A DNA stretch of 64,000 bases from Pseudonocardia petroleophila. Its GTDB lineage: Bacteria > Actinomycetota > Actinomycetes > Mycobacteriales > Pseudonocardiaceae. Under the pieces are notes generated by a model, which was not told the DNA's origin, searched no databases, and worked only from the letters and a program-made list of their open reading frames with translations. The stretch's first letter is position 1, and each line of letters starts with the position of its first letter. Below are positions 1 to 64,000 of this stretch, piece after piece. Location: contig NZ_CP060131.1 in the NCBI RefSeq assembly GCF_014235185.1, positions 3,851,501 through 3,915,500 of the forward strand. The letters run 5' to 3'. A program made the translations under genes and the position numbers.

Positions 1-111
1 CTGGACCGCGAGGTTCATCCGGTCCGGCACCCGCCACCGGAAGCCCTTGGCGATCTCGGCGTTGCCGGTGTCGCGCAGCGCCGCGTAGTGGTCCGTGTCG
101 ACGTCGGTCAC
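1..111 (-). CDS. Acyl-CoA synthetase (AMP-dependent ligase), N-terminal fragment
   Basis: Only the first 37 codons lie inside the window; the gene runs off the left edge. Read on the minus strand from a GTG preceded by a purine-rich GGGAGT, it gives a peptide ending PDRMNLAVQ. A short N-terminal tail followed by a W/R-VP-ER-FN-A-type segment is typical of ANL-superfamily acyl-CoA or aryl-CoA ligases, which adenylate a carboxylate and transfer it to CoA. It is transcribed divergently from the acyl-CoA dehydrogenase starting at 208, and the 96-bp gap holds palindromes that could control both. The assignment rests on a short stretch and could change with the rest of the gene. Confidence 0.55.
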   Translation of the reverse strand, partial: MTDVDTDHYAALRDTGNAEIAKGFRWRVPDRMNLAVQ

Positions 112-135
112 GGGGACTCCCGTTCAGGGGTGTTG

Positions 136-147
136 TGATCTAGATCA
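136..147. promoter_or_regulatory. Palindrome in divergent promoter region
   Basis: TGATCTAGATCA is a perfect 12-bp palindrome. It is followed by TGAT-T-ATCA (151-159). The pair sits in the short AT-richer gap between two divergent genes, which suits a shared operator for a TetR-, MarR- or GntR-type repressor. No adjacent regulator gene identifies the binding protein. Confidence 0.4.
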
Positions 148-207
148 TCGTGATTATCATCCTGATCGTGCGGGCAGGCAAGGCTGCCCAGCGACGGGGA
201 GGACGAC

Positions 208-1371
208 GTGGACTTCACCCTGACCGAACGCGAGCGCGAGTGGGTCGAGCTCGGGCGCACGCTCGCCGCCGAGTTCGCCCCCCGGGCCGCCCACTGGGAC
301 ACCGAGTCGGCCTACCCCGAGGAGAACCACAAGCGGCTTGGTGAGCTCGGCCTGCTCGGCGCCGCGCTGCCCACCGAATTCGGCGGCGGAGGGGCCAGCC
401 TCGTCGAGTGCTACCTGCTGGTCGAGGAGATCAGCAAGGCGTGCGCCAACACGGCGCTGCTGGTGCACGACCAGAACGTCTCCGGACGGATCCTCGCCAC
501 CTACGGCGGCCCCGGCCACCGCGAGATCCTGGAGCGGCTCGCCGCGGGCACCGCGGAGGTGACCATCGCGATGACCGAGCCGCAGGCGGGCTCGGCGCTC
601 TACGAGCTGACCACCACCGCCCGCCGGGACGGCGACGAGTGGGTCGTCGACGGCGGCAAGACCTACAACTCCTTCGGCGACCGCGCGGCGGCGCACCTGG
701 TCTACGCCCGGTTCGTCGAGACCGGCTCGGCACCCCCGTCGGGTCCGGAGGGCATCGGCATCGTGCTCGTCGACGCCGACCGCCGGGGGGTGTCGGTCAC
801 CCCGATGGGGCGCAAGCTCGGGATGCGCGGTGTGGAGGAGGTCGACCTGCACTTCGACGGGGTGCGGGTACCCGCCTCCCACGTCGTCATCGAGGGCCGG
901 CCGGGCTCCACCGAGGGCTTCACCCGGCCGCTGGAGGTCTACAACGCCACCCGCGTCGGGATGGGGGTGATGGCGCTGGGGATCGCCCAGGGGGCGATGG
1001 ACCTCGCGATCGCCCACCTGCGGACCCGCCGCCAGTTCGGCCGCCGGCTCGCCGACTTCCAGGGCCTGCAGTGGATGCTCGCCGATGCGGCCGTCGCGGT
1101 CGAAGGCGCCCGGTTGCTGTGCTACCGGGCGCTCTCCGAGGTCGACGCGGGCCGCACCTCGGCCTACCACTCGGCCTGCGCGAAGATCGCCGCCACCGAG
1201 GGCGCGTTCCGGGTCGTCGACGACTGCCTGCAGATGCTCGGCGGTGCCGGGTACTTCGCCGAGGCGCCGCTGGAGCGGATGCTCCGCGACGTGCGGATGT
1301 TCAAGATCACCGGCGGGACGACCCAGATCCTGAAGAACACGATCGGGCGCGCCCTGGTGGGCAGGCCCTGA
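208..1371 (+). CDS. Acyl-CoA dehydrogenase
   Basis: This 387-residue flavoprotein has the normal length of the ACAD family, which makes the alpha,beta-double bond in an acyl-CoA and passes electrons to ETF. The FAD/substrate motif MTEPQAGS lies at about 122-129, a QFGR-LADFQ helix near 275, LGGAGY near 346 and a C-terminal TGGTTQI. In medium-chain enzymes the last motif is YEGT, whose Glu is the catalytic base; here it is GGT, so the base must come from elsewhere, as in isovaleryl-CoA-type enzymes. The GTG start has GGGGAGG upstream. It opens an operon and its TGA overlaps the ATG of the next gene (TGATG). Chain-length preference cannot be read. Confidence 0.93.
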   Translation: MDFTLTEREREWVELGRTLAAEFAPRAAHWDTESAYPEENHKRLGELGLLGAALPTEFGGGGASLVECYLLVEEISKACANTALLVHDQNVSGRILATYGGPGHREILERLAAGTAEVTIAMTEPQAGSALYELTTTARRDGDEWVVDGGKTYNSFGDRAAAHLVYARFVETGSAPPSGPEGIGIVLVDADRRGVSVTPMGRKLGMRGVEEVDLHFDGVRVPASHVVIEGRPGSTEGFTRPLEVYNATRVGMGVMALGIAQGAMDLAIAHLRTRRQFGRRLADFQGLQWMLADAAVAVEGARLLCYRALSEVDAGRTSAYHSACAKIAATEGAFRVVDDCLQMLGGAGYFAEAPLERMLRDVRMFKITGGTTQILKNTIGRALVGRP

Positions 1372-2183
1372 TGGCGGCGGCCGGCCCGGCGGGTTCGGGT
1401 CCGCCGGTCGTCGTCGAGTCCGTCGGCCGGGTCGGCGTCGTGCGGCTCGACCGGCCCGGCAAGCTCAACGCCCTCGACGGACCCACCATCAGCGCGCTCC
1501 GGGCGGCCGTCGCCCGCTGCGCCGCCGACGACGGGATCGCCGCGGTGCTCCTGGAGGGGGCCGGGCGCTCGTTCTGCGCCGGCGGGGACCAGAGCGGCGG
1601 CGCGCAGCCACCGCGGGGGGCCTACGGCTGGTACGCCTACATCGCGGCCGAGGCCAACGCGCTGGTCCGCGAGCTCCTCGGGATGCCCAAGCCGGTGGTG
1701 GCCGCCGTGCAGGGCCATGCCTACGGCGCCGGGATGTGCCTCGCGCTGACCGCCGACCTGGTGGTCGCCGCCGACGACGCCCGGTTCTGCATGCCGTACC
1801 TGAAGATCGCCAACAAGCCCGACTTCGGGGCGTCCTACCTGTTGCCGCGCCGGGTGGCGAGCCTGTCGGTGGCGAAGGACCTGATCTACACCTCGCGCGT
1901 CGTGGACGCCCCCGAGGCGTTGCGGCTGGGGCTGGCCAACCGGCTGGAACCGCTGGCCGGGATGCGGTCGGCCGCCCTGTCGCTGGCGTCCGACCTGGCC
2001 GCCGGGCCGGCCCAGGCACTGGCGCTGTCCAAGGCGATCCTGGACCGCTCGCTCGACTCCGACCTCGACACGGTGCTGGCCATGGAGGCCATGGCGCACG
2101 GCATCGTCAAGATCTCCCGCGACCACGCCGAGGGTGTCGCGGCGTTCTTCGGCAAGCGCCCACCGACCTTCACCGGGGAGTAG
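1371..2183 (+). CDS. Enoyl-CoA hydratase/isomerase (crotonase fold)
   Basis: This 270-residue crotonase-superfamily protein is translationally coupled to the ACAD before it. SFCAGGD (oxyanion-hole segment, near 65) and GHAYGAGM (near 118) are the two backbone signatures. The usual PE glutamate of hydratases is replaced (PYLKIANKPDFG); the Asp in PDFG resembles that of PaaG/isomerase-type members, so double-bond isomerisation or another crotonase reaction is as likely as hydration. Context (ACAD before, ACAD after) supports a role in beta-oxidation of the operon's substrate. Confidence 0.88.
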   Translation: MAAAGPAGSGPPVVVESVGRVGVVRLDRPGKLNALDGPTISALRAAVARCAADDGIAAVLLEGAGRSFCAGGDQSGGAQPPRGAYGWYAYIAAEANALVRELLGMPKPVVAAVQGHAYGAGMCLALTADLVVAADDARFCMPYLKIANKPDFGASYLLPRRVASLSVAKDLIYTSRVVDAPEALRLGLANRLEPLAGMRSAALSLASDLAAGPAQALALSKAILDRSLDSDLDTVLAMEAMAHGIVKISRDHAEGVAAFFGKRPPTFTGE

Positions 2184-2187
2184 CACG

Positions 2188-3333
2188 ATGGACTTCGACT
2201 TCACACCCGAGCAGGACGCGCTGCGCGCGGCCGTGCGGGAGATGATGGACCGTGAGGCGCCCGAGGAGTATCTCCAGCGCCTGGACCGGGAGCACCTGTT
2301 CCCGCACGAGCTGTGGCGGCGCTGGGTCGAGATGGATCTGCTCGCGATGCCGTTCCCGGCCCGGTACGGCGGCCTGGACGGAGGGGTGCTCGAGTTCGTC
2401 ATCACCGCCGAGGAGATCGGCCGCAAGGGCTACGACCTCTCCGGTGCCTACGGGATGGCGGTCTTCCTCGGGCTGCTGCTGGTGCGCCACGGCACACCGG
2501 AGCAGGCCGACGAGATCGTGCCGGGCATCGTCCGGGGCGAGCGTAGGCTGTCGATCTCGATCACCGAACCCGAGGCAGGCTCGGACGCCGGGGCCATGCG
2601 GACGTTCGCGCGCGCGGACGGCGACGACTTCGTCATCGACGGCCAGAAGGTCTTCTCCACCGGGGCCGGGCTGCCCGACAACACGATCCTGCTCTTCGCG
2701 CGCACCGGCCGTGAGGATCGCAAGGCGATCTCGTGCTTCCTCGTGCCCAACGACGCGCCGGGTCTGAAGGTGGTCCGGCTCGACACGCTCGGCCGGCACT
2801 CGATGGGCACCTTCGAGCTGTTCCTCGACGGCGTGCGGATTCCCGCGGCGAACCTCGTCGGCGAGCTGCACGGGGGCTGGGGCATCCTGCTCGCGGGCCT
2901 GGAACTGGAGCGCACGATGACCTGCGCGGCCTACGTCGGCAACGCCCAGACCGTGGTCGACCAAGCGTTGGCGCACGCGCGGGGACGCGAGCAGTTCGGC
3001 AGGCCGATCGGCGACTTCCAGGCGATCGCGCACATGCTGGCCGACATGCAGACGGCGGTGGACGCGGCCAGGTTGTTGACCTACCGGGCCGCGACGCTGG
3101 TCGCGCAGGGACGGCCCGCACGGCAGGAGGTGGCGATGGCCAAGCTGTTCGGGTCCGAGACCTTCGTCGACGTCGCGAACAAGGGCATGCAGGTGCTCGG
3201 CGGCTACTCCTACATGATGGAGCTGCCGATGCAGCGACACTTCCGCGACGCCCGTATCACCACGGTCACCGCCGGCACGTCGCAGATGCAGCGCAACCAC
3301 ATCGCCCGGGGCATGGGCCTCCATCCGCGCTGA
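2188..3333 (+). CDS. Acyl-CoA dehydrogenase
   Basis: This is a second ACAD of the operon, 381 residues, beginning MDFDFTPEQDALR. I chose the ATG because GGGGAG lies 7 nt upstream and it follows the crotonase stop by 4 nt; longer in-frame starts would overlap that gene. It carries ITEPEAGSDAG (FAD/substrate loop), REQFGRPIGDFQ and LGGYSYM. The C-terminal motif is TAGTSQMQRN, so the canonical YEGT Glu is Ala. With the ACAD at 208 it may handle two different intermediates, or the pair may form a heteromer; the sequence does not decide. Confidence 0.92.
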   Translation: MDFDFTPEQDALRAAVREMMDREAPEEYLQRLDREHLFPHELWRRWVEMDLLAMPFPARYGGLDGGVLEFVITAEEIGRKGYDLSGAYGMAVFLGLLLVRHGTPEQADEIVPGIVRGERRLSISITEPEAGSDAGAMRTFARADGDDFVIDGQKVFSTGAGLPDNTILLFARTGREDRKAISCFLVPNDAPGLKVVRLDTLGRHSMGTFELFLDGVRIPAANLVGELHGGWGILLAGLELERTMTCAAYVGNAQTVVDQALAHARGREQFGRPIGDFQAIAHMLADMQTAVDAARLLTYRAATLVAQGRPARQEVAMAKLFGSETFVDVANKGMQVLGGYSYMMELPMQRHFRDARITTVTAGTSQMQRNHIARGMGLHPR

Positions 3334-3408
3334 GCCCCGGCACATGTCCCGTTGCGCGACACGTTTCGGGACCGCTCCTGCCGCACGATGGGGCGCGGGC
3401 GCGTGTGA

Positions 3409-5088
<1,680 letters not shown>

Positions 5089-5091
5089 CCG

Positions 5092-5129
5092 GTGCCGTCG
5101 GGTCGGCGTCGACGCCGACCCGACGGCAC
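5092..5129. terminator. Bidirectional terminator between convergent genes
   Basis: This is a perfect 38-bp palindrome with two 19-nt arms meeting at GTCGAC, placed between the stop of the BVMO and the stop of the convergent thiolase gene. The stem is very GC-rich with no U-tract, the usual form of actinobacterial terminators. Confidence 0.75.
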
Positions 5130-5151
5130 GGGCCCAGCCCGGCGCGGGGTG

Positions 5152-6339
5152 TCAGTCGCGTTCGGCCCCGACGATCGAGGCGAACGAGACGCAGGCACCC
5201 GGCGCGCCCCCGAGGTTGTGCGTCATCCCGAGCCGGGGGCTCGCGAGCTGCCGCTCGCCTGCCTCGCCACGCAGCTGCAGCCACATCTCGAACAGCATCC
5301 GCAGCCCGCTGGCGCCGATCGGGTGGCCGAAGGACTTCAGGCCGCCGTCGGGGTTGACCGGCAGGCCGCCGCCGAGGTCGAAGAAGCCCTCCAGGACGTC
5401 CTTCCAGCCCTGGCCGCGCTCGGAGAACCCGAGGTCCTCCATCAGCACCAGCTCGGTGGGGGTGAAGCAGTCGTGCACCTCGGCCATCGAGATCTCGGTG
5501 CGCGGGTCCTTGACCCCGGCCTGCGCGTAGGCGTCCTCGGCGCAGCGCACGACCTCGGTGAACGTCGTGTAGTCGTAGGCGGGGTCGAGCGGTCCCTCGG
5601 CCGGGCCGGCCACGAACGACAGCGCCTTGATGTAGATCGGCCGGTCGGTGTAGCGGTGGGCGTCCTCGGCCCGCACGATCAGGGCCGCGGCCGCGCCGTC
5701 GGACACCCCCGAGCAGTCGAAGATGCCGAGCTGGCCGGCCACCAGCGGCGAGCAGGAGATCGTCTCCTTCGCGACCTCGGAGCGGAACTGCGCGCGCGGG
5801 TTCCGCGCCCCGTTGACGTGGTTCTTCCAGGCGATGTGGGTCATCACCTCCTTCATCGTGTCCGCGTCGACCCCGTACTTCTTCGAGTACGACGGGGCCA
5901 GCAGCGAGAACATCGCGGGTGCGGTGAGCTCGGACTCGGTGCCGTCGTTCGCCGGGGTCGGGATGACCAGACCGGAGAACCCGGAGTCCTTGAGCTTCTC
6001 CACCCCGACGGCCATCACGCAGTCGTAGGCGCCCGATGCCACCGCGTAGGCGGCGTTGCGGAACGACTCCGAACCGGTGGCACAGTAGTTCTCCACGCGG
6101 GTGACGGGCTTGTAGCCGATCTTGAGCGGCCGGGAGAGGGTGAGGCCCGAGGACCCCGACCCCATCGTCCCGAGCCAGAAGGCGTCGATGTCGTCCTTCT
6201 CGACCCCAGGCACTGAGCCGATGCACTCGGTGACGGCGTCGATGAGCAGGTCGTCGACCGAGCGGTCCCAGTGCTCGCCGAAGGGGGTGCACCCCATGCC
6301 GACGATGGCGACCTTGTCGCGGATTCCGTTGCTGGCCAT
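5152..6339 (-). CDS. Thiolase-family acyltransferase (SCP2/lipid-transfer-protein-like)
   Basis: This 395-residue thiolase-superfamily protein has its nucleophile Cys86 in ENYCATGSES, HDCFTPTE near 300 and GHPIGASGLR near 350. These correspond to the acyl-accepting Cys and the His-containing loops of SCP2-thiolases, but the final CxG loop of classical thiolases is not evident. It may therefore perform thiolytic or retro-aldol side-chain cleavage, as in the Ltp-type enzymes of steroid degradation. It starts 3 bp after the stop of the HMG-CoA-synthase-like/DUF35 protein, and such OB-fold proteins commonly partner this kind of thiolase. The ATG has GGGAGGGG upstream. Confidence 0.88.
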   Translation of the reverse strand: MASNGIRDKVAIVGMGCTPFGEHWDRSVDDLLIDAVTECIGSVPGVEKDDIDAFWLGTMGSGSSGLTLSRPLKIGYKPVTRVENYCATGSESFRNAAYAVASGAYDCVMAVGVEKLKDSGFSGLVIPTPANDGTESELTAPAMFSLLAPSYSKKYGVDADTMKEVMTHIAWKNHVNGARNPRAQFRSEVAKETISCSPLVAGQLGIFDCSGVSDGAAAALIVRAEDAHRYTDRPIYIKALSFVAGPAEGPLDPAYDYTTFTEVVRCAEDAYAQAGVKDPRTEISMAEVHDCFTPTELVLMEDLGFSERGQGWKDVLEGFFDLGGGLPVNPDGGLKSFGHPIGASGLRMLFEMWLQLRGEAGERQLASPRLGMTHNLGGAPGACVSFASIVGAERD

Positions 6340-6341
6340 GA

Positions 6342-7745
6342 CTAGTGCCCCTCCCTGACGGGACGTGCCTTCCAGAAGTAGTTGTGCACGCCGCCGGCGG
6401 TGTGGAAGCGGCGGAAGGTCATCTCCACCCGGTCGCCGATCGCGACCGCGGCCGGGTCGGCGTCGGCGAGCTGGCACCCGTAGCGGCCGCCGCCGTCGAA
6501 GTCGATGACGACGTCGACGACGGGCGGGGCGAGGGAGAAGGCCAGCTTGTCGATGGTGAACGTGGCGACGGTGGCCCGGGTGGCCGCCAGCGGGACCGGC
6601 TCGGCGCGGTCGACCGTGCCGCAGTGCACGCACACCCGCTGCGGGGGGACGTTGACCGTCGAGCAGGCCAGGCAGCGCGAGCCCTCGAAGGCGTACTTCC
6701 AGCGCTGGGAGCGGGCCGCGGGCGGCCCGGCGGGCCGCTCCGGGTCGGGGCGGCGCGGGGGTTCGCGGTCCAGGAACCCGCGCCAGGTCAGGAAGTCCGG
6801 GTAGGACACCTCGCGGGAGACGGCGAGCTGGTCGCGCACCCCGTCGCCGGTGGGGCGGCGGGTGATCGCGTCGGTCACCCGCAGGACCGTGGCGTCGGCC
6901 CCGTCGGCGGCCACGACGAGCAGGACGGTTTCGCCCGGCGCGGCCCGGTCCAGGACGTCGGCCAGCACCAGGCCCGCGTGCGCGGCACCGGCGAACCCGA
7001 CCTCCAGCTCCAGCCCGTCGGCGCGCGAGGCCGTCGGGAACGCACCGAGCGCCGCCCGGGCCGCCCGGGCCTGGGGGGAGGACACGATGACGTGGGTCGG
7101 CGCCTCGACCTGCGCGGACTTGAGGGCCCGGGTCACCGCGTCGGTGATCAGCGGCAGGTAGGCCTGGGTGCCGAAGCGTTCCTCCCACACCCGGCTGTAG
7201 GGCTCGCCCGGCACCCGCCAGCGGTCCAGGAACTCCGCGGACACCGAGGCCTGGGCGAGGATCTCGGCGACGACCCGCTCGCCGGTGCCGAACGCGAACG
7301 CGACGGCCCCGTCGCCCCCGGCCGACTCGTCCGCCGAGCCGGGACGCCCGGTCCGGATGTCGGACAGCACGGCCATCCCGCCGGTGGCCGCGGCGGCCCG
7401 CAGGGCGCCGGACGCGCCGCGGACCGCCGCTCCGAGGTCGGCGGCGAATCCCTCCCGGCTGCCGCCGAGCGCCGCGTGGATCGCGGTGGCGTTGGTCTTG
7501 TCGGCGTAGGCGGGCGCGGTGGTGGCGAAGTAGAGGGACTCGGGCGTCGGCGCGCCCCACAGGGCCCGCCGGGCCGCCTCGACGCCCATCGACGTCGAGT
7601 CCTCGTCGTAGCCGGCCACGGTGCGGGTGCCGGCGCCCCCGCCCTGGCCGAGGGTCGACCGGATCGACGTCCGGTCGAGGCGGTGGTAGGGGAGATAGGC
7701 GCCGTAGGAGACGATGCCGCGCCGCGCGTCGGAGCTCATGATCAT
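6342..7745 (-). CDS. HMG-CoA synthase-like protein fused to DUF35 zinc-ribbon/OB-fold
   Basis: This 467-residue two-domain protein has an N-terminal half (about 10-330) with the 3-oxoacyl/HMG-CoA synthase fold pattern (GIVSYGAYLPYHR near the start, GDGAVAFAFG near 160). The C-terminal half is a rubredoxin-like zinc ribbon (CLAC...CVHC) followed by an OB fold, i.e. DUF35. At the position where the archaeal-type synthase has its catalytic Cys (pattern D-x4-C-K-x-G) this protein has Val108, so condensation activity looks lost. It precedes a thiolase, recalling the archaeal thiolase/HMG-CoA synthase/DUF35 complex. I chose the ATG that overlaps the upstream stop (ATGA); MSSD six bases later is an alternative. 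Confidence 0.82.
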   Translation of the reverse strand: MIMSSDARRGIVSYGAYLPYHRLDRTSIRSTLGQGGGAGTRTVAGYDEDSTSMGVEAARRALWGAPTPESLYFATTAPAYADKTNATAIHAALGGSREGFAADLGAAVRGASGALRAAAATGGMAVLSDIRTGRPGSADESAGGDGAVAFAFGTGERVVAEILAQASVSAEFLDRWRVPGEPYSRVWEERFGTQAYLPLITDAVTRALKSAQVEAPTHVIVSSPQARAARAALGAFPTASRADGLELEVGFAGAAHAGLVLADVLDRAAPGETVLLVVAADGADATVLRVTDAITRRPTGDGVRDQLAVSREVSYPDFLTWRGFLDREPPRRPDPERPAGPPAARSQRWKYAFEGSRCLACSTVNVPPQRVCVHCGTVDRAEPVPLAATRATVATFTIDKLAFSLAPPVVDVVIDFDGGGRYGCQLADADPAAVAIGDRVEMTFRRFHTAGGVHNYFWKARPVREGH

Positions 7746-8185
7746 CCCATCCCGGTCGGGAGCTGCAGGGTCGCCTCGCTGGGCACGCACGGCCCCTCCT
7801 CGCTGGAGACCATCAGCTCCAGGTCGACCAGGCCGGTGCCGTCCACCTCGCGCTTACCGACGACGCGGCCGGTGAGGGTCGCGGTCTGTCCCGGGTAGAT
7901 CGACCTGATCATCGAGATCTTGCGGCGGCGCAGCAGCGCGTCCGGACCGGCCCAGTCACCGAGGCCGCGGTCGATGAAACCGTGGAAGAACAGGGTCGAG
8001 AGGTAGATCGTCCGCTGGCCCTGGCTGCGTGCGTACTCCGGATCGTGGTGGCCGGGGAACCAGTCCCAGGTGGACGCGGCGTTCATGCAGATCCGCTTGT
8101 AGGTGACCGGGATCGAGACCGGGGTGATCTCGTCGCCGACCGCGACGTCGTCGAACCGCAGTCCCGCGGCGGTGCTGGTGGTCAT
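7742..8185 (-). CDS. MaoC-like hot-dog dehydratase (catalytic-half type)
   Basis: This 147-residue hot-dog-fold protein carries a degenerate hydratase-2 segment (WDWFPGHHDPEYA, near 45-57). It is coupled by ATGA overlaps to the gene before and the gene after. Together with the 180-residue FAS1-like protein upstream it makes a pair of the sort that forms heteromeric (R)-enoyl-CoA hydratases for bulky substrates, as in the ChsH1/ChsH2 system. The canonical D-x4-H dyad is partly recognisable (D near 43, H near 51). Confidence 0.8.
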   Translation of the reverse strand: MTTSTAAGLRFDDVAVGDEITPVSIPVTYKRICMNAASTWDWFPGHHDPEYARSQGQRTIYLSTLFFHGFIDRGLGDWAGPDALLRRRKISMIRSIYPGQTATLTGRVVGKREVDGTGLVDLELMVSSEEGPCVPSEATLQLPTGMG

Positions 8186-8724
8186 GCCTGCTCCTCGGTC
8201 CCGGCAGCGGTGTCCGCGATGTCGTAGCGGAACAGCACGTTCGTGTTGCGCGCGATGACCTCGCCGTGCTGGTCGCGGTAGGTGGTCAGCGAGGTGATGA
8301 ACACCCCGGTGCCGATCCGGGTCGTCTTCTCCGGCGACACCGAGACGATCTCCTCGACGATCGACACGTGGTCGCCGACCCGCGGCCGGCGCTCCAGCTC
8401 GGTGGTGGTGGAGGCGTTGATGATGTGGTGTCCGGGCAGCGGCACGTTGAGCGCGAACAGCGAGTCCTCGCGGTGCAGGTGCTCGGGGGTCCACTGGGGG
8501 TTGAAGCCCAGGGTCATCAGCAGGCCGGGCGGGCACTCGTCACCCTCCCAGTACCGCGGGTTCGCATCCTCCACCAGCGAGCAGTAGTACAGGACCATCG
8601 ACCGGTCGATCGGGAACCAGGCCTGCTTGGGCTCCGAGGTCCGACCGGCCCAGGCCCGGCCCTCCTCGATCGTCCCGAAGGCCATCCCGAGGCCGGTGAC
8701 GTCGTCGGTGGTCGCAGAGCTCAC
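8182..8724 (-). CDS. FAS1-like (N-terminal MaoC) dehydratase subunit
   Basis: This 180-residue protein resembles the non-catalytic N-terminal hot-dog half of two-domain MaoC hydratases: a WFPIDRSMVLYYCSLVEDANPRYW segment split across the first helix, then PLPGHHIINASTTTE and paired strands with RIGTGVFITS. It is coupled through ATGA to the small MaoC-like protein that follows, its probable partner. The start is a GTG; 64 bp separate it from the previous gene, with a hairpin in between. Confidence 0.8.
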   Translation of the reverse strand: MSSATTDDVTGLGMAFGTIEEGRAWAGRTSEPKQAWFPIDRSMVLYYCSLVEDANPRYWEGDECPPGLLMTLGFNPQWTPEHLHREDSLFALNVPLPGHHIINASTTTELERRPRVGDHVSIVEEIVSVSPEKTTRIGTGVFITSLTTYRDQHGEVIARNTNVLFRYDIADTAAGTEEQA

Positions 8725-8748
8725 GCTCGTCCTTTCCGTGGGTGGTGT

Positions 8749-8770
8749 GGTCCGGCCGGAGAACCGGACC
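8749..8770. terminator. Intra-operon hairpin
   Basis: A 7-bp stem (GGTCCGG/CCGGACC) with an 8-nt loop sits in the only sizeable gap of the minus-strand hydratase cluster. It may attenuate transcription or protect mRNA ends between the two hydratase pairs; the stem is short. Confidence 0.3.
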
Positions 8771-8788
8771 GGTCCGCTGGTCGGCGCA

Positions 8789-9229
8789 CTAGGCGATCCG
8801 TGCGACGGCGGTCGCCCTGATCGCCGGGTCGCCGTTCTGGCGGGTCACGACCAGCGCGAGGTCGGCGAGCCGTTCGCCGTCCTGCTCGCGGACTCCGGTG
8901 ACGGTGCCGGTGAAGCCCAGCACGTCGCCGGGCCAGACCTGACCGGTGAAGCGGATCCGGTAGGCCCGGATGGCGGCCAACCCGACCCAGGCCGCCAGCC
9001 GCTGCCCGAGCAGGCCGCCGTGCAGCAGGCCCATGCCGAACACCCCGGGCATCCCGGCGGAGCGCGCGAACTCGTCGTCGTGATGGATCGGGTTGAAGTC
9101 CCCGCCCGCGCCGGCGTACCGGACGATGTGCGATCGGGTCAGCGGCCCGAACTCCGAGGCCGGCATCTCGTCGCCGACGGCGAGGGCGACGGGCGCGGTG
9201 GGGGTGGTCGCCCGGGTGGTGCTGCTCAC
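8789..9229 (-). CDS. MaoC-family (R)-enoyl-CoA hydratase
   Basis: This 146-residue single hot-dog protein has a well-preserved hydratase-2 motif, YAGAGGDFNPIHHDDEFA (about 42-59). Asp and His of the D-F-N-P-I-H signature are the catalytic pair that adds water across a trans-2-enoyl-CoA. GVFGMGLLHGG follows, as in true MaoC dehydratases. It lies 4 bp after a FAS1-like protein, giving a second hydratase pair in this operon. GTG start. Confidence 0.88.
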   Translation of the reverse strand: MSSTTRATTPTAPVALAVGDEMPASEFGPLTRSHIVRYAGAGGDFNPIHHDDEFARSAGMPGVFGMGLLHGGLLGQRLAAWVGLAAIRAYRIRFTGQVWPGDVLGFTGTVTGVREQDGERLADLALVVTRQNGDPAIRATAVARIA

Positions 9230-9233
9230 CGGG

Positions 9234-9692
9234 TCAGCCCCCGGTCTCGACGAGCACGTCGGTCTGGCGGACGACGAGCTCGCCGCGTTGGTTGGTGAAG
9301 TCGGTCTCGATCGAGACCATGGTCATCGTCCCGCCTCGTCTACCCTCGCGTGTGCTGACCCCGGACACCCGGCGCGAGGCGGTGAGCTCGTCGCCGACGA
9401 CCACCGGGCCGTGGTACTCCCAGCCGCACTCGCCGTGCAGCGCGCGGCGCAGGTCCAGCCCGAGGGTGGCGACCATGTTGTCCTCCTCCCGCCAGTGCGC
9501 CGAGGACACGACGAACGTCGGCGGCACCGGGATGTCGGTGAAGCCCGCGGCGCGTGCCGCGTCGACGTCGGTGTAGACCGGGTCGGGATCGCCCAGCGAA
9601 CGGGCGAACTCGCGGACCTTGGACCGGTCCACCGGGAACGTCATGGTCCCCAGGTCCCGGCCGGTGAGTGAGTCGTCAGCCACTGCCGTCAC
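9234..9692 (-). CDS. FAS1-like (N-terminal MaoC) dehydratase subunit
   Basis: This 152-residue hot-dog protein opens with FPVDRSKVREFARSLGDPDPVY and continues through PVPPTFV, the usual pattern of the non-catalytic N-terminal MaoC half. It probably dimerises with the catalytic MaoC protein four bases downstream. The GTG start overlaps the end of the LLM oxidoreductase gene by 17 bp; no later start has a better ribosome-binding site before the conserved region begins. Confidence 0.83.
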   Translation of the reverse strand: MTAVADDSLTGRDLGTMTFPVDRSKVREFARSLGDPDPVYTDVDAARAAGFTDIPVPPTFVVSSAHWREEDNMVATLGLDLRRALHGECGWEYHGPVVVGDELTASRRVSGVSTREGRRGGTMTMVSIETDFTNQRGELVVRQTDVLVETGG

Positions 9693-10719
9693 CTCCCTTG
9701 CCGGCCGCGGCGGGCGCGCACTCGCGGATCAGGCTGTCCAGGTTCTCCTGGACGCGTTGCGGGGTGAGTCCGATGGACGGTGAGTACAGCATGATGTGGT
9801 CGAGCACTCCCTCGTAGCGCTTCAGCCCGGCCCGCACCTGCTCCGCGGTGCCGGCCACGGCCATCGTGTCGATCATGTCGTCGGTGACGGCGGCGTACAT
9901 CGCGGGCAGGTCGCGGCGCCCGAACGCCTCCCGGATGGCCTCGCCCTGTGCGGTGAAGCCGTTGACGTCGAGCACCGTGTCGTAGGACTTGACCGAGGAG
10001 TAGAAGGCGATCTGCTGGGCGGCCTCGCGCCGCGCCACCTCGGGGTCTTCGTGGATCGCACAGATCACCATCGAGATCAGCTCGACGTCGCCCGGGTCCC
10101 GGCCGGCGTGCGCGGCGCCCTTCGCGATCGCCGGGCGTACGACCTCCTCGACGTAGGTGGTGGTGAACAGGGGGTGACCGGCGAGACCGTCGGCCACCCG
10201 GCCCGCCACCTCGCACATCCGCGGGCGCACCCCGGCCGTGACGATCGGGACGGTCCGCTGCGGAGGTTCGAGCTCGCCGGTCGGCACCAGGTTCATGTGG
10301 TAGAAGCGGCCCTCGTGGCGCACCGGGCCCTCGTGCAGGTTCCAGAGGCGGCGGATCAGCGGGACGAGTTCCTCCATGCGCAGCGCGGGCGCGGAGGTGT
10401 CGGCGACGCTGTGCCAGTCGCTCATCATCCGCTTGGTGCCGTTGCCGAGGCCGAGCACGACCCGGCCGCCGGAGAGTTCGTCGAGGTCGCGGGCCTCGGT
10501 GGCCAGCACCAGCGGGCTGCGCCCGATGCCGTACATGATCGACGAACCGAGCCGGCAGCGCTGGGTGCGGCCTGCCATCGCCGCCATCGAGATCGACCCG
10601 GAGCGGGAGTAGAACTCCGAGGTCCAGGCCGCGTCGAAGCCGGCGCGGTCGGCGGCCTGCGCCGTGTCGACGAGCGTCTTCAGGTCGGCACCGAGTACCG
10701 ACACGCCGTAGGTGCTCAT
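9676..10719 (-). CDS. LLM-class F420-dependent oxidoreductase
   Basis: This 347-residue bacterial-luciferase-like TIM barrel begins with a short strand (YGVSVLGADL), followed by AWTSEFYSRSGSI and LGSSIMYGIGRSPLVLATEARDLDELS. ELSGGRVVLGLGNG near 100 is the phosphate-binding region shared by LLM enzymes. Actinobacterial members often use F420 to reduce or oxidise CoA-bound or steroid-like substrates, but FMN use cannot be excluded. The ATG overlaps the preceding SDR stop (ATGA), so the two are co-translated and may perform consecutive redox steps. Confidence 0.85.
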   Translation of the reverse strand: MSTYGVSVLGADLKTLVDTAQAADRAGFDAAWTSEFYSRSGSISMAAMAGRTQRCRLGSSIMYGIGRSPLVLATEARDLDELSGGRVVLGLGNGTKRMMSDWHSVADTSAPALRMEELVPLIRRLWNLHEGPVRHEGRFYHMNLVPTGELEPPQRTVPIVTAGVRPRMCEVAGRVADGLAGHPLFTTTYVEEVVRPAIAKGAAHAGRDPGDVELISMVICAIHEDPEVARREAAQQIAFYSSVKSYDTVLDVNGFTAQGEAIREAFGRRDLPAMYAAVTDDMIDTMAVAGTAEQVRAGLKRYEGVLDHIMLYSPSIGLTPQRVQENLDSLIRECAPAAAGKGGDGSG

Positions 10720-11516
10720 GCCTTGTAGTACATGCCGCCGGAGATGGTGTGCACCTCTCCGGTGATGTACCTGGACTCGTCGGACGCCAGGAACAGCGAG
10801 AGCGCGGCGACCTCCTCGGGTTGACCGGCGCGGCCCAACGCGGCGGGCTCGACGAGCTTCTGCAGCTCGCCGGGCGGGTAGATGCGCTCCAGGAAGGGGT
10901 TCCAGATCAGGCCGGGCGCGATGGCGTTGACCCGAACGCCCTTGGGGCCGAGCTCGGCGGCCGCGGCCCGGGTGAGGCCCATGACGCCGGCCTTGGCCGC
11001 GCAGTAGGCGGACTCGCCCATCGTCGACCCGATGTACCCGGCCACCGAGGCCATGTTCACGATCGAGCCCGAACCCTGCTCCATCATCGCCGGCAGCACC
11101 GCGCGCAGCGTGCGGAAGGCGGCCTTGAGACAGATGTCCTGGACGAAGTCCCAGGTCTCGTCGTCCATCTCCCAGATCGGGGCCAGCTTGTTGATCCCGA
11201 CGTTGTTGTGCAGCACGTCGATGCGGCCCCACCGGTCGGTGGCGGCGCGCACCATCGCCGCGATGTGCTCGGGCTCGCGGACGTCGACGGTCATCCCGAT
11301 CGTCTCGACCCCGTGGGCGTCCTCGATGTCCTTGGCCAGCTGCGCCGGCCGGGAGGCGTGGGCGTCGGTCACCACGACCTTGGCGCCCTCGGCCGCGTAG
11401 CGGCGGGCGACGGCCTGGCCGATGCCGGCCCCGGCCGCCCCGGTGACGATGGCCACCTTGCCGGCCAGCCGGCCGGTACCCGCGACCTCCAGAGGAGCGG
11501 GCATCGCCGCCGTCAT
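10716..11516 (-). CDS. Short-chain dehydrogenase/reductase (SDR)
   Basis: This classical SDR of 266 residues carries TGAAGAGIG (dinucleotide-binding glycine motif, about 25-33), NNVGI in the NNAG position, catalytic Ser in ASVAGY, YCAAK with the catalytic Tyr-x3-Lys, and a C-terminal SGGMYYKA. It probably oxidises a hydroxyacyl-CoA or alcohol. I chose the ATG encoding MTAAMP because GAGGG lies about 10 nt upstream; longer in-frame readings have no conserved sequence. It is the first gene of the minus-strand run to 5152, and the promoter should lie in the gap to its right. Confidence 0.9.
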   Translation of the reverse strand: MTAAMPAPLEVAGTGRLAGKVAIVTGAAGAGIGQAVARRYAAEGAKVVVTDAHASRPAQLAKDIEDAHGVETIGMTVDVREPEHIAAMVRAATDRWGRIDVLHNNVGINKLAPIWEMDDETWDFVQDICLKAAFRTLRAVLPAMMEQGSGSIVNMASVAGYIGSTMGESAYCAAKAGVMGLTRAAAAELGPKGVRVNAIAPGLIWNPFLERIYPPGELQKLVEPAALGRAGQPEEVAALSLFLASDESRYITGEVHTISGGMYYKA

Positions 11517-11655
11517 GAGGTGCAGCCCTCGACGGGGCTGAACCCGGCGCCGGTGGGCGCTCGCACGGCCCTCGGCCCGGACGACTCGGTGACCGGGTGA
11601 GGCAGGTACCGATGGTGGTGTGCCATATGCGCTCCTCATCGAACGGACAGCATGT

Positions 11656-11667
11656 TAACGGTCGTTA
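11656..11667. promoter_or_regulatory. Operator-like inverted repeat TAACG-GT-CGTTA
   Basis: TAACG and CGTTA arms separated by GT form a short inverted repeat of the kind bound by TetR-family repressors of lipid and steroid catabolism. It lies about 140 bp upstream of the SDR that heads the minus-strand operon. It resembles in outline the TTAGC-GACG-GCTAA site before the TetR gene at 43,714. Confidence 0.45.
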
Positions 11668-11857
11668 CCGTACAACGCTGGGGCGGCGGGGTCACGCCTC
11701 GATCCGGGACCGGGACCGCTGCAGGGGACGGCCGGGCGGGCCACCCGGCCGGGGCCGCACAGTGGCCGCAGCCGGTCGATCCCGGGGTCGGGGAAGAACG
11801 GGGCGTCCCCGGACGCGGCTGCGTCGTGCGGACGGCACGACACCGTCGCCGTGGCAA

Positions 11858-11877
11858 TTAACGGCGGTTAACGGCGG
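11858..11877. promoter_or_regulatory. Tandem TTAACGGCGG repeat
   Basis: TTAACGGCGG occurs twice head to tail, about 140 bp before the alcohol dehydrogenase start. TTAAC...GTTAAC arms can also be read across the junction. A regulator site is plausible; a chance repeat is not excluded. Confidence 0.35.
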
Positions 11878-12017
11878 CGTCCGGCCCGGGTGGCGGAGCG
11901 GCGTTCCGGTGACGGGCCGTACGGGCGACCGCGCGTGTCCCGAATCGCGTCATCCGCCGGGTGTCCCCGCGGCCTACCGTCGACGGTGTCCGCTGGAGAA
12001 CTCATGTCGAGAGGGAC

Positions 12018-13154
12018 CGCATGGGCGCAACGGGACGGGCCGCGATCTTCTTCGGCTCCGGGAAGCCCTTCAAGCTGATCGAGTACCCGGTGCTCGACCC
12101 CGGTCCGGGCGAGGTGCTCGCCCGGCTGGACTACACGAGCATCTGCGGCTCGGACGTGCACTACTGGCGGGGTGAGGACCCGGTCATGGAAGACCTCGCG
12201 GCGAACGGCCTGCTGCTCGGTCACGAGACCGTCGGGCACGTGGAGCGGCTCGGCTCCGGGGTCACCACCGACTCCGCCGGGCAGCCGCTGGCCGAGGGCG
12301 ACCCGATCGTCTTCGCCTACTTCCGGCCGTGCGGCCGCTGCCGCGCCTGCACCCAGGGCCGGGTGAACGCCTGCGAGACGGTGATGGGCGGGCTGCTGCG
12401 CCCGCCGTCGGAACCGCCGCACTTCGTCGGCGCGTTCGCCGACTACTACCACCTGCGCCGCGGCCAGTACGTGCTCAAGCTCCCCGACGGCATGACACCC
12501 GAGCACGGCATCAGCGCGAACTGTGCGGCCGCCCAGTCCTGGATGGGCCTGTTGCGCGGCGGGGTCGGCCCGGGCGAGCGGGTCGTCGTGCAGGGCGCCG
12601 GCGGGCTGGGCCTCTACGCGGTCGCCGCGGCGAAGCGGATGGGGGCGGGCCAGGTCGTCGCGGTCGACGCGATGGCCGACCGGCTCGCGGCGGCCACGGC
12701 GCTGGGTGCCGACGCCACCGTCGACGTCACCGAGTTCGGTGACCCGGCCGGACGGGTCGACCGGGTGCGCGAGCTCACCGGCGGGGGCGCCGACGTGGTC
12801 CTGGAGGTCGCCGGGGTGCCGGGCGTGGTCGACGAGGGGGTCCGGATGCTCGCCCGCGGTGGCCGCTACATCGAGATGGGCCAGATCACCCGCGGGTCCG
12901 ACGTGTTCCAGGTGCCCGCGCTCGCCCTGCTGATGCGCAACATCTCACTGGTCGGGGTCGCGCTCTACGACCCGCAGATCCTCCGCGACGTCGTCGGGAT
13001 GCTCGGCGACCTGCGGGCCGACCCCGTCATCACCCGTCTCGGCTCCGGCCACCGCTACCCGCTCGAGGACATCGACGCGGCGTTCGCCGACGCCGTGGCC
13101 AACCGCAGTGCCGAACGCCCCGTGCTCGATCTGGCCCAGGGAGGACCCGCATGA
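12018..13154 (+). CDS. Zinc-dependent alcohol dehydrogenase (MDR family)
   Basis: This 378-residue medium-chain dehydrogenase has CGSDVHYW near 37 as the catalytic-zinc Cys segment, GHETVGHV as the following His-Glu motif, and CGRCRACTQGRVNAC near 104-118 as the four-Cys structural-zinc lobe. GAGGLGLYAV near 196 is the NAD(P)-binding Rossmann turn. It should oxidise an alcohol to an aldehyde or ketone. The ATG has GAGAGGG upstream. The stop overlaps the start of the aldehyde dehydrogenase (ATGA), so the two are co-translated and probably act in sequence: alcohol, aldehyde, acid. Confidence 0.92.
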   Translation, partial: RMGATGRAAIFFGSGKPFKLIEYPVLDPGPGEVLARLDYTSICGSDVHYWRGEDPVMEDLAANGLLLGHETVGHVERLGSGVTTDSAGQPLAEGDPIVFAYFRPCGRCRACTQGRVNACETVMGGLLRPPSEPPHFVGAFADYYHLRRGQYVLKLPDGMTPEHGISANCAAAQSWMGLLRGGVGPGERVVVQGAGGLGLYAVAAAKRMGAGQVVAVDAMADRLAAATALGADATVDVTEFGDPAGRVDRVRELTGGGADVVLEVAGVPGVVDEGVRMLARGGRYIEMGQITRGSDVFQVPALALLMRNISLVGVALYDPQILRDVVGMLGDLRADPVITRLGSGHRYPLEDIDAAFADAVANRSAERPVLDLAQGGPA

Positions 13155-14617
13155 CCCGGGTGACCGACACCGTCCCGACGCCCGCGCTGCTCGTCGACAA
13201 GATGGTCGTGGGCGGGGAGCTGCTCGACGCCCGCAGCGGCGAGACCTTCGCGGTGCACAACCCGGCGGACGGGTCGGTGATCACGCGGCTGCCCGCGGCC
13301 GGCGCGGCGGAAGTCGACCACGCCGTCGGGGTCGCGCGCGAGGCGCAGCGGGCCTGGGCGAGGCGGTCGGTCGCCACGCGGGCCGGGCTGCTGCGTCGGT
13401 GGGCCGACCTGTGCGAGGAACGGGTGGCGGACCTGACAAAGATCGAGAGCCTCGATGTCGGCAAGCCGATCGCCACGGCCCGCGCCGTGGACGGGTCGAT
13501 GCTGATGGAGAACATGCGCTACTACGCCGGCATGCCCGACAAGCTCGAGGGCCGCACGATCCCGGTCTCCGGCCGGTTCGTGACGATGGTGCTGCGGGAG
13601 CCGATCGGCGTCGTCGCCGGCATCACGCCGTGGAACTTCGCGCTGGTCGGCGCGGCGGGCAAGGCGGTCTCCGCACTCGCCGCCGGCAACGCCATCGTGA
13701 TCAAGCCGTCGCCGCTCGCGTCGCTGTCCGCGCTGGCGCTCGCCCAGGTGGCGCTGGAGGCCGGCATCCCGCCGGGGCTGGTGAACGTGGTGACCGACGC
13801 CGCGTCGGCGGCGGGCGAGGCACTCGTGCGCCACCCCGGTGTCGGCCACGTGTCGTTCACCGGCTCCGACGCGGTCGGGCGCAAGGTGGCGGCCGCGGCC
13901 GGCGGGGAGCTCAAGACCTGCACGATGGAGCTGGGCGGGAAGTCGCCGCTGGTCGTGTTCGACGACGCCGACATCGCGGACGCAGCCAAGGCGGCCTTCC
14001 TGGGGATCTTCCTCAACGCCGGGGAGATGTGCACCGCCAGCTCGCGGCTGCTCGTGCACCGCGCGGTGCACGACGAGCTGCTCGACGCCGTGGTCGCGAC
14101 GGCCGGCGGGCTGCGGATCGGCGACCCGGCCGACGAGTCGACCGTGCTCGGTCCGGTGATCTCGGCCGCGCACCGGGACCGGATCGAGGGGTACGTGCAG
14201 GTCGGCCGTGACGAGGGCGGCGATCTCGTGACCGGCGGGGCGAGGCCGGACCTGCCCGGCTTCTACGTCACCCCGACGGTGTTCGACAACGTCGAGCCGA
14301 CCGCGCGGATCGCGCGCGAGGAGATCTTCGGCCCGGTGTTGTCGGTCATGTCCTTCGCCGACGAGGACGAGGCGCTGCGCATCGCCAACGACGCGACCTA
14401 CGGGCTGGGATCGGGCGTCTTCACCGCCCGGATCGACCGCGCCCTGCGCTTCGCCGACCGGATCGAGGCCGGGAACGTCTGGATCAACGCCTACAACCTG
14501 CTGCACCCCGCGGTGCCCTTCGGCGGGTACAAGAACTCCGGGTTCGGCCGCGAGGGCGGGTTCTCCGGGATGAGCCACTTCACCCGGGAGAAGTCGGTCT
14601 GGTTCGCCGCGGGCTGA
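13151..14617 (+). CDS. Aldehyde dehydrogenase (NAD(P)-dependent)
   Basis: This 488-residue ALDH-superfamily enzyme shows GITPWNFALVG near 158, FTGSDAVG near 237, general base Glu in MELGGKSP near 259 and nucleophile Cys in GEMCTASSR near 293. All landmarks are intact and the length is standard. It should convert the aldehyde formed by the coupled alcohol dehydrogenase into a carboxylate for the acyl-CoA ligase that follows after 134 bp, a logical alcohol-to-acyl-CoA cassette. Confidence 0.94.
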   Translation: MTRVTDTVPTPALLVDKMVVGGELLDARSGETFAVHNPADGSVITRLPAAGAAEVDHAVGVAREAQRAWARRSVATRAGLLRRWADLCEERVADLTKIESLDVGKPIATARAVDGSMLMENMRYYAGMPDKLEGRTIPVSGRFVTMVLREPIGVVAGITPWNFALVGAAGKAVSALAAGNAIVIKPSPLASLSALALAQVALEAGIPPGLVNVVTDAASAAGEALVRHPGVGHVSFTGSDAVGRKVAAAAGGELKTCTMELGGKSPLVVFDDADIADAAKAAFLGIFLNAGEMCTASSRLLVHRAVHDELLDAVVATAGGLRIGDPADESTVLGPVISAAHRDRIEGYVQVGRDEGGDLVTGGARPDLPGFYVTPTVFDNVEPTARIAREEIFGPVLSVMSFADEDEALRIANDATYGLGSGVFTARIDRALRFADRIEAGNVWINAYNLLHPAVPFGGYKNSGFGREGGFSGMSHFTREKSVWFAAG

Positions 14618-14751
14618 CCCCACGCGGGGCGGGCCCGGGTCGTCGTCGCGGCCGGGGACGCGGATCCGACCGTTCGGGGGCTGGCACGGCGAGGCACCGC
14701 CCCTAACGTACCCGGCGACGTACGTCACGTTCGGCTCGACGAGGAGGACCC

Positions 14752-16590
14752 GTGACCGCGACCACCGACACCGCACCACACCTGGCTCACCCACCCCTGT
14801 GCGGCGAGCCGCTGCCGCTCGACGGTGCGCAGACGCTGCCCCAGGTGTTCGCCCGGACCGCAGCCCGGTTCGCCGACGACATCGCGCTGCGCACGGTCGG
14901 CGAGCCGCTGACCCTGACCTGGAGCCAGTACCGGGGCCGGGTCGCCGAGGTCGCCGGGGGGCTCGCCGGTCTGGGCGTGCGCCGCGGCGACAGCGTCGGG
15001 CTGATGCTCGCCAACCGGCCGGAGTTCTTCGTCGTCGACACTGCCGCCCAGCACCTCGGCGCCACCCCGTTCTCGGTGTACAACACCTCCTCCGCCGAGC
15101 AGGTCGGCTACCTGTTCTCCGATGCCGGCAACCGGGTCGTCGTCACCGAGCGGCAGTTCCTCCCGGTCGTCCGGGCGGCGCTGGCGCTCGGCGGCGCCGT
15201 CGAGCACGTCGTGGTGGTCGACGGGCCCGGCGAGGACGCGACCATGTCCCTCGACGACCTCGTCGCGGCCGCACCCGCGGGCTTCGACCTCGACGCGGCG
15301 AGCGCCCTGGTCGAACCGGGCGACGTGGCGACGCTGATCTACACCTCGGGCACCACCGGGCCGCCCAAGGGCGTCGAGCTGACCCACGCCAACCTGGTGG
15401 CGCAGTGGAACATGCTGGTGCGCACCTGGCCGATCAGGCCGGGCGGCCGGATCGTGTCCTACCTGCCCGCCGCGCACATCGCCGACCGCACGATCGGCAT
15501 CTACCTGGCCAACAACCTCGGCTACACCGTCACCTGCTGCCCGGACCCGTCCCGGCTGGCCGCGGCCCTCGCCGAGTGCCGGCCGACGATCTTCCTCGCG
15601 GTGCCCCGGGTGTGGGAGAAGCTCAAGGCCGCGGTGGAGGCGCAGGTCGCGGCCGCCCCGCCGGAGTTCCGGGCCGCCTTCGACGACGCGATGGAGGCCA
15701 ACCTCGCCCGGGTCCGGGCGCAGCAGGCCGGCACCGAGCCGGACGCGGAGACGGCGCGCCGCGCGAGTTCGGGGGAGGAGGCGGTGCTGGCGCCCCTGCG
15801 CGCCAGGCTCGGCCTGGACGCGGCCGAGGTCCGGCTGGTCGGCGCCGCGCCCACGCCGATGCCGGTGCACGAGTTCTTCGCCGCACTCGGGTTGATGATG
15901 GCCGAGGTGTGGGGCATGTCCGAGCTCTCGCCGATCGCCACCTGGAACCCGCCGGGAAGGATCAAACTGGGCACCTGCGGCACAGCGCTCCCGGGGGTGG
16001 AGGTGCGGCTCGCCGAGGACGGGGAGGTGCTCGTCCGGGGCCCGATCGTGATGCGCGGCTACCGCAACCAGCCGGAGAAGACCGCCGAGGCCGTGGACGA
16101 GCAGGGCTTCATGCACTCCGGCGACGTCGGCCGGATCGACGCCGAGGGCTACCTCACGATCATCGACCGCAAGAAGGAGCTGATCATCAACAGCGGCGGC
16201 AAGAACATGTCGCCCGCCAACATCGAGGCTGCGCTCAAGTCCGGCAGCCCGCTGATCGGCCAGGCCGTGTGCTTCGGCGACGCCCGGCCCTACAACGTCG
16301 CCATCCTCGTGCTGGACGCCGAGGCGGTACCCGCGTTCGCCGCCGCCCACGGCCTGGACGGCTCTGACCTGGCGGCCTTCTCCCAGGACCCGGCGGTGAT
16401 CGCCGAGGTGGGCGACGGCGTCGCCAGGGCGAACGCCACGCTGTCGCGGATCGAGCAGATCAAGCGGTGGAAGCTGCTCCCGCAGGAGTGGCTGCCGGCC
16501 GGCGACGAGCTGACCCCGACCAGCAAGCTGCGCCGCAGGCCGATAGCGGCCAAGTACGCCGCGGACATCGAGGCGCTCTACGCCGGCTGA
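14752..16590 (+). CDS. Long-chain acyl-CoA synthetase (FadD15/ACSL type)
   Basis: This 612-residue ANL ligase of the long-chain branch has the P-loop IYTSGTTGPPKGVELTH near 198-214, VWGMSELSP in the adenine/acyl pocket, HSGDVGRIDAEGYLTIIDR near 459 and KELIINSGGKN at the hinge. Length and the KxxI-SGGKN hinge fit ACSL/FadD15 enzymes. GTG start with a strong GAGGAGGA site. It should adenylate and thioesterify the acid produced upstream. It converges on the SDR gene at 16,612. Confidence 0.92.
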   Translation: MTATTDTAPHLAHPPLCGEPLPLDGAQTLPQVFARTAARFADDIALRTVGEPLTLTWSQYRGRVAEVAGGLAGLGVRRGDSVGLMLANRPEFFVVDTAAQHLGATPFSVYNTSSAEQVGYLFSDAGNRVVVTERQFLPVVRAALALGGAVEHVVVVDGPGEDATMSLDDLVAAAPAGFDLDAASALVEPGDVATLIYTSGTTGPPKGVELTHANLVAQWNMLVRTWPIRPGGRIVSYLPAAHIADRTIGIYLANNLGYTVTCCPDPSRLAAALAECRPTIFLAVPRVWEKLKAAVEAQVAAAPPEFRAAFDDAMEANLARVRAQQAGTEPDAETARRASSGEEAVLAPLRARLGLDAAEVRLVGAAPTPMPVHEFFAALGLMMAEVWGMSELSPIATWNPPGRIKLGTCGTALPGVEVRLAEDGEVLVRGPIVMRGYRNQPEKTAEAVDEQGFMHSGDVGRIDAEGYLTIIDRKKELIINSGGKNMSPANIEAALKSGSPLIGQAVCFGDARPYNVAILVLDAEAVPAFAAAHGLDGSDLAAFSQDPAVIAEVGDGVARANATLSRIEQIKRWKLLPQEWLPAGDELTPTSKLRRRPIAAKYAADIEALYAG

Positions 16591-16594
16591 CCGC

Positions 16595-16640
16595 CCGGCA
16601 CCCCGGCGACGTCACCCCACCGACGTCCCGGGGGTGCCGG
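16595..16640. terminator. Hairpin between convergent genes
   Basis: CCGGCACCCC (16595-16604) pairs with GGGGTGCCGG (16631-16640), with a nested GACGTC/GACGTC pairing inside. It straddles the stop of the minus-strand SDR, just after the ligase stop, a good position for a bidirectional terminator. Confidence 0.45.
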
Positions 16641-17382
16641 TGACCGTGAGGGTCTGGCCGGTCAGGTAGGCGCTCTCCGCGCTGCACAGGAACGCGATCA
16701 CCGGTGCGACGTCCTCGGGGGTGCCCGGCCTGCCCAGGGTGTTCGTGCGGGACTGCAGCTCGTAGAACGCCCGGCGGCGCTCCGGCGGGATCGACTCGCT
16801 CATGTCGGTGACCGCCCGGGGTGACACGACGTTGACGGTGATGCCGGACGGTGCGACCTCGCGGGCGAGGCTCAGCGAGAAGCCGATGATCCCGGCCTTC
16901 GCCGCGGCGTAGTTCGCCTGGCCCACGTTGCCGACGATGCCGGCGACCGATGCGGTGTTGACGATCCGGCCGCCGCGCCCGGTGGCTCGCCAGGCCCGCA
17001 CCGCCGCCCGGCACACGAAGAACGTGCCGTGGAGGCTGGCGGTGATCACCGAGTGCCATTCCTCGTCGGACATCTTCGCCACCGTCCGGTCCCGGTTGAC
17101 CCCCGCGTTGTTCACCACGGCGTCGAGCGGGCCGAGGGCGACCGCGGCCCTCAGCACCTGCTCCGCCACACCAGGCTCACCGACGTCGCCGGCGGCGACG
17201 GTGGCCCGGCCGCCCGCCGCCTCGATCTCCGCGCGCAACGCCACCAGTGCGTCCTCGTCACGGGCGTTGAGCGCGACCGCGGCGCCGCGGCGGGCCAGGT
17301 CGAGCGCATATCCGCGGCCCAACCCGCGACTGGCCCCGGTGACGAGCACGACCCGCCCGTCGAGGCGGACCCCGGCGGCCAT
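16612..17382 (-). CDS. Short-chain dehydrogenase/reductase (FabG-like)
   Basis: This 256-residue SDR has TGASRGLGRG near 14-23, NNAGVNRD near 88, TASVAGIVG with the catalytic Ser, and YAAAKAGI with Tyr-x3-Lys. It resembles 3-oxoacyl reductases/3-hydroxyacyl-CoA dehydrogenases of the FabG type, suiting the third step of a beta-oxidation cycle. The start ATG shares one base with the stop of a 36-codon ORF (TGATG), implying coupled translation. It is the last gene of the long minus-strand run. Confidence 0.9.
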   Translation of the reverse strand: MAAGVRLDGRVVLVTGASRGLGRGYALDLARRGAAVALNARDEDALVALRAEIEAAGGRATVAAGDVGEPGVAEQVLRAAVALGPLDAVVNNAGVNRDRTVAKMSDEEWHSVITASLHGTFFVCRAAVRAWRATGRGGRIVNTASVAGIVGNVGQANYAAAKAGIIGFSLSLAREVAPSGITVNVVSPRAVTDMSESIPPERRRAFYELQSRTNTLGRPGTPEDVAPVIAFLCSAESAYLTGQTLTVTGTPGTSVG

Positions 17383-17492
17383 CAGAACGCTGTCTGATAC
17401 ATCGGGGCGCGTCCGGCCGCCGCGCTCAGGGCGTCGACGATCCGCCGGCGCTCGCGGTACGGCGTCCGGCCGGACGGGGTCGGCTCCTGCAT
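17382..17492 (-). CDS. Small protein coupled to SDR
   Basis: A 36-residue ORF with a good GGAGA site 5 nt before its ATG; its TGA overlaps the SDR start. The product is charged and Arg-rich in the middle (PYRERRRIVDALSAAA) and ends APMYQTAF. I do not recognise it. Position, ribosome-binding site and stop-start overlap argue for real translation, either as a small protein or as a leader that sets SDR expression. It could also be the remnant C-terminus of a decayed gene, since conserved-looking residues cluster at its end. Confidence 0.45.
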   Translation of the reverse strand: MQEPTPSGRTPYRERRRIVDALSAAAGRAPMYQTAF

Positions 17493-17595
17493 GATCGTCT
17501 CCATTGCTCGCGAGCGCAGTGGGTGACACGTCTGCGGTCGGCCGATCCGGGCCGGCCCTCGGGTGCCGGGAACGCCGTGTCGGGGCAATCCGACC

Positions 17596-18762
17596 CTAGT
17601 AGGACCGGGGCAGGCCGAGGACGTGCTCGCTCACGTAGTTGAGCACCATCTCCTGCGAGATCGGCGCGATCCGCATCAGCCGCGCCTCCCGGAAGTAGCG
17701 CTCCACGTGGTACTCGACGGCGTAGCCGAACCCGCCGTGGGTCTGCACCGCACGGTCGGCGGCGAAGAACGCGGCATCGGCCGCGAGGTACTTCGCCGAG
17801 TTGGCCTCGCGGGCACAGGGCCGGCCGCGGTCGTAGAGCCATGCCGCCTTGCGGGCCACCAGCTCGGCCGCGTCCAGCCGCATCGTCGCCTCGGCCAACG
17901 GGAACGCGATGCCCTGGTTCTGACCGATCGGGCGGTCGAACACCACCCGCTGCTTGGCGTAGGTGACCGCCCGGTCCACCGCGCAACGACCGATGCCGAC
18001 CGACTCGTGGGCGAGCAGGATGCGTTCGGGGTTGAGACCGTCGAGCAGATAGCGGAAGCCCTGCCCCTCCTCCCCGATGCGACACGCCTCGGGCACACGC
18101 AGGCCGTCGATGAACAGCTCGTTGGAGTTGACCGCGTTGCGGCCCATCTTGGGGATCTCGCGGACGTCGATGGCGGAGCGGTCCATCGGTGCCATGAACA
18201 GCGTCATCCCGTCGGTGCGCTTGGCGCAGTCCTCCAACGGGGTGGTGCGGGTCAGCAGCAGCAGGTACTCGGCCTGCTGGGCCTTCGTGATCCAGACCTT
18301 GCGCCCGTCGACGACGTAGCCGTCACCGTCGCGGCGCGCCCGGGTGGTGATGCGGCTGGTGTCGGTGCCGGCGTCGGGCTCGGTGACCGCGAACGACACG
18401 TGCAGGTCGCCGGAGACGACCCGGGGGAGCAGCTCCTGGCGCAGCTCCAAGGATCCGTGCTTGACCAGCGGGTTCATCCCGAACAGCGTGAGATGGATGG
18501 CGCTGCAGCCGTTCATCGCCGCACCCGAGGAGGCGACCTCCTGCAGCAGCAGCGCCGCCTCGGTGATGCCCAGCCCCGCGCCGCCGTACTCCTCGGGGAT
18601 CGCCACGCCGAGCCAGCCGCCGTCGGCGAGTGTCTGGTAGAACTCGGTCGGGAAGCGGTGCTCGGCGTCGCACGCCGACCAGTACGCGTCGTCGTAGCGG
18701 GCGATCAGCTCGCGCACGCCCTTGCGCAGTGCATCGTGATCCTCGTCCTGCTCGAAATCCAT
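17596..18762 (-). CDS. Acyl-CoA dehydrogenase
   Basis: This 388-residue ACAD begins MDFEQDEDHDALRKG. VTEPDAGTDTSRI is the FAD/substrate loop, QRVVFDRPIGQNQ the helix that is normally QFGRPI, and THGGFGY the late glycine motif. The C-terminal catalytic segment reads IAPISQEMVLNY, with no YEGT or GGT, so the active-site base differs from well-studied members. It follows the crotonase gene after 17 bp. It probably oxidises one CoA intermediate of the pathway encoded by this minus-strand run. Confidence 0.92.
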   Translation of the reverse strand: MDFEQDEDHDALRKGVRELIARYDDAYWSACDAEHRFPTEFYQTLADGGWLGVAIPEEYGGAGLGITEAALLLQEVASSGAAMNGCSAIHLTLFGMNPLVKHGSLELRQELLPRVVSGDLHVSFAVTEPDAGTDTSRITTRARRDGDGYVVDGRKVWITKAQQAEYLLLLTRTTPLEDCAKRTDGMTLFMAPMDRSAIDVREIPKMGRNAVNSNELFIDGLRVPEACRIGEEGQGFRYLLDGLNPERILLAHESVGIGRCAVDRAVTYAKQRVVFDRPIGQNQGIAFPLAEATMRLDAAELVARKAAWLYDRGRPCAREANSAKYLAADAAFFAADRAVQTHGGFGYAVEYHVERYFREARLMRIAPISQEMVLNYVSEHVLGLPRSY

Positions 18763-18779
18763 GGGTCTCCTTCATCGGG

Positions 18780-19583
18780 CTACTGCGGGCTGTCGCGGAC
18801 GGCGGAGAAGTCGGGTTCGCGCTTCTCGACGAAGGAGGAACGACCCTCCGCGGCGTCGGGACCGGTGATGTCGAGTGTCGCCGAGAGCCACTCGACCTCG
18901 AGGAAGCGCTCCAGCGACAGGTCGTGGGCGGCGCGGACCATCCCCTTGGTCAGGCGCAGGGCCTCGGCCGGCCCCCGGGCCATGGCCGCGGCCATCGCGA
19001 CGGCGTCGGCGCGCGCGGCACCGGGCTCCGCCAGCTGCCCGACCAGGCCCGCCGCCGCGGCCTCCGCCGCCGTCATCCGGCCGCCGGTGAGCAGCAGGGC
19101 CGACGCCCGTTGCCGGCCGAGCGCCCGGGTCAGGAACCAGGCCGCACCGCCGTCGGGCACCAGCCCGCGCAGCACGAACGGGGCGCCGAACACCGCGTCC
19201 CTGGCCGCGACGACGACGTCGCAGGCCAGTGCCAGGCTCCAGCCGATGCCCATGGCGGGGCCCTCGACGGCGGCGAGCACCGGTTTGGGCAGCCGGAGCA
19301 GGTCCTCCAGCACCCGCTGACCGACAAGCAGGCGGGCCGCGGGCGCCCCGAGCCCGGTGCCGCGCGAGGGGGAGGACTTGACGTCCCCACCGGCGCAGAA
19401 CGACCCGCCCGATCCGGTCAGCACGACCGCCCGGCAGCTGTCGTCGGCAGCCACCTCGGCCACCGCCGGACCGAGCTCCTCCCACGTCTGCCACCCGACC
19501 GCGTTCCGCGCGGCCGGCCGGTTCAGGGTGATCACCGCGACACCCGGTTCCGGCCGGTCGACCAGTACGACCCGCTCGCCCAT
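18780..19583 (-). CDS. Enoyl-CoA hydratase/isomerase (crotonase fold)
   Basis: This 267-residue crotonase has SFCAGGD (oxyanion hole) and GPAMGIG in place of the second hole segment. The motif that is PE-x-LG in hydratases reads APFVLRGLVPDGG, so the PE Glu is missing and an Asp in PDGG is present, as in PaaG-like isomerases. It shares one base with the ACAD stop before it (TGATG). Hydration or isomerisation of an enoyl-CoA made by the neighbouring ACADs is expected. Confidence 0.88.
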   Translation of the reverse strand: MGERVVLVDRPEPGVAVITLNRPAARNAVGWQTWEELGPAVAEVAADDSCRAVVLTGSGGSFCAGGDVKSSPSRGTGLGAPAARLLVGQRVLEDLLRLPKPVLAAVEGPAMGIGWSLALACDVVVAARDAVFGAPFVLRGLVPDGGAAWFLTRALGRQRASALLLTGGRMTAAEAAAAGLVGQLAEPGAARADAVAMAAAMARGPAEALRLTKGMVRAAHDLSLERFLEVEWLSATLDITGPDAAEGRSSFVEKREPDFSAVRDSPQ

Positions 19584-20764
19584 CAGCGCGCCCCTCCCAT
19601 CGCCGCGACGGGCTCGGTCGCGCGCTCGGCGTCCGGGGCCGCCGGGGCCGGGTCGGTCAGCGCGCCCAGGTGTGCCGCGAGCGCGACGCGGGCCGCGGCG
19701 AGGTCGGCGCCGCCGCGCCCGGAGAGGGCGGCGCGGTAGAACAGGTGCACGCCCTGCTCCCACGTGAAGCCCGCGCCGCCATGACACTGCACCGCCGCCT
19801 CTCCCGCCGCGAGGTAGGCGCCCGAGCACCACAGCCGGCTGGCGACCACGTCGGCGGGCGCGCCGGGGGCGGCGGTGGCGAGGTCCCACGCCACGCGGTA
19901 GGCGAGCGAACGGGCTCCCTCGACCTTCGCCGTCACATCGGCCAACCGGTGCCGGACGGCCTGGAAGGAGCCGATCGGGCGGCCGAACTGGACCCGGTCG
20001 GTGCAGTAGGCCACGGTGCGGGCGATCACCTCCGTGCTGCCGCCGACGGCCTCGGCGTCGAGGAACAGGCTGTGCCCGGCCGCGCAGGCGTCCTCGTGTC
20101 CGAGCAGGTCGGAAGGGGCGTGCACCGAGGCGACGTCGACCGCGACGGCGTCGAGGGTCACGTCGGCCACCGGCCGGCGCAGGTCCACACCGGACGGTTC
20201 GCCGACCGACACCCCGGCGCGGTCGAGCTCGACGAGTGCCACCGCCGGACGCCCGTCGCACTGCACTGCGACGATGAGCGCGTCGGCGCCCGCGGCGCAG
20301 GGCACCTGTGACAGCACGCCGCTCACCCGCACCCCGTCCCCGCCGCGCACCGCGGCCAGGCGCCGCGCCCGGCGGCGCGGCACGGCGTCCGGGCCGGGTG
20401 CGTCGATCCCCGGTACGAGCGTCGTGACCAGCGAGCCGTCGCGCAGCCGTGCGAGGCCGGCGGTCCAGCCGGTGGCCAGCGCCAGCGGCAGGAGGTAGCC
20501 GGCGACGGTGTCGACCGGCCCGGTGACCGGCGCCGCGCCGAACGCCTCGGCCACGTGCAGCGCCGCGACCCGCGCGGCCGGGTCGGCACCGTCCTCGGTC
20601 CCGGAGGCGAAGTGCTCGAGCCACTCCGACCCGACCAGTTCGCGCCAGGCACCGCGCCGCGCGGCATCGCCGGGCTCCGTGCCGGGGTCGGGCATCCGCT
20701 CGCGCAGGAACTCGAGCAGCGCCGCTCGCAGCGCGGCCGCCTCGTCGTCGATCCGGTAGTCCAT
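19583..20764 (-). CDS. Acyl-CoA dehydrogenase-like protein (divergent subunit)
   Basis: This 393-residue ACAD-family protein has weak canonical motifs. The T-E-P-x-A-G-S loop is absent, QFGRPIGSFQ is kept, QCHGGAGFTWEQG is present, and the C-terminus lacks any GT-x-QI segment. Such divergent members often serve as one subunit of alpha2beta2 ACADs acting on bulky or ring-containing CoA esters. The next ACAD gene upstream in transcription (20,781) keeps TSEIQRN, so the two are good candidates for a heteromer. Ala/Arg-rich; the stop overlaps the crotonase start. Confidence 0.85.
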   Translation of the reverse strand: MDYRIDDEAAALRAALLEFLRERMPDPGTEPGDAARRGAWRELVGSEWLEHFASGTEDGADPAARVAALHVAEAFGAAPVTGPVDTVAGYLLPLALATGWTAGLARLRDGSLVTTLVPGIDAPGPDAVPRRRARRLAAVRGGDGVRVSGVLSQVPCAAGADALIVAVQCDGRPAVALVELDRAGVSVGEPSGVDLRRPVADVTLDAVAVDVASVHAPSDLLGHEDACAAGHSLFLDAEAVGGSTEVIARTVAYCTDRVQFGRPIGSFQAVRHRLADVTAKVEGARSLAYRVAWDLATAAPGAPADVVASRLWCSGAYLAAGEAAVQCHGGAGFTWEQGVHLFYRAALSGRGGADLAAARVALAAHLGALTDPAPAAPDAERATEPVAAMGGAR

Positions 20765-20780
20765 CCCGCTCCTCGTCCGT

Positions 20781-21920
20781 TCAGCCGCGGTCGCTCGGCA
20801 TGCCGAGCGACTTCGCGATCAGGTTGCGCTGGATCTCCGAGGTGCCGCCGTAGATCGTCTCCGCCCGGCTGAACATCAGGGCCCGCAGCCAGTCCGACCA
20901 GCCCTCGCCTGCGCCGGTGACCTCCGGGCCCGCCACCTCGACCAGGGTGGCGAGCTGGGCCTGGTGTCCCTCGCTCCACAACAGCTTGGCCACCGGTGCG
21001 AGCATCCCCGGCTCGTCCCCGTCGGCGACCGTCGCGAGCACCCGCCGGACGGTGCTGTCCACCGCGCGGCTGCGCACGAACGCCTCGACCAGCACGTCGT
21101 CGGCGTGGCCGTCCCGGCGCAGCTGCGCGTTCATCAGCACCAGCTCGCGGGAGAGCTGCAGGGCCCGCTGGGCCAGCCCGGTCGAACGCTCCCGGGCGAG
21201 GGCGTACGTGGCCACCCGCCACCCGTCGCCGATCCCGCCCACGACGTCGTCGGCGTCGACCGTGACCTCGTCGAGGAAGACCTCGCAGAACTCGCTGCTC
21301 CCGGTGATGTTCCGCAGCGGCCGGACGGTGACGCCCGGCCGGTCCATGTGCAGGACCACCATCGTGACGCCGTTCGCCACCCCGGCGACCCGCACCATGA
21401 GGTAGCAGCGCTGGGCGAACATCGCGTAGGAGGTCCATACCTTCTGTCCGGACACCACGAACCGGTCGCCGTCGGGAACCGCCCGGGTGGCCAGCCCGGC
21501 CAGGTCGGAGCCGGCTCCGGGTTCGGAGAAGCCCTGGCACCAGATGTCGTCGTGGGCCAGCATCGGGCCGAGGTACCGGTCCTGCTGGGCCTCGGTACCA
21601 AACGCCATCAGCGCCGGCGCGAAGATGCCCATCCCGTTGGTGTTCATCTGCTCGGGGGCACCCGCCGCCACCAGCACGTCGAGGAACGCCAGCTGGGCGT
21701 CGACGCCGAGGCCACGCCCGCCGTGGGCGGCCGGCCAGTGCGGCGCCAGCCAGCCGCCGCGATACAGCATGCGCCCCCAGTTGCGGCGCATCCGGACGTA
21801 CTCGGCGTCGTCACCTGTGCCGACGGGTACGTCGCGCCACGGCGCCGGCAGGTGCTCCTCGACCCACGATTGCAGCTGGTCGCGATACGCCGCAGCCTCG
21901 CCGGAGAGAGCCAGGTCCAT
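20781..21920 (-). CDS. Acyl-CoA dehydrogenase
   Basis: This 379-residue ACAD starts MDLALSGEAAAYRDQLQSW. It has the substrate loop FSEPGAGSDLA, an ALARERS segment in the helix region, and a C-terminal YGGTSEIQRNLIAKSLG. The long N-terminal helix and WAPHWP-like segment (GWLAPHWPAAHGG) resemble the alpha subunits of heteromeric FadE enzymes such as those in steroid side-chain degradation. It probably pairs with the divergent ACAD 16 bp downstream. Its ATG shares a base with the previous stop (TGATG). Confidence 0.92.
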   Translation of the reverse strand: MDLALSGEAAAYRDQLQSWVEEHLPAPWRDVPVGTGDDAEYVRMRRNWGRMLYRGGWLAPHWPAAHGGRGLGVDAQLAFLDVLVAAGAPEQMNTNGMGIFAPALMAFGTEAQQDRYLGPMLAHDDIWCQGFSEPGAGSDLAGLATRAVPDGDRFVVSGQKVWTSYAMFAQRCYLMVRVAGVANGVTMVVLHMDRPGVTVRPLRNITGSSEFCEVFLDEVTVDADDVVGGIGDGWRVATYALARERSTGLAQRALQLSRELVLMNAQLRRDGHADDVLVEAFVRSRAVDSTVRRVLATVADGDEPGMLAPVAKLLWSEGHQAQLATLVEVAGPEVTGAGEGWSDWLRALMFSRAETIYGGTSEIQRNLIAKSLGMPSDRG

Positions 21921-23104
21921 CAGGACTTCCGCTGGCTGACGCGCACGCCGGTGACCTCGCCCGCGATCATGTTGCGCAGCACGGCGGTGGTGCCGCCGCC
22001 GATTCCGAGACCGAAGGCGTCGCGCACGTAGCGCTCCATGGGGTAGCGGGTCAGGTAGCCCTTGTGGCCGAGCAGCTGCAGGGCCTCGGAGGTGACCATC
22101 AGGGCCGCCTCGTTCGCGGCGAGCTTCGCCATCGCGGTCTCGCGGATGCCGGGGAAGCCCTGGACGTCGGTGCGGGCCGCGCGCCACAGCAGCAGCCGTG
22201 CGCCGTCGATGGCCGTGGCCATGTCGGCGATCTTCCACTGCAGGCCCTGGAACTCGACGATCGGGCGCCCGAACTGCTCGCGCTCCTTGGTGTAGGCGAC
22301 CGCGTCGTCCAGCGCGCTGCGGGCCAGGCCGATCGACATCGCCGCGTTGCCGCAGCGTTCCGGGTTGAACTGGCGGATGAGGAACCTGGCCCCGTCCCGG
22401 GAGCCCTTCCTCGGCTCGAGCACGATCTGGTCGGCACGCACCGGGACGTCGGTGAAGCGCATGATGCCCTCGGCGATGGCGCGGCCGCCCATCTTCGGCT
22501 CGGTCTCGATCGGGGCGAGGCCCTCGACGTCACGGTCGATCAGGACCGCGCCGATGCCGTCGGGGCCGGCGGTGTCCGGCGCCCGGCAGAACACCAGGAA
22601 GGCGTCCGAGCGCAGCGCACCGGTGATGTGGCACTTCTCGCCGTTGAGCAGGAACCCGTCGCCGTGCGGGCGCAGCGTGGTCTGCAATGCGGTGCCGTCG
22701 GAGCCGGCCTGGGGCTCGGTCATGGCGATCGAGAAGCACACCGAACCGTCCGCGACCCGCGGCAGGTACTCCTTGCGCTGCTGGTCGGTGCCGATCCGGG
22801 CGATCACCCGGGGCGGTCCGTTCACCTGCATCTGGATCGTCATCGCGCTGGCCAGGCAGCCCGCGGACAGCTCCTCCAGCACCAGGCACGCCTCGAACGT
22901 GCCGAGGCCCTGGCCGCCGTACTCGACCGGGACGGTGAGACCGGCCATGCCGGCCTTGCGCAGGACGTCGAACTGCTCCTCCGGGAACTCCGCGCGCTGG
23001 TCCCACTCGGCGGCACGGGGTCGCAGCTCGTTCTGGGCGATGGTGCGGGCGCGGGCGACCAGGTCGGCCTGGGCGTCGGTCAGCTGGTCGAGCGGGATGG
23101 TCAT
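21920..23104 (-). CDS. Acyl-CoA dehydrogenase
   Basis: This is a 394-residue ACAD. MTEPQAGSDGTA is the FAD/substrate loop near 130, REQFGRPIVEFQGLQWKIADM the central helix, and LGHKGYLTRYPMER the late motif. The end reads GIGGGTTAVLRNMIAGE, a GGGT variant of YEGT. Its start overlaps the ligase stop (ATGA), and its own stop shares a base with the next ACAD start, so it is tightly co-expressed with both. Confidence 0.92.
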   Translation of the reverse strand: MTIPLDQLTDAQADLVARARTIAQNELRPRAAEWDQRAEFPEEQFDVLRKAGMAGLTVPVEYGGQGLGTFEACLVLEELSAGCLASAMTIQMQVNGPPRVIARIGTDQQRKEYLPRVADGSVCFSIAMTEPQAGSDGTALQTTLRPHGDGFLLNGEKCHITGALRSDAFLVFCRAPDTAGPDGIGAVLIDRDVEGLAPIETEPKMGGRAIAEGIMRFTDVPVRADQIVLEPRKGSRDGARFLIRQFNPERCGNAAMSIGLARSALDDAVAYTKEREQFGRPIVEFQGLQWKIADMATAIDGARLLLWRAARTDVQGFPGIRETAMAKLAANEAALMVTSEALQLLGHKGYLTRYPMERYVRDAFGLGIGGGTTAVLRNMIAGEVTGVRVSQRKS

Positions 23105-24798
23105 GCGGTTCCCTCCGTGGCGGGGTGGTCGGTCGTGGTCGCTGCGGCCGACCGGGAGCGCAGCTCCCGGACGGCCCTCTCGCGCACCTGCGCCTTGTCG
23201 ATCTTGCCGCCGGCGTTGGTGGGCAGCGTGGGGACGAGGACGAGCTCCTCGGGCAGCTTGACCACGGCCACCTCGCGCTCGCGCAGGAACGCGCAGAGCC
23301 CGGCGAGATCCGGTGTCGCGCCCGCGACGGGGACGACGACGGCGCAGGCCCGCTCGCCGAGGCGGTCGTCGGGCACCCCGACCACCGCGACGTCGGCGAC
23401 GGCGTGGTGCTGGGCCACGAGGTGCTCGATCTCGGCCGGGAAGATGTTGGTGCCCCCGCGCAGGATCATGTCCTTGATCCGCCCGACGATCCGCAGGTTG
23501 CCGCGCTCGTCGAACCGCCCGACGTCGCCGGAGTGGTACCAGCGCTCCGCGTCGAACGCGGCCGCGTCGTAGGCCGGCTGCTTCAGGTAGCCGTAGGACT
23601 TGCTCTCCCGCCAGCAGACCTCGCCGGCCTCGCCCGCGGCCAGGACGGCACCGTCGGCGCCGACGAGCCGGACGTCGACCCCGGTGCAGATCGCGCCGAC
23701 GGTGGTGCGGCGGACCTCGTCGTCGTCGTCCACGGACGTCATCACCGGCACCCCGCCGTCGGTGGAGCCGTAGATGCTCTGCACGCGGCAGCCCATCCGC
23801 TCCTCCAGCTCCCGCGCGGTGCTGGGCGGCAGCGGGGCGCCCGCGTTGTTGAAGCGCGTGAAGCGGGACAGGTCGGCGTCCTCCAGGCCCAGCGGCAGCA
23901 GCATCACCATCTGGGTCGGGATCGCGGTGGCGTACGTGGCGCCCTCGGCGACGATCAGGTCGAGTGCGGCCCGGGGTGACCACCGTTCCAGGATCGCCGC
24001 CGTCGCGCCGAGCAGCAGGGGGGTCAGGACCGGGAAGATGTAGCCGGTGGAACCGGTGCCCGCGGGGGCCAGGCCCGCGGCGACGTCGTCGGCAGTCAGC
24101 CGCAGCCGGGGCACGACGTTGTGCAGCAGCAGGGCCTTGAGGTCGTTGCCGCCCCACACCGCGGCCTTCGGCGTGCCCGTCGTGCCCGAGGACGACATCA
24201 CCAGCGTGGGCGCCCCGGCCGGGACGCGCAGGGCCGCCAGCTGTGCGTCGGTGAGCGGGTCGGCCGCGGCGGCCAGCGCCTCGATCGTCTCGCCGCTCCC
24301 GCCGCGGGCGGGGAGCACCGCGCGCAGCCCGGGCAGCTCGGCCCGGATCGACGCGGCGAGGCCGGCGAAGTCGAAGTCGTCGCCGTCGATCCCGCCCGCG
24401 CCGGGCACCACCAGCACCGCGGCACCCACCGTGGCCAGGAGCGGGCGCAGTTCCGCACCGCGCCACGCGGTGCTCAGCGGCATGAACAGCGCACCGATCC
24501 GGACACACGCGAGGTGCAGTGCCGGGAGCAGGGTGCAGCCGGGCAGCTGTGCGGCGACCGGCGTGCCGGCCCCGACCCCCAGCTCGTGCAGCACCGCCGC
24601 GAGCCGGACGGAGAGGTCGTTGAGCTCGCCATAGCTCAGCCGCCCGCGCGCGTCGACCACCGCGGGCTTGTCCGGCCGGGTGCGGGCGTGCTCGTCGACG
24701 ATGTCGGCGAGGGTCCGTTCGTCCCACAGGCCGAGCTCGTACATGCGCGTGACGCCCGCGTCCACGCGGAGCGGGAAGGAGTGCTGCACTGCCGACAT
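23101..24798 (-). CDS. Acyl-CoA/aryl-CoA ligase (ANL superfamily)
   Basis: This 565-residue adenylate-forming ligase has VMSSSGTTGTPKAAVWG near 200 as P-loop, SIYGSTDGG in the substrate pocket, YHSGDVGRFDERGNLRIVGRIKDMI near 427 and a C-terminal GGKIDKAQVR bearing the acylation Lys. The start has GGAGG 6-7 nt upstream and lies just downstream of a TCATAA palindrome, suggesting its own promoter within the run. It should activate a carboxylate intermediate before oxidation by the coupled ACADs. Substrate unknown. Confidence 0.9.
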   Translation of the reverse strand: MSAVQHSFPLRVDAGVTRMYELGLWDERTLADIVDEHARTRPDKPAVVDARGRLSYGELNDLSVRLAAVLHELGVGAGTPVAAQLPGCTLLPALHLACVRIGALFMPLSTAWRGAELRPLLATVGAAVLVVPGAGGIDGDDFDFAGLAASIRAELPGLRAVLPARGGSGETIEALAAAADPLTDAQLAALRVPAGAPTLVMSSSGTTGTPKAAVWGGNDLKALLLHNVVPRLRLTADDVAAGLAPAGTGSTGYIFPVLTPLLLGATAAILERWSPRAALDLIVAEGATYATAIPTQMVMLLPLGLEDADLSRFTRFNNAGAPLPPSTARELEERMGCRVQSIYGSTDGGVPVMTSVDDDDEVRRTTVGAICTGVDVRLVGADGAVLAAGEAGEVCWRESKSYGYLKQPAYDAAAFDAERWYHSGDVGRFDERGNLRIVGRIKDMILRGGTNIFPAEIEHLVAQHHAVADVAVVGVPDDRLGERACAVVVPVAGATPDLAGLCAFLREREVAVVKLPEELVLVPTLPTNAGGKIDKAQVRERAVRELRSRSAAATTTDHPATEGTA

Positions 24799-24814
24799 CG
24801 CCTGCCTCCGTTCA

Positions 24815-24829
24815 TCATAAGAATTATGA
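24815..24829. promoter_or_regulatory. Inverted repeat TCATAA-GAA-TTATGA
   Basis: A perfect 6-3-6 inverted repeat in one of the few AT-rich patches of this region, immediately upstream of the ligase start and overlapping the stop of the CoA-transferase-like gene. It fits an operator or promoter controlling the ligase and the ACADs behind it. Confidence 0.45.
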
Positions 24830-26053
24830 GGTAGTAGCCGTGGTGGGGCAACGGGTGGACACCACCTCACCGAGGCGGGGCCGGTGGGACGGGTCGGCGA
24901 CGGTACGCACCGCGCGGGCCCGTTCGCTGCGGCTGAGGCCGCGCAGGTCGACGGCACCGTGCTCGGTGACCACCCACCCGACGTCCGTCGCCGACGTGGT
25001 GACGGGGCCGTCGAGCCGCTCGACGATCCGGGACGCGCCGCGCGTGGTCACCGACGGCAGGGCCACGATCGCGACCCCGCCGATCGACGCCGCGGCACCG
25101 CGCAGGAAGTCGACCTGGCCGCCGACCGCCCCGAGGTAGCGGCCGGCCACCGACTCGGCGCCGACCTGCCCGTCCAGGTCCACCTGCAGGGCCTGGTTCA
25201 CCGCGGCGAAGCGGGGCAGCGCCGCGGTCACCGCGGCCGGATGGACCTGCTCGACCGGCCGCATCTCGACGCGGGGGTTGCGGTCGAGGTAGCGGTAGAG
25301 CCGGTCGGTACCCAGGGCGGTGCCCGCCACGACGGCCGGCGGCCCGTCGCCGGTGACCAGCGCGCCGCTCTCGTCCAGGTCGACCAGCCAGTCCCCGATC
25401 AGCCCGCTGTGCACGCGCAGTCCGCGGTGGCCCCGCAACGCGCCGGCGACGGCGGTGGCCAACCCGCCGACGCCCAGCTGCAGCACCGCTCCGTCGGGGA
25501 CCAGCGCCGCGACGTGCGCGGCGATCCGGGCCTCGATCTCGCCTACCGGCCGATCGGGGACCGGCGTCGGCCCGCGGTCGGTGGCCACCGTGGCGGTGAA
25601 CACCGACCCGTGCACCCGACCGGGCCCGTGCGTCACCGGCACCCTCGGGTCGACCTCGGCCAGCACCACCCGGGCGGCCCCGACCGCCGCCATGAGGTAG
25701 TCCACGCTCACCCCGAGACCATGGTAGCCGTCAGCGTCGGCCGGTGAGACCTGGCAGAACGCCACGTCCACCGGCTGGCGCCCGGACCGGATGAGACCGG
25801 GCAGCGACGACATGTGGCAGCGCAGCACCCGCACCGGCCCGCCGGCCAGCACGCCGAGGGCGCCGTAGGAGCGCAGCGTCACGCCGGGCGCCGCGGCGAG
25901 CCGGTCGTCGAAGGTCATCCCCACGAACGCGGTGACCCCGCCCAGCCCCGGAGCCTGCGCCAGCAGCGCACCGATCAACGCCCGCGGCTCGCCGCCCGCC
26001 TGCCCCCATGCCACCGTGTCGCCCGGGCGGACGAACTCCCGCAGGTCGATCAC
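24824..26053 (-). CDS. Acetyl-CoA hydrolase/4-hydroxybutyrate CoA-transferase-like protein
   Basis: This 409-residue protein has the two-domain layout of the Cat1/4-hydroxybutyrate CoA-transferase family: CQVSPADADGYHGLGVSVDY near 100-119, LQLGVGGLATAV near 191-202 and VNQALQVDLDGQVGAES near 283. In catalytically proven members the second domain opens with an IHTE-type segment whose Glu forms the CoA thioester. Here it reads VHSGLIGDW with Gly217 at that place, so normal ping-pong transfer may not occur. It sits between two ligases; CoA recycling, hydrolysis or a non-enzymatic role are possible. Confidence 0.78.
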   Translation of the reverse strand: MIDLREFVRPGDTVAWGQAGGEPRALIGALLAQAPGLGGVTAFVGMTFDDRLAAAPGVTLRSYGALGVLAGGPVRVLRCHMSSLPGLIRSGRQPVDVAFCQVSPADADGYHGLGVSVDYLMAAVGAARVVLAEVDPRVPVTHGPGRVHGSVFTATVATDRGPTPVPDRPVGEIEARIAAHVAALVPDGAVLQLGVGGLATAVAGALRGHRGLRVHSGLIGDWLVDLDESGALVTGDGPPAVVAGTALGTDRLYRYLDRNPRVEMRPVEQVHPAAVTAALPRFAAVNQALQVDLDGQVGAESVAGRYLGAVGGQVDFLRGAAASIGGVAIVALPSVTTRGASRIVERLDGPVTTSATDVGWVVTEHGAVDLRGLSRSERARAVRTVADPSHRPRLGEVVSTRCPTTATTS

Positions 26054-26066
26054 GGCGGGACCGGCA

Positions 26067-27737
26067 TCATCGCTGCGGGCGCAGCTGTCCGGCGCGTTCG
26101 CGCAGCGAGTACCGCATGAACTTGCCGGTGCTGGTCATCGGGAAGGACTCGACCAGCTCGACCGCCTCCGGCCACTTGGTCCGGCTCAGGCCCTTCTCCG
26201 CGAGGAAGGCCGTGAGATCGGCCAGCGCGACGTCGTCACCGGGGGTCGTGGGAACGACGAAGACCGCGGCCCGCTGACCGAGCCGCTCGTCGGGCATGGC
26301 CACGACCGCGGCCTGGCCGACCCGCGGGTGCTCGTAGAGCAGCTCCTCGATCTCCCGGGGATCGATCTTGTACCCGCCCCGGTTGATCAGGTCGTCGCGG
26401 CGCGACACGAAGTAGCCGTAGCCGTCGGCGTCGAAGCGGACGATGTCTGCGGATCGGAACCACCCTTCGGGGGTGAACATCTTCGTCGTCGTCTCCGACT
26501 GGCCGTAGTAGCCGACCACGAAGTTCGCGCCACGCGACCAGAGCTCGCCCTGCCCGGGCAGCTCGACGTCGTTGCCCTCGTCGTCGACCAACCGCATCTC
26601 GATCCCGTCGATCACGGAGCCGATGCTCCGGCTGGTCACCGAGATCGGGTCGCCCGGCCGCGTCATGTGCGTGACGCCGGCCTCGGTGTAGCCGTAGAAC
26701 GCGGCGATCTCGGCACCGAGCTGGGTGTTGAGCGCGTTGAGCGTCTCGGCCGGGCAGGGGGCACCGGCGTAGCAGATGCCGCGCAGGCTCCGCACGTCGC
26801 GGGAGCCGAGATCGGGGAAGCGGGCGAGGTCGATGAGCATCGGCGCCGCCCCGAGCAGGTAGGTCGGCTTGTCGCGTTCGAGGAGCTCGACGCACCTGCC
26901 CACGTCCCAGCCGGTCAGCAGCGTGAACGCCGCTCCGCGGCGCAGCGCCGAGAGCACGCCCAGGCCCAGCCCCGTCAGGTGCGCGATGGGCGTGACGATG
27001 AGCCACTGCGCGTCGCGGGGGAACCGCTGGCCCTGCTCGAAGCTCTGGATCCAGAACAGGTTGTTGGCGTGGGTGTGCAGCTCCGCCTTCGGCCGCCCGG
27101 TCGTGCCGGAGGTGAACATGATGAAGAACGGGTCGGCGCCGGTGGGGCGCAGTTCCTCGATGTCGTGCGCCGGCTCCGCCGCGGTCATGTCCTCGAAGGA
27201 GAGCAGTCCGTCGCCGCCGTCACCGCCGACGACCACGATGTGCTCCAGCACGGCGATCCGCTCGGCCATCGTGCGGGCCAGCGGGACGAAGTCGCGGCCC
27301 TTGAACGAGGCGGGGACGACCAGCGCGCGGGCCCCCGTCAGGTTCAGCACGTAGTCGAGGTCGTGCTCGTCGTAGACGACGTGCAGGAACACCGGGATGA
27401 TCCGGACCCGGGCACAGGCCATCAACGTCACGCAGAACTCGCTGGAGTTCGGCAGCTGCATCGCGAGTCGGTCGCCGGGCTGCAGGCCCAGATCCAGCAG
27501 CGAGCTCGCCAACCGCCGGGTTCGCTGCTCGTACTCGGCGTAGCTGGTGCGCCTGCCGTCCTCGTCGATGATCGCCAGTGAGTCCGGCCGCTCGGCCGCG
27601 TGCCGCTCGAGGTCGTGCACGAAACTCTGCTCGGTCCAGGCGCCCTCGTCGACGTAGCGCTGCAGCACCTCGCGGGTGACCCAGGTGTCGTCGCGGGCGG
27701 CCAGCTCGTCGAGTCGGTCGCTGAGCTTGTCGGTCAT
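26067..27737 (-). CDS. Acyl-CoA ligase (ANL superfamily, cyclohexanecarboxylate/2,3-DHB-type)
   Basis: This 556-residue ligase carries IMFTSGTTGRPKAELHTH near 200, YGYTEAG in the pocket, WFRSADIVRFDADGYGYFVSRRDDLINRGGYKI near 430-462 and a final STGKFMRYSLRE with the catalytic Lys. The SRRDD-INRGG-KI hinge is typical of medium-chain, alicyclic and 2,3-dihydroxybenzoate-AMP ligase relatives. It follows the leading ACAD gene after 28 bp. The likely role is CoA activation of the acid that enters this pathway. Confidence 0.9.
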   Translation of the reverse strand: MTDKLSDRLDELAARDDTWVTREVLQRYVDEGAWTEQSFVHDLERHAAERPDSLAIIDEDGRRTSYAEYEQRTRRLASSLLDLGLQPGDRLAMQLPNSSEFCVTLMACARVRIIPVFLHVVYDEHDLDYVLNLTGARALVVPASFKGRDFVPLARTMAERIAVLEHIVVVGGDGGDGLLSFEDMTAAEPAHDIEELRPTGADPFFIMFTSGTTGRPKAELHTHANNLFWIQSFEQGQRFPRDAQWLIVTPIAHLTGLGLGVLSALRRGAAFTLLTGWDVGRCVELLERDKPTYLLGAAPMLIDLARFPDLGSRDVRSLRGICYAGAPCPAETLNALNTQLGAEIAAFYGYTEAGVTHMTRPGDPISVTSRSIGSVIDGIEMRLVDDEGNDVELPGQGELWSRGANFVVGYYGQSETTTKMFTPEGWFRSADIVRFDADGYGYFVSRRDDLINRGGYKIDPREIEELLYEHPRVGQAAVVAMPDERLGQRAAVFVVPTTPGDDVALADLTAFLAEKGLSRTKWPEAVELVESFPMTSTGKFMRYSLRERAGQLRPQR

Positions 27738-27765
27738 GGTGCTCCCCGGTCGTCGGTGCGGCTGG

Positions 27766-28908
27766 TCAGTCGTTGAGGCCGAGTTGGCCGGCGATGATGT
27801 TCTTCTGGATCTGCGACGTGCCCCCGAAGATGGTCATGACGAGGGTGTCGCGGACGTAGGACTGCATGTCGCTCTCCATGCTGTAGCCCATCCCGCCCAT
27901 GAACTGCATGCCCTGCAGGGCGGCCTCCTTGGCCGTCTCGGTGGCGAACAGCTTCGCCATCGAGGCCTCGGCCGGGGCCGGGTCACCCTCGTCCAGCAGT
28001 TCGGCGACGTGCCGGACCAGCAGCCGCGCGGCGAGCAGCTTGGTGGCCGTCTCGGCGAGCCCGTGCTGCAGCGCCTGGAACCGGCCGATCGGCTGCCCGA
28101 ACTGGTGGCGGTCCTTCACGTAGCGCAGCACGTCGTCGAACGCGCGCTGGCCGACCCCGACGGCCTCCGCACCGATGATCATCCGTTCGCTGTTGAGCCC
28201 CTGCACCAGCGCCTGCCACCCCGCGTCGATCCCGCCGACGATGTCGGCGTCGGTGGCGCGGACGTCCGCGTAGCGGGTGATGGTGGTGTCGATGTGCCCG
28301 AGCATGTCCAACTTGGTCACGTCGACCCGGTCCATCGGCACCAGGAACAGCGAGATGCCGCGGTGCTTGGACGCGTCCGGGTTGGTGCGCGTCACCACCA
28401 GGACCCAGCGCGCGTGGTTGGCGTTGCTGGTATAGATCTTCTCGCCGTTGATCCGCCAGCCGTCGCCGTCGCGGCGGGCGTGGGTGCGCACCGCCGCGGC
28501 GTCCGATCCGGTGTCCGGCTCGGTGATCGCGATGGACAGCACGTCACCCTGGGCCACCCCGGGGAGCACGCGCTGCTTCTGCTCCTCGGTGCCGAACCTG
28601 ATCAGCGCCTGGGCGGTGATCACGGTGGTGAGGTACCCGGTGACCGGCAGCCGGTGGTAGGACAGGCGTTCGGTGAGCAGTGCGACGTCGGACAGCTCGC
28701 CGCCCGAGCCGCCGTACTCCTCGGGGATGGTCAACCCGAGCCAACCGGTGGTGGCCAGCCTGCGGTAGAGCGTGTCGTCGTGCGCGACGGTGCCGCCGGC
28801 GGTCATCTCGCGCAGCTTGTGCGGCGGGCACTCCCGCTCGCAGAACGCATCCACCGCCTTGACGAAGTCGGTCTGTTCCGGGGTGAGCCGCTCGCGCAGG
28901 GCTGCCAT
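27766..28908 (-). CDS. Acyl-CoA dehydrogenase
   Basis: This 380-residue ACAD starts MAALRERLTPEQTDFV. ITEPDTGSDAAAV is the FAD/substrate loop, DRHQFGQPIGRFQALQ the central helix, FMGGMGY the late motif and IFGGTSQIQKNIIAGQ the C-terminal catalytic segment (GGT variant). It is the first gene of the 11-gene minus-strand run, directly behind the GAAAAC/GTTTTC operator-like repeat. Confidence 0.92.
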   Translation of the reverse strand: MAALRERLTPEQTDFVKAVDAFCERECPPHKLREMTAGGTVAHDDTLYRRLATTGWLGLTIPEEYGGSGGELSDVALLTERLSYHRLPVTGYLTTVITAQALIRFGTEEQKQRVLPGVAQGDVLSIAITEPDTGSDAAAVRTHARRDGDGWRINGEKIYTSNANHARWVLVVTRTNPDASKHRGISLFLVPMDRVDVTKLDMLGHIDTTITRYADVRATDADIVGGIDAGWQALVQGLNSERMIIGAEAVGVGQRAFDDVLRYVKDRHQFGQPIGRFQALQHGLAETATKLLAARLLVRHVAELLDEGDPAPAEASMAKLFATETAKEAALQGMQFMGGMGYSMESDMQSYVRDTLVMTIFGGTSQIQKNIIAGQLGLND

Positions 28909-28910
28909 CT

Positions 28911-28928
28911 GAAAACCTCGCTGTTTTC
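28911..28928. promoter_or_regulatory. Inverted repeat GAAAAC-N6-GTTTTC
   Basis: The arms GAAAAC and GTTTTC flank CTCGCT directly before the ATG of the first ACAD of the minus-strand run and 90 bp from the divergent hydrolase. In such GC-rich DNA an AT-rich repeat at this point is a good operator candidate, perhaps for the TetR regulator encoded at 30,858. Confidence 0.5.
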
Positions 28929-29019
28929 CTGATAAGGATCACCCGGTACGTTAGCGTCTGCCGGCGACCGCGTCACTAGGCGCGATCCGCTGCGCACGAC
29001 CCCGTCGAGGAGGATCCGG

Positions 29020-29907
29020 ATGAGCACCGTCGAGCAGGCCCACACCTCGGAGCTGGTGTCCCGGGACGGCACCCGGGTGGCGGTGTACCGGTGGGATCCG
29101 GTGGGCGTCCCGCACGGCGTCGTCCAGATCGCGCACGGCATGGGCGAGCACGCGCGTCGGTACGCGCAGACCGCGGCCGCTCTGAACGCGGCCGGCTTCG
29201 TGGTCTACGCCAACGACCACCGCGGCCACGGCGCCACCGCGGGCGACCCGTCGCGGTTCGGGGCCTTCGGGGAGGACGGGTGGAACCGCCTGGTCGGGGA
29301 CATCGGCGCGCTGGTGGAGACGGTCCGTGAGGCCCATCCCGGGCTGCCCGTCGTGCTGCTCGGGCACAGCATGGGGTCACTGGCCACCCAGCAGTACCTG
29401 CTCGACCACAGCGGACGCGTCGACGCGGCCGTGCTGTCCGGGAGCACCGCGTTGGACCAGCTGGCCGCCGCCATCGACCTGGACCAGCCCCTGGAGCTCG
29501 CCGGGTTCAACGCCGCGTTCGAGCCCGCCCGGACCGAGTCCGACTGGCTCAGTCGCGACGAGGCGGTCGTGGACGCCTACGTCGCCGACCCCGCCTGCGG
29601 CTTCGGTACCGACATCCCCTCGTCCAAGCTCATGTTCGGGTCCGGCACCCAGCTGGCCGACCCGCAACGGCTGGCCGGTATCCGCTCGGATCTCCCGCTC
29701 TACGTGGTCGCCGGTGACCAGGACCCGATCAACGCCGGGCTCGCCCTGCTCAACCTGCTCGTCGAGCGCTACCGTGCGGCCGGGCTCACCGAGGTCACGG
29801 TCGCCACCTACGAGGGCGGCCGGCACGAGATCCTGAACGAGACCAACCGGGCCGAGGTGGTCGCCGACCTGGTGGCCTGGCTGGACCGGGTGCTCGGCGC
29901 CCGCTGA
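29020..29907 (+). CDS. Alpha/beta hydrolase (monoacylglycerol-lipase-like)
   Basis: This is a 295-residue serine hydrolase. The oxyanion segment is AHGMGEHARRY, DHRGHGATAG follows, nucleophile Ser is in GHSMGS near 117, a late Asp in AGDQDPI and His in EGGRHEILNE complete the triad. The pattern is that of bacterial monoacylglycerol lipases/lysophospholipase-like carboxylesterases. GAGGAGGA precedes the ATG. It is divergent from the ACAD-led operon and heads a plus-strand unit with a crotonase, so it may release the acid from an ester substrate. Confidence 0.9.
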   Translation: MSTVEQAHTSELVSRDGTRVAVYRWDPVGVPHGVVQIAHGMGEHARRYAQTAAALNAAGFVVYANDHRGHGATAGDPSRFGAFGEDGWNRLVGDIGALVETVREAHPGLPVVLLGHSMGSLATQQYLLDHSGRVDAAVLSGSTALDQLAAAIDLDQPLELAGFNAAFEPARTESDWLSRDEAVVDAYVADPACGFGTDIPSSKLMFGSGTQLADPQRLAGIRSDLPLYVVAGDQDPINAGLALLNLLVERYRAAGLTEVTVATYEGGRHEILNETNRAEVVADLVAWLDRVLGAR

Positions 29908-29944
29908 GCCACGACCGACCCGACCACGACGGAGAGGCGACGGG

Positions 29945-30748
29945 ATGACCGTGACCGAGACCGAGTTCCAGCACGTCCGCATCGAGATCGACCGCGGTGT
30001 CGGCCTGCTGACCGTGGACCGGCCGCCGGCGAACGCGCTGGACCTCGCGCTCGTCCAGGAGATCTCGCTGGCGGCGACGCGGACGGCGGCCCGCGACGAG
30101 GTGGGCGCGCTGGTCATCACCGGTGCCGGGCCGCGGTTCGTCGCGGGTGCCGACATCAAGATGATGAACTCGCTCGGCGCGGACGAGATGCCCCGGTTCA
30201 TCAGCGGCATCCAGCGGGCGATGGACGACATCGAGGCCATCCCGCTGCCGACCATCGCCGCGGTCAACGGCCACGCCATGGGCGGCGGCATGGAGCTGGC
30301 ACTGGCGTGCGACCTGCGGATGCTCGCGGACGGGGCGCGGATCGGGCTGCCCGAGGTGAAGCTCGGGCTGCTCCCCGGGGCTGGCGGCACGCAGCGGCTG
30401 GTGGAGGTCGTGGGCAAGGGCAGGGCCCTGGACCTGCTCTACACCGGACGCCAGCTCGGGGCCGCGGAGGCGCTGGCGTTGGGGCTGGTCAACAGCGTGC
30501 ACCCGGTCGACCGGCTCGTGCCCGACGCGGTGGCGTACGCCGCCGGCATCGCGGCGGGTGCCCGCCCGGCGCTGCGCGAGCTCAAAGCGTGCGTGCTGGC
30601 CCACCTCGACGGCGGCCGGCGAGCGGGGATGCGCGCCGAGGCGTCCGGGATCGACCGGCTCTTCGGCACCGCTGACGCCAGGGAGGGGATCGCGGCGTTC
30701 GTCGAGAAGCGGCCGCCGCGTTTCGGGCAGGGGGCGGGCCTGGACTGA
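29945..30748 (+). CDS. Enoyl-CoA hydratase
   Basis: This 267-residue crotonase has all canonical hydratase features: FVAGADIKMM (oxyanion segment), GHAMGGGMELALACD, and PEVKLGLLPGAGGTQRLVE containing the catalytic PE Glu. Compared with the two other crotonases in the window this is the best candidate for true trans-2-enoyl-CoA hydration. It lies 37 bp after the hydrolase, probably in one transcript. Confidence 0.92.
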   Translation: MTVTETEFQHVRIEIDRGVGLLTVDRPPANALDLALVQEISLAATRTAARDEVGALVITGAGPRFVAGADIKMMNSLGADEMPRFISGIQRAMDDIEAIPLPTIAAVNGHAMGGGMELALACDLRMLADGARIGLPEVKLGLLPGAGGTQRLVEVVGKGRALDLLYTGRQLGAAEALALGLVNSVHPVDRLVPDAVAYAAGIAAGARPALRELKACVLAHLDGGRRAGMRAEASGIDRLFGTADAREGIAAFVEKRPPRFGQGAGLD

Positions 30749-30857
30749 CGGGTGGCGATCGGCGCGGGGCAGGTCCCGACCATCGGGTCGGGTATCAGCC
30801 CCCTAGTCGATTGTCGATCGCCTGCTAACCTCGGAGTCCGAACCGGGGAGCTGGTGG

Positions 30858-31499
30858 ATGGGCGGGGCGGTCGGAGCGGCACGGCAGCCACCGTCTGGGC
30901 GGGTCGCGCGGCGCCGCGACCGCAAGGTGCAGGATATTCTCTCCGCGGTCGCCGAGGTGCTCGCCGAGCGGGGTTACCACGGCCTGAGCCTGGATGAGGT
31001 CGCCGATCGGCTGGACCTGACGAAGGCGTCGCTCTACCACTACTTCCCGAGCAAGGAAGTGCTGGTCAGCGCGTGCCTTGACCAGCTGGGCAGCTCGCTC
31101 AACGACCAGCTGCGCAGCGTCGTCGAGGCCAACCCGGGCACCGCGACCGAGCAGCTCGGCCTGCTGATCAGGAGCCAGCTGGACCTGATCGTCCGCACTC
31201 GCCCGGAGATGGCCCGGTTGTTCATCCAGCCGCAGGACTGGCCGGAGCCCTACCGCCGGCGCACCCGGCGCCTTCGTGAGCAGCACGACGCCATCTTCCG
31301 CGCGGTGGTGCGCCGCGGCATCGCCCTCGGTGAGTTCGTCGTGGACGAGGACGTGGCGATGCACAACCTCTACGGCGCGATGAACCACGTGCCGGTGTGG
31401 TTCCGCGGCCGTCGCAGGAAGGATTTCGACGCCGCCGCCGCCGCGGTCGCGTCCAACCTCCTGCGTCTGTTCCACCCGTCGGCCGGACCGGGTCGCTGA
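30858..31499 (+). CDS. TetR-family transcriptional regulator
   Basis: This is a 213-residue TetR protein. The DNA-binding domain spans roughly 18-70 with LAERGYHGLSLDEVADRLDLTKASLYHYF, the textbook helix-turn-helix ending in YHYF, followed by KEVLVSA. The ligand domain is all-helical. GGGGAG lies 7 nt before the ATG. The segment upstream (30,800-30,835) is relatively AT-rich with TCGATTGTCGA. Neighbouring catabolic genes suggest it represses the hydrolase/crotonase unit or the divergent ACAD run in response to a CoA ester. Confidence 0.9.
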   Translation: MGGAVGAARQPPSGRVARRRDRKVQDILSAVAEVLAERGYHGLSLDEVADRLDLTKASLYHYFPSKEVLVSACLDQLGSSLNDQLRSVVEANPGTATEQLGLLIRSQLDLIVRTRPEMARLFIQPQDWPEPYRRRTRRLREQHDAIFRAVVRRGIALGEFVVDEDVAMHNLYGAMNHVPVWFRGRRRKDFDAAAAAVASNLLRLFHPSAGPGR

Positions 31500-31705
31500 G
31501 CAAGAGTGCCGCGCCGGCATCACCGCTCGCCGCGCGACCCGCCGCGTGCCGCAGCGGTCCGGGCAGGGTGCTGATCCCCGTGTCAGCACGTGTGGACTCC
31601 AACAGGTGATCGTGAAACGACGTCTCGGGCGAACTTCGAACCGATGGTTGAGAAAGTCGGTATCGGTGCACCTCGCCCGGGCTCGACCGGACGTCTATGG
31701 TCCGG

Positions 31706-31720
31706 GGTATGGTCGATACC
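31706..31720. promoter_or_regulatory. Inverted repeat GGTAT-N5-ATACC
   Basis: GGTAT and ATACC arms separated by GGTCG lie about 45 bp before the hydrolase start at 31,765. The placement suits an operator covering the promoter of the 31.8-35.3 kb genes. Confidence 0.4.
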
Positions 31721-31764
31721 ATCCTTCCCGGTCCCGTCCCGACGGCGACGATCAGCTCCCGCTC

Positions 31765-32625
31765 GTGAACGGCGTCCGCCCGGGTGAACGGGTCGTGTTC
31801 GACGGGGCCGCCGGCAAGATCGTCGGCGACCGCTGGGACGGAGTCGGCGAGCACCGTGGCGCCGTGCTGCTGCTGCACGGCGGCGGCCAGACCCGACACT
31901 CCTGGTTCCGCACGGCCGCCGCGTTGGCCGACAACGGCTGGACCTCGCTCGCGCTGGACGCCCGCGGGCACGGCGACAGCGACTGGTCGCCCGACGGTGA
32001 CTACGGCATCGATGGGTTGGTGGCCGACCTGGCGTCCGTGGTGGGGGCCCTGGAGGAGCGCCCGCTGCTGATCGGGGCGTCGATGGGCGGGATGACCTCG
32101 CTCGTCGCGCAGGGCGAGCTGGGGGAGCTGGCCCGCGCGCTCGTGCTCGTCGACATCGTGCCGCGGGCGGAACCCGCGGGCGTGGCCCGGATCATGGCGT
32201 TCATGAGCGCGAACCCCGACGGGTTCGGTTCGCTGGACGAGGTCGCGGAGGCCGTACGGGCCTACAACCCGCACCGCAAGCGCGCGCCGACTCCCGAGGG
32301 TCTGCGCAAGAACGTGCGGCAGCGGGAGAACGGCCGGTGGTACTGGCACTGGGACCCGGCGTTCCTGCAGATCGACTCCGAGCCGCGCCGCTCCACCACC
32401 CACGAACGGGCCGCCGCGGCGGCGCGGCGGGTCACCGTGCCGACGCTGCTGGTGCGTGGGGAACAGTCCGACATCGTCAGCGACGAGGGTGTCGCGGAGT
32501 TCCTCGAGCTCATCCCCGGTTCGCGGCACGTGGACGTCTCCGCCACCGGGCACATGGTCGCGGGCGACGACAACGATGCCTTCACCTCCACGGTGCTGGG
32601 GTTCCTGGCCGACAGCGACATCTGA
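31765..32625 (+). CDS. Alpha/beta-fold hydrolase
   Basis: This 286-residue hydrolase (GTG start) has LLLHGGGQTRHSW (oxyanion), LDARGHGDSDW, nucleophile Ser in GASMGGM near 98, VRGEQSDIV with an acidic residue and ATGHMVAGDDND with the late His. The family includes C-C bond hydrolases, lactonases and haloperoxidase-like esterases. The start is uncertain: an in-frame reading extends left to 31,546 but crosses the operator-like repeat and lacks conserved sequence. It lies directly before the citrate-lyase-like gene. Confidence 0.85.
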   Translation: MNGVRPGERVVFDGAAGKIVGDRWDGVGEHRGAVLLLHGGGQTRHSWFRTAAALADNGWTSLALDARGHGDSDWSPDGDYGIDGLVADLASVVGALEERPLLIGASMGGMTSLVAQGELGELARALVLVDIVPRAEPAGVARIMAFMSANPDGFGSLDEVAEAVRAYNPHRKRAPTPEGLRKNVRQRENGRWYWHWDPAFLQIDSEPRRSTTHERAAAAARRVTVPTLLVRGEQSDIVSDEGVAEFLELIPGSRHVDVSATGHMVAGDDNDAFTSTVLGFLADSDI

Positions 32626-32668
32626 ACCGGCGGCCCGCGGGCCGGCAGTGGGAGTGAGGCGTTCAGCG

Positions 32669-33496
32669 ATGGCGAGCGGCGAGGGTCTGCGGTTCCGTAC
32701 CGCGATCACCGAGATGGACGACGAGGAGATCTACGTCCGGGGCTACCCGCTCTCGGACCTGATCCGCGGCCGCAGCTACGCCGAGTGCACCTGGCTGACC
32801 CTGCGCGGCGAGCTGCCCACCGCCGCGCAGGCCGCCGTGTTCGAGGCCGTGCTGTGCGGGCTGATGTCGTACCCGGCCGCGCGCGGACCGAACATCCTCG
32901 CCGGGCGCATCGCGGTCTCGGTGCACCCCGACCCCTCCGTCGGGATCCTCGCGGCGCTGTCCTGTGCGGGGCGCCGGACGATCTCGCCGGAGCACACGGG
33001 GGAGATGCTGTCCGCCGCGCTGGAGCGTCTCGGGGACGATCGGACCGACGCCGGACTGTCGGCCGTCGCCGCCGCCGTGGCACAGGAGCGCCGCGACGCA
33101 GGGGAGCCGCTCCCGGGGGCCGGGCACCCGGAGTTCACCGAGCAGGACCCGAGGGCCGTGGCGGTGCTGGCGGTCGCGCGCCGGCACGGTGTCGAGGGCA
33201 CGGTCAGCCGGCTGCACGACGCGATCCTCGCCGCGTACAACGCGTTGCGGCCCGGCCGACGGCCGCTCCCGCTCAACATCGACGGTGCCATGGCCAGGGT
33301 GCTCACCGAGCTCGGGTTCGGGCCGCCCCAGATGTACGTGGCCAGCCTGATCTCGTTCCTGCCCGGGATCGGGGCGCACATGCTGGAGGAGATCGAGAGC
33401 GGGGACCGGTTCCGGATGTTGGAGCCCGACCGCGAGGACTACGTCGGTCCGGCGCGGCGCCCGCTCCCGCCGCGGGCGCGCTCCGATCCGGGCTGA
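32669..33496 (+). CDS. Citryl-CoA lyase/citrate synthase-like protein
   Basis: This 275-residue protein is related to the large-helical citrate synthase fold but much shorter than citrate synthase (about 430), like citryl-CoA lyases and the C-terminal domain of ATP-citrate lyase. It shows GYPLSDLIRGRSYAE at the N-terminus, GAGHPEFTEQDPRAVA in the middle, PLNIDGAMARVLTELGF and LPGIGAHMLEEIE near the end. The expected reaction is Claisen-type cleavage (or formation) of a citryl-CoA-like thioester. An in-frame GTG 15 bp upstream is an alternative start. It is not a housekeeping context. Confidence 0.8.
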   Translation: MASGEGLRFRTAITEMDDEEIYVRGYPLSDLIRGRSYAECTWLTLRGELPTAAQAAVFEAVLCGLMSYPAARGPNILAGRIAVSVHPDPSVGILAALSCAGRRTISPEHTGEMLSAALERLGDDRTDAGLSAVAAAVAQERRDAGEPLPGAGHPEFTEQDPRAVAVLAVARRHGVEGTVSRLHDAILAAYNALRPGRRPLPLNIDGAMARVLTELGFGPPQMYVASLISFLPGIGAHMLEEIESGDRFRMLEPDREDYVGPARRPLPPRARSDPG

Positions 33497-33532
33497 GGCG
33501 AACGTCCGGGTCACGCCGGACGAGGTGTCGCG

Positions 33533-34831
33533 ATGTCGTACACGTCGGCGTCGCCCACGCCTTCTACCGTGACCTGCATGGACAACGACCACCAGATCGG
33601 TGCCGCGCTGGCGGAGCTGCGTCGCGGACGGATGGTCCTCGTCGTCGACGACGAGGACCGCGAGAACGAGGGCGATCTCGTCGCCGCCGCTGAGCTGGCG
33701 ACACCGGAGATGCTCGCATTCGTCATCCGCCACACCAGCGGCCTGGTCTGCGTCGGCATGGACGCCGCGCTCGTCGACCGGCTCGAGTTGCCTCCGATGG
33801 TCGCGGAGAACGACGACCCGAGAGCGACGGCCTTCACCGTCTCGGTCGACCTCAAGAACGTCACCAGCACCGGGGTGTCGGCCACCGACCGTGCGGCGAC
33901 CATCCGGGCACTCGCCGATCCGGGGACCCGGCCGGGGGACCTGTCCAGACCCGGACACATATTTCCCCTGCGGGCCCGCGAGGGCGGCGTGCTGCGGCGG
34001 GCCGGGCACACCGAGAGCGCCGTGGACCTCTGCCGGCTCGCGGGCCTCGCACCCGCCGGGTTGCTCGCCGAGGTCACCAACGCCGACGGCACCATGGCGC
34101 GACGCCCCGAGCTGGCCCGGTTCGCCCAGCAACACGGGCTGGTCTCGATCACCGTCGCGGACCTGGTGCGGTACCGCCTGCGTACCGACACCCTCGTGGT
34201 GCGCCAGGCTTCCGGCCGGGTACCCAGCCCGTACGGCGAGTTCACGGTCACGACATACCGTTCGGAGCTCGACGGCAGCGAGCACGTCGCGCTCGTGATG
34301 GGTGATGTGAGCCAGGCCGAGGAGCCGCCCCCCGACGACAACGTGCTGGTGCGCGTGCACTCCGAGTGTCTCACCGGGGACGTGTTCGGTTCGCGCCGCT
34401 GTGACTGCGGCGAGCAGCTCCAAGCGGCGATGGAGCGCATCGGGATGGTCGGCCGCGGAGCCGTCGTCTATCTGCGCGGCCACGAGGGCCGGGGGATCGG
34501 GCTCAGCCACAAGCTCCGTGCCTACACCCTGCAGGACGGGGGCATGGACACCGTCGAGGCGAACCTCGCCCAAGGGCTGCCCGTCGACAGCCGAGAGTAC
34601 GGGATCGGCGCACAGATCCTGCGTGACCTCGGGGTGCGACAGGTCTGCGTGATGACCAACAACCCGGCGAAGTACCACGGGCTCGCCGGGCACGGGGTGA
34701 AGATCGCTGCCCGCGAACCGCTCATAGTCGCCCCGAATGCGGACAACATCGCCTACCTGACGACCAAGCGGGTCCGCATGGACCACCAGATGGGGTCCGT
34801 GGCCGACCCGGACGCGACGGCAATGCGGTGA
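33533..34831 (+). CDS. ribBA: Bifunctional DHBP synthase/GTP cyclohydrolase II (RibBA)
   Basis: This 432-residue enzyme opens two branches of riboflavin synthesis. The N-terminal half holds DDEDRENEGD and TGVSATDRA (3,4-dihydroxy-2-butanone-4-phosphate synthase active site). The C-terminal half holds HSECLTGDVFGSRRCDCGEQL-like zinc ligands (split here at residues near 270), RGHEGRGIGL and MTNNPAKYHGL (GTP cyclohydrolase II). Both halves look intact. The ATG at 33,533 has GAGG 7 nt upstream; ATG 33,578 is possible. The stop overlaps the flavin reductase GTG, so flavin supply is wired into this catabolic cluster. No other rib genes are nearby. Confidence 0.93.
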   Translation: MSYTSASPTPSTVTCMDNDHQIGAALAELRRGRMVLVVDDEDRENEGDLVAAAELATPEMLAFVIRHTSGLVCVGMDAALVDRLELPPMVAENDDPRATAFTVSVDLKNVTSTGVSATDRAATIRALADPGTRPGDLSRPGHIFPLRAREGGVLRRAGHTESAVDLCRLAGLAPAGLLAEVTNADGTMARRPELARFAQQHGLVSITVADLVRYRLRTDTLVVRQASGRVPSPYGEFTVTTYRSELDGSEHVALVMGDVSQAEEPPPDDNVLVRVHSECLTGDVFGSRRCDCGEQLQAAMERIGMVGRGAVVYLRGHEGRGIGLSHKLRAYTLQDGGMDTVEANLAQGLPVDSREYGIGAQILRDLGVRQVCVMTNNPAKYHGLAGHGVKIAAREPLIVAPNADNIAYLTTKRVRMDHQMGSVADPDATAMR

Positions 34832-35325
34832 GTGCGGAGGATTCTCCTCTCCCGCCGCAGGGACTACACCTGTTCAAGGACGCCATGGCGTCCTTCCCGA
34901 GCGGGGTCACGATCGTCACGACGGCTGACCCGTCGGGCCGCTGGTGGGGCTTCACGGCGACGTCGTTCTGCTCGGTCTCGATGGAGCCGCCGCTCGTGTT
35001 GGTGTGCCTGGCGACCGACGCCGAGTGTGCCCCGGTCTTCCAGCGCGCAACGAGATGGATCGTCCACGTCATCCATCCGGAGCACGCGCAGCTCGCGATG
35101 CGCTTCGCCACCCGCGGCGCGGACAAGTTCGCCGAGGCCGGCTTCGTCGCCGACGACAACGGGCTCCCGGTGCTCGACGTCGCATCGGTGATCCTCGACT
35201 GTTCGGTGCACGATCGTCATCCGGCCGGAGACCATACGATCCTGGTCGGCCGGGTCCAGAACGTGCGGACAGGTCCGGAGACGCCAGCAGTGTACTTCCG
35301 GCGCGCGTTCCACCTCCTGCCATGA
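34828..35325 (+). CDS. Flavin reductase (DIM6/NTAB family)
   Basis: This 165-residue flavin-reductase-like protein carries DAMASFPSGVTIVTT, GFTATSFCSVSMEPPLVLVCL and a late HTILVGRV, the standard motifs of the short NAD(P)H:FMN reductases that feed reduced flavin to two-component monooxygenases. GTG start, translationally coupled to RibBA by GTGA overlap. The obvious consumer in this cluster is the luciferase-family monooxygenase at 38,586. Confidence 0.9.
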   Translation: MSAEDSPLPPQGLHLFKDAMASFPSGVTIVTTADPSGRWWGFTATSFCSVSMEPPLVLVCLATDAECAPVFQRATRWIVHVIHPEHAQLAMRFATRGADKFAEAGFVADDNGLPVLDVASVILDCSVHDRHPAGDHTILVGRVQNVRTGPETPAVYFRRAFHLLP

Positions 35326-35629
35326 CCTGACACGGCCGGTAGGCCCGCGTGTGCGGCCCGGCCGCCGTGGCCTGCGGCCTCGCCTCATCAGCGCAGGCGC
35401 CCACCTCGGGCTCTGCCGGCGCCGTGTCGAATCGTCGCCCGGCCGCTCTTCAGGAGCGTGATGCAGAACGGGTCACTCCGACGCTCACCACAGGTCGACC
35501 CGGGGCCGATCGAACCCCGGGATCACTGGTCTGCCCGTCGAGCAGCAGGCGTGTTCCGATGTGACACACGCCACTTCCTCCTCCGGTGGCTAGCGTCGAC
35601 CAGCGGATGGATCGAGCTCGGAGGTGGGT
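35326..35629. other. Intergenic region upstream of ligase
   Basis: About 300 bp with no convincing gene. It contains TGTTCCGATGTGACA (TGT-N9-ACA) about 80 bp before the ligase start, a possible activator or repressor site, and otherwise GC-rich sequence without strong hairpins. Confidence 0.45.
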
Positions 35630-37276
35630 ATGGACGGCCTGATCATGGATCGGCCACTGCTGATGAAACAGCTGCTCTGGCGCGCGGAACGTGTGTTCGG
35701 GGACAAGCGCATCATCTCCCGGACCGGTGACGGCGAGGACATCAGCTACACCTACGCCGAGTATGCCGTGCGGGCCCGCAAGCTCGCCCAGGCGTTGACC
35801 GCACTGGGGGTGCGGCCCGGTGACCGGGTCGGGACGGTGGCCTGGAACACCCACCGCCACTACGAGGCCTACTTCGGCGTGCCATGCATGGGCGCGGTGC
35901 TGCACACCGTGAACCTGCGGCTGTTCGACGAGCAGATCGCCTACATCATCAACCACGGTGGCGACCGGGTGTTGCTGATCGACCCCGACCAGATCCCGCT
36001 CATCGAACGGCTCGCCCCGGACCTGCGCGGTGTGCAGGCCTACGTGGTGCTCGCCGACACGGTGCCCGAGACCACGCTGAGTCCCGTCCACTCCTACGAG
36101 GAGCTGCTCGCCGCGCAGGACGGGAAGCTGGAGTTCCCCGACTTTCCCGAGACCACCGCGTCCGCGATGTGCTACACCTCGGGCACGACCGGGGACCCCA
36201 AGGGGGTCCTCTACAGCCACCGCAGCGTGGTGCTGCACACCCTGGGCCTGTGCCTGCACGGCTCGATCGGGGTGCGCGAGGAGGCGATCTTCCTCGCCAT
36301 CAGCCCGATGTTCCACGCCAACAGCTGGGGCATCCCGTTCGCCGCCGCGCTGCAGGGTGCGACGCTGGTGCTGCCCGGTCCGCACCCCGAGCCGAAGCAC
36401 TATCTCGAGCTGATCGACCGGCACAAGGTCACCCATGCCGTCGGCGCGGTGACCATCGGCGTGATGATGCGCGACCTGCTCGAGCGCGACGACCCGCACT
36501 ATGACGTCTCCTCGCTCGACGTCCTGTGGCTGGGCGGTCAGGCGCCGCCGCGCGGCCTGATGAAGTGGTTCGCCGACACCCACGCCGTCGTGGTGCCGCA
36601 GGGCTGGGGGATGACCGAGGCCTCGCCGCTGGTCACGTTCACGGCGTTGAAGAGCAAGCACGACCACGTCGCAGAGGACGATGTGTACGACGTCCGCGGC
36701 AAGCAGGGGCTGCCCCTGCCGCTGTGCGAGGTCAGGCTCGTCGACGAGGACGGCGACGACCTGCCGTGGGACGGTAAGGCCGTCGGCGAGTACCACCTGC
36801 GGTCGCCGTGGATGGCCAGCGCCTACTACGACGACCCGCGCAGCCCGGCCAGCTACGACGCGCAGGGCTGGTTCAAGACCGGCGACGTCGGTGTGATCGA
36901 CCCGGACGGCTACGTGCAGCTGACCGACCGGTCCAAGGACCTGATCAAGAGTGGCGGGGAGTGGATCTCCTCGGTGGAGCTGGAGAACTCCCTGATGGCG
37001 CACCCGGCGGTGGCCGAGGCCTCGGTCGTCGCAGTGCCCCACGACAAGTGGCTGGAACGCCCGCTCGCCTGCGTCGTGACCCGCTCACCGGTCACCCCCG
37101 AGGAGCTCACGGCGTACCTGCTCGAGCACTTCGCCCGGTGGTGGATCCCTGAGGAGTTCCTGTTCGTCGACGCCATCCCGAAGACCGGGGTGGGCAAGTT
37201 CGACAAGAAGGTCCTGCGGGCCAGGTTCGGCGAGGCCGACGCCCGCGAGCGGTACCGCGCGGAGGCATCGCGATGA
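35630..37276 (+). CDS. Fatty-acyl-CoA ligase (medium/long-chain, ANL superfamily)
   Basis: This is a 548-residue ligase. MCYTSGTTGDPKGVLYSHRS (P-loop, near 180), WGMTEASP, FKTGDVGVIDPDGYVQLTDRSKDLIKSGGEWIS near 420-452 and KTGVGKFDKKVLR with the catalytic Lys are all present. The KSGGEWIS hinge is typical of the FadK/AlkK-like medium- to long-chain group. I chose the ATG with GGAGG 6 nt upstream over the GTG six bases earlier. Its stop overlaps the start of a zinc-ribbon protein (ATGA), an unusual coupling. Confidence 0.92.
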   Translation: MDGLIMDRPLLMKQLLWRAERVFGDKRIISRTGDGEDISYTYAEYAVRARKLAQALTALGVRPGDRVGTVAWNTHRHYEAYFGVPCMGAVLHTVNLRLFDEQIAYIINHGGDRVLLIDPDQIPLIERLAPDLRGVQAYVVLADTVPETTLSPVHSYEELLAAQDGKLEFPDFPETTASAMCYTSGTTGDPKGVLYSHRSVVLHTLGLCLHGSIGVREEAIFLAISPMFHANSWGIPFAAALQGATLVLPGPHPEPKHYLELIDRHKVTHAVGAVTIGVMMRDLLERDDPHYDVSSLDVLWLGGQAPPRGLMKWFADTHAVVVPQGWGMTEASPLVTFTALKSKHDHVAEDDVYDVRGKQGLPLPLCEVRLVDEDGDDLPWDGKAVGEYHLRSPWMASAYYDDPRSPASYDAQGWFKTGDVGVIDPDGYVQLTDRSKDLIKSGGEWISSVELENSLMAHPAVAEASVVAVPHDKWLERPLACVVTRSPVTPEELTAYLLEHFARWWIPEEFLFVDAIPKTGVGKFDKKVLRARFGEADARERYRAEASR

Positions 37277-37713
37277 TCATCGTCGACTACCGGTGCGAGG
37301 CCTGCGACGGCGTCGCCGAGCACTTCGTGTCCAACCCGGCGCCGCCGACGATGCAGTGCCCGGCTTGCCGGGCACCGGCCCGGCGCCGGTTCGCCGCGGT
37401 GGGGCTCTCCGGTCGGGCGGCACCGCCGGCCGAGCGCAAGCCGGCCGCGTCCGACCGCGCGCTGTGCCTGGACAACCGCGATGTGCCCGGGCTCTGCCAC
37501 ATGACGCCCGACGCCGCACGCACCTGGATCGCCAGGGCCAGGGGCGACAACCGCAGCCTCGACCGGGAGCTCGAGCGCCAGGAGCGCTCCCTGAAGGAGA
37601 CCGCCGGACCTGTGGCAGATCCGGTGTCCCACGACCACGGGCACGCCCACGGGACAGGGCACGGACACGCCCACGCGGCACCCGCCGCGGCAGGCGCAGC
37701 CGGCACCGCGTGA
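37273..37713 (+). CDS. FmdB-type zinc-ribbon protein with His-rich tail
   Basis: This 146-residue protein has an N-terminal putative regulatory zinc ribbon of FmdB type: CEAC (8-11) and CPAC (29-32). The middle (CLDNRDVPGLCHMTPDAARTWIARARGDNRSLDRELE) is helical and charged. The C-terminus has seven His in 15 residues (120-134) in a HGHAH pattern, suggesting a second metal site, then Ala-rich sequence. Its ATG overlaps the ligase stop. Function unknown; metal delivery to the nearby metallo-beta-lactamase-fold enzyme or regulation of an amidase-like enzyme are guesses. Confidence 0.8.
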   Translation: MIIVDYRCEACDGVAEHFVSNPAPPTMQCPACRAPARRRFAAVGLSGRAAPPAERKPAASDRALCLDNRDVPGLCHMTPDAARTWIARARGDNRSLDRELERQERSLKETAGPVADPVSHDHGHAHGTGHGHAHAAPAAAGAAGTA

Positions 37714-37754
37714 GCGCGGCCCGCCGATCGGACCGACAACCGAAGGAGAACGAC

Positions 37755-38507
37755 ATGGGTGACAGGCTTGCCGGCAAGGTGGCGCTGATCAGCGGCGCGG
37801 CACGGGGCCAGGGTGCCGCGCACGCGGCGCTGCTCGCCTCCGAGGGCGCGCGACTCGTGATCGGCGACATCCTCGCCGACGAGCTCGCCGCGGTGGCGGA
37901 GACGCTCACCGCGAAGGGCCACGACGTCGTCGCGCACGTGTTCGACGTCCGTGACGAGGACGGCTGGAACGCCGCGGTGGCGCTGGCCGAGGAGCGTTTC
38001 GGCCGGCTCGACATCCTGGTCAACAACGCCGGGGTGCTCGACATGGCCGGTGTCGAGGCGACCACCCGGGAGAGCTGGGACCGGATCATCGCGACCAACC
38101 AGACCGGTGTCTGGCTCGGGATGAAGGCCGCGGCCGAGGCGATGCGCCGGGCCGGCGGCGGTTCCATCATCAACACCTCCTCGATCTACGGCCTCATCGG
38201 CAGCGGCGGGGCCACCGCCTACCAGGCGACCAAGGGTGCGGTCCGGCTGCTCACCAAGACCGCGGCCATCGAGTTCGCCGGTGCGGGCATCCGGGTCAAC
38301 TCGGTGCACCCCGGGATCGTCGACACCCCGATGGTGTCCGACGACGTACCGGCCGAGGTCATCCCGATCATCGTCGGCGCGACGCCGCTCCAGCGGATGG
38401 CGCGGCCCGAGGAGATCTCCTACGGAGTGCTCTTCCTCGCCTCGGACGAGGCGTCCTACGTCACCGGTTCCGAGCTCGTGATCGACGGCGGCTACTCGAC
38501 GCAATGA
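37755..38507 (+). CDS. Short-chain dehydrogenase/reductase
   Basis: This 250-residue classical SDR resembles 3-alpha/20-beta-hydroxysteroid or cyclic-alcohol dehydrogenases. ISGAARGQGAAH near 13-24 is the cofactor motif, NNAGVLD near 87, NTSSIYGLIG with the catalytic Ser, and YQATKGAV with Tyr-x3-Lys. The PGIVDTPM and IDGGYSTQ ends are typical. AAGGAGAA precedes the ATG. It could oxidise a cyclic alcohol to the ketone used by a Baeyer-Villiger-type enzyme such as the next gene product. Confidence 0.92.
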   Translation: MGDRLAGKVALISGAARGQGAAHAALLASEGARLVIGDILADELAAVAETLTAKGHDVVAHVFDVRDEDGWNAAVALAEERFGRLDILVNNAGVLDMAGVEATTRESWDRIIATNQTGVWLGMKAAAEAMRRAGGGSIINTSSIYGLIGSGGATAYQATKGAVRLLTKTAAIEFAGAGIRVNSVHPGIVDTPMVSDDVPAEVIPIIVGATPLQRMARPEEISYGVLFLASDEASYVTGSELVIDGGYSTQ

Positions 38508-38585
38508 CCCGACCGGGACGACCAGAGCCCCGGCCCACCTGAGGACGACCAGTGATCGGCTTCGGCCGGAGAACGGAGAACTGCG

Positions 38586-39983
38586 ATGGCGATCGAAATC
38601 GGAGTGTTCCACAACGGAGCCTCCGACCTTCCTGTCAAGAACGTCCAGTACAACGGGGACACGGTGGCCGTCAACGACGGTGACCTGCCCGCGACGCACA
38701 CCTCGGCCCAGCGCACCATCGTCAACCAGGTGCGCCAGGGCATCCTCGCCGACCAGCTCGGCTTCGACTACTGGTTCCAGACCGAGCACCACTTCCAGCC
38801 CGAGGGTGCCGAGCTCAGCCCGAACCCGCTGCTCGCCGAGGCGGCCATCGCGTCGCGGACGAAGAACATCCGGCTCGGCCAGGCCGCCAACATCGTCACC
38901 TGGCACCACCCGATCCGGATCGCCGAGCAGGCAGCGATGCTCGACGTGATCAGCGGCGGCCGGCTGGAGTTCGGGATCGGCCGCGGCTACCAGCCGCGGG
39001 AGAATGAGGTGTTCGGCTGGGCCTACGGCTCCACGATCCAGGACCAGGAGCGCAACCGGGCCTACTTCGAGGAGGCCTACGACATCATCATCAAGGCCTG
39101 GACCCAGGACTCGATGTCGCACCACGGCGAGTTCATGTCGATCCCGCCGTCCTACACCAAGTGGGGTCACAAGCAGACCCACGCCTACTTCAGCCAGGAG
39201 GGCATGGGCCGCACGCTCGAGCAGGTCCTCAAGCTCGGCGCCCCCGACATGTACTCCGCCGGCAACCCGGTGCAGGCCACCACCACCAAGCTGCTGGAGA
39301 TCCCGGTCTACCCGCAGCCGCTGCAGAAGCCCTACCCGCAGATGTGGGAGCCGCTGACCAGCCCCCGGTCCATCCGGTTCGCCGCCGAGCGGGGCATCAA
39401 CGGCTACTTCATCGTCGAGCCCAACTCGCGGCTCAAGCAGAACATCGACCTCTACCACGCGGAGGCCGAGAAGGCCGGTTGGCCCGACCGCCAGAACCGC
39501 GGCGAGTTCAAGCGCGGCTGGGACGCCGAGCGCCGCCGCGGCGTGGTCACCTGCCGGTACATCCACTGCGTGGACAAGGGTCTCGGTGACATGGACCGGG
39601 CCGCCCGATCGCTGGAGCTCCAGTGGGACTACTACGGCCCGTTCGGGTTCGCCGCCGTGCTCGCGGAGGCCGACGAGCCCTTCTACGACCTGAACACGAA
39701 GGTGACCGCGCAGATGCTGCGGGACAAGAAGGTCGCCATCCACGGCTCCAAGCAGTACGTGATCGACTCGATCATGGAGGTCAAGGAGCAGTGCGGCTAC
39801 GACGACTTCATGTTCCACACCTGGTTCGAGAGCGGCGGCTTCCAGGGTGAGGAGATCGAGGCGCAGATGCAGTACTTCGCCGAGGAGATCATGCCCGTCC
39901 TGCACCGCGAGTGCGGCCGGCTCCCCAAGGAGCCCAGCAGCGTCGACCTCGACGTGGCGCCCCGCGTCCCCGTCACCGCCTGA
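38586..39983 (+). CDS. Luciferase-family flavin-dependent monooxygenase
   Basis: This 465-residue LLM protein is longer than the common 340-residue forms because of an extended loop and C-terminal region. FQTEHHF near 58, NPLLAEAAIASRTKNIRLGQAANI split over two strands, and ISGGRLEFGIGRGYQPRE near 121-138 are luciferase-fold hallmarks. With a flavin reductase and RibBA nearby it looks like the oxygenase of an FMNH2-dependent two-component system (type II BVMO or a hydroxylase). A metallo-beta-lactamase-fold, lactonase-like gene follows after 23 bp. Confidence 0.9.
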   Translation: MAIEIGVFHNGASDLPVKNVQYNGDTVAVNDGDLPATHTSAQRTIVNQVRQGILADQLGFDYWFQTEHHFQPEGAELSPNPLLAEAAIASRTKNIRLGQAANIVTWHHPIRIAEQAAMLDVISGGRLEFGIGRGYQPRENEVFGWAYGSTIQDQERNRAYFEEAYDIIIKAWTQDSMSHHGEFMSIPPSYTKWGHKQTHAYFSQEGMGRTLEQVLKLGAPDMYSAGNPVQATTTKLLEIPVYPQPLQKPYPQMWEPLTSPRSIRFAAERGINGYFIVEPNSRLKQNIDLYHAEAEKAGWPDRQNRGEFKRGWDAERRRGVVTCRYIHCVDKGLGDMDRAARSLELQWDYYGPFGFAAVLAEADEPFYDLNTKVTAQMLRDKKVAIHGSKQYVIDSIMEVKEQCGYDDFMFHTWFESGGFQGEEIEAQMQYFAEEIMPVLHRECGRLPKEPSSVDLDVAPRVPVTA

Positions 39984-40006
39984 CCCGGCAAGGAGACTGA
40001 ACGATC

Positions 40007-40795
40007 ATGGCAACACCCGGAACGGCCAAGCGGATGTGGGCGCTCGACTCGCCCACCTTCACCGTCGACAAGTCGCTGCTATTGCTCGGGGCGAGCGGTG
40101 AGTGCACCATCCCGATGCCCGCCTTCCTGATCGAGCACCCGAAGGGCCTGGTCCTCTTCGACACCGGCCTGGTCCCGGCCGCCGCCACCGATCCCGAGGG
40201 GGTCTACGGACCGCTCGCCGAACACCTCGGGCTGAGCTTCCTGCCCGAACAGACGGTGGACGCGCAGCTCGAGGCGCTCGGGTACAAGCTGTCGGACATC
40301 AAGTACGTGATCGCCTCGCACACGCACTTCGACCACACCGGCGGGCTCTACCTCTTCCCGGACGCCCAGTTCTACGTGGGCGAGGGCGACATGAGGTTCG
40401 GGTTCTGGCCCGACCCGGCCGGGGCAGGGTTCTTCCGGCAGGCCGACATCGAGCCGCTCCGCGGCCGTAACGTGCTCGAGGTGCCCGGCGTCGACCACGA
40501 CGTGTTCGGCGACGGGAGCGTCGTCATCCTGTTCACCCCGGGCCACACCCCGGGTGAGCTGAGCCTGCTGGTCCGGCTCCCGGGTCGCAACTTCATCCTC
40601 ACCGGCGACACGGTGCACCTGCGGGACGCGCTGACGACGATCGCCCCGATGCCCCACGACGCGGACACGGTCCAGTCGCTGAGATCGATCCGGCGGCTCA
40701 ACCTGCTCCGCGACTCCGCCGACGCCACCATCTGGATCAGCCACGACCCGGAGGACTGGGCCGAGTTCAAACACGCGCCGAACTGCTTCGAATGA
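40007..40795 (+). CDS. Metallo-beta-lactamase-fold hydrolase (N-acyl homoserine lactonase-like)
   Basis: This 262-residue MBL-fold enzyme has HTHFDH at 105-110 as the dizinc motif. VLFDTGL near 49 and FTPGHTPGELSLLV near 178 provide further metal-site residues, and TGDTVH near 198 the bridging Asp. It resembles AttM/AiiB-type lactonases in pattern and length. In this cluster it more likely opens a catabolic lactone, for example one made by the preceding LLM monooxygenase, than quenches a quorum signal, but both are compatible with the sequence. A strong terminator follows. Confidence 0.88.
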   Translation: MATPGTAKRMWALDSPTFTVDKSLLLLGASGECTIPMPAFLIEHPKGLVLFDTGLVPAAATDPEGVYGPLAEHLGLSFLPEQTVDAQLEALGYKLSDIKYVIASHTHFDHTGGLYLFPDAQFYVGEGDMRFGFWPDPAGAGFFRQADIEPLRGRNVLEVPGVDHDVFGDGSVVILFTPGHTPGELSLLVRLPGRNFILTGDTVHLRDALTTIAPMPHDADTVQSLRSIRRLNLLRDSADATIWISHDPEDWAEFKHAPNCFE

Positions 40796-40800
40796 TCACC

Positions 40801-40841
40801 GGCCGGAATCCGTGTCCCAGAAAGGAACACGGATTCCGGCC
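40801..40841. terminator. Strong hairpin terminator
   Basis: Two perfectly complementary 15-nt arms (40801-40815 and 40827-40841) flank an 11-nt loop, 6 bp after the lactonase-like gene stop. It ends the 35.6-40.8 kb unit. Because TGT-N11-ACA lies inside and the regulator gene starts 75 bp later, a secondary operator role is possible. Confidence 0.75.
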
Positions 40842-40849
40842 GCAATCGG

Positions 40850-40855
40850 TATAAT
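40850..40855 (+). promoter_or_regulatory. TATAAT -10-like element
   Basis: A perfect TATAAT hexamer in otherwise GC-rich DNA, 62 bp before the GAF/Fis regulator ATG and just after the terminator. No good -35 box is visible at 16-18 bp, so the promoter may rely on an extended -10 or an activator. Confidence 0.45.
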
Positions 40856-40916
40856 CTTTCCGCTAAGTACCGGGACGGACGCCCACTGGACGCCCGATGG
40901 ACGCGGAGAGTGATCG

Positions 40917-42653
40917 ATGACGATCCTTCAGCACGCGGTGGCCCACGAGCGTGAGGCATTCCTCGACGGCCTCGCCCCTTGCACGATGCGTCCGGAGATC
41001 GCCGTGTCCTGGCGTCGCTGTTCCTACCTCGACGTGCCGGTGGACGCCATGATGCCACGCTACGCCCCTGACTTCGATCACGAGGCACCCCTGGTGCGTG
41101 CCGCCCGTCCCGTGCTCGACCACGTCAACGAGCGGCTCGGCGACCTCGGCATCTCCTTCCTGCTCACCGACGCCTCGGCGCGCATCCTCGACCGCACCTC
41201 GTCGAACGCACACCTGCTCGGCCGCCTCGACGCCGTGTCGGCGGCCGAGGGATTCGTCTTCGCGGAGGGCGAGGTCGGCACCAACGGGGTCGGCACCGCG
41301 CTCGAACTCGGCCGGACGGTCCGGGTCGACGGCCACGAGCACTACGCCGGGGACCTGCACGAGTTCACCTGCGTCGGCGTCCCGATCCGGAGCGCCGACC
41401 GCAGGCTGCACGGCCTGCTCGACGTCACCTGCGCCGCCGACCACGACAACTCGCTCGTGGTGTACATCGCCGAACAGACCGCACAGCAGATCGAGCAACG
41501 GCTGTGGGCGCAGCAGTCGGGAGCGGAACGGGCACTGCTCGACCGGTTCGTGGCGGCCTCGCGACGCGTTCGTCACGACTTCTTCGTGATCAGCGAGCGG
41601 TTGCTGATCAGCTCACCTCGTGCGGCCCAGCTCCTCGACGGAACCGAGCAGGCGCTGGTCTGGGAGCAGGTCACCCGGCTGCTGCGGACCCCCGATGTCT
41701 CCGAGGCCGAGCTGGAGCTGCCGGACGGCCGGATGGTCGTGATGCACGGCGAGTCCATGCGTGACGGCGGCGACGAGATCGGCGCGATCGTCGAGATCCG
41801 GGAGGCGCCCCGTCCCGAGGGCTCGACCGGCGGTGGCCGGGGTCGGCCGGCCACCCTCCCCGGCCTGGTCGGCGCCGACCCGGCGTGGCTCCGGGCCTGT
41901 CAGGCGATCGCCGTCCGCGCACGCGACCGGGTCGTCGTCGTGTCCGGCGAGCCGGGCGTGGGGAAGACCGCGGTGGCCGAGGCGGTCCACCGCCACTTCG
42001 ATGGCGGCGGATCCCTCGTCGTCAAGGACGCCGAATCGATGACGGTGGACGGCCCGTCGGCCTGGATGGCAAGTCTGCGATCGGATCTCGTCGGCGTGCC
42101 GGGCACCATCGTGGTGAGGCACGTCGACGGGCTCTCGCCCGCGGCGTTGCGCACCCTGACGTCGCTCTTGCACGGGGTGCACGCGCAGGGATGGCGTTGC
42201 CTGGTGACCGCCGGCACGCAGACTCCTCCGATGACGGCCGGCCACGATGACCAGCGGTGTGCCGTCGTCGCGCTGCCGCCGCTGCGCAACCGGACGAACG
42301 ACATCCCGGCACTCGCCCGGTCGTTCGCCGCGCCGGCGCGGCTGGCGCCCGAAGTCGTCTCGCTGCTCATCCGGACCCCGTGGCCGGGCAACACGCGGGC
42401 CCTGCGGCACGCGGTCGACCAGGCGCAGACCGTGGCGCGGGGGAGCGAGGTGCACGTCGGCGACCTTCCCGACGATCTGCGCGCCCGGGCGTACCGCCGC
42501 CGCATGAGCCGGTTCGAGCGGGCCGAGCTGACCGCGATCATGGACGCGTTGAGCGAGGCGGCCGGGAACAAGAAGGCCGCCGCGTCCCTGCTGGGGATCT
42601 CCCGCTCGACGCTCTACCGGAAGCTGGAAGCGGCGGGACTCAACCTCACCTAG
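40917..42653 (+). CDS. GAF/Fis-type (AcoR-like) transcriptional regulator
   Basis: This is a 578-residue protein. The N-terminal GAF-type sensor (about 60-200) has EGEVGTNGVGTALE, typical of AcoR-like activators; a central AAA+-like domain has Walker A GEPGVGKT near 344-351; the C-terminal Fis-type helix-turn-helix is NKKAAASLLGISRSTLYRKLE. Walker B is degenerate (VVRHVDGL) and there is no GAFTGA loop, as in actinobacterial homologues that work without sigma54. It probably activates a neighbouring oxygenase operon upon binding an aromatic, ketone or alcohol ligand. GGAGAG precedes the ATG. Confidence 0.9.
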   Translation: MTILQHAVAHEREAFLDGLAPCTMRPEIAVSWRRCSYLDVPVDAMMPRYAPDFDHEAPLVRAARPVLDHVNERLGDLGISFLLTDASARILDRTSSNAHLLGRLDAVSAAEGFVFAEGEVGTNGVGTALELGRTVRVDGHEHYAGDLHEFTCVGVPIRSADRRLHGLLDVTCAADHDNSLVVYIAEQTAQQIEQRLWAQQSGAERALLDRFVAASRRVRHDFFVISERLLISSPRAAQLLDGTEQALVWEQVTRLLRTPDVSEAELELPDGRMVVMHGESMRDGGDEIGAIVEIREAPRPEGSTGGGRGRPATLPGLVGADPAWLRACQAIAVRARDRVVVVSGEPGVGKTAVAEAVHRHFDGGGSLVVKDAESMTVDGPSAWMASLRSDLVGVPGTIVVRHVDGLSPAALRTLTSLLHGVHAQGWRCLVTAGTQTPPMTAGHDDQRCAVVALPPLRNRTNDIPALARSFAAPARLAPEVVSLLIRTPWPGNTRALRHAVDQAQTVARGSEVHVGDLPDDLRARAYRRRMSRFERAELTAIMDALSEAAGNKKAAASLLGISRSTLYRKLEAAGLNLT

Positions 42654-42822
42654 GTCGCGGATCACGGCGGAGACCGGCGACGGCGGACGACCAGAAAGGG
42701 CGCTGACACCCAGGAAACACGTGGGAGCCGAGGTCCGGCGCGCGACCGAGGATGGAGACTCCTTAAACTGATGCCCGGTACAGGATGGACGGCACGTTTC
42801 CCTAGGGCGGTCCTCTCTACCG

Positions 42823-43629
42823 ATGGCAGGGACGGAGTTGGACGTGGACCGCTTGGATCAGTCGGGCCCGCGAGGTGTCGCGAGCGAGGCCCCGATGTAC
42901 GGCCGTCGTCAGCCGAGGCTGCCCAAGGCCTCCGACGTCCTGGCCGACCGGTTGCGCGGGCAGATTCTCGGTAACCAGATGCAGCCGGGCGAGCCTCTGC
43001 GGTCCGAGGCCACCCTCATCGCCGAGACCGGGTTCAGTCGGGGGACCGTGCGCGAGGCGTTGCGGCTCCTCGAGTCCGATGGGCTGATCGAGATCCGGCG
43101 TGGCCCACACGGCGGCATCAGGGTGGCCGAGCCCGACCTAAGTCACGTCACCCGCTCGCTCGCCCTCCTGCTGACGCTATCCGGGACGACGATGCGGGCG
43201 TTCTCCGAGTTCCGCCAGCTCGTCGAACCCGCGGCGGCGGCCGCCGCCGCGCGCACGGCGACCGAGGAGCAGCGCGGGTGGCTGCTCGCGCTCGCGAACG
43301 CGGGATCGCCGCGCAACGGTTCGTGGGAGCCGTCGATCGAGTTCCACGAGGCACTCGGGGTCTGCAGCAACAACGAGATCGTCCGTCTGGTCATCGCGGC
43401 GTTCGGGCAGGAACTGACCTGGCACGTTCCAGGCGAGCAACTCTCCGACCGTGACATGGAGGAGACCCGCCGCGCCCACCTGAGCATCGCGCAGGCGGTG
43501 GCGGCCGGGGACGCCGACCGCGCGGCGAAGGCGATGGTCCGGCACCTGCAGCAGTTCGAGCGCGTGCTGGCCGCGAACGGCCGGCTGGACCAGCCCGTCC
43601 TGCCCCCGGAGCGCTGGCTGTCGAACTGA
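42823..43629 (+). CDS. GntR-family regulator (FadR/FCD subfamily)
   Basis: This 268-residue protein has a winged helix near 35-95: VLADRLRGQILG, GEPLRSEATLIAETGFSRGTVREALRLLESDGLIEIRRG, ending in the GG wing. The all-helical FCD ligand domain follows (FRQLVEPAAAAAAA, FHEALGVCSNN, RAHLSIAQAVAAGD). FCD domains often bind metal plus an organic acid. The ATG has no clear ribosome-binding site; GTG at 42,844, preceded by GGAG, is a credible alternative start. Its target is probably one of the adjacent catabolic units. Confidence 0.88.
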   Translation: MAGTELDVDRLDQSGPRGVASEAPMYGRRQPRLPKASDVLADRLRGQILGNQMQPGEPLRSEATLIAETGFSRGTVREALRLLESDGLIEIRRGPHGGIRVAEPDLSHVTRSLALLLTLSGTTMRAFSEFRQLVEPAAAAAAARTATEEQRGWLLALANAGSPRNGSWEPSIEFHEALGVCSNNEIVRLVIAAFGQELTWHVPGEQLSDRDMEETRRAHLSIAQAVAAGDADRAAKAMVRHLQQFERVLAANGRLDQPVLPPERWLSN

Positions 43630-43667
43630 GCAGGCCCGCCCGGCGGTCCCGTTGACTGGTGCGCGAG

Positions 43668-43683
43668 GTTAGCGACGGCTAAC
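43668..43683. promoter_or_regulatory. TetR-type operator GTTAGC-GACG-GCTAAC
   Basis: A perfect 6-4-6 inverted repeat 31 bp before the TetR ATG, where it would cover the promoter. This is the classic position and form of a TetR autoregulatory operator. Confidence 0.65.
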
Positions 43684-43713
43684 GTAGGGTTCCTGGGTCG
43701 AGTGGGGGTGCAC

Positions 43714-44331
43714 ATGCCTGTCGTGAACGGGAGCGAAAGCACCGTGTCGCTACGGAAGTCCGCGTTGCTCCAGGCGGCGGCCGACCTGTTCGCGGCCAGG
43801 GGCTACCACGCGGTCAGCACCGATGACATCGGCCGTGCGGTCGGGATCTCGGGTCCTGGCGTGTACCGCCACTTCGCGAGCAAGCTCGAGTTGCTGATGA
43901 CGCTCTGTGACGCGGCGATGGACCACCTCCTCGACGGATCCCGGGCGATCGTCGAGTCCGCTGATGCTCGCCCGGCCGCAATCGCGCAGCTCGTCGAGTT
44001 CCACGTCGAGTTCGCGGCGAGCGAACGCGCACTGCTTGCGGTCTACCTCCGTGAACAGCGGGAGCTCCCGGTCCGGGAGCTGCGACAGCTACGTCGTCGT
44101 CAGCGTGAGTACGAAGGTGTCTGGTGCGAGGCCATCTCAGCGGAACATGGGGACCTGGCCGAGCTCGACGTCCGCGCAGTGGTCAAGGTGATGCTCTCGA
44201 TGCTGAACGGAACGGCGCACATCAGGGACGGCATCTCGCGGGCCCGCCTCGTCGGGCTCTTGGAGCAGCTCGCCGCGGGTGCGCTGGGCGGTGTCGGGAT
44301 CGACATCAGCAGTGGCCCCGCGACCGGCTGA
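43714..44331 (+). CDS. TetR-family transcriptional regulator
   Basis: This is a 205-residue TetR. LFAARGYHAVSTDDIGRAVGISGPGVYRHFASKLELL forms the N-terminal helix-turn-helix (in two halves, about 18-55). The ligand domain contains ESADARPAAIAQLVEFH and LLAVYLREQRELP, like regulators of lipid and acyl-CoA metabolism. I chose the ATG; GTG codons at 43,702 and 43,708 are in frame. An excellent inverted repeat lies just upstream, so it probably represses itself. It converges on the CoA-transferase pseudogene. Confidence 0.88.
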   Translation: MPVVNGSESTVSLRKSALLQAAADLFAARGYHAVSTDDIGRAVGISGPGVYRHFASKLELLMTLCDAAMDHLLDGSRAIVESADARPAAIAQLVEFHVEFAASERALLAVYLREQRELPVRELRQLRRRQREYEGVWCEAISAEHGDLAELDVRAVVKVMLSMLNGTAHIRDGISRARLVGLLEQLAAGALGGVGIDISSGPATG

Positions 44332-44413
44332 ACGACCCGTTTGTCCATCCTCAGCTGCGTGCCGTCATGAAGTCCGGTCGGCGTAGGCCGGTGGCCGCGT
44401 GGGACCGGCGACG

Positions 44414-45601
44414 TCAAGACGGGTCCTCGGTCGGGGTGGCGCGGGTGGGCTCGTCGGGCAGGCCGAGCTCGTCGAGGATCCGGTCGGTGTGCTCGCCGAG
44501 GGCGGGCACGGCGCCCATCGGAAGTTCGACGTCACGGAAGGTCATCGGCGGCAGCACGCCGCGGATGTCGCCGGCCTCGGTGGACACGGCGCGCCAGCGG
44601 TCCCGCTCGTGTAGCTGCGGGTGCTCGACCAGCTGCGCGGTGGTGTTGATCTGGGCGGCTGGGATCCCGGCCGCGGGCGAGACGCTCGTCGAGCGCGGCG
44701 GTGGTCCATCCGGAGATGTGTGCGGCGACGGCGGCGTCGCAGTCGGTGCGGTGCCGGACCCGGTCGAGGTTGGTGGCGAAGCGGGGGTCGGTGGACAGGG
44801 CGGGGGCGCCGAAGACGTCGCCGACCAGGGTGTGCCAACCCCGGTCGTTCTGGACGCCGATGAGGATCTCGCCGTCCGCGGTCGGGTAGGCGTCGTAGGG
44901 GGCGATCGCGGCGTGGCTCAGGCCCATCCGCGGGATCTGGCGGCCGCCGTAGAGCTGCATGTAGAGGGGGTGGCCCATCCACTCGACCGCGGAGTCGAAC
45001 ATCGACACGTCGACCACGGCGCCCGCTCCGGTGCGCTCGCGCCGGAACAGGGCGGCCAGGACGGATGTGGCCGCGTAGAGGCCGGCGGCGATGTCCGCGT
45101 TGGGCACCCCCGTCTTGGTCGGGGTGTCGGGGGTGCCGGTGACGGCGACCATTCCGGACTCGGCCTGCACGAGCATGTCGTAGGCCTTGCGGTCCCGGTG
45201 CGGCCCGCCGGTGCCGTAGCCCGAGATGTTGACGACGACGAGGCGCGGATCGGTGGCCCGGAGCGTGTCGGCGTCGAGCCCGAGCCGGTCCACGACGCCG
45301 GGGGCGGTGTTGTGCAGGAACACGTCGGCCCGGGCGACGAGCTCGTGCACGACGCGGCGGCCGTGCTCGGACTTCAGGTCCACGGCGAGGGACTCCTTGC
45401 CGCGGTTGAGCCAGACGAAGTGGGTGGCCAGGCCGAGTACGGCGTCGTCGTAGTGGCGGGCGAAGTCGCCCTCCCCTGGACGTTCGATCTTGACGACGCG
45501 GGCGCCGAGGTCGGCCAGGTGCCGGGTCGCGATCGGCCCGGCGACGGCCTGCTCGAGCGCAACGACGGTGATGCCGGCCAGGGGCAGCTCCGGTGCGGGG
45601 G

Positions 45602-45605
<4 letters not shown>
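44414..45605 (-). pseudogene. CaiB/BaiF family CoA transferase, frameshifted
   Basis: From the GTG that overlaps the ACAD stop the protein reads as a class III CoA transferase: GITVVALEQAVAGP, RHLADLGARVVKIERP, FVWLNRGKESLAVDLK, the catalytic-Asp region YDMLVQAESGM, and GVPNADIAAG. After AALDERLA the frame breaks at about 44,667-44,680 (CCGGCCGCGGGCG). Continuing one frame over gives GIPAAQIN and an intact end ending TEDPS. The total length, 1,192 bp, is one base more than a multiple of three, consistent with a single inserted base. Either a recent pseudogene or a sequencing error; intact it would have 396 residues. Confidence 0.82.
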
Positions 45606-46786
<1,181 letters not shown>

Positions 46787-46828
46787 GCGTCGATCGTCGC
46801 CCGCAATCCAGAGCGAGTCCAAGACTAG

Positions 46829-46841
46829 AATACCGGCTATT
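46829..46841. promoter_or_regulatory. LysR-type operator AATA-CCGGC-TATT
   Basis: An AT-rich inverted repeat in the 87-bp gap between the divergent LysR regulator and the ACAD/CoA-transferase operon, the usual place for a LysR box controlling both directions. Confidence 0.6.
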
Positions 46842-46873
46842 GTTGCTCACGGAGCATCAATGAGGGGCGCGAG

Positions 46874-47767
46874 ATGGATGTGCAGAGACTGCGAATCTTT
46901 GTCGCAATCGCCGAGGAGCTGCACTTCGGCCGGGCGGCCGAGCGGCTGCACCTTGCGCAGCCCTACCTGAGCCGCTGCGTGCGCGTGCTGGAGGCCGACC
47001 TCGGTACGGACGTCTTCCGGCGCACCACGCGCAGGGTCGAGCTGACGCCGGCCGGTTCGGCGCTGTTGCCGCACGCGCGTGCGCTGCTGGCCCGCACCGA
47101 CGAGGCGCGCGCGGCGGTGACGGCCGCGCGGGACGGCCGCAGCGGCCGGGTCCGGATCTCCTTCGCCGGGCCGTCGGCCCACGTGGCGGTCGGCCGGCTG
47201 GCCCGCGCGGTGCGCGAGCAGCACCCGCTGGTCGACCTCGACCTCCGGCCCGGCCGCTACGGCACCGCGGCCGTGGCCGAGCTGCTCGACGACGAGGCCG
47301 ATCTGGTGCTGGCCCGGTTCGCCGCACCTCCGGTCGGGGTCGCCAACCGCAGCGTGGCGCGCGACCGGTGCGTCGTCGCCGTGCCCGTCCGGCACCGGCT
47401 CGCCGACGCCGCAGAGGTGCGGATCACCGATTTCCGTGACGAGCCGTTCGTCGCCTTCCCCGAGTCGTTCGGGTCGGCCGTGCGCGCGACGCTGGTCGAG
47501 CGCTGCCAGGCAGCCGGCTTCGCCCCGCGGTTCGCGCAGCCGGCACCCGATTCATGGACGGCCACGGCGCTCGTATCCGCCGGAGTCGGCCTGCATTTCA
47601 CGACGGCCAGCGCTGTCGCGCACCTCCCCCTCGACGGCGTCCGCGTACGCGAGATCGCCGATCCGCTGCCCCTGATCGACGTGTACCTCATGTGGCGCCG
47701 CGACGACGACTCATCTGTCCTACGGCGGGTCTTGCGGACCTCGGAGGAGATACTTCCCGGACGCTGA
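46874..47767 (+). CDS. LysR-family transcriptional regulator
   Basis: This 297-residue LTTR begins MDVQRLRIFVAIAEELHFGRAAERLHLAQPYLSRCVRVLE (in two parts), the standard N-terminal winged helix-turn-helix. A two-lobed effector domain follows (SGRVRISFAGPSAHV, FGSAVRATLVERC). It is divergent from the ACAD/CaiB operon and presumably activates it when the inducer is present. Length and order of domains are normal. Confidence 0.92.
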   Translation: MDVQRLRIFVAIAEELHFGRAAERLHLAQPYLSRCVRVLEADLGTDVFRRTTRRVELTPAGSALLPHARALLARTDEARAAVTAARDGRSGRVRISFAGPSAHVAVGRLARAVREQHPLVDLDLRPGRYGTAAVAELLDDEADLVLARFAAPPVGVANRSVARDRCVVAVPVRHRLADAAEVRITDFRDEPFVAFPESFGSAVRATLVERCQAAGFAPRFAQPAPDSWTATALVSAGVGLHFTTASAVAHLPLDGVRVREIADPLPLIDVYLMWRRDDDSSVLRRVLRTSEEILPGR

Positions 47768-48081
47768 TGCCGCTACCGAGTGGTCGGTCGATGGGCGCCT
47801 TGGAGCTGGATCGCCCAACCAATACAGGACGAACGATGCCGATCCGCTCGTCGCTGCCGACGCCGACCGTGCCCCGGACGTACCGACTTCGACCACGTCG
47901 CCGACCCGCCCCCGGCTGGTCAGCGCCGACTCTTCGCTCTCGCGCCCGGTGCTGACCGCTGCGAGCTGCCTAGGCAGACGGTGAACTCGACTTGCCGGCC
48001 GGTCGGCCTCGACGTAGCGAACTCGGATCCAGTTTCCGGGTCTCCCAAGCCTCCTGATGTCTGCCGCTGCGAGGATCACGG
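47768..48081. other. Intergenic region, nothing recognised
   Basis: A 314-bp gap between convergent LysR and GAF/Fis regulator genes. Open frames exist on both strands but show irregular third-position composition and no recognisable domain. No strong hairpin or tRNA-like structure seen. Confidence 0.45.
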
Positions 48082-49872
48082 TCAGTCGCCGGTCGAGATC
48101 CGGTAGGTCTGCAGCTTGCGGTACAGCGTTGTCCGCCCGATGCCGAGTGCGGCCGCCGCCTTCGAGCGGTTACCGCCGCAGCGGTGCAGCGCGCTGACGA
48201 TCGCGTCACGCTCCGCGGTCTCGATCATGCTGAGCCCGCGGGGCGGAGCCTTCTGCATGCGCGGTGGGAGGTCGGCCGAGCTGATGCTGCGGCCGGCGCG
48301 GCGGCGCGCCAACTGTTCTACGGTCCGCCGGAGCTCGGCGAGGTTGCCGGGCCACGGCCAGGCCATGAGGGCTTGGAGCGCGTCCGAGGTGAACCGGGTG
48401 TCCCGCTGGCCGCGTGGGAGGCCGGCCACGATCTGGGAGACGAGGCGCGGCACCTCGGCGGACATCTCCGGTAGTGAGGGCAGCCGGACCGTCGTGCACA
48501 GCGCCGCGACCACGGCCGCGACGTCGTGGTGGGCGGTGTCCAGGTCGACGGTGAGCGCGACCGGCACGCTCGAGTCCTCGATGGCGGTCCTGATGCGGCG
48601 CAGGTCCTCGGCTGCCGCGTCGTGGACGTGGTGGAGCACGACGGCGGGCGCGCCGGTATCGGCGAGGGACTTCGGGCACCCGGTCCGGGCGAGGTCGACG
48701 ACGAGCGGCGGCGAGCCGGTCGCCTCGGCCAACGCCGCCGTGGCCGCGGTGAGCTTCCCGCTGCCCGCGGGGCCGTCGACGGCCAGGACCTCTCGGAAGC
48801 CGACCGCGCTCCTGAGCAGGTCGGAGATGTCGGGAACCGGATGCAGAGGCACCGGCGGCGAGGCGCTGCGGCGTGCCCGCCGATGGTCGGCGGACCGGTC
48901 GGGTTCGGGGCCACGCGGTGATTCGAGCAGTCGCACGCAGAAGGCCGGGCCGGTCGGCCCGACACCGTCGACGCGCTCCACGAGGGCGTCAGCCCGGCCG
49001 CTTGCCAGCCGGACCGCGCGCCGGTGCTTGCCCGCGCGCAGCCCGGACTCCGCAAGGTCGCACCAGAGCAGGGCGTGGGTCTCCGGCGTGATGTGGATGA
49101 GCCCGGCGGTGTTGCCGAAAGCCGTGTTCTCGGTGACGACGATGACCGGCTGCCGATCGGTGCGTGTCGCCAGCAGGAAGGCCTGGATCAGGATGCGTTC
49201 GTGAGCGCCCAGCATTGCGGTGAGGTTGCCCTCGATCTGTCGCCCGACGTCGGTGGCCATCGCGGTCATCAGCGGGCTGACCTGGTCGGATCGGCAGGCC
49301 AGCGCGAACGTGCCCAGCAGTTGCCCCGTGAACGGCTCGAAGATCGGTGTGCCCGCGCAGGTGAGGGGTCCGAGCAGCTCGTTGTAGTGCTCGAAGCCAT
49401 GCACCAGCAGCGGGCGGCGCTCGCGCGCCACCGTGCCCAAGCCGTTCGTGCCCATCGACAGCTCCGAGAAGTCGAACCCCTCTGCGGCACAGGAGTCGTC
49501 GAGAATCCGCAGCTGCTGGGGCTCCCCGGCGCGGCGCATGATGATGCGCCCCTGGTCGTCGCTGAGGAACATCGCCACGCGGGCGTCCCCGAGGTCGTCG
49601 CCGAGCCGGTCGAGGACCGGTGCCGCTGCGGTGTGCAGCCGCGGCTGCAGGTCGGTGACATCGGCGAGGTAGGGGACCTCGTGCCGGCCGACCGGTACCT
49701 CGGCGCCCACGCAGCGCCGCCAGCTGCGCTCGATGACCGCGCGGACACCGGACTGGGCAACAGGCGTAGCGAGAAGCCCCCGGTCCATGAGCCGCTCGAG
49801 GGCATGCCGCATCCGCGCCTGGTCGGGCTGGTTCGAGTGGGTCGGATCAGTGATGGTCGGTTCGCTTGGCAA
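48082..49872 (-). CDS. GAF/Fis-type (AcoR-like) transcriptional regulator
   Basis: This 596-residue protein has an N-terminal ERSWRRC segment and GAF domain with SELSMGTNGLGTV near 140, a degenerate AAA+ core (GPAGSGKLT; Walker B reads VVLHHVHD; no GAFTGA), and a C-terminal Fis HTH, NRSKAAAALGIGRTTLYRKLQ. It lies downstream of the esterase-BVMO pair on the same strand, separated by a perfect 20-bp terminator, so it is probably transcribed separately and controls that pair. It parallels the regulator at 40,917 but the two are clearly diverged. Confidence 0.9.
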   Translation of the reverse strand: MPSEPTITDPTHSNQPDQARMRHALERLMDRGLLATPVAQSGVRAVIERSWRRCVGAEVPVGRHEVPYLADVTDLQPRLHTAAAPVLDRLGDDLGDARVAMFLSDDQGRIIMRRAGEPQQLRILDDSCAAEGFDFSELSMGTNGLGTVARERRPLLVHGFEHYNELLGPLTCAGTPIFEPFTGQLLGTFALACRSDQVSPLMTAMATDVGRQIEGNLTAMLGAHERILIQAFLLATRTDRQPVIVVTENTAFGNTAGLIHITPETHALLWCDLAESGLRAGKHRRAVRLASGRADALVERVDGVGPTGPAFCVRLLESPRGPEPDRSADHRRARRSASPPVPLHPVPDISDLLRSAVGFREVLAVDGPAGSGKLTAATAALAEATGSPPLVVDLARTGCPKSLADTGAPAVVLHHVHDAAAEDLRRIRTAIEDSSVPVALTVDLDTAHHDVAAVVAALCTTVRLPSLPEMSAEVPRLVSQIVAGLPRGQRDTRFTSDALQALMAWPWPGNLAELRRTVEQLARRRAGRSISSADLPPRMQKAPPRGLSMIETAERDAIVSALHRCGGNRSKAAAALGIGRTTLYRKLQTYRISTGD

Positions 49873-49931
49873 ATGCCGCTCCTCGTCGTCGAGTCGGCGT
49901 GATCGGGCACCCGCTCCCGACGGTCCACCCT

Positions 49932-49979
49932 AGTCGGGCGGATGGCGCCGATCTCGCGGTCGGCGCCATCCGCCCGACT
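49932..49979. terminator. Perfect 20-bp hairpin terminator
   Basis: Arms 49932-49951 and 49960-49979 are perfectly complementary around an 8-nt loop. It sits 15 bp after the BVMO stop and before the regulator gene on the same strand, ending the esterase-BVMO transcript. Confidence 0.8.
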
Positions 49980-49994
49980 GTGCGGGCAGCAGCC

Positions 49995-51623
49995 TCAGAC
50001 GGAGGCCGGCTCGGCGTCGCGACGCATCGCGAAGCCCTCGTACCCGGCGCCTTCGACCTCGGCAAGCTTCTGCCGGTAGGCCCCCATCCCGGCCATGTAG
50101 AACATGACGGTGCTCTTCTTGCCGGCCACGTTCTGGCCGAAGATCCACGACTCGACCTTCGGGAACAGGGTCATGTTCGCGATGGTCGCGCAGAGCTCGG
50201 TCCACTCGTCCTCGGCCTGGCGCGTCGGCTCCACGGCCGCCACGCCGTCCCGCTCGGCGGTGCCGATCAGGTCGCTGATCCACTCCACCTGCGCCTCGAT
50301 GCTCGGCGGAAGGTTGGTGAACGGCCCGTTGGGCCCGAGGATCATGAACATGTTCGGGAAGCCGTGCGTGGACACGCCCAGGTAGCTGGTGGGCCCGTCG
50401 GTCCAGTACTCGTCGATGTGCTTCCCGTCGCGGCCGCGCAGGTCCATGGCACGGTAGTTGCCGTCGACGGCGTCGAACCCGGTCGCGAAGACGAGGACGT
50501 CGAGCTCGTGGACGACCCCGTCGGCCGTGCGGACCCCGGCCGGGGTGATCTCCTCGATCGGGTTCTCCTTGATCGACACCAGCGACACGTTGGCCCGGTT
50601 GAAGGTCTCGAAGTAGCCCTCGTTGCACAGCGGGCGCCGGGCGTAGGTGTCGGTCGGGGTGAGCTTGCGGGCGGTCTCCGGGTCGGTCACGGTCTCGGCG
50701 ATCTTGGACCGGATGAACGCCGCGGCGGCCTCGTTCGCCGCCGGGTCGGTGGCGACGTCGGCGAAGGTGCCGAACATGAACCGGAAGCCGTTGCCCTTGT
50801 CCCAGTTCTCCTGGAACACCCGCTGCCGCTCCTCGTCGGAGACGCTCGCGGCCTCGACACCGCTCTCCTGGAAGCCGAAGGCCACCACCGAGTTACGGAC
50901 CTGCTCCCAGATCGCGTCGAAGTTCTCCTTCGTCTCGGCGACCTCGGACTTCTCGACCGGGCCGTTGCCGGACGGTACGACGTACTGCGGCGAGCGCTGG
51001 AAGACCGTCAGCTGGTCGGCGGTCTTGGCGGCCTGGACGATGAACTGGGTGCCGGTGGAACCGGTTCCGATCACCCCGACGCGCTTGCCGGTGATGTCGA
51101 GGTCGGCCGGCCAGGCGTTGGTGTGGGTGAGGGTGCCGGCGAAGCGGTCGATGCCGGGGATGGCGGGCATGTTGGTCTTCGCGAGCAGGCCCAGCGCCGT
51201 CACCAGGTACCGGCTGGTGAACTCCTCGCCGGTGCTCGTGCGGACCTGCCAGACGTTGCGCGCCTCGTCGAACACCGCGCCCGTGACCTCGGTGTCGAGC
51301 TGGATGTCGCGGCGCAGGTCGTAGCGGTCCACGACGTGGTTGAGGTAGCGCTCGATCTCGGGCTGCTCGAGGTAGCGGGTGGTCCAGTCCCACTCCTGCA
51401 GCAGGTCCTTGTCGAAGGAGTAGCGGTAGACGAAGCCCTCGGTGTCGGACTTGGCGCCGGGGTAGCGGTTGAAGTACCAGGTGCCGCCGACGCCGCCGCC
51501 CTTCTCGAAGGCCCGGACGGTCAGCCCGCGCTCGTTGCGCAGCTTGTGCAGCATGTAGATGCCGCCGAACCCGCTGCCGATCACGATGGCGTCGAAGTCC
51601 ACGGTCGTCGTGGTGTCACTCAT
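49995..51623 (-). CDS. FAD-dependent Baeyer-Villiger monooxygenase (type I)
   Basis: This is a 542-residue BVMO. GSGFGG (16-21) for FAD, FAGTLTHTNAWP (161-172) matching the FxGxxxHxxxWP fingerprint, GTGSTG near 186 for NADPH and FATGFDAVDG near 380. YPGAKSD near 54 follows the cyclohexanone/cyclopentanone monooxygenase pattern. It is preceded in the same transcript by an HSL-type esterase, giving the classic ketone to ester to alcohol plus acid pair. It differs throughout from the BVMO at 3,469. Confidence 0.94.
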   Translation of the reverse strand: MSDTTTTVDFDAIVIGSGFGGIYMLHKLRNERGLTVRAFEKGGGVGGTWYFNRYPGAKSDTEGFVYRYSFDKDLLQEWDWTTRYLEQPEIERYLNHVVDRYDLRRDIQLDTEVTGAVFDEARNVWQVRTSTGEEFTSRYLVTALGLLAKTNMPAIPGIDRFAGTLTHTNAWPADLDITGKRVGVIGTGSTGTQFIVQAAKTADQLTVFQRSPQYVVPSGNGPVEKSEVAETKENFDAIWEQVRNSVVAFGFQESGVEAASVSDEERQRVFQENWDKGNGFRFMFGTFADVATDPAANEAAAAFIRSKIAETVTDPETARKLTPTDTYARRPLCNEGYFETFNRANVSLVSIKENPIEEITPAGVRTADGVVHELDVLVFATGFDAVDGNYRAMDLRGRDGKHIDEYWTDGPTSYLGVSTHGFPNMFMILGPNGPFTNLPPSIEAQVEWISDLIGTAERDGVAAVEPTRQAEDEWTELCATIANMTLFPKVESWIFGQNVAGKKSTVMFYMAGMGAYRQKLAEVEGAGYEGFAMRRDAEPASV

Positions 51624-51662
51624 GAGGGTGCTCCTGTCGGTGAGGGAGGTGGGCGGGCGGCG

Positions 51663-52592
51663 TCAGCCGCGGTACCAGTCGGCGACCGCGGCGATCTCGG
51701 CGTCGGCCTCCGGCGCGTTTCCGGCGAGGAACGGGTAGACGTGCTGCATGCCCTCGGCGACGGTCAGGGTGACGTCGACCCCGGCGGCCTCGGCCCGCTC
51801 GGCGAGCCGGGTGGCGTTGTCCAGCAGAGACTCCGCTCCGCCCGCGTTGATGTAGAGACGGGGGAAGCCGGTGAAGTCGGCGTAGAGGGGGTTGGCCAGC
51901 GGTGTGGACGCGGGGACGGCGCCGCCCGCGAGCACGCCGGCGATCATGCCTTCGAGCAGCGGCACGGTGATGAGGGCGTCGGTGGCGTCGTTGGTCACCA
52001 GGGTCTCGCCCTTGTTCTCCATGTCCAGCCACGGGGAGAACGCGATCACCCGGCCGGGCAGCGGCTTGCCCTGCTCGCGCAGCGCCAGCGCGATCGCGAC
52101 GGCCAGGTTGCCGCCCGCCGAATCGCCGATCGTGGTGATGTCGCCCGGTGCTATGCCGCGCTCGGTCAGCGCGGTGAACGCCGCGACGCCGTCCTCCACC
52201 TGCGCCGGGTGCGGGTGCTCCGGGGCGCGGCGATAGTCCAGGACGAACGCCGTGACGCCCAGCGCCTTGGCGACGTGCGCTGCGAGCTTGCGGTGGCTCG
52301 ACGCCGAGCCGACGGCGAACCCACCGCCGTGCGTATAGAGCAGCACCTGCGAGGCGTCCGCACCGGCGGGCAGAGCCCAGATCCCCGGGACTCCGCCGAC
52401 GACCTCCTCGCGATAGGTCACGTCTTCCGGCTCGCGGGTGGGCTGGTGCCACTCGTCGAAGATGCTGCGGAACAGCCGCATGGAGAGGTCGGGTGTGGTA
52501 GCGATGATGTTCGACCAGTCCGCGTAGAGCGCCCGCAGCGCGTCGGACTCGGGCGAGGTGGACGTCGGCCGAACCGACGGAGCCGCAGTCAT
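51663..52592 (-). CDS. HSL-family alpha/beta hydrolase (esterase)
   Basis: This is a 309-residue hormone-sensitive-lipase-type esterase. The oxyanion motif is HGGGF near 83, nucleophile Ser is in GDSAGGN near 153, and the late His in GMQHVYPF near 280. An AAGGAGG site 5-6 nt before the ATG fixes the start; the longer in-frame reading from 52,664 lacks one. It is followed 39 bp later by the BVMO and should hydrolyse the ester or lactone that the BVMO makes. An IclR-type inverted repeat lies about 100 bp upstream. Confidence 0.92.
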   Translation of the reverse strand: MTAAPSVRPTSTSPESDALRALYADWSNIIATTPDLSMRLFRSIFDEWHQPTREPEDVTYREEVVGGVPGIWALPAGADASQVLLYTHGGGFAVGSASSHRKLAAHVAKALGVTAFVLDYRRAPEHPHPAQVEDGVAAFTALTERGIAPGDITTIGDSAGGNLAVAIALALREQGKPLPGRVIAFSPWLDMENKGETLVTNDATDALITVPLLEGMIAGVLAGGAVPASTPLANPLYADFTGFPRLYINAGGAESLLDNATRLAERAEAAGVDVTLTVAEGMQHVYPFLAGNAPEADAEIAAVADWYRG

Positions 52593-52693
52593 GTGGTCCT
52601 CCTTGACCTGTGGCGCGAGCTCTCCCGTGCTGGGCCCGGGCTCACGCTGTGCGTTCTGGCTCACACTGTGGCGACCGTCTCGCCGCCGTAGTT

Positions 52694-52708
52694 GTTCCGA
52701 TATGGAAC
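52694..52708. promoter_or_regulatory. IclR-type operator GTTCC-GATAT-GGAAC
   Basis: GTTCC and GGAAC arms with a 5-bp AT-rich centre match the general form of IclR-family operators. It lies about 100 bp before the esterase start, a natural position for controlling the esterase-BVMO operon, though no IclR gene is in the window. Confidence 0.55.
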
Positions 52709-53070
52709 GCTCCGCTGCGTCGACCGGAGGGGCGCCGTCACCTGCGCCGGTGACATGACGGCATCATGTAGGCCATCCGCAGCGGTGTAGGTGCCCGGAA
52801 GGCACCGCAGGCTCGGCCAGCTGGGGAGGCCGGTCGCGATTGACCGCGGCCAGTCCATCTCACCGTAGGCGGCCATTTACCGCCCCGGTGACGGCCAGTG
52901 TTCTCCCCGCTGGCGTCCGCCGAACAGCGACGTGCCGCCAGATATGTCCCCGGTGATCGAGCATCCGATGCCCGCGGCGAGGGTCTGCGGTGAAGCGCGG
53001 GCGAGCCCGCTGTGTCCAGCCCCGGGCCGTCGCCCGGTTTGGTCGCCCGTCGAAGGCACCGACAGCGGTT

Positions 53071-53087
53071 GATCCACGTCGTGGATC
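53071..53087. promoter_or_regulatory. Perfect palindrome GATCCACG-T-CGTGGATC
   Basis: Two complementary 8-nt arms around a single T. It lies in non-coding DNA near the presumed start of the mobile-element region; it could be an operator or a protein-binding site used in element maintenance. Confidence 0.4.
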
Positions 53088-53172
53088 GTCAGGCACTGGC
53101 CTCGTGCATTGCTCCTTCAGCGTCCGACCGTGCGTCGCTGCCAGGCGGTGGGTGACCCGACCCTGCCCGCCG

Positions 53173-53267
53173 GCGGTCTCACGAGCGAAGGGCCGAGCCC
53201 CCGCCCGATGCCGAGTGAGACCGCTTCAGTTGGTCGTCGCCTGATCGCCATGCCCGTGCGGTCTCAC
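53173..53267. repeat. Three GCGGTCTCAC motifs (two direct, one inverted)
   Basis: GCGGTCTCAC occurs at 53173-53182 and 53258-53267, both followed two bases later by CGAAGGG, and as its reverse complement GTGAGACCGC at 53215-53224. The last copy ends 18 bp before the ATG of the next gene. This arrangement suggests operator iterons for an unknown DNA-binding protein. Confidence 0.45.
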
Positions 53268-53285
53268 ATCGAAGGGACCACTGTC

Positions 53286-53720
53286 ATGACCATAGTTCCG
53301 AGCTCGTTCCCGACGATCCCCGCCGGCCTGTTGCGCGTCGGGGACCTCATCCACCACCCTGGCCACCGCGCCGTCGCCTACGTCCTCGTGGCTCGGGTAG
53401 CCGTGGTCGACGGCGTGGTGCACCTAATGGTGTACGACGCCGCACACCCCGACGGCATCCCGGCGACCTACCGGCCCGACGAGCGGTTGCTGCTGGCGTG
53501 TCGGGACCTGATCGAACCCGCCGACGGACTTCGGGCGTGGACCGACGCGAGCTGGCGGCGCTCGCACCGGCGTGGGGCGGCGATCGCGCTGATGGACCAG
53601 ATCCGTGCCCGAAGCGTCGGGGTGCCCGCGATCATCGGTGCTGACAACAACGTTGATTCGGAGATCGGTCGGCTACGCGGTCGCGACCCACTGCCGCCCC
53701 CGGGTGGTGTCGATCGCTGA
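53286..53720 (+). CDS. Hypothetical protein (element-associated)
   Basis: This 144-residue protein has strong third-position GC bias and a GAAGGGA site before the ATG, so it is likely real. The N-terminal part (LRVGDLIHHPGHRAVAYVLVARVAVVDGVVHLMVYDA, read in pieces) looks like a small beta-barrel, and the C-terminal half is charged and helical (WRRSHRRGAAIALMDQIRARSVG). No recognised motif. Its end overlaps the next gene by about 14 bp, implying co-expression. Confidence 0.65.
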   Translation: MTIVPSSFPTIPAGLLRVGDLIHHPGHRAVAYVLVARVAVVDGVVHLMVYDAAHPDGIPATYRPDERLLLACRDLIEPADGLRAWTDASWRRSHRRGAAIALMDQIRARSVGVPAIIGADNNVDSEIGRLRGRDPLPPPGGVDR

Positions 53721-54381
53721 GCTGGCCGATCTGTTGGACATGCAGCATTGCAACGGCTCGCTGGTGCTGGACGTCGACCAGCCCGCGGTGCGCGCTGTTC
53801 CTACCCTGTTCGTGCAGCTGAAGGACGTCGAGGGCGGTGGCGGGTCGTGGAATGGCGGGGACGTCGTCGCGATCGTGTCCGAGTGGTTTGCCCGGTTGGG
53901 GTTCGACCCGGACCGGACGCTCGACCAGCTCGGAGGTCGTGTCGTCACCACCTCCCCGAGCTGCGGCGCGGCCGGCCGCCGCCTTGGCGACGAGGTCGGC
54001 CGCCCGAGGTCGAAGCCCGATCACGACGTGCCCGGCGCGGACGGCGGGTTCGCGGTGATCGATCTGGACCGGGTCGCCGAGCTGGTCCGCGCCGCGGGTG
54101 TCGAGTGTGTGATCGACACCCTGGGTGGTGGCGTCGCCGTGCTGCTGGCCGGGGCACCGACCGAGGAGCCGGCGTGGGCGTTTCCGTGGGCGGTGCAGGC
54201 CGGACCTGGCCGATTCGACTGGGACGAACCGTCGTGGGCCTCGACCCGGGACCTGCGAGTCGGCCCGGACACCGCCGACGGGGACGCCGCGGTACTGGTT
54301 CGGGAACTCGGCGCGGTGACTGAGGAGCAGATCGCCGACCTGGTCGTCACCAGTCCATGCGCCTGGGTCGGGCGACGCTGA
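53707..54381 (+). CDS. Hypothetical protein (element-associated)
   Basis: This 224-residue protein starts at a GTG (VSIAELADLLD) inside the end of the previous gene; the GTG three bases earlier is equivalent. It contains two short repeats of a VxxLxxLLxAxGVxxxI type and acidic segments, with no membrane segment. I do not recognise the family. Coding bias is good through most of its length. Operon partner of the 144-residue protein. Confidence 0.6.
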   Translation: MSIAELADLLDMQHCNGSLVLDVDQPAVRAVPTLFVQLKDVEGGGGSWNGGDVVAIVSEWFARLGFDPDRTLDQLGGRVVTTSPSCGAAGRRLGDEVGRPRSKPDHDVPGADGGFAVIDLDRVAELVRAAGVECVIDTLGGGVAVLLAGAPTEEPAWAFPWAVQAGPGRFDWDEPSWASTRDLRVGPDTADGDAAVLVRELGAVTEEQIADLVVTSPCAWVGRR

Positions 54382-55195
54382 GCGACCACACGGTGGAGTA
54401 ACCGGTGACGCCGGTGGGCGGGCGGTCGGACTGACCGCTGGGCGCGCTCGGCCGGTGTTCATCCCCCACTCCGGCCGCGTGTGCCAGCCACGACGGGTAC
54501 TCCGCCTTCTGGCGGTCCGGGGCGGTGACAGCGGTTCGGACGCTGGAACGCCGTCGGGCACCGGTCGCAGAACACGTGCTGGAGCTGGTCGTGGTCGTGC
54601 GCGGTGGTCCGGAAGTCGGCCGACGGCGGTTGGTCGACCCGCCCCATGTCGTGACAGCCCGCGACAGTGGCTCAGCGGCGTGCTGGCAAACCTGGGCGTG
54701 CGGACCGGAACCTGATCAGGTCGAGACGGCGTCGACTGTGGACCATTCGCCGTTCCCGCACCGCGGGCCAGGTGCGGGCGCCGTCTGGGTCGATGTCGGG
54801 AAGAAGCGCGCGTAGCCGTTGCCGCCCAGGTACAGCGCGGCGAGCAACCTCACGACCGAGTCGTGAGTAGGCGGGGTCGACGGTGGTGACCCGAGCTGCG
54901 GGTTGATCGCGGTGCCGTACTGGGTCATCTGGGGTCGGAGGCGCCTGGGTGCGTAGCGCCGCACTCTGGCATCGCCGGCCACGGCCCTGGCCGATGAACC
55001 CGGCCGTCGCCATCGGGGTGAACCGTCGCACTGCCGACCCGGGCCGGTCACCGCTGGCTGCCGCCGGTCCACCCCGAGTGGCGCAGCCGGAATCCCCGCC
55101 CGCCGCGGACGGCGCTGCCCGGGGCGAGTGCGCCCCGCACCGGGGCGCCCGAACCGCTGGAGCCACGCTCCGGCCAACCCTTCCAGGAGCCAGCC
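54382..55195. other. Long gap with one possible short gene
   Basis: About 810 bp before the ParB-like gene. On the minus strand 54,716-54,928 has good coding bias. The rest shows several interrupted frames without domains. Near 55,085 is a degenerate copy (GCAGCCGGAATCCCCGCCC) of the leader block found before the ssb gene. Confidence 0.4.
54716..54928 (-). CDS. Possible small protein
   Basis: A 70-codon frame starting MTQYGTAINPQL and including SVVRLLAALYLGGNGYARFFP; nearly every third position is G or C. No good ribosome-binding site precedes the ATG and the coding-like signal may extend further upstream, so it may be the 3' part of a decayed gene. Function unknown. Confidence 0.3.
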   Translation of the reverse strand: MTQYGTAINPQLGSPPSTPPTHDSVVRLLAALYLGGNGYARFFPTSTQTAPAPGPRCGNGEWSTVDAVST

Positions 55196-56945
55196 GTGAC
55201 CCTCACCGCCAACCCCGGAGACACCGTCTCCACCATCACGCGACCCGACGAGCGACCGCACGCTGCCGTCCCCACCGCCGATACCGCCGCCGCTACCGGT
55301 TCCGAGACCGATGACGCGCCACCGCGTGCGGACGTCGATGCGACCACCGGCCATGACAGTGAGCCGGTGGGCGAGCTGCTTCGTGTCGATCCGCGCACTC
55401 TGGTGATCGGCGCAAACGTGCGCCGCGACGTGGTGCTGGACCGCCCGTTCCTGCGCTCGATCTCCGACCGCGGTGTCCGGGAACCGATCATCGTCCGCCG
55501 CGACGACCACGGCGTGCTGGTGGTGCGCAAGGGTAAGCGCCGCACTCTGGCCGCGGTCGAGACCGGCCGCCCCACTGTCCCGGTGTTTGGTCGAGTCCGG
55601 CCGGCCCGGCGAGGACCCGGACGCCGAGGACCGGGGCGAGGTGATCGACCGGATCGTCGATCAGCTCGAGGAGAACCAGCATCGCGCCGCCACCCACGAG
55701 GCCGACGAGGTCCGGGCGCACCAGCAGTTGCTCGACCTCGGGTTGACCGCGGGTCAGATCGCGCGGCGCACCCACGTCCCGAACGCCCGGGTGAAGCAGA
55801 CCACCGCGGTCGCGCGCAGCGAGCTCGCCGCGGCGATGGAGCGCTACGACCTCACCCTGGACCAGGTCGCGGTCATCGCCGAGTTCGACGGCCCGGACGG
55901 CCCGGACGTCGAAGCGGTGAAAGCGCTCACCGTGACCGCGGCCAAGGAGCCTGCCCAGTTCGCGCACGTCGCGCAGCGGCTTCGCGATCAGCGCGCCGAC
56001 GCCCGCCAGGTCGCCGACACCGTCGCCGAGCTGACCAACCAGGCCGTGCGGGTCCTCGACCCGGAGGACACCGGCAGCGCGGCGCAGCTCAGCGGGCTGC
56101 GGCTTGACGCGCAGACCCCCAGCGGGACCGAGCTCGACCCCACCACGCACGGCGGGTGCCCCGGCCATGCGGCAACCGTCGAGGTACACCGCGGCTGGGA
56201 CCGCCAGCCCCAGGTCAAGGTCGTCCACTGGTGCACCGCACCCGACGAGCACGGCCACGTCGCCCGTTGGGGCCGTGTCGCGCCGACCGACGACGGCGAC
56301 GGCGGGGGCGACGGCGAGGGCGCACGCGAGCTCGCCCATGCCGCCGAGCAGGCCAAGAGCGAACGGCGCCGGGTCATCGCGAACAATCGGGACTGGGCCT
56401 CCGCCACGTCCGTACGCCGTGACTGGATGCGCGGGTTTCTCGCCCGCCGTGCCGCTCCGCGCGACGCCTTGCCCTACATCGCGACGACTCTCGCCCGTGG
56501 CGGGCACGATCTGCACCGAGCGATGGAATCGGGCCACCCCACAGCGTGCGAGCTGCTTGGCCTCACCCCGACCGGGAGCGTCTATGCCGGGAGTCCGAAC
56601 CCGATCGAGGCCCTCACAGCGACAGCAACCTTGTCGAGGGCCACACAGCTGATCCTCGCGGTACTGCTCGGGGCAGCCGAGGATGCCACCAGCTGCCAGA
56701 CCTGGCGCAACCCGACCCGGGACAACCGCGCCTACTTCACCGCGCTGCGGGACTGGGGCTACCCCCTATCCCCGGTCGAACAACTCGTCCTCACCGACAA
56801 CGACGCCACGCCATCCCAGCCGGCCGACACCTCCACCACCGGCGGGGCCGCTCGCGACGCTGAGGACAGCGTCGATGAGCGCGCGGTCCTCGACGCCGTC
56901 ACCGACGACGTCATGTCGGCCGCCGAGGAGACAACCTCCACCTGA
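55196..56945 (+). pseudogene. ParB-like protein, frameshifted
   Basis: Starts at a GTG with AGGAG 6 nt upstream. The N-terminal ParB/Srx-type domain reads LLRVDPRTLVIGANVRRD, GVREPIIVRRDDHGVLVVRKGKRRTLAA (in two parts). At 55,586-55,588 (TTT in GGTGTTTGGTC) the frame shifts; removing one T continues VESGRPGEDPD, EVIDRIVDQLEENQHR and an HTH (LTAGQIARRTHVPNARVKQ). The remainder is an about 400-residue plasmid-type C-terminus. Total length is one base over a multiple of three. If intact (582 residues) it would act in partition or regulation; a sequencing error is possible. Confidence 0.78.
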
Positions 56946-56951
56946 CGTAGG

Positions 56952-56985
56952 ACCGGGTGGGGCCGCCGAGACGGCCCCACCCGGT
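56952..56985. terminator. Hairpin terminator after ParB-like gene
   Basis: Fourteen-nt arms 56952-56965 and 56972-56985 pair perfectly around CCGAGA and are followed by TCTTC. It ends the ParB-like transcript 24 bp before the next ATG. Confidence 0.7.
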
Positions 56986-57009
56986 TCTTCACCGAGAGGA
57001 GGACCGGCC

Positions 57010-57276
57010 ATGTCCCGGGACTGCTTCACCCCCTACGACTGGAGCCGCAGCTACCTGCTGCCCGCCGACGTGGCCAGCAACATCGAGCTGCGCGGCAGCG
57101 TCGGCATGCTCGGCGCCCACAACGCCGCTCGTGGCCTGCTCGTCGAGGTCTGCCGGCACACTGGCGCCCACCCAGCTGGCCTGCACTACGCAGAGACCGT
57201 GCTGGGCGACGGCGCGATCATCGTCGTCGACGTCACCGCAACCGCGCACCGACCAACGGCGAAGCACTCTGTGTGA
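57010..57276 (+). CDS. Hypothetical small protein
   Basis: This 88-residue protein has an excellent GAGGAGGA ribosome-binding site, directly after a terminator. The sequence (MSRDCFTPYDWSRSYLLPADV, and IIVVDVTATAH near the end) has no recognised motif. Coding bias supports expression. Small proteins of this kind are common between replication and partition genes of actinobacterial elements; function unknown. Confidence 0.6.
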   Translation: MSRDCFTPYDWSRSYLLPADVASNIELRGSVGMLGAHNAARGLLVEVCRHTGAHPAGLHYAETVLGDGAIIVVDVTATAHRPTAKHSV

Positions 57277-57540
57277 AGACTTGCACCCGGCACCGCCGCC
57301 ACGAAGACGCTCGCAACGGCGATTGGTCGGTCAGCGTCGACGGTGTGGCGTATCCCGGGGAGGACCGGAGGCGTCCGCCGTCCCCACCGATGCAGGGCTG
57401 GATCGTGCACCGGCTGGTGCGTCGTCCGACGTCGGGCTGATTGCGCCGCGGCTGGAGCGCGTCGCCTGTGCACCGACCGCGTGCCGTCGGGACGATCTTG
57501 TTCGCGGGTGGCGTCCTGGGAGCGCGGCGTGGGCAGGAGA

Positions 57541-57589
57541 CGCCCGAAGGTCAGCACACCGCGGGCGGGGCGAGCGGCGATGAACCCGG
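57541..57589 (+). repeat. Leader block A, copy 1
   Basis: A 49-nt segment (key part AGGTCAGCACACCG then CGAGCGGCGATGAACCCGG) that recurs at 59476-59524 with about four mismatches. It lies about 175 bp before ssb in non-coding DNA. Confidence 0.7.
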
Positions 57590-57659
57590 ACCCGGTCCGA
57601 CCGGGTGGGACAGGCCTCGGTGCGCTCGGACGCCTGGCGGCGTTCCCACCCGCTCGGAC

Positions 57660-57694
57660 GAGCCCGGAACCCCCGCCGTCCCTACCGGGACCCC
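57660..57694 (+). repeat. Leader block B, copy 1 (with GTCCC/GGGAC hairpin)
   Basis: Core CCGGAACCCCCGCCGTCCCT followed by GGGACCCC; GTCCC and GGGAC form a short stem with loop TACC. Copy 2 keeps the stem with a different loop, which suggests selection on structure. It lies 69 bp before ssb. Confidence 0.65.
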
Positions 57695-57762
57695 ACCCGC
57701 GCCGCGCTGAGGCCAGGGCCGCGTCACCCACCACCACCACCGAGCACCAGGGAGCAACCGTC

Positions 57763-58230
57763 ATGAACAAGATCACCGTCCACGGCAACCTCACCGGCAA
57801 GCCCGAACTGCGGCACTCCCGGTCCGGGGTCCCGGTGGCCACATTCACCATCGCGGCGAACCGGCGCCGCCTCAACCGGCAGACCGGGAACTGGGTGGAC
57901 CTGCCGGCGGTGTTCCACCGGGTCGTGTGTTTCAACGCCCTGGCCGAGAACGTCGCCGGGAGCCTGGACAAGGGCACCCCGGTCGCGGTCACCGGCGAGT
58001 TCGCCGACGACAGCTACAAGCGCGAGGACGGCACCTCCATCCGCCGGATCCAGATCGAGGCCGCCGACGTCGCCGCGAGCCTGCGCTACGCCACCGCCAC
58101 GCTCACCAAGAACCCGCGAAACGGCGCCACCGCGCAGCCTTCCGAGGAGCCCGACCGCGCCACGGACGTTGCCGAGGACGGCGCCGAGGCGGCTGAGCGG
58201 CCCGCACTGAGCGTCGTGGGAGCCGACTGA
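57763..58230 (+). CDS. ssb: Single-stranded DNA-binding protein
   Basis: This is a 155-residue SSB. The OB fold (about 1-110) begins MNKITVHGNLTGKPELRHSRSG and continues with VATFTIAANRR, VFHRVVCFNALAENVAGSLDKGTPVAVTGE in pieces, then RIQIEAADVAASL. The C-terminal tail is acidic but ends ALSVVGAD rather than the DDDIPF-type tip that recruits partner proteins, which marks it as an element-type SSB rather than the chromosomal one. It should coat single-stranded DNA during element replication or transfer. A strong terminator follows. Confidence 0.9.
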   Translation: MNKITVHGNLTGKPELRHSRSGVPVATFTIAANRRRLNRQTGNWVDLPAVFHRVVCFNALAENVAGSLDKGTPVAVTGEFADDSYKREDGTSIRRIQIEAADVAASLRYATATLTKNPRNGATAQPSEEPDRATDVAEDGAEAAERPALSVVGAD

Positions 58231-58240
58231 GTCGGCTACA

Positions 58241-58275
58241 CGGCGGGCCCGGACCACAGCGGTCCGGGCCCGCCG
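58241..58275. terminator. Hairpin terminator after ssb
   Basis: Fifteen-nt arms 58241-58255 and 58261-58275 pair perfectly around ACAGC, 10 bp after the ssb stop. Confidence 0.75.
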
Positions 58276-58445
58276 CACTGCCGGAGAAGCGCTACCACGG
58301 TGGGCGTCCTCGCGTCGGTGTCGCACCGTGCCCGCGAACCCGGACCACGCGCCAAGCCGCTACCCGAGCACCCACACCCGGACACGATGCGGCGCGCGGC
58401 CCGGAACCACGGGCCGTCCCGGTGCTCCGACGCGAGGAGAACATC

Positions 58446-59384
58446 GTGAACGACGTCCCGCACCACCCATCCGCTGCGCCGACGCCCGCCCCGGGCCGGC
58501 TCGGCGCCGCAGCCGCACGCGCCGCTCGGAAGGGCTGGCGGGTGTTCCCCGCCGTTCCCCGTGGCAAGGCGCCGGCGATCGCCGACTGGCAGAACGCTGC
58601 GACGACCGACCTCGACCAGATCACCGCATGGTGGCGGGCGATGCCGTGGAACGTGGCCGTCAGTGCGGGAAGATCCGGACTTCTCGTCATCGACCTCGAC
58701 GTCCGGCGTAGCGCCGCCGCAGCGCCGCGGGGGGCCAGCACGCGGGACGGGTACGCCATGCTGCGTCGGCTCGCCGCCGCTGCCGGCGAGCCGCCGCCCA
58801 CCGACACCTACACGGTCGCGACGCCGGGCGGGCTGCACCTGTACTTCCGCCAGCCCGACGGCGTACAACTGCGCAACACCCAGAGTGTTCTCGGGGCCAA
58901 TGTGGACAGCCGCGGCCTTGGCGGATACGTCATCGCGGCCGGCTCCGTCCGCGCCGTAGGCATCTACCGGGTCGTCAGATCCCGCCCGGTCGCAGAGCTT
59001 CCGAACTGGGTGATCGCGGCGCTCACCCCAGCGCCGACACCCGCCCCACCGACGCGTGGCCACCCGTCGATGACACCGCTGCTCAACGGCAGGGCCGAGG
59101 CCTACCTGCGTGCGGTCGTCGACGGCGAATGCGCCGCCGTCGCGGCGGCGACCGTCGGACACCGCCACCGGACACTGCTCCGCGCGGCGCGCAGGCTCGG
59201 GCACTGGGTCGGTGGATCGGCCCTCAGCGCGACCGCTGCCCGCCTCGCATTGACCGATGCGGCCAAGAGCTATGTCGGCGTCGAGGGCTACACCGCCGCG
59301 CAGGTCGCTCGCGACATCCGCGACGGGCTCGCCTACGGTGCGGGGTCCCCTCGAATCTTCGCCGATGTCGAGAACCGGACATAG
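58446..59384 (+). CDS. Bifunctional DNA primase/polymerase-domain protein
   Basis: This 312-residue protein has an N-terminal prim-pol (archaeo-eukaryotic primase-like) domain. GWRVFPAVPRGKAPAIADWQNAAT (in parts) opens it, IDLDVRR near 80 gives the catalytic D-x-D, and TPGGLHLYFRQPDG near 128-141 the H-x-Y segment. The C-terminal third is helical without an obvious helicase, so this is a compact primase-polymerase rather than the large prim-pol-helicase fusion. GTG start with GAGGAGA upstream. It probably initiates replication of the element together with the SSB. Confidence 0.85.
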   Translation: MNDVPHHPSAAPTPAPGRLGAAAARAARKGWRVFPAVPRGKAPAIADWQNAATTDLDQITAWWRAMPWNVAVSAGRSGLLVIDLDVRRSAAAAPRGASTRDGYAMLRRLAAAAGEPPPTDTYTVATPGGLHLYFRQPDGVQLRNTQSVLGANVDSRGLGGYVIAAGSVRAVGIYRVVRSRPVAELPNWVIAALTPAPTPAPPTRGHPSMTPLLNGRAEAYLRAVVDGECAAVAAATVGHRHRTLLRAARRLGHWVGGSALSATAARLALTDAAKSYVGVEGYTAAQVARDIRDGLAYGAGSPRIFADVENRT

Positions 59385-59475
59385 CTCCGGACGTCGCGGT
59401 CGGGCCGAAGGTAGGGATGCGGCCCGGGTCGGCCGCAGCGATGGGTCGGGCCTCCGGTGCTCGGCTCAGGTGGAT

Positions 59476-59524
59476 CGCCCGGAGGTCAGCACACCGGGGC
59501 GGGGGCGAGCGGCGATGAACCCGG
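59476..59524 (+). repeat. Leader block A, copy 2
   Basis: Second copy of the 49-nt block found at 57541, about four mismatches. It is about 170 bp before the next start codon, nearly the same offset as copy 1 has from ssb. Confidence 0.7.
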
Positions 59525-59600
59525 CCCACCCATCCCGGTGAGATCGCGTGCGGATCCGACATCGGCCGCCGGTCGGGAGGGCGATCACACCGGGATGAGC

Positions 59601-59634
59601 GAGCCGGAACCCCCGCCGTCCCTGCGGGACCCCC
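59601..59634 (+). repeat. Leader block B, copy 2
   Basis: Shares GCCGGAACCCCCGCC and the GTCCC/GGGAC stem with copy 1, but the loop is TGC instead of TACC. It lies 57 bp before the next ATG. Confidence 0.65.
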
Positions 59635-59691
59635 GCCCCGGCGTGCTGAAGCTGCGCCGCGTTCCCCCAACGCCGAGCACCGGAGACCCTC

Positions 59692-59913
59692 ATGACCATC
59701 ACCGCTACCACCGAGATCACCGAGTTCGACACCCGCGCAACCCGCCTCGCGGTCCTCGAAGCCCAGGTCTGCGAGGCCCGCGACGATATCCGCGTCGCCC
59801 GCCTCTGCGACGACCTGTCCCTCGCGTTCGACGCGCTCGAGTCCCTGGCCACGCTGATGCAGCACACCCTGCAGGAGCTCGCGCACCTCGGCGTCGAGAC
59901 CAACCCGCGCTGA
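59692..59913 (+). CDS. Small helical protein (element-associated)
   Basis: A 73-residue protein, mostly alpha-helical with heptad-like Leu/Ala spacing (LAVLEAQVCEARDDIRVARL, then SLAFDALESLATLMQHTLQELAHL in parts), so a coiled-coil dimer is likely. GGAGA precedes the ATG. It has the same duplicated leader as ssb, implying shared control. Function unknown. A hairpin terminator follows. Confidence 0.6.
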   Translation: MTITATTEITEFDTRATRLAVLEAQVCEARDDIRVARLCDDLSLAFDALESLATLMQHTLQELAHLGVETNPR

Positions 59914-60431
59914 CCACCCCGGGCACGTGGCCCGCCCGGAGTCTGGGCGGGCGGTGACGGTCGTGGCGACTGGGCTGCGTCCGGGCAGGGTGTGGTCTCG
60001 AAAAGGATGGACCGCATGCATCCGGGACCCTTATCCCCTGCCGCCCCGCAGAACCGCGAAGCGGGAGAGCAGGCGGGCCGGGTGACGTTCGTGCGGCGGG
60101 TCGACGAGGCGCCACTGGGACAGCTGGCTACTTCAGCCGGTCGCGGTTCGGTTTGCGACATGGTCGCGATCCTGACCTGACATCGGTCGCACTCACCTCG
60201 CTCACGACGGTCACAGGCAGTGCAGTGCACGGTGTCTCGGCATCATGGGGCGGTCCGAGCCGGGCGAGTGATGATCACCCTAGTCCGCCGGCCGCCAGGC
60301 TGCCCAGCAGCCGAATGGGACGCCCGTGCGGACTATCCGCCGTGGCGAGCAGATTAACAATCTGGCCAACGCCTGGATGGACAGGCACATGCGGGGTGGC
60401 TTTTGCCTGCTCAGGTACCATAATAGAACGT
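59914..60431. other. Intergenic region upstream of dprA-like gene
   Basis: About 520 bp. Besides the hairpin at 59,930 it shows a markedly AT-richer patch at 60,340-60,440 that includes the likely promoter and LexA-like box of the dprA-like gene. No convincing gene; short open frames have poor coding bias. Confidence 0.5.
59930..59952. terminator. Hairpin terminator
   Basis: GCCCGCCC and GGGCGGGC arms around a 7-nt loop, 16 bp after the stop of the 73-residue protein gene. Confidence 0.55.
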
Positions 60432-60439
60432 ATGTTCGA
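60419..60439 (+). promoter_or_regulatory. -10 element and LexA-box-like operator at the dprA start
   Basis: CATAAT (60419-60424) is a good -10 hexamer. TAGAAC-GTAT-GTTCGA (60424-60439) matches the actinobacterial SOS box TCGAAC-N4-GTTCGA with one mismatch. The ATG at 60,432 lies inside the box, about 7-8 bases from the -10, so the transcript may be leaderless and repression by LexA would block the start site directly. Confidence 0.6.
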
Positions 60440-61418
60440 GTATGTCGCTCGGTCGTGGGCCCGGGAGCGGGTACTGACCGCGGTCGGTGACGGCCCTACG
60501 CTGCCCAACGTGGGTACCTGGTGGAGCGATGACGAGCGTGCGGCGCTTGTCGCGCTGCTGCGCACTCGGCCCGGCGGGATGAAGTGGCCGCAGATCGTGG
60601 CCGAGGTCGACGCCCGCTCCAGCGCGCTCGCGCTCTGGAACGAGTACAACCCCGCCGACCTGTTCAGCGATTCCGCAGCGCCTGGGCTGCTCCAGGCACG
60701 CGCGGATATCGACGAGTGGCGGGCCGCCGACCTCGGGTTTCTGACGTTCCTGGACGCCGACTACCCGGCGCAGCTCCGCGAGATCCACGACCTGCCGCCG
60801 GTATTGTTCCACCGGGGCAGGCTCCTCGACGACGAGATCGCCGTATCCGTGGTCGGGTCCCGGGAGGCGTCCCGGCAGGGGCTCGACGCCGCGCGTGCGA
60901 TCGCGACGGGCCTGGTGGAGCGCGGCATCACCGTGGTCGGCGGGCTTGCGGCCGGAATCGACACGGCCGGTCACATGGCTGCGCTGGAGGCGGGCGGGCG
61001 CACTGTTGCGGTGATCGGCACTGGGATCCGGAAGTACTACCCGGCGGACAACCGCGAGTTGCAGGATCAGATCGCCGACTCTGGGCTGCTGCTCTCGCAG
61101 TTTTGGCCGGAGGCGCCCCCGACGAAGCAGACCTTCCCGATGCGTAACACCGTGATGTCCGGGTTTGGCCGCGCGACGATCATCGTCGAGGCGGGGGAGC
61201 ACAGCGGCGCCCGAATCCAAGCCCGTCGAGCGGTCGCCCACGCCCGCCCAGTGATCCTCACCGAGATGGTGGTGCGGGTGAACAAGTGGGCACAGGCGCT
61301 GCTTGACCGCCCCGGTGTCCATGTCGCGACCAGCACCGCCGAGGTGATGTCGATCGTGGAGAAGGTGACGGCGCGACCGTCGGACATGCTGTCGTTGCTG
61401 CGGGTCGCTGCCGGGTGA
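60432..61418 (+). CDS. dprA: DprA/Smf-like SLOG-domain protein
   Basis: This is a 328-residue protein. The Rossmann-like SLOG domain of DprA spans about 95-290: VVGSREASRQG near 141, GGLAAGID (170-177), TFPMRN near 235 and EAGEHSGAR (253-261). The N-terminal part (1-95) is not the usual SAM-like domain, and there is no C-terminal winged helix; the chain ends 40 residues after the core. This is shorter than chromosomal DprA and suits an accessory SLOG protein. ATG 60,432 sits in a LexA-like box; GTG 60,511 is a possible internal start. Its TGA overlaps the next gene's GTG. Confidence 0.85.
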   Translation: MFEYVARSWARERVLTAVGDGPTLPNVGTWWSDDERAALVALLRTRPGGMKWPQIVAEVDARSSALALWNEYNPADLFSDSAAPGLLQARADIDEWRAADLGFLTFLDADYPAQLREIHDLPPVLFHRGRLLDDEIAVSVVGSREASRQGLDAARAIATGLVERGITVVGGLAAGIDTAGHMAALEAGGRTVAVIGTGIRKYYPADNRELQDQIADSGLLLSQFWPEAPPTKQTFPMRNTVMSGFGRATIIVEAGEHSGARIQARRAVAHARPVILTEMVVRVNKWAQALLDRPGVHVATSTAEVMSIVEKVTARPSDMLSLLRVAAG

Positions 61419-62221
61419 CAAGCAGTCTCGCCGAGTTCTCGGAGCAGGCGCGGGCGTATCTGTTTTCGCAGGTCGGTGACTGTTTTACCAACACATCGCG
61501 CGGACCTGGCCGCTGCTTGGTGTGCACGGGGCCAACCGGCATCGCCGAGGTGCAGCTGTGCGGGCAGTGCTCACGGCAGCGAGCCGAGTTCGGCGTGGGG
61601 CTCGCCGATCTGGTGGTGCCGCTCGCCTACGTGCGCGGGTGGATGACACCGCAGCACCAGTCCGAGCACCTGGTGCGCCGCTACAAGTCGCCGGTGCAGC
61701 CGTCGCGATGGTGCGCTGAACTCCTCCAGTTCATGATCCACGCGGCGTCCGCTATCCACGGGCCGTGCATCGCGGCGGCGGCCGGTAGCTGGTGGCAGGT
61801 GATGACAATCGTGCCGTCGGCGACGCGGCTGGGTGCCGACCATCCCGTGGTCGGCCTGGCGCAGCAGGTGTTCGAGCACGGCAACAACGTCGACCGCGTG
61901 CTGCTGACGCCCACAGAGCACATTGCGTCCACGGACCGCCACCCACGCCGGGACATGTTCACCCTGTCGCCAGAGGTCGCAGCGAGGGTGCGCGGCAGAC
62001 ACGTCCTGGTCATCGATGACACCTACGTCTCCGGCTCCAGATCGCAGTCGGCTGCCCTGACGCTCAAGACGGCCGGTGCACAGCGGGTGACCGTGCTGTG
62101 TGTCGCCCGGTGGTTGAGCTACCGATGGGACGACCACTGGCGCCTCATCGAGAGCGTCCTGGCGCCGTACGACGCACTGATCCGCCCGGTAGGTTCAGGC
62201 CCCTGTCTCGCGCCGCGTTGA
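61415..62221 (+). CDS. ComF-like phosphoribosyltransferase
   Basis: This is a 268-residue protein. The N-terminal zinc-ribbon-like cysteines CLVC (34-37) and CGQC (49-52) are followed by a type I phosphoribosyltransferase domain with the PRPP-binding motif VLVIDDTYVSGSRSQSAA (around 197-214), where the paired Asp residues bind ribose. This is the general layout of ComF, but the sequence between the two is longer and unlike competence ComF. GTG start overlapping the DprA-like stop, so the two proteins are made together. In this setting a nucleotide- or DNA-related role with its partner is more likely than natural transformation. Confidence 0.82.
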   Translation: MTSSLAEFSEQARAYLFSQVGDCFTNTSRGPGRCLVCTGPTGIAEVQLCGQCSRQRAEFGVGLADLVVPLAYVRGWMTPQHQSEHLVRRYKSPVQPSRWCAELLQFMIHAASAIHGPCIAAAAGSWWQVMTIVPSATRLGADHPVVGLAQQVFEHGNNVDRVLLTPTEHIASTDRHPRRDMFTLSPEVAARVRGRHVLVIDDTYVSGSRSQSAALTLKTAGAQRVTVLCVARWLSYRWDDHWRLIESVLAPYDALIRPVGSGPCLAPR

Positions 62222-62474
62222 TCGGCGATCACCTTGCGGCTACGGAGTGCACCACGCACGGTCCTCCGCTCGTCGTCCCCGGAGCGCACGAGCGTGCCGT
62301 CGTTCCCCTGGCGTCAGAGGCTTGGCGGACGCGCGGGCTGAGCCTCGGGAGCAGATCAGCGATACGAAGTACAGCTTGGAAGTACAGCTACGCCAGCCGC
62401 CGCAGGCATCTTCTGCCAACCTCATCGTGCCCTCTGACCTGCGCAGATGCTCTCCGCAACCTCGCCGCCCGCAG
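62222..62474. other. Region before tRNA fragment
   Basis: About 250 bp with no convincing gene. It should contain the 5' half of the tRNA gene if the tRNA were complete; no such sequence is present. Confidence 0.5.
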
Positions 62475-62519
62475 TTCACACCGAAGAGGTCACTGGTTCG
62501 ATCCCAGTATCGCCCACCA
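62475..62519 (+). other. 3' fragment of tRNA-Val(CAC), probable attachment-site core
   Basis: TTCACAC (anticodon loop, anticodon CAC), CGAAG (3' anticodon stem), AGGTC, a perfect T-arm (ACTGG-TTCGATC-CCAGT), acceptor strand ATCGCCC, discriminator A and encoded CCA. The 5' half is missing: upstream bases do not form the CTTCG stem strand or a GGGCGAT acceptor. Integrating elements commonly carry exactly the anticodon-loop-to-3'-end segment as attP identity. A tyrosine integrase gene ends 75 bp away. Confidence 0.8.
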
Positions 62520-62523
62520 GCAC

Positions 62524-62558
62524 AAACGCCCCTCACCGCATCGCGGTGGGGGGCGTTT
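62524..62558. terminator. Hairpin terminator between tRNA fragment and integrase
   Basis: Arms 62524-62539 (AAACGCCCC...) and 62543-62558 (...GGGGCGTTT) pair over 16 bp with one G-T, loop ATC. It could end integrase transcription from the right and, originally, tRNA transcription from the left. Confidence 0.75.
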
Positions 62559-62593
62559 GACACAGGTTCTGACAACAACGCGTGCGCTACTCG

Positions 62594-63799
62594 TCAGTCG
62601 CCGCCTGGCACGGACTGCTCAACGGCTCTGGAAACGGTGTCGGTCAGCGCTTCCTCCATGAGTTCGAGCGCCTCGACGACCGAGCTGTCGAACACCTCGC
62701 TGTAGATGCCCAGGGTCACGTTGATGTTGGCGTGACCGAGGATCATCTGTGCGTCGCGGGCTGGTACACCGAGGTCCTTCAGCAGCGTGGCTGCGGTTCG
62801 TCGCAGGTCATGGAAGACAATCCTCGGTAGAGCCTCGGCGGCCACGATCCGGTCGAAGGACCGCGACAGGTTGCGCGGCTCGATCGGCCGGCCGCTGCGG
62901 GTGGTGAATACATACCCCGACTCCTCCCAATCCTCGCCCGCATCCATCCTCTGGTCCCGCTGCTTGGCGGCCTGGGCGAGGAGTGATGCCCTGGCCATCG
63001 CGACGAGGGGGAGCGTTCTGGTTCCCGAGCGGGTCTTGGTCGGCCCCCTCACCAGGCCACCCCCGACCCGGATGAGGGTCGCCTCAACGCGGAGCCGTCC
63101 AGCGGCGAAGTCGACGTTCTCCCAGTGCAGTGCGGCTATCTCACCTCGCCGCAAGCCGTAGATCATCGCGAGGACGAAGACTACGTAGGCGCCGTCGCCC
63201 CGGGCGGCGTTGAGGAACCGGCGCGCCTGTGATGCGGTCCACGCCGTGCGGCGGTCTCGGTGTTCCTCCGGCAGCGTCGTCAGCTGGGCGACGTTGCGGG
63301 TGACGAGCTCCTCTCTCGTCGCGCGGCCGAGCGCGGAGCTCAGTACTTCGCGCATCATGCGGAGCTTCGGAACTGAGTCGCCCATCGCCCGCCGGCGGTT
63401 GAGGAACTCCTGCACGTGCCGGACGGACAGCGTGGCGAGCTTCTGTCGGCCGAGTCCCGGTCGCAGGTAGATCTCGATCGTGGATCGGTACTTCGCCATC
63501 GTGGTCGGGCGGAGCTTGGGCTCGGCTACTTCCTTCAGCCAGTAGTCGAGGTACTCGGACACGGTGGGTGTGCGCGTCGGGATGATTCCGCCGGCGTTCA
63601 CGCGCTGGGTGAGCTCGGCGAGCTTCTGGGCGACATCGGTCCGGGTCTTGCCGTAGATCCATTTCCGTCCCCGGCTCCCGTCAGGGCGAGTGACGTACGC
63701 CGCTGCTACGTAGCGACCATCTGCTCTCTTGGCAATGGTCCCCTCGCCGTTTCCTCGCTTGCGTCCTCGTCCGCGGTGCGGGGCATCGGGGGAGTTCAT
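62594..63799 (-). CDS. int: Tyrosine recombinase/site-specific integrase
   Basis: This is a 401-residue phage-type integrase. An N-terminal arm-binding-like domain (GNGEGTIAKRADGRY), then a SAM-like core-binding domain (about 78-165) and the catalytic domain with Arg217 (GLRRGE), Lys255, His330-x-x-Arg333 (HDLRRTAA), His356 (GHANIN) and nucleophile Tyr366. The full R-K-H-R-H-Y set is intact. ATG overlaps the excisionase stop (ATGA). It should catalyse recombination between the tRNA-Val site and attP; the att fragment lies just past its 3' end, the usual layout of actinobacterial integrative elements. Confidence 0.94.
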   Translation of the reverse strand: MNSPDAPHRGRGRKRGNGEGTIAKRADGRYVAAAYVTRPDGSRGRKWIYGKTRTDVAQKLAELTQRVNAGGIIPTRTPTVSEYLDYWLKEVAEPKLRPTTMAKYRSTIEIYLRPGLGRQKLATLSVRHVQEFLNRRRAMGDSVPKLRMMREVLSSALGRATREELVTRNVAQLTTLPEEHRDRRTAWTASQARRFLNAARGDGAYVVFVLAMIYGLRRGEIAALHWENVDFAAGRLRVEATLIRVGGGLVRGPTKTRSGTRTLPLVAMARASLLAQAAKQRDQRMDAGEDWEESGYVFTTRSGRPIEPRNLSRSFDRIVAAEALPRIVFHDLRRTAATLLKDLGVPARDAQMILGHANINVTLGIYSEVFDSSVVEALELMEEALTDTVSRAVEQSVPGGD

Positions 63800-63978
63800 G
63801 TGGCCTGGCTTCCGAGGTGCTCCAGGAAGCGTTCGAAGTCCTGGGCCCGCACCCGATGGCAACGACCCAGATGGACGCTGGGCAGGTCACCGGCCCAGAT
63901 CAGTTGGTAGACCGTCCATCGGGAGACCTGGAGCCGCTCAGCGACCTGGTCGAGAGTGAGGAGATCCGCTGCAGGCAT
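63796..63978 (-). CDS. xis: Excisionase/helix-turn-helix DNA-binding protein
   Basis: A 60-residue MerR-like winged-helix protein: LLTLDQVAERLQVSRWTVYQLIWAGDLPSVHLGRCHRVRAQDFERFL (in parts) is the standard excisionase-type HTH_17 domain, with the R-V-x-x-x-D-F ending. GGAGG lies 7 nt before the ATG. Translationally coupled to the integrase. It probably directs the integrase toward excision, and may also repress the promoter to its right. Confidence 0.88.
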   Translation of the reverse strand: MPAADLLTLDQVAERLQVSRWTVYQLIWAGDLPSVHLGRCHRVRAQDFERFLEHLGSQAT

Positions 63979-64000
63979 ATGGGTGCCTCCGTAGGTCAGG

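Follow-up and report, generated by a model that had tools for sequence, protein, structure and literature searches.

Several two-gene systems are known in which a DprA homologue acts as the antitoxin, namely shosTA, syrTA and rqlHI (PMC9122126), and one DprA-phosphoribosyltransferase pair, carried by a P2-like phage, gives E. coli protection from T7 and lambda (PMC9122126). In ShosTA of E. coli (structures 8zva, 8zvb, 9vzo and 9w2p) the DprA-like gene comes first and the phosphoribosyltransferase gene second, with overlapping stop and start codons, and the system is carried by phages, plasmids and islands. Surveys have also found it in actinobacterial prophages and plasmids (PMC10023795, PMC10482375). 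As summarized in a review citing Pu et al. 2025 (PMC12593503), ShosT acts as phosphoribosyl transferase and as pyrophosphatase and disturbs purine pools, leading to DNA duplications, filamentation and death, while ShosA is a DNA binder that counteracts it; the trigger that this review reports for E. coli ShosTA is T7 Gp0.7, and not the SOS response. In E. coli, RqlH without its partner elicits the SOS response and filamentation through its phosphoribosyltransferase domain (PMC4670107). PsyrTA and RqlHI likewise have a DprA-like antitoxin restraining a phosphoribosyltransferase toxin, but PsyrT and RqlH are RecQ-like helicases fused to this domain. Toxin systems under SOS control are known from E. 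coli as tisB/istR and symE, which are of the RNA-antisense type; they resemble the locus described below in having a LexA box before the toxin system, although the proteins are unrelated. Many phage-defence systems are thought to be constitutively poised, and the switching of ShosTA is only partly known.

The gene pair considered here lies in a 64-kb window (the whole stretch of DNA that was analysed) of a Pseudonocardia genome. It is best explained, with a probability of about 0.7, as a diverged actinobacterial toxin-antitoxin or abortive-infection system of the ShosTA type, located on an integrative island and belonging to the SOS regulon of its host, in which it would be repressed by LexA and switched on by DNA damage. 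This type of system is already known; on the sequence data, what appears to be new is chiefly the recurrent LexA control, along with the diverged zinc-ribbon toxin. A search confined to open-access literature found no report of SOS control of ShosTA and none of a diverged zinc-ribbon ShosTA toxin. Coordinates of the individual features are collected in Table 1.

Table 1. Features of the Pseudonocardia gene pair and of the adjacent mobility genes (positions are those of the window).
Feature	Position	Strand	Basis or remark
-10-like hexamer CATAAT, abutting the LexA box	60419..60424	+	sequence; cATAAT|CGAAC also in the independent homologous loci L012, L015, L017, L097 and L136
Predicted LexA/SOS box TAGAAC-GTAT-GTTCGA over the start codon	60424..60439	.	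one mismatch to TCGAACN4GTTCGA
shosA-like gene (predicted antitoxin), DprA/SLOG without winged helix	60432..61418	+	Pfam DNA_processg_A 8.6e-59; PADLOC ShosA 8.8e-61
GTGA overlap, toxin-like gene start on antitoxin-like gene stop	61415..61418	+	sequence; predicted translational coupling
shosT-like gene (predicted toxin), zinc ribbon and phosphoribosyltransferase	61415..62221	+	PADLOC ShosT 1e-4, phosphoribosyltransferase core
Zinc ribbon CxxC-x11-CxxC, residues 34-52 of the toxin-like protein	61514..61570	+	invariant in 19/19 aligned homologues
PRPP-binding loop HVLVIDDTYVSGS	62000..62038	+	homologue alignment A1; model core pLDDT 70-90; Foldseek matches
tRNA 3'-end fragment (T-arm, acceptor to CCA), att-like	62486..62519	+	sole genome copy; right end of the block common to G009
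Tyrosine integrase	62594..63799	-	Pfam Phage_integrase 1e-23, Phage_int_SAM_3 1.7e-11
Small HTH (excisionase-like) gene that overlaps the start of the integrase gene	63796..63978	-	Pfam HTH_17 4.1e-14

The first gene encodes a protein of 328 residues with a DprA/SLOG domain (PF02481), and its assigned start, the ATG at 60432-60434, is the sole in-frame start in a 98%-identical copy in another species (G009). Since the Rossmann domain is followed by no more than some 45 residues, the protein is predicted to be devoid of a winged helix; its AlphaFold model (pLDDT 85), which ends in a short helical tail, is in agreement with this. The overlap between the two genes recurs as ATGA or GTGA in most homologous loci, and the DprA-like gene is found directly upstream of the toxin-like gene in nearly all of them. 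Both traits, the missing C-terminal winged helix and the GTGA junction, had been proposed in a preliminary description of this DNA and were borne out. The same holds for its view that the locus is not one of competence, as no competence genes were found near the pair. An identity with the ordinary chromosomal dprA/comF was rejected, because the yifB-dprA locus of the host lies elsewhere, at 6.35 Mb of the 6.49-Mb genome and 2.4 Mb away from the pair. That canonical dprA has a C-terminal extension read as a winged helix and lacks a LexA box, and a second copy of the phosphoribosyltransferase was not found in the same genome. The pair shares with the competence proteins the SLOG/Rossmann domain of DprA and the zinc ribbon and phosphoribosyltransferase of ComF, but differs from them by the lack of a winged helix and by its position beside mobile genes.

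The second gene, with a GTG start, encodes 268 residues including the PRPP-site motif VLVIDDTYVSG. Residues C34, C37, C49, C52 and D202 were invariant among 19 aligned homologues. Matches to described families were weak, those to PF00156 (E 0.006) and to ComF (1.2e-4) both falling below cut-off, and the score against TIGR00201 (ComF) was 22.1 bits for a cut-off of 233.55, although the layout of zinc ribbon and phosphoribosyltransferase is present. Foldseek matches included phosphoribosyltransferases, ComF of H. pylori (the second fold match) and ShosT (8zvb); they are weak evidence because the AlphaFold model (mean pLDDT 55) is poor beyond the phosphoribosyltransferase core, where pLDDT reaches 70-90. 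The nearest named relative was from Pseudonocardia endophytica (73% identity).

Comparison with ShosTA gave a clear result for the antitoxin side and a more distant one for the toxin side. PADLOC assigned the DprA-like protein to ShosA, and the solved E. coli ShosA (8zva) matched it both in sequence (7.8e-21) and in fold (1.4e-19, among the best structural matches). The PADLOC match of the second protein to ShosT covered residues 184-232 only, within the phosphoribosyltransferase core, the N-terminus with its zinc ribbon being different. Eighteen of the 19 aligned homologues also matched ShosT, at best with 9.7e-7, and the profile of this family (A1) matched the solved ShosT (8zvb) at 7.6e-5. 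For comparison, an E. coli plasmid pair with identical gene order and a 4-base overlap scored 4e-103 for ShosA and 2.2e-50 for ShosT. Judged from these profiles, membership in ShosTA is distant on the toxin side: the system is of the same kind, sharing gene order, ShosA homology and a PRPP-site phosphoribosyltransferase core, with a diverged toxin bearing an additional, N-terminal ComF-like zinc ribbon. The substrate of this toxin may differ from that of ShosT, since the ShosT match is weak and limited to the core and since the ComF-like zinc ribbon is present. The preliminary description had suggested a defence or toxin-antitoxin-like module without naming ShosTA; homology to this known phage-defence system favours that suggestion and gives it a name. 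Membership in PsyrTA/RqlHI was rejected because the 268-residue protein has no helicase domain.

The pair has a scattered distribution on mobile DNA: it was present in 18 of 149 relatives, on plasmids and in phages, and further copies occurred in genomes of the same genus. A phylum-wide search with the toxin beyond the order returned mostly generic phosphoribosyltransferases without a DprA-like neighbour. In a motif-based test, the toxin reading frame was broken and the antitoxin frame intact at 10 loci, versus one locus with the reverse, an excess that may be taken as a weak genomic sign of toxicity. In the locus pairs L097/L105 (G223) and L099/L104 (G290), the toxin gene is interrupted, either by some 1 kb of inserted DNA or by a change of frame, and the antitoxin gene is open.

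Another possible explanation, which we consider unlikely, is a damage-induced DNA-processing module, in which the DprA-like protein would load RecA on single-stranded DNA and the ComF-like phosphoribosyltransferase would assist repair or DNA uptake, SOS control then serving recombination, for instance that of the element itself. The DprA residues of the single-stranded DNA and nucleotide fold are kept in the first protein, the second resembles ComF in its combination of zinc ribbon and phosphoribosyltransferase as well as in the H. pylori fold match, genes for an SSB and a primase-polymerase are present in the same island, and most SOS genes are repair genes. However, among characterized two-gene systems of this order the closest are ShosTA, whose members act as toxin and antitoxin, and the scattered mobile distribution, the preferential breakage of the toxin frame, the missing winged helix and the lack of competence genes near the pair all argue against a processing role. 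Protection of incoming single-stranded DNA, one of the roles envisaged earlier, is less likely as the main function.

The palindrome TAGAACGTATGTTCGA encloses the ATG of the first gene, as the preliminary description had noted, and was the sole site in the 64 kb to match TCGAACN4GTTCGA with no more than one mismatch. It agrees, save for the second base, with the consensus tCGAAC-N4-GNNCGa obtained by LexA ChIP-seq in S. venezuelae (PMC9380542). A 13-kb stretch around the box held two sites versus 0.02 expected, and the whole genome held 58 sites versus 4 for the reversed control, with perfect copies just upstream of dnaE2, of an alkB-like oxygenase gene and of DUF222 genes. Given the single site in 64 kb, the genome-wide enrichment and the conservation in homologous loci, a chance palindrome was rejected. 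A scan for the sigma-70 consensus returned no plus-strand promoter and only a weak one on the opposite strand, so the -10 hexamer is argued from its conservation. Its position places the predicted transcription start on the ATG or immediately beside it, from which we infer that the mRNA of the pair would be leaderless. In this genome, LexA boxes also directly precede several DUF222/HNH (13E12-like) genes.

The box is conserved in a large part of the actinobacterial homologues. Among 36 actinobacterial loci, which were chosen by toxin protein similarity only and include near-copies, and hence are not independent samples, the 250 nt around the shosA start contained a perfect box in 16, a box with at most one mismatch in 27 and one with at most two mismatches in 30, versus 0, 3 and 16 sites, respectively, in the other 121,346 bp of these loci. 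Two promoter layouts were observed, one with the -10 element followed by the box, as in the Pseudonocardia pair, and one with the box followed by TANNNT, which suggests that the control has been kept rather than the exact sequence. A start-like codon within the box was in frame with shosA in 12 of the 29 actinobacterial boxes holding such a codon. The Pseudonocardia layout, with the ATG inside the box and the box at -8, was exactly repeated on a 77-kb virus contig (L136), and the same in-frame geometry occurred in several genomes; in Gordonia phage Vasanti the box deviates at one position. No box was found at L021/L087, L090, L092 and L098, in phage Bosnia, or in most of the mycobacterial, Rhodococcus and Streptomyces plasmid copies that were examined. 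The sequence features given in the preliminary description were all confirmed, and both objections that it had raised at this level, an identity with the chromosomal dprA/comF and a lack of the LexA-like site in homologous pairs, were settled in favour of its interpretation: the site is conserved at 27 of the 36 loci and is replaced by other box types in part of the proteobacterial ones (see below), with the reservation that several lineages have no box. On a separate branch, the virus contigs L138-L140 carry pairs of DprA and a double-zinc-ribbon ComF-like phosphoribosyltransferase, in which LexA-type boxes (TTCGAACATACGATCGAAC) precede the DprA-like gene.

Outside Actinobacteria, proteobacterial LexA boxes were over-represented at the DprA-like genes of virus contigs, and the downstream partners of these genes were clear ShosT-type phosphoribosyltransferases. 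A set of 48 proteobacterial ShosT-type loci was drawn from toxin similarity (virus contigs) or ShosA similarity (plasmids). CTGTN8ACAG occurred in 9 of the 48 start regions, where 0.17 would be expected from the other parts of the loci and the reversed control gave 0. GTTCN7GTTC, the alpha-type box, occurred in 8 (0.21 expected; reversed control 1), of which the Enterobacter hit (L218) is probably due to chance, leaving 7. Examples are TACTGTATATTTTCACAGTA and GTTCTATATTTGTTC. Carriers of the alpha-type box were plasmids of Rhizobium, Sinorhizobium and Sphingobium; no box was found in the group of Enterobacteria, including the E. coli plasmid copy, or in the P2-like phage copy, and in this respect these ShosTA copies differ from the Pseudonocardia pair with its box at the predicted transcription start. 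On a tree of 95 DprA-like proteins, the box labels required at least 19 changes, which means that box control was gained or lost repeatedly.

The switch of the site to proteobacterial LexA types in Proteobacteria points to the LexA of the host as the regulator, a match between box type and host for which the plasmids, together with the division into two proteobacterial types, provide the basis. This switch also argues against binding of the box by a repressor other than LexA with a similar palindrome, such as a regulator encoded by the element. It is true that the island is mobile and has regulators of its own, that operators are often palindromes of such length, and that a second box of the same type is present at 66343; but the site differs from the actinobacterial LexA consensus (PMC9380542) in one base only and the motif precedes known SOS genes, and we regard a ShosTA-like pair under such a repressor as quite improbable.

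These data suggest that ShosTA defence may often be held off until DNA is damaged. The broader proposal, to which we give only somewhat better than even odds, is that ShosTA-type pairs are recurrent members of the SOS regulon that acquired the box of the host LexA separately in Actinobacteria, Alphaproteobacteria and Beta/Gammaproteobacteria, resulting in an abortive infection armed by DNA damage with a DNA-damaging toxin feeding back on its own induction. The SOS response would thereby be linked to a toxin that damages DNA and an antitoxin that binds it. The presence of a LexA box on the promoter of such pairs in unrelated bacteria, each time in the form of the host LexA, would offer a handle on damage-gated abortive infection, and the box could serve as a sequence signature for predicting inducible ShosTA copies. 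If this is true, exposure to mitomycin or quinolones, as used for prophage induction, may activate such defence modules.

The following course of events can be proposed for the Pseudonocardia pair. In undamaged cells, a LexA dimer on the box would block transcription by covering the -10 element and the start points of transcription and translation. Phage attack or other DNA damage would generate single-stranded DNA and activated RecA, leading to LexA cleavage and to the synthesis of a probably leaderless mRNA, from which the DprA-like ShosA would be translated first and the phosphoribosyltransferase ShosT second, by re-initiation at the GTGA. ShosA, as a DNA binder, would restrain ShosT until infection upsets the balance and the antitoxin is overcome or outnumbered; active ShosT, as a PRPP-dependent enzyme, would then disturb the nucleotide pool and damage DNA, stopping both cell and phage, and this damage would further lift LexA repression. 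The LexA block is derived from the box and its conservation, the later steps from the ShosTA literature and inference. Since LexA would repress the antitoxin along with the toxin, no plasmid-addiction behaviour is expected under repression.

The location of the pair beside an integrase, 370 bp downstream, and on a mobile element was confirmed. To its left lie an SSB gene and a primase-polymerase gene, and related modules recur rightward beyond the 64-kb window. In the island region 53500-72200, which lies partly past the window, two related module sets, comprising SSB, primase-polymerase, a large gene without Pfam match and a phrog_1362/DUF932-like gene, flank the pair and integrase. The search for another att copy of the tRNA 3' end found none in the whole genome; the orphan end is possibly attP or an att site from another host. 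In G009, the block 59429-62517 is 97% identical and ends at 62517, identity in the neighbouring modules is 72-90%, and the integrase region has no match. This contrast suggests that the pair moves as cargo beside the att-like site. A decayed or neutral copy, with the pair as an island remnant and the box as a relic, could be read from the orphan tRNA end and the duplicated modules, but is very improbable given that both frames are intact, that catalytic and zinc residues are conserved, and that box and reading frames are kept in the intact pair of the other species.

A second LexA-like box, TCGAACATGCGTTCGC, lies in the same island at 66343-66358, past the window end (10343-10358 of L003), upstream of a small gene of no assigned family (MTPSERRGAYNRANARAIAET...). 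The islands of this genome and of G009 contain just these two LexA-like boxes, at the pair and before the small gene, and both are kept in G009 despite base changes.
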